From contig OY997659.1 of the NCBI GenBank assembly GCA_963921795.1, positions 19,429,008 to 19,493,007 on the forward strand: a stretch of 64,000 nt of DNA. The letters are read 5' to 3'. This document shows positions 1 through 64,000 of the stretch, piece after piece. Under the pieces are notes generated by a model that saw nothing but the letters and a program-made list of their open reading frames with translations, ran no database searches and was not told the origin of the DNA. Numbering within the stretch: the stretch's first letter is position 1; every line of letters starts with the position of its first letter. The position numbers and the translations under genes are program-made. This DNA comes from Nannobrachium achirus. Taxonomy: Eukaryota > Chordata > Actinopteri > Myctophiformes > Myctophidae.

Positions 1-1014
1 TTGTAGATTTTAATTATTATTACAAAACATACATTAATCACAATATATTTTTACTTGAGTACAAAATATGAGTACTTCTTCCACCGCTGCGCTTTTCTGT
101 CTGTACGGCCGTGATGGGCGAGTCCAGCTTGCATTTCACCGAGACAAGATCAGACAAGAGGGCAAGAGAGATTCGCTCGCTCTCGTCATCTTCATGCAAC
201 AACTTTATTTCCGAAGTTATTTCCCAAAATGGCCGCAGTTGATCTTATTAGTTTATAAACCTCAAATGTAACTATGTATTTTCAAACTAATATGAAATAT
301 ATGTTAAAAATACTTAGGGGGACTTTTAGAGACATTTTTACAAGGTAAATTGCATGGTGCCTGCACTTTAAGTGCCTGCCTGTGTGCATGTCCATAGTGA
401 TTTTAGGAATGGGTATTCTACTCTTTACTGTAGTTCAATGTGACCAATAATACCCCCAATATAAATGTCAAAACAAAGAACAGAAAATAACCTGTAAATA
501 AAGTTACTAGAGTCACGCACTGTTAAATGAAACCCAACTTGTCGCTTCTCTCTTATTTTTCACTGTCCCCCCCCCCCCCCCCCCCCCCCCCTCCCCCTCT
601 CTGCCTGTATCTGGAACAGTCCGACCGGACCGGGCCAAACATGAATGGCCCAGGCAGGAACACATGGAAATTAAAAACATGCATTGTGACTGCACTGCAC
701 AGACATTCCCCAGTGACAGAGGAAGTTGCTTTTTATTTTGTCCCCGAGGCAGAGGGGATGTGGTGAGATGAGAAAAACAAGAGAGGAAGCCTTCATTCAC
801 ACCACACACTGATAGAAGTTAATGAATCTTATTAGACACTACTGTGCACAAGCATGGCCTTAGGTGAGAGCGGTTTTGTACATGGGGAGGATGTGGCTTC
901 TCTTCTCTGTCTTACCGTTAAACTGACTGAAAAAAAAAATGTGAGGGTCTGCTCCGAGTTGCACCATTGGCCAGAATGGCCACCCTATTTCCTAACCGGA
1001 TAGGCGGATATCGC
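1..1014. other. Left edge, no gene recognised
   Basis: Contains a C-run at 569-592 and a short frame at 68-271 with no recognised homology. The expected last GDAP2 exons are not seen. Confidence 0.5.
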
Positions 1015-1460
1015 AGTTTTCGGGGCAGAAACCACATATCTTTGTGTTGTTTAACGCCCTACTTGATCATACTACAGCATCAGATGAAAGCATAAATAGT
1101 AGCAGATCTACAAGCATGAAACAGCTCGTCGATCTACTACTTTTTAGGGGCGGCATTGGCTCAGGGGTAGAGAAACCGTCATTAGAACACAAAGGGTTCC
1201 CAGTTCGATCCAGGGCTCCCCCAGAGTTAGTGTCGAAGAGTCCTTGAAGAGTTGCTCCCGGTGAGCAGGTTGGTGCCTTGCATGGTTTCCTCCGCCATCG
1301 GTGTATGAATGGGTGAATGTAATGCACAATCTATGTAAAGTGTCTTGGATAAAGGCGCTAATGCACCAGTTACTATTTATTTACCTTTTACTTTTGATAC
1401 TTTAGAATTTGAATCCTGAAAAGTAACAGTTTTGGACGCCTGACAGAGATGATATGCAAA
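1015..1460. mobile_element. ATCGTC-family MITE split by a SINE
   Basis: The left part carries CCCTACTTGATCATACTACAGC and AGTAGCAGATCTACAAGC. The right part resumes with CTTTTGATACTTTAGAATTTG and AAAAGTAACAGTTTTGGACG. The SINE 1145-1388 is inserted at TACTTTT, which is duplicated (1138-1144, 1389-1395). Confidence 0.75.
1145..1388 (+). mobile_element. tRNA-headed SINE
   Basis: Pol III A-box-like TGGCTCAGGGGTAGAG at 1157 and B-box-like GGTTCCCAGTTCGATCC at 1195-1211. The 3' part is GTAAAGTGTCTTGGATAAAGGCGCTAATGCAC, the tail shared by many fish SINEs and L2-type LINEs. A 7-bp duplication TACTTTT flanks it. Confidence 0.8.
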
Positions 1461-2484
1461 TTGCAAACCATGAACCCTAAGTGTAGGCCAGGGTGAACAT
1501 TTTAGCGGAAATAGATGATCTACAAGCTCAGCCATTTTTGGTGTAAAGATCTGGTGTAGAGGTAAAGAAGGAGTGCACTAAGTATACAACCCTTGTGGAC
1601 CCCAGTCAACTAAGAATTGGGTTAAAGTAGTTTTAGGGGTGTTGCCATAGCTTTGTACTTTTTCTGTTTTGTATGTGTCTATGGAGTTAACCTTACTCTA
1701 ACAGACCCCCAGGTGTGGTTCTAATATGCAAATGTCTTCCCTGTGTATTTTAGATTTTTGGAGTCTCTCAAAAGCCTCTCAAACGTTACCCTATTTATAC
1801 TAAATTTAAAATTCCAGGATCTATTAATATGCAACTATGCCACGCCTGTCGAATATGCCCTCATTAATATGCCAACATGCGACATCCCCCCTACTTAATA
1901 TGCAGAATGCTCCCCGCCGCAAGAAACGCGTTATGTTGCACCAAAACACACACACACACACACACACATGCGTGAGAGAGCAAACGTGAGAGAGCAAAAA
2001 AAAACTAGATATTGCCAACTACATTCTTCGACCTGCTTGTTTACTTCATGGTTTACTTCCTAGTAGCTTTGCTTCCTACTATTACATTCTTTCACGTGTG
2101 TGTTTACTTCATGGTCCTACTTGTAGCTTTGCTTCTTGTCATGAGGCTGAATAGCCAAATCGGCACACTTTATATATATTCAAGACTTTGAAGAGGCCAT
2201 GATTGGTGCGTCCTGATGTGCTCTGGGATGACATCACGAAGACAACCGAGTGTCAAACCTGCTTTCACAGAGAGGGGGCTCTGAAGGCCATTTAGGGGGG
2301 TAAACATGTATTAGATGCTTTAGAAAAAAAACAGAGTGCTAAAAACCACCAGGATTTTTATAGATAACTAAGTTTCAAAAACATATTAAAAATTCAAAAT
2401 AACAGAGTCCATATTTAAGTATCAAGTATTTTCACCAGAAGCTGGTGAGCATCACTTTCTGGAAGATACTTCAGACATGTTTTT

Positions 2485-3038
2485 ACGGTGTGGCTTTGTT
2501 AGGAGGCTTGCTGTCTGTCTGTCTGTCTGTCTGTCTGTCCAGGGCTAATCTCTTTGTTAGGAGGCTTGCTGTCTGTCTGTCTGTCTGTCTGTCTGTCCAG
2601 GGCTAATCTCTTTGTTAGGAGGCTTGCTGTCTGTCTGTCTGTCTGTCTGTCTGTCCAGGGCTAATCTCTCTTTGTTAGGAGGCTTGCAGTCTGTCTGTTT
2701 GTCTGTCTGTCCAGGGCTAATCTCTTTGTTAGGAGGCTTGCAGTCTGTTTGTCTGTCTGTCCAGGGCTAATCTCTTTGTTAGGAGGCTTGCAGTCTGTTT
2801 GTCTGTCTGTCTGTCTGTCCAGGGCTAATCTCTCTTTGTTAGGAGGCTTGCAGTCTGTCTGTTTGTCTGTCTGTCCAGGGCTAATCTCTTTGTTAGGAGG
2901 CTTGCAGTCTGTTTGTCTGTCTGTCCAGGGCTAATCTCTTTGTTAGGAGGCTTGCAGTCTGTTTGTCTGTCTGTCCAGGGCTAATCTCTTTGTTAGGAGG
3001 CTTGCAGTCTGTTTGTCTGTCTGTCCAGGGCTAATCTC
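2485..3038. repeat. Minisatellite, 10 units of 50-62 bp with embedded GTCT tract
   Basis: Each unit reads TTTGTTAGGAGGCTTGC, a GTCT/GTTT tract, then CCAGGGCTAATCTC. The tract falls from about 7 GTCT copies in the first units to 2-3 in the last. Frame-open translations across it are artefacts. Confidence 0.95.
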
Positions 3039-4882
3039 GCAATAGACCGTTTGTCAGCCTTCTGATTGGTCCCTGAGACTCCCTGACTGGCCAACCAGAA
3101 AAAAACATTCACTTTTTGCTATCGGGGGTGGAGTTTGTGCAGTGGAGAATATTGAATGTGGCTTTCAACAACTGTCCGCAGTGCGCGACACGGAGATCGG
3201 CCGGTACGGTGATAGCGACGGCAAGCGTCAAGCGATCTCGCTCATCATAACGAATAAGCTTCAACAAACTAGTTCACATGTACCTTATCAATGGTCTAAG
3301 AGTCACGATTGGGTACATATAATTTAAATGGGCAGAATTACGAAAAGCCAGCCTATTATGTGAGGAGAAACATTCTCTCTGTCCTCTTCCTAGTACCCAA
3401 GATGCAATGCGCTTCTCTTTCTATCTCTGATCCAGAGGATTAAACTAATTAAAACATTTATTTTTCGGGGGAAAACTACTGTTTTGCTATGTAATTACTG
3501 TACCTTTTTCTTCCCTTTTTATTAATATCACGTAGATGTGTTTTTTGTGGTACTTTATATAGCTGTAATGAGGCTATGAAGGGAAAAAAAATCCCATCCA
3601 CTTCCACTATAAAAACAATCTGCCCAGGGTTAATGTCCCATCATAGTAACAGGGCAGAATGGGGCGGGATTTACAAAAGGGTTTATTGACACCAAATGTT
3701 ACCGCCACGCATTCACTTTCACATATCTGTCAGGTGGAAAACTCATCTGTCCAAAACATTTCAGGATGGAAATTCCAAAACAGCGAAGGTAGCAGATGTA
3801 CAATCGCTTCACGCTGCGTTTCGAGCTTATACTTTTGATGCTTTTGTGTGACACTGTGGTATGATCAAGTAGGGTGTTCATTTAACTCATTTACTGCCTC
3901 ACCCGATAATCCAGAGAAAAAGCCTCTCCGCCAGGCCCGATAAACCAGAGAATTTAACATGCTTTAATCGCTATAAAACATTTAAATGTATAATCGCTGT
4001 TTATCGCTCATCGGGGTCTAATCCACCACGTATCCGGTCGGGGGCAGGACCAAAGCGCAGCTACCGTTAGCTATCATGTAAACAGTGCTAGAAGGAGCTC
4101 AGATGGAAGTGTCTTTTTTCAATGGGATTTTTTTTCTTTGAAAGCTGTGATCGGGTGTACTAGTCTAGGACCTGGCTAAGATAATGTATGCGCTTAATTT
4201 AGGAGAGAATATCTCAACTGTTCTTGGCTAATATGACCCCTGGGAAAAACTTAAGAACTGTGCGAAATTCTCTATCCGGGGCGAAATACCCGAAAATGAC
4301 CTCGCCCTTTTAAAAATGACCACAACTTCCAATATGGCTTTATCTTCTAAACCGTTGGAGCTACACATTTTCTGAAGTGCTAAAAATGTTCAGAATACCA
4401 ATGTTTAGGGGGACATATACGTGTGTAACATTTCTAATTTCGATATTTTATGACAAAACAACTAAGAAACGCTAAAAACAGGCAACTTCTTATTGTCCAG
4501 GGCCTTTTTGCACTAATCAGTGTAAAACAATCAAACCTGTCCCAGATGTAACCCAGAGCATGCTCTAATGATTTAGGAAGGGTGCCCAGCGACTCTTCAG
4601 GGTCATCATTGTGGCCAAATCCAATATGGCTGCCATCTCAAAACAGTTTTGGCTATAACTATTGAACCAGATGAGCTACAAAATGCAAACTTGGTGTCTA
4701 TTCATGTTTTCTGGACATTTTAAACATGTTGGAATGCTTATCTTTATGATTGGGTGGGTCCGAACCAATTTGCATATTTCAAAGATAATGACGTTTATAT
4801 ACAACATTTTTGCTGAACATTGTTACACAATATTGTACTGGCTGTGTCTACTCTTATATTGTTTCAATAAAATTGCATCTAA

Positions 4883-5095
4883 GAAGCGACGTTGGTGTAG
4901 TGGTTAGTGCATATGCCCAGCCCTTCATACGGAAGGTGAGTGGTTCAGACCCTGCCTAGGCTGACGTCAGCAAAGGGGAGAAGACGACAGCCAGCCCCAT
5001 GGCCTCCCCTAAGTAACAAGAAATCTTAAAATTTCTTGTTACTTTCTAAAATGTTGCCAACCGGACGATGATACGCGAAAGGAGAAGAAGCATCT
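4883..5095 (+). mobile_element. tRNA-headed SINE-like repeat
   Basis: GGTGTAGTGGTTAGTGC (A-box-like) and GAGTGGTTCAGACCCTG (B-box-like) are spaced as in a tRNA. An AAATCTTAAAATTTCTTGTTACTTTCTAAAATG segment follows. It lies between the arms of the large foldback. Confidence 0.6.
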
Positions 5096-5225
5096 AAGAT
5101 ACATAGGTTGTTTGTTTTCTCCAGTTTTAACTCACTCCTAGAACTCTACACTCAATCTGGATGAAACTTTATGTTACATAATGATACATGTAATAATGTA
5201 TCACGATGATGTCATGAAGGCCGCA

Positions 5226-5990
5226 GTGTAGTATGTGAAACAGCACATGCTGACTTCATCCATCTGGATGCGTGGACGTCTGGACGTGTACACTTTTTTA
5301 CGGTCTATGGGTTTGCCGCTCTGACATAATTCTCTGACATCACTGTGATGTCAGGGGAACCACTCTAACAGAATGGCTTTGCCGCTCTGACGTCACGCCC
5401 TGGCTTCACTGTGATGTCACACAAACAGAGTCCCTTTTATGCCCATATATGGAGTTCCCTGATGTCATCAATATTAAGCCCATAATAAGTTGCTGGCGGT
5501 GCCAGCCTCTATCACACACTTCACTACCGCCAGGGGGTGGTGTTGAGTGCAGTCTGGTTTATTAACCAGGCAACATAATAAGGACTTCACATGACTTCAT
5601 ATGGGAATGCTCATACCCATGCCCATGCCCATACAGTATATGGAGGCCACATCGGCCACATACCACACTAACGGAATCCATATATGGCCAAGACAGATGG
5701 TCAAGACAGCCCATATCTGTGTGGCTGGTTCTACAGACAGGGATCTCCATCTATGGACATAAAAGGGTATGATGTCAGATGTCATAGACATCATAGGACT
5801 TTCACATAACAAATAACTGAGTGAGCATGTTTGGGCTCTCACAGCACATCTCCATATAAAGTACAAGGATCTCCATATACGGGTACCACGGGTCTCCATA
5901 TATGGGTAACTGGTCGATATACATCAGTGGCCAGATGGCCAAGACATGGCGCGACCTCGCCCTTTAGGGTGAGGTCGTTTGTCGCCCTGA
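5226..5990. repeat. Dispersed repeat rich in TGACATCA / TATATGGA motifs
   Basis: Shares TTTTTTACGGTCTATGGGTTTG, CACTGTGATGTCA, CCTGATGTCATCAATAT and TGTGTGGCTGGTTCTACAGAC with 30697-31210, and partly with 15488-15700. Confidence 0.75.
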
Positions 5991-7580
5991 GGCATCTTAC
6001 TCGTAATAAGCTAATTAAAGTGCTCTAGTGCTCTACCCTTGTGTTTAGACACAATGTTTGCTAAAAGGTGGCAAAGATTAAGTAAGGTACAGTCAAATAC
6101 ATTTTCAGATACACGTCATCTTTGAAATATGTTGAGATACACCCAGACATAAAGACAAGCATTCCAACATGTTTCTAATGGTCAAAAAACATGAAATAGA
6201 CACCAAGTTTGCATTTGTAGCTCATCTGGTTCAATAGTTATAGCCAAAACTGTTTTGAGATGGCGGCCATATTGGATTTGGCCACAATGATGACCCTGAA
6301 GAGTCGCTGGGCACCCTTCCTAAAACATTAGAGCATGCTCTGGGTTACATCTGGGACAAGTTTGATGGTTTTACACTGATTAGTGCAAAAATTTTCCCTA
6401 AGGCCCTGGACAATAAGAAGTTGACCGTTTTTAGCGTTTCTTAGTTGTTTTGTCATAAAATATCGAAATTAGAAATGTTACACACGTATATGTCCGCCTA
6501 AACATTGGTATTCTGAACATGTTGAGCACTTCAGAAAATGTGTAGCTCCAACGGTTTAGAAGATAAAGCCATGTTGGAAGTTGTGGTCATTTTTAAAAGG
6601 GCGTGGTCATTTTCGGGTATTTCACCCCGGATAGAGAATTTCGCACAGTTCTTAAGTTGTTCCTTGGGGTCATATTAGCCAAGAACAGTTGAGATATTCT
6701 CTCCTAAATTAAGCGCATACATATCTTAGCCAGGTCCTCTACTATACACACGCCTGGTGCATGATCCGTGCACAGATCGTGCGCGATGTGCATTTTTTGA
6801 CCAATATACCTTCATCGATATTGTTGCTAGTAGATCAGTTATTTTTTAAAGCATAAAATAGCGTAAGTGATAAAGAAACAGACAACACTTATATCACATC
6901 ACAATATTAACAATCCCAGATGATGTCTAGTTTCATTATCACAATATCAATATAATAGACATTTTTCTCAGCCCTGTGCATCTCTCCATCATAAAATGTA
7001 AAGGGCTGTCAAAAGGAATAGGTTCATGGCTTTTTAATTGCGGTTGGTAAGATATTGGACACTAACAGAGTTTCATTGTATTGCTAGTGAAGTTTACAAC
7101 CATATGTAATGAGGCTTTTGCAGAGTGATGATAGTAAAAATAGATTGAAGTCCGTCCAGGGCTGTGAGCGAAACAATGGCATCTTTTCAAAACTCTATTT
7201 GGGAAGCGTCGCAAACAATACATCACCTGGCCAGGACACTCTCCAAGGGGAGGGAAGGCTCCTGTTCCAGAGAAAGAAGCGGTGCGCCAGATTTTCCAAA
7301 ACTGGCCCACAAAAAAAAGACCGAAATGCTTTTCACAGCTCATTTAGTTTTTTTTCCAAAAGTCAAAACACTGCGACCTTGGCCGCGTCGTGCAGCTGCA
7401 AGTGCAGTAAAATCCTCAGTGTTAATTTATCCATTTTGGAGACACAACAGGGCTTTGGGAGGAAACAGGCTCTCATCGAGCGTGACAGCCAAGACCCCCA
7501 GAACTACAAACCGACGGTTTAGAGACATTGGTCTTCACGGTTTGAAGAGCAATTCGGGAAGAGGAGGGCATGAGAACAAG

Positions 7581-8309
7581 TAGGGATGGGACAATATGAA
7601 AATGTCATATAACGATTATCGTAACCAAAGAAATCGCGATTTACAATATTATCGTGATAATCAAAATATCCCCAACATCCATTATCCTGGAGTGGAACAT
7701 TTGACAAAAGATATTTTGTCAATTACATTTGATAGATAGATAGATAGATAGATACCTTTATTATCCCACAGGGGAAATTCAGTTTCCCAGAGGCAGCACA
7801 GCAGTTAAGGTTACAAGTTACAGAGAAGTAAGAAAAAGAAAAAGAGTACTGTAGTATACAGTCCAAAGAGCAAGCACAAAAAAAAGATAAATAAAACATA
7901 AAGTGTCGAAAGCTATTGCAAAAAGAGAAGAAGAATATATACATAAAGTGACCACGAAACATTCAACGCTCATAAGTGACACGTCACACACACACACACA
8001 CAAAAAAAAGCTATACTCAAGCATAACTTAGCAAACAGTGCCAAACAAAAGAGTGCACATAACAGTCACTGCTAGTCATTTATAGAGAGTGAAAAAAGAC
8101 TGTATCAAGTACGTATATTATAAATACCTTTTTACCAATTATAGAGGGTGTAAGTGGTACCGGATATCATGCAGCTCAGCAAATAAAAGGTGAATTGATC
8201 CCAGTGCATGACAGAGGACGATTTCACAATAAATGAATGTCCACGATACGATTATCGTGAGTGTTTTTTATCACGATTAACTATAATATAGTTTATCGTC
8301 CCATCCCTA
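7581..8309. mobile_element. hAT-like MITE (TAGGGATGGGACRATA family), with inserted repeat
   Basis: Terminal inverted repeats TAGGGATGGGAC... and ...GTCCCATCCCTA are flanked by a perfect 8-bp duplication AGAACAAG (7573-7580, 8310-8317). Near both ends there are ATTATCG-rich inverted stretches. A GATA run followed by a CCTTTATTATCCCACAGGGGAAATT-type LINE tail sits inside at about 7729-7820. A second copy is at 31640-32061. Confidence 0.88.
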
Positions 8310-8859
8310 AGAACAAGCTCATCTTGCACTGTGCACTGCACGTTTCATCCACAGGTTGCACCTGGTCAGACTTAGTATCTTATTACCCCAACCGAGCAAG
8401 GCCAAGAAGCTGTCGGGAGGCTTATGGCATACCGCTATGCCATATGGATGGACATTCTTCCACTCTGAAACCATATCGCCTATCCACTGAAAGACTTTGT
8501 GTTGAATCTGGTTTTGGACACAGCTCCGGCTACTAAAACATGGAGATGCGGTCAGAGAAGCGGTTGCAAGCCAAATTATGTCAATTCTTAGAAAGAACCT
8601 CAGCACATACAGTACAGCAGCAGACAATAAAAAGGTCTTTTGTCCTGGAAACAGTAAAACAGTGTTGCCGTGGTGAAAACACTATCGTGAGAGAGAGGGA
8701 TGAAGGCTGGACCCATTTTCTCGTCTTCAAGGGAAAGATATGCAAGCGATTTGACTAATTTGCAATGCAAATAGGCCTAGAGTAGATCAATGTAAACGTT
8801 TCAATGATCGATGGATGCGTGTCCTTCTTTGATCGCTGTGGTCCTGGTTATCACAATGG

Positions 8860-9190
8860 GGATTCAGTATGGCACACATAATAAAACCAGACTTATTTGG
8901 TGGCTTTATACATAAAAAAGATACATTTATTTCTGTACAAGACCTCCAGATAGTCATCCATGCCCTCATATCATACCGTTTAGACTATTGTAACTCCCTT
9001 TACACTGGGCTTAGTCGTTCTAGTCCCTACTCCAACTGGTCCAAAAGGGAGAGAGACCATATAACCCCTGTCCTGGCCTCTCTTCACTGGCTACCATTAC
9101 TGTTCAGAATCAACTTCCAAGATTGTCCTTTTCATATAGAAAGCTCTAAATGGGCTGACCTCTTACTGGCACTGTTTGCCATCTTATGGA
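8860..9190 (+). pseudogene. Fragment of L2/Rex-like LINE reverse transcriptase C-terminus
   Basis: One frame reads LISYRLDYCNSLYTGLSRSS and a later part HITPVLASLHWLPLLFRINF. These are characteristic of the end of the RT region of L2/CR1/Rex LINEs. The intervening residues are degraded and no catalytic motif is present, so it is dead. Confidence 0.75.
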
Positions 9191-9332
9191 TGCGACCGAG
9201 TATTTCCCGGTGAACCTGAGCACAACGGTGGGGGCTTGGGAGTGTGGGGAACACGCACCACTGACTATTGCTGATGATGGAGAGGTTATATAGCTTAGCC
9301 TTTTTATGTATTGAGAATGAGAGGCACTCTTG

Positions 9333-9363
9333 CCGATTTCGTAAGAGACTCTTACGAAATCGG
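9333..9363. other. Perfect 14-bp inverted repeat
   Basis: CCGATTTCGTAAGA, loop GAC, TCTTACGAAATCGG. It abuts the GGAT repeat that touches the GDAP2 exon 10 donor. Confidence 0.9.
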
Positions 9364-9402
9364 ATGGATGGATGGGTGGATAGATGGATGGATGGATCTT
9401 AC

Positions 9403-36961
<27,559 letters not shown>

Positions 36962-36999
36962 CTGCAGATAGGCAGAGAGGAGGGGATAACTCTGCATGC

Positions 37000-38540
37000 T
37001 ATAATGCACAGCACAACAACATGCAAGAACCAGAGCAGGAGGGGTACCCAAAGATAAGACGGATGAGAGAGATGGTGTAAAAGAGGGATGCGAACGGAGA
37101 CACGACCACAACGGGTGGCTAAAAAGGTTGTCTGCTTTTTCATCATAACCTTGACCGCCACTTCCAAAACACACTGCTTGTTGTGTGTTTAGCTCCCATT
37201 TGATCGGGTCCATAAATCGCAACTTAATTGCATCTGCGAATTTGATTGAAAGAGGAAAAAACATGTTGCGAGTCACATTCAGCCCATTAGTAGCCTACTT
37301 ACTTCATCCCCATCATCAGCAAACCATGCACACACACACACGCGCACGCACACACACACACTCTAACTGTGTTTTGGTAAACACTTTCTGGAAGTCAGAG
37401 AGTTGACTGTTGGTCTCCACAGTAACGGGCCGGCCGCTCGCCCCCCAGTGGTTCTTGTATTCATTCTTGTATTTGTTTTATTGAAGTTAAGGTTAGGAAT
37501 AAGGTTAGGTTTAGGCATAGTTGTACTGAGGTTAAGTTTAGGAATACGCTTAGGTTTAGGCATAGTTTTACTGAGGTTACGTTTAGGAATACCTGGGGGT
37601 GACAATTCCGAGGTCTCCAGCTTTGACCCGGGGCGAGCGTTCTTGTATTCGTCTCCACAGATGGTACATAGCATTAAATAAATAAATAAAGTAAATCAGC
37701 ACATACTGTAGGCCTACCTACGTTGTCACAAAGTTGACCTGGGTCCTCGGCTACATATCTCTCTGCACACCAAATATCTTGGCCAAAAATAGACGATCTA
37801 CAAGTCGTGAGCTTGTAGATGGTTCAAGACAAGTGATTGAATAAATCACATGGATTAGTCAAAACAAATCTCATGACTAACAGTTTTTGTTAGGCCAAGT
37901 CCCAATCTGCAATTTTGAATTAGTGTGAAAAGGCAGCTTCCCCACAGCGCTCTGTTCACTAAAACAACCAGGACAATTATGTACTGTAAAAGGTTCTGAT
38001 ATTATCTTTCTATTAGACTATATTTCCTGCTTTTGACATACAGCCACAAGAAAGAAATCACAGACTGTCGCCTTTATGAAAGCAATGGTATAGGGTTTTA
38101 TGGAAGATTCTGAGCACAGGTCTATATTGAAATTGTCAGTTTGACCAATACTCTTCTTTAATCTTAAAATAAAATTGATCTTCTAGGCTTGACTCTAATT
38201 TCGCAAGCAGAGCAGCCGTGTTAAAGCCCACAAGGCACAAGCCAATAGAAAGACATGCTTGCTGGGCTGGCCTCGATGGAATCCAATGACTGTGAAATCA
38301 GTCTAGGCGACAGAACTTTCATCCATGAAATCAAGTAAATAAATCAAATATTGAACTACAAGATGACGTCGCTGGAATCAGCGTCGGCGACTCGAGGCAG
38401 TGCAACCACAATACCTCATCCAGTGATTTATTTTAATTAAAAAAAATGTATCGTCATCTAAATTTGGCTAAAATTATTCTGAACTGATTTCTTAGTTATC
38501 GACTTCAATCGTATTTTAATGGGGCCAAGCAATATAAAAT
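37000..38540. other. GDAP2 5' intron, no gene seen
   Basis: Contains a TTAGGTTTAGGCATAGTT-type tandem at 37480-37590 (three ~47-bp units), a cassette remnant at 37785-37822 and unique sequence. Confidence 0.5.
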
Positions 38541-38556
38541 TAGCATTGTCACTTAC

Positions 38557-38640
38557 CTTGCGATTCCTTCTATCAGCACTGGAGGGAAGTGGCAGCAAAT
38601 ACAAAATGTTGAAATAATTACAACAACAAAAATCACAAAG
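38557..38640 (-). other. gdap2: Possible GDAP2 5' untranslated exon (3' border only)
   Basis: A strong minus-strand donor (CAAG then GTAAGTG, border at 38557) is the best candidate partner for the acceptor of coding exon 1 at 36963. The upstream end of the exon cannot be placed; the given right edge is arbitrary. An alternative donor of the same strand lies in the palindrome at 38982. Confidence 0.35.
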
Positions 38641-38902
38641 TATTATTGTTTTCCCTCATCGTCCACGGATCCACTCCGTCTCTATGTGCGGTCAGATTGT
38701 GCCTGCATATAACAATGTGTAGGCACAATGCTAAAGGTAAGTGATGTTATCAGTGTGTGTGGTGAGAGTCAGTTCCTGATCAGCTGACAATGACAGAAAA
38801 AAACAACACTTCCGTTGTGGATGGCTAGGGACGTGTGGTCAATGAAAGCGTTTGTGGAAAACGTGTAGCTCCTTTCAGAACCTCTCCCTCCGCTATGTAG
38901 CA

Positions 38903-39414
38903 CCGAGATGAGGTTCCTCACAACTGTCATCCACAATCATAAAGTTGCGGGGAAGCTCCGCCGTCAAGGAACACTTCTTACCTTTTGTGAACATCCTATC
39001 CAAAAAGTTAAGGCCCTAAACCGGTCTCTCAGGTGTTCACTACTTGAGCGTGGAAGAAAATCTAAGCGGCGCGTTGAAATAAATAGTTTAAATCGCTGTT
39101 TTTGTCAGCCTGTGGCCAGTTTTCTCGCCACGACCGCTTGGTGGCGAAACATTTCTGCAACACAGATGGCCAGTCACGTGAAATTGCATCGGGGGGGAGG
39201 AATGGCCACAGGCTGATAAAAACAGCGATTTAAACTCTTTATTTCAACACGCCGCTTAGATTTTCTTCCACGCTAAAGAATTAAACACCTGAGAGACGGT
39301 TATGGGACCTTTAATTTTTGGATACGATGTACACAAAAGGTAAGAAGTGTTCCTGACGGCGGAGCTTCCCCGCAACTTTCCGATTGTGTGTAATAGTCAG
39401 GAACTTCATCTCGG
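38903..39414. repeat. ~510-bp imperfect palindrome in the GDAP2/WDR3 intergenic region
   Basis: Arm 38903-39118 is the inverted copy of arm 39203-39414, differing by scattered substitutions and small gaps. The spacer 39119-39202 contains CACGTG and a small CGCCAC...GTGGCG inverted repeat. Each arm carries a splice-donor-like AAAAG/GTAAGA facing outward: plus strand border 39339, minus strand border 38982. The position between two divergent genes makes it either a foldback element or a duplicated, mirror-symmetric promoter/first-exon segment. The sequence shows the palindrome; the promoter role is inferred. Confidence 0.85.
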
Positions 39415-40582
39415 AGCAATGGTGGAAAAAGTACTAAAAATTCCTACTTGATTAAAAGTACCAATTACTGCCATGTAGATACTACGTTACAGGTAAAAGT
39501 CCGGAAAGTACGTTTCCGTTTCCCTCACTTGTTCCTTGAAAATTATATTAAATAAAAATGACAGAAAAATTCAAACAAAAGAAGCAATAAAGTACGTGCT
39601 ATAGATATACATACCTTATTATGTATATTGACATGACATATTTAAACAAAGTAACAGATGCAATTAAGGACTTACGCGTATTTTATCGTATTTAATTAAG
39701 AAAATAAATTAAAAACGAGGTGTTGACGTTCTTCTCTTCAGACTAACTTCAGACCAAATGCGACCGCCTTCTCATCGATCGAGCTGTGTTCGATTGGTAG
39801 GACCTGGAATACATAGTCTAGTGAAGTCAAAGGAAACACTCTACGAACTGTTAGCTAGTAGTTGCTGTATTTTAAAGGTAAGATCAAGGTTTTAATCTTC
39901 TATGATCCGCTATAAATGTAAGACAATTATATACATCTGTTTCCCCAACAATGAAACTCGTGTTAGTGTTTTTGTAAAGTATAGTTCCTTCCAGGCAGGA
40001 ACACAACCACGTGGGTGCATGATGTGTGTGAGTGATCTGTGGCAAAGCTACTAGGTGTGCTCGTTTTGCCGTGAATGTTGGCCGATTTGGTGGGGGTATA
40101 GATGTCTCTTAACGGTGTAAACATTGTAAACCCCGCTCATCCTGCCCACCCGTTAAATGAAACTAACAATCAGCATGTGAACACGCTGTTGATGTTGACA
40201 GTTTTTCTCTTAAAACTATAATGCAGCTACACAGTCAGTACAGTATTGTTACTTACTATTCATAAAGCTACATTAAACTATAATATACATTGTAGCCACT
40301 AGCCAGGCTACACTACAGTGACTATTTATAAAGCTACATTAAACTATACTGTAGCTACACAGTCAGTAGGCTACACCACAGTATAGTGACTATTTATAAA
40401 GCTACACAACTATAATGTATAGCCAGGGTATGCTACAGCAGAGTTATTATTCATAACTCTATGAATTCAGTACAAAACAAACAAGCCATAGTGATTTCTT
40501 GGGTTTAAATCCTATTAGTAGACCTTGTATCTGAACTGTACTGTCCTGTGCTGTGCTTTACCTATGCAACCTTCTAATAGTA

Positions 40583-40591
40583 TTCAATCAA

Positions 40592-40629
<38 letters not shown>
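40583..40629. repeat. CAAT short tandem repeat upstream of WDR3
   Basis: AATCAATCAATC run. Shorter CAAT runs occur at 42629 and 63160 as LINE/SINE tails. Confidence 0.9.
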
Positions 40630-40630
<1 letters not shown>

Positions 40631-41162
40631 GTGTAGCCAGGCTACACTACAGTATAGTTTTAGTTTGTATTCGTAAAGCTACATCAAAGGTCTCTTTCAA
40701 ACATAAGTAGATAGCTATAGCTGCTACAAAGTCAATAGTGTAATAGTAGACGGCTACATTGAAGTTAAGACTTTTGTATTAATGTGTACCTAATGCATTG
40801 GTACTGTGACATGTTATGACAATGAGTGAATAACACATATGACTGTGTATAAGCTACAAATGGATGAAAGATGTTAAAAACCGCTCTCACCCCTCGATGT
40901 GCCACTGCAAATGTAGTGATGGAGCTTTTGACTAGCTACTGTACATGGTCAGTAGTTACACGGTTGTTTGTTATTTGTTTGTTTGTTTGTTGTTCAATTT
41001 CTGGTGAAGAATAACATTTAACTACATGAAAAGCTTCCACAAATAGCAAATAGCCAGCACCTATAGGGCTGTCATGATTATGACATTTTACATTACGATT
41101 AATTGTCACCTAAATATAGAAAGAAATTACTGACATGTTTGACAACGTTATACTTAAAATAG

Positions 41163-41240
41163 AACATTGATAGTGGAAATAGCCGATCTACAAGCTCACA
41201 ACGCGTCACAGATCTTGTAGATCTGCTGTTTCCACTATTT
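41163..41240. repeat. Hairpin cassette with matching flanks
   Basis: AGTGGAAATAGCCGATCTAC ... GTAGATCTGCTGTTTCCACT. The pairing extends past the usual border into the flanks. Confidence 0.8.
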
Positions 41241-41559
41241 TTGAAAATGTTATATATATGAAAATCTTTCAACGTGGCTTTGTGTCTTTTTAATGTGTCA
41301 TAATAGGATGGCAAACCATCATATTCATCATCCTACCTAGCCAGTGGATAAGAACAAGCCCATGCAGTTAGTATGTGAACACCTTACTGTTGTTAACTGT
41401 TTTCCAACAGGCCTAGTAGTTCCACTAAAAGTTAAAACTGCTTGTCTTTTGTTGTCACCTATACATCAAATGCATAGAAATGTCAATCTAGAAAACATAA
41501 CGTAGGTAGACCAAGCACCTAATTAAAAAAAAAAAAAAAAGGTTATATGAAAAAAAAAA

Positions 41560-41850
41560 GCTATCTAGCTTTCAGGTATGGTCATTGAGGGTAGGCAAGT
41601 GCTATGGTAAGTGCTATGGGCTTAGGTGGAGTGTGAAGAGGTGAGTCTTCAGGCCACGGCGGAAGCTAGGGAGTGAGTCTGTTGTTCTAAGTGCGATAAG
41701 GAGTTTATTCCATAGTTTGGGGGCCAGGAGGGTGAATTGTTTTGGACGAGTGGATTTTTGTCCTGGGGTTTTTAGCGAGGGTTCTGTCAGCATCCCTGTG
41801 TTAGCTGATCTGAGTGAACGAGTGGGGTTGTAGGGGTTGATCAAAAGCAA
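41560..41850 (-). pseudogene. Fragment of L2-like LINE C-terminus
   Basis: The minus strand reads APKLWNKLLIALRTTDSLPS then FRRGLKTHLFTLHLSP, a typical L2-type ORF2 end. The same family lies at 33270-33490 and 48480-48620. It is immediately upstream of the WDR3 coding exon 1 acceptor. Confidence 0.7.
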
Positions 41851-41890
41851 AATAATTGTTTTAATAAACCCTTCCTTTGTGTAACTTCAG

Positions 41891-62947
<21,057 letters not shown>

Positions 62948-63513
62948 GTACAGTACTGGCCCTCATAATAACTCATTACACCACCATGTCGCTCATACAC
63001 AACAGGAACGCGTTGCATCATGTGTCTTAACCCACTAAAGTGTGGTTCCTGTGGAAATAAGCCGTAGTGTTTTCTAGGATCTCCTTTTAGTTGACCTTGT
63101 ACCATTGATTTGTACTGTCATGAAACTGTACTTTTTTCTATTGCAAACTTCTAATAAATTCTTCAATCAATCAATAAGACGGTTTTCTGAAAAACTTCTG
63201 CCATATCAGTGGTGCTCAAACGTATTCACGTCAACGACCCCCAAAATGATATGTATTTGATGCTATATATACAGTATATACTGTATATACATAATATATA
63301 CTCAAGACAGATTCAGCTACTCCAGTTACAACGTGTAGAGTTAGGCATGTTAACACATCTGGTGCCAACCCCGAGTTTCCCGAGTTTGTATTGATACCAA
63401 CGCTGTGCCAACCCCGAGTTTCCCGAGTTTGGGCCGTTTTTGAAAAAAAAAAAAAAAAATTTTTTCAAAAACTTTTTTTCCAAAACATTTTTGGGACCTC
63501 CAGAAATGTATTA

Positions 63514-63728
63514 AGCTGGTTGCACACTGCTGCGTTTTTCGGGCCGAATATCGGAGTGAATTTCGGAAAACGCAAATAAAAAAATCAACCTCACGTTATG
63601 TCAGTCACGTTTGCACACTGCCGCCCGTTTCGCGCACCACTCAGTCCCTTGCTCTCTCTATCTCCCTCTCTCTCCTTGCCCTGAAAAACGCATTTCGCAA
63701 CGAAAAACGCAGCAGTGTGCAACCACCT
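63514..63728. mobile_element. PIF/Harbinger-like MITE with TTA duplication
   Basis: Terminal inverted repeats AGSTGGTTGCACACTGCTGC extend about 28 bp with one mismatch. The flanking duplication is TTA (63511-63513, 63729-63731). Same family as 33044-33268, and the interior is in the opposite orientation. Confidence 0.87.
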
Positions 63729-63729
63729 T

Positions 63730-64000
63730 TAGGCATGATCGCGATCGCGAAATTGCATGTTTAACCCCATACCAACCCATTCTTTCAAACATGGCAGCCA
63801 TGTTTGTTTACATCTGAAGAAAACATAATGGCCCATAAATCATGAATGCCTGAACGGATTTCCAAGCGGATTTTTTTGTTTGAAAGCTGTGAACAGCATC
63901 TACAACGTGGTGCATCATCTAGGCATGGGCGTGCACTTTTTACACAATTGCACAATTACATGGAAGTCTATGGTAACCATGGCAACGCGAGACATTGAAG
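63730..64000. repeat. Inverted copy of the 47640 repeat, cut by window edge
   Basis: ATCATGAATGCCTGAACGGATTTCC, TTTTTTTGTTTGAAAGCTGTGAAC and TAGGCATGGGCGTGCAC. Confidence 0.7.

Follow-up and report, generated by a model that had tools for sequence, protein, structure and literature searches.

Scattered over the 64-kb stretch of Nannobrachium achirus DNA analysed here (the window) is a short near-palindrome, which a first-pass annotation described as a recurrent hairpin cassette and for which it proposed three identities: a mobile hairpin, a recombination substrate or a structured RNA. The question raised by this locus is what the sequence is and how it came to be present at so many places. 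The hairpin is probably a palindrome of about 73 nt that resides in miniature DNA transposons of several kinds, most of them with ends of the hAT type, and that reached about 0.8 million copies through the multiplication of its carriers. This reading is built on the copy number of the hairpin, its position within elements where boundaries are resolved, the existence of carriers with different ends and the co-variation of the two arms.

Recurrence of the hairpin in the window

The recurrence claimed at first pass is genuine, both here and in the genome at large. The arm TAGCAGATCTACAAGCTC has 36 matches in the window at up to 3 mismatches, against a mean of 0.01 in shuffled sequence, and none of 100 shuffles reaches 36. 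A profile model built from 13 window copies, and circular for those 13, gives a match at E<0.01 at 25 of the 28 positions listed earlier when the window is searched alone; 46045, 61705 and 62485 give weak matches in that search (E 0.21, 0.4 and 0.56, respectively). When 362,705 bp are searched jointly, 21 of the 28 positions are recovered at E<0.01, together with two additional window copies, at 10195 and 16353. The same profile yields no match at E<0.01 on 640 kb of first-order Markov sequence. The listed positions 34027, 41163 and 43106 lie 11-38 bases off the start of the profile match, and the matches at 29516, 37785 and 52331 are short (32-39 bases). The absence of the hairpin from a young LINE, also claimed earlier, holds as well, the LINE region (17750-25300) being free of any match at E<0.01. 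Table 1 lists the hairpins and related features.

Three other features of the window are recorded here. Two open frames at 18262-25157 are 327 and 1268 codons long; the longer one resembles, as judged by eye, a LINE-1-type endonuclease/reverse transcriptase. A UnaL2 LINE 3' element match is located at 32387-32441 (54.1 bits, where the gathering score is 55), and an open frame with WD-repeat-like residues at 42591-43118 looks by eye like a WDR3-type exon.

Table 1. Hairpins, carrier elements and a hairpin-less relative in the window
Positions	Feature	Strand	Fold z-score
1094..1146	Hairpin, E2 flank type	.	
3782..3845	Hairpin, E2 flank type	.	
7628..7739	Hairpin-less relative of D2 flanks, with the short palindrome TTGACAAAA-GATA-TTTTGTCAA instead	.	
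9767..9843	Hairpin, family 1 flanks	.	-8.7
10026..10096	Second hairpin of the 9767 stretch, family 1 flanks	.	
10195..10223	Short match absent from the earlier list, without flank type	.	
10675..10752	Hairpin within family B; hAT-type ends CAGGGGTCTTCAAC, inner TTAACC...GGTTAA module	.	-11.7
16353..16384	Short match absent from the earlier list, E flank type	.	
27778..27829	Hairpin with shortened centre, without flank type	.	
28755..28832	Hairpin, family 1 flanks	.	
31871..31938	Hairpin, D2 flank type	.	
33543..33577	Short match, without flank type	.	
33989..34052	Hairpin, E2 flank type	.	
35172..35246	Full-length hairpin, without flank type	.	-9.2
37782..37820	Short match, without flank type	.	
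41174..41233	Hairpin, D flank type (TAGGGCTGTCACGA element)	.	
43093..43142	Hairpin, E2 flank type	.	
44680..44744	Hairpin, G flank type nearest	.	-6.8
47158..47458	Complete hAT-type element, 301 bp, ends CAGTGCTTCTCAAA, target duplication CTCTAAAC/CTCTAACC (1 mismatch), hairpin within	.	
47240..47307	Hairpin within the 47158-47458 hAT-type element	.	
49755..49812	Hairpin, E2 flank type	.	
52329..52360	Half hairpin within family B	.	
55407..55452	Hairpin, E2 flank type	.	
56919..57141	MITE, 223 bp, ends TCGTC...GACGA, TA on each side, hairpin in the middle	.	
56986..57055	Hairpin within the 56919-57141 MITE	.	-8.7
58987..59063	Hairpin, E2 flank type	.	

Anatomy and folding

The full form is a near-perfect palindrome, AAAAATAGC...GCTATTTTT, in which 63 nt running from TAGC to GCTA are preceded by an A run and followed by a T run, giving 73 nt in total. 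Five window copies fold with z-scores of -6.8 to -11.7. Pair counts are restricted to an anchored set of 81 of the 161 profile matches, in which both arms are well kept and the flanks are long enough; the other 80 matches are outside these counts. The 63-nt span is complete in 32 of the 81 anchored copies, and the rest are shortened in the centre, to between 30 and 61 nt, save two of 79 and 80 nt. The two sides of the centre are trimmed unevenly (r = 0.04, with 19 of 46 within 3 nt), and symmetric centre deletion is not supported.

Abundance in the genome

The assembly, 1.6585 Gb in all, contains 422,425 arms at up to 1 mismatch (211,429 forward and 210,996 reverse), and the exact pattern TACAAGCTC-N5..35-GAGCTTGTA is found at 125,903 places; the control is 0 in both cases. 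Counts at E<0.01 in 25 sampled 10-kb regions, which contain from 0 to 12 hairpins each, amount to 123, or about 816,000 by extrapolation to the genome. One of these regions, L009, was picked near a listed arm; without it, 112 hairpins in 240 kb extrapolate to about 774,000. The genome therefore carries, by extrapolation, about 0.8 million hairpins.

Two tandem arrangements of the arm were encountered. At G000:C1:3708150-3708572, eight exact arm copies follow one another at intervals of 45 bases or a multiple of 45 and may represent a satellite-like array of hairpin origin, and L004:597-739 holds a short tandem array with a 25-base unit. Elsewhere, an exact 18-mer of the hairpin is present in four stretches in viral contigs and four in prokaryote contigs, where a few chance matches are expected by our own arithmetic. 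A literature search with four hairpin strings and by topic, at the level of titles and the beginnings of abstracts, found no description of this hairpin.

Carrier elements

For the minority of copies whose boundaries can be resolved, the hairpin is located within elements of 215-570 bp. Ends of the CAGGG, CAGTG or TAGGG type and 8-bp target duplications are the marks of hAT elements. Exact 8-bp direct repeats with a TIR of at least 10/14 surround 15 of the 161 hairpins, compared with 7.7 for random places, and 8-bp repeats with at most 1 mismatch and C/TAG ends surround 17 of 161, compared with 7.2. The 8-bp duplication is established for these 15 and 17 resolved carriers, and two of the 15 (L037 and L013:9287) are without hAT-like ends. 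Chance alone would give well under one exact case by our own arithmetic; such elements abound throughout the genome, so that random places still reach 7-8 and the enrichment is modest. Scans for direct repeats of other lengths, again against random places, gave 24 vs 14.7 for 6 bp, a count that includes the 6-bp part of the 8-bp cases, and, near the control, 6 vs 4.0 for 7 bp and 2 vs 3.0 for 9 bp.

Twelve hAT-type terminal sequences enclose hairpins between 8-bp duplications, eleven exact and one with 1 mismatch: CAGGGACGTGCTGG, CAGTGGTTCTCAAA, CAGGGGTCTTCAAC, CAGGGGCGTCACAC, TAGGGCTGTCACGA, TAGGGCATTAACGA, CAGTGTTG, CAGTGCTTCTCAAA, CAGGGGTTCCCAAA, CAGGGTTCCCCAAT, CAGGGTTTCCGCTA and CAGGGACGTGCAGA (the family B end being taken from the B alignment consensus). 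All twelve are terminal inverted repeats of the hAT kind, beginning with CAG or TAG. Two pairs are close (CAGTGGTTCTCAAA/CAGTGCTTCTCAAA and CAGGGACGTGCTGG/CAGGGACGTGCAGA), and about ten sequences are left after near-identical ends are merged. The hairpin is off-centre in some carriers, starting at base 55 of 439 in element O and at base 76 of 280 in element Q, and four complete family 1 elements contain two hairpins each, mutually inverted in the aligned copies.

Other carriers have ends of a different kind. The hairpin of family E belongs to a smaller stretch with the ends TCGTC...GACGA (L019, L020 and L023). Twelve such end pairs were found, seven of them with the hairpin, and TA is present on both sides in two of these seven. 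The five hairpin-less pairs include two in transposase loci, two that are chance-like and one, L017:143-465, with one family-matching end. Family B contains a TTAACC...GGTTAA module with both ends, 172-216 bp long and TTAA-flanked in appearance. Among 116 piggyBac transposase matches, the six examined with about 1.5 kb on each side show no paired TTAACC ends, which may lie beyond. Separately, two hairpins (L034:2990 and 3883) are located in the flank of a piggyBac transposase match, and at G000:C2:71346413-71843994 the piggyBac transposase domain is matched repeatedly on the same strand within 0.5 Mb, for the most part without stops.

From their length of 215-570 bp alone, we infer that the carriers are non-autonomous, and they are presumably mobilised in trans. 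Against the carrier reading counts that no transposase source is linked to them. The hairpin would have risen to about 0.8 million copies as these carriers multiplied, and its entry into each of them may have taken place by insertion, by exchange at the palindrome or by descent from one early carrier.

Flanking sequences and possible common descent

In a first alternative, all carriers go back to one early palindrome-cored MITE, perhaps TTAACC-ended, copies of which landed in several hATs and multiplied with them while the flanks diverged. We consider such a single ancestor a serious but somewhat doubtful account. Immediately beside the hairpin the sequence is diverse. Hairpin-masked flanks of 60 bp from the 161 copies form 10 groups and 34 singletons at E<=1e-3, and 12 groups and 42 singletons at E<=1e-5; shuffled flanks give 0 links. 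The largest group expands to 88 of 161 copies at 120 bp and to 144 of 161 at 200 bp, and an unmasked version joined 123 of 139. This merging with longer flanks means that common descent is possible for part of the carriers. The cassette edges look sharp at 60 bp and for ten single copies, whereas longer flanks join most copies, and these more distant links may reflect either related carriers or shared neighbours.

A comparison of one copy each of 10 flank types, from which O and Q were excluded as having no anchored arm pair, places 4 of 180 flank pairs at <=2/200 shuffles, against about 2.2 expected, and two of the four are within E/E2. The immediate flanks of these types are therefore at chance similarity, which speaks against a single ancestor, while their hairpins align at a median score of 32. 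The flanks of B and D2 are alike by eye; the one-copy test did not flag them. By flank similarity to 14 seeds, 124 of the 161 hairpins are assigned and 37 are not, and free-standing hairpin copies are possible among the 37.

The TTAACC-type motif counts in favour of the single ancestor. It is found 15-70 bp outside 37 of the 161 hairpins, compared with 54 of 805 random places (6.7%), and of 67 motifs of this type 43 have a hairpin no more than 200 bp away; family B, as described above, has both ends. The enrichment suggests that some of the carriers share a common origin. However, the D, G, K, O and Q elements are without the motif at up to 2 mismatches, and the predicted TTAA empty site of B gave a single match genome-wide, with 3 mismatches. 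The refuting case named in the first-pass annotation, that the hairpin is the internal part of a single, already described MITE with no independent distribution, is half borne out: the hairpin is internal to MITEs, but these are of several kinds.

Gain or loss of the hairpin

In the second alternative the cassette is a parasite of transposons that inserts on its own, in many cases into short palindromes within MITEs. The many groups of hairpin-adjacent flanks and the chance similarity among the 10 types speak for this, as do the stems just outside the A/T runs, where six different paired three-base outer stems are found in 25 of 69 copies (14 copies with the family 1 TTG/TTC pattern are unpaired there). 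Moreover, short palindromes occupy the place of the hairpin in hairpin-less counterparts at two places. The first is a complete K-type hAT element (L009:8253-8670) with the ends CAGTGTTG and the exact duplication TTGAGGTA, which has the palindrome GCGTGCTGAAAATTTCAGCACGC where its relatives carry the hairpin; a hairpin-bearing K relative, L009:656-1165, has its own duplication, CAATATAT. The second is the hairpin-less relative at 7628-7739 in the window. E-type end segments without a hairpin are also present at L015:4550-4681.

Against insertion by the hairpin itself stand the numbers. The hairpin-less site of family K is found once genome-wide (33-base pattern), whereas the hairpin edge with the same flank is found 3,649 times (28-base pattern), both at up to 3 mismatches, the 33-base pattern being the stricter; the empty-site count covers that junction, hairpin-less forms with other junctions being uncounted. 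With 3,649 places against one, the hairpin of this family spreads with its host MITE; most simply, family K already had the hairpin when it was amplified and later lost it from the one empty copy. For element O, a query of the two joined flanks agrees, none of its best 41 matches spanning the join (40 of 339 candidates were scored), and no fixed-length direct repeats were noticed at the hairpin edges in an unsystematic look. Presence and absence at otherwise identical sites, in the numbers that an independent mobile hairpin would leave, were accordingly not found in K.

The K counts and the location of the resolved hairpins within MITEs do not bear out the first-pass proposal of a mobile hairpin, and independent insertion is unlikely. 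Hitch-hiking with the host MITE is what the present spread of the hairpin looks like. A broader idea, which we regard as a long shot of slightly better standing, is that the 73-nt hairpin is a transposon of transposons, passing between MITE families either by inserting itself into palindromes or through template switching that the hairpin directs in repair, and so reaching about 0.8 million copies without coding capacity or ends beyond its stem.

Co-variation of the arms

The first-pass impression of a conserved outer stem around a variable centre, with paired bases seemingly maintained or repeatedly converted, is supported by strong co-variation. A test for compensatory changes in the two stems finds that 22 of 40 pairs are changed on both sides among the 32 full-length copies. 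Double-change cells number 115, compared with 52.3 in shuffles that take no account of copy relatedness (0 of 500 reach 115) and with 19-32 when the partners are slid. Because of this neglect of relatedness, the clearest statement comes from one pair counted genome-wide, by copies rather than events: T-A is present in 125,903, A-T in 32,632 and a mismatch in 2,373 (1,200 and 1,173). Rare variants add 13 double-paired cells against 5.3 expected (the largest of 500 shuffles has 12), a weak sign of arm matching after subfamilies arose. Pairing at offsets 4, 8 and 18 is found in 63, 65 and 56% of copies, respectively, so that individual copies may escape matching.

In the yeast lineage, template switching between the arms of inverted repeats is described as a mutational process (PMC8604942). 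It is not a repeat family, and what it has in common with the present case is that it homogenises arms and predicts paired double changes without RNA selection. Single mismatches are G.T in 33 cases and A.C in 28 (28 vs 24 among rare variants); wobble mismatches are therefore not favoured, and DNA-level re-copying fits better than RNA selection. The near-equal counts point to a DNA process, of which template switching is one example, as the cause of arm similarity. The arms would have been re-matched by DNA-level template switching, or by conversion between the inverted arms, as subfamilies arose, and the recombination substrate of the first proposal is a possible route by which they stay alike.

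A selected RNA hairpin, for instance a small-RNA precursor kept by compensatory changes, would account for the stable folds and the strong co-variation, but it is very improbable given the missing bias of G.T over A.C, the recurrent mismatches at the three offsets and the Rfam search of the window, in which no match is above its gathering score (the only one that overlaps a listed copy is SCARNA7 on the GT repeat at 29516, 27.7 bits vs 65). The wobble counts and this Rfam result speak against RNA selection, and the structured RNA suggested at first pass is not supported.

Relation to known elements and significance

The carriers resemble the hAT-type MITEs of vertebrates in their length of 280-570 bp, their CAGGG, CAGTG or TAGGG ends and their 8-bp duplications; here, by contrast, differing ends share one palindrome. 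Angel is a hairpin-forming inverted-repeat MITE of zebrafish, likewise a teleost. Its copy number is put at 10^3-10^4 (PMC2579443). Compared by description only, the two are alike as hairpin-forming inverted-repeat elements of teleosts, whereas the present one has about 8x10^5 copies and resides within other elements.

Double-hairpin elements and other mobile palindromes of mitochondria are the subject of two reports (PMC4478555, PMC5910586). The likeness lies in the short dispersed hairpins; the mitochondrial ones differ in being organellar and are not known to have a carrier transposon. A further parallel comes from SINEs, different families of which have highly conserved domains in common; one such domain is reported to have spread with the MER6 DNA transposon (PMC6887750). 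In both cases a short internal module is found in many families; here the module is a palindrome and its hosts are DNA transposons.

If one short palindrome does join many MITE families, modules would pass between DNA transposons as domains pass between SINEs. Long palindromes are held to be unstable, and a near-perfect hairpin could, if the same holds, last at near a million copies. The 125,903 places at which both 9-base arm parts are exact constitute a large natural data set for arm re-matching and palindrome decay.
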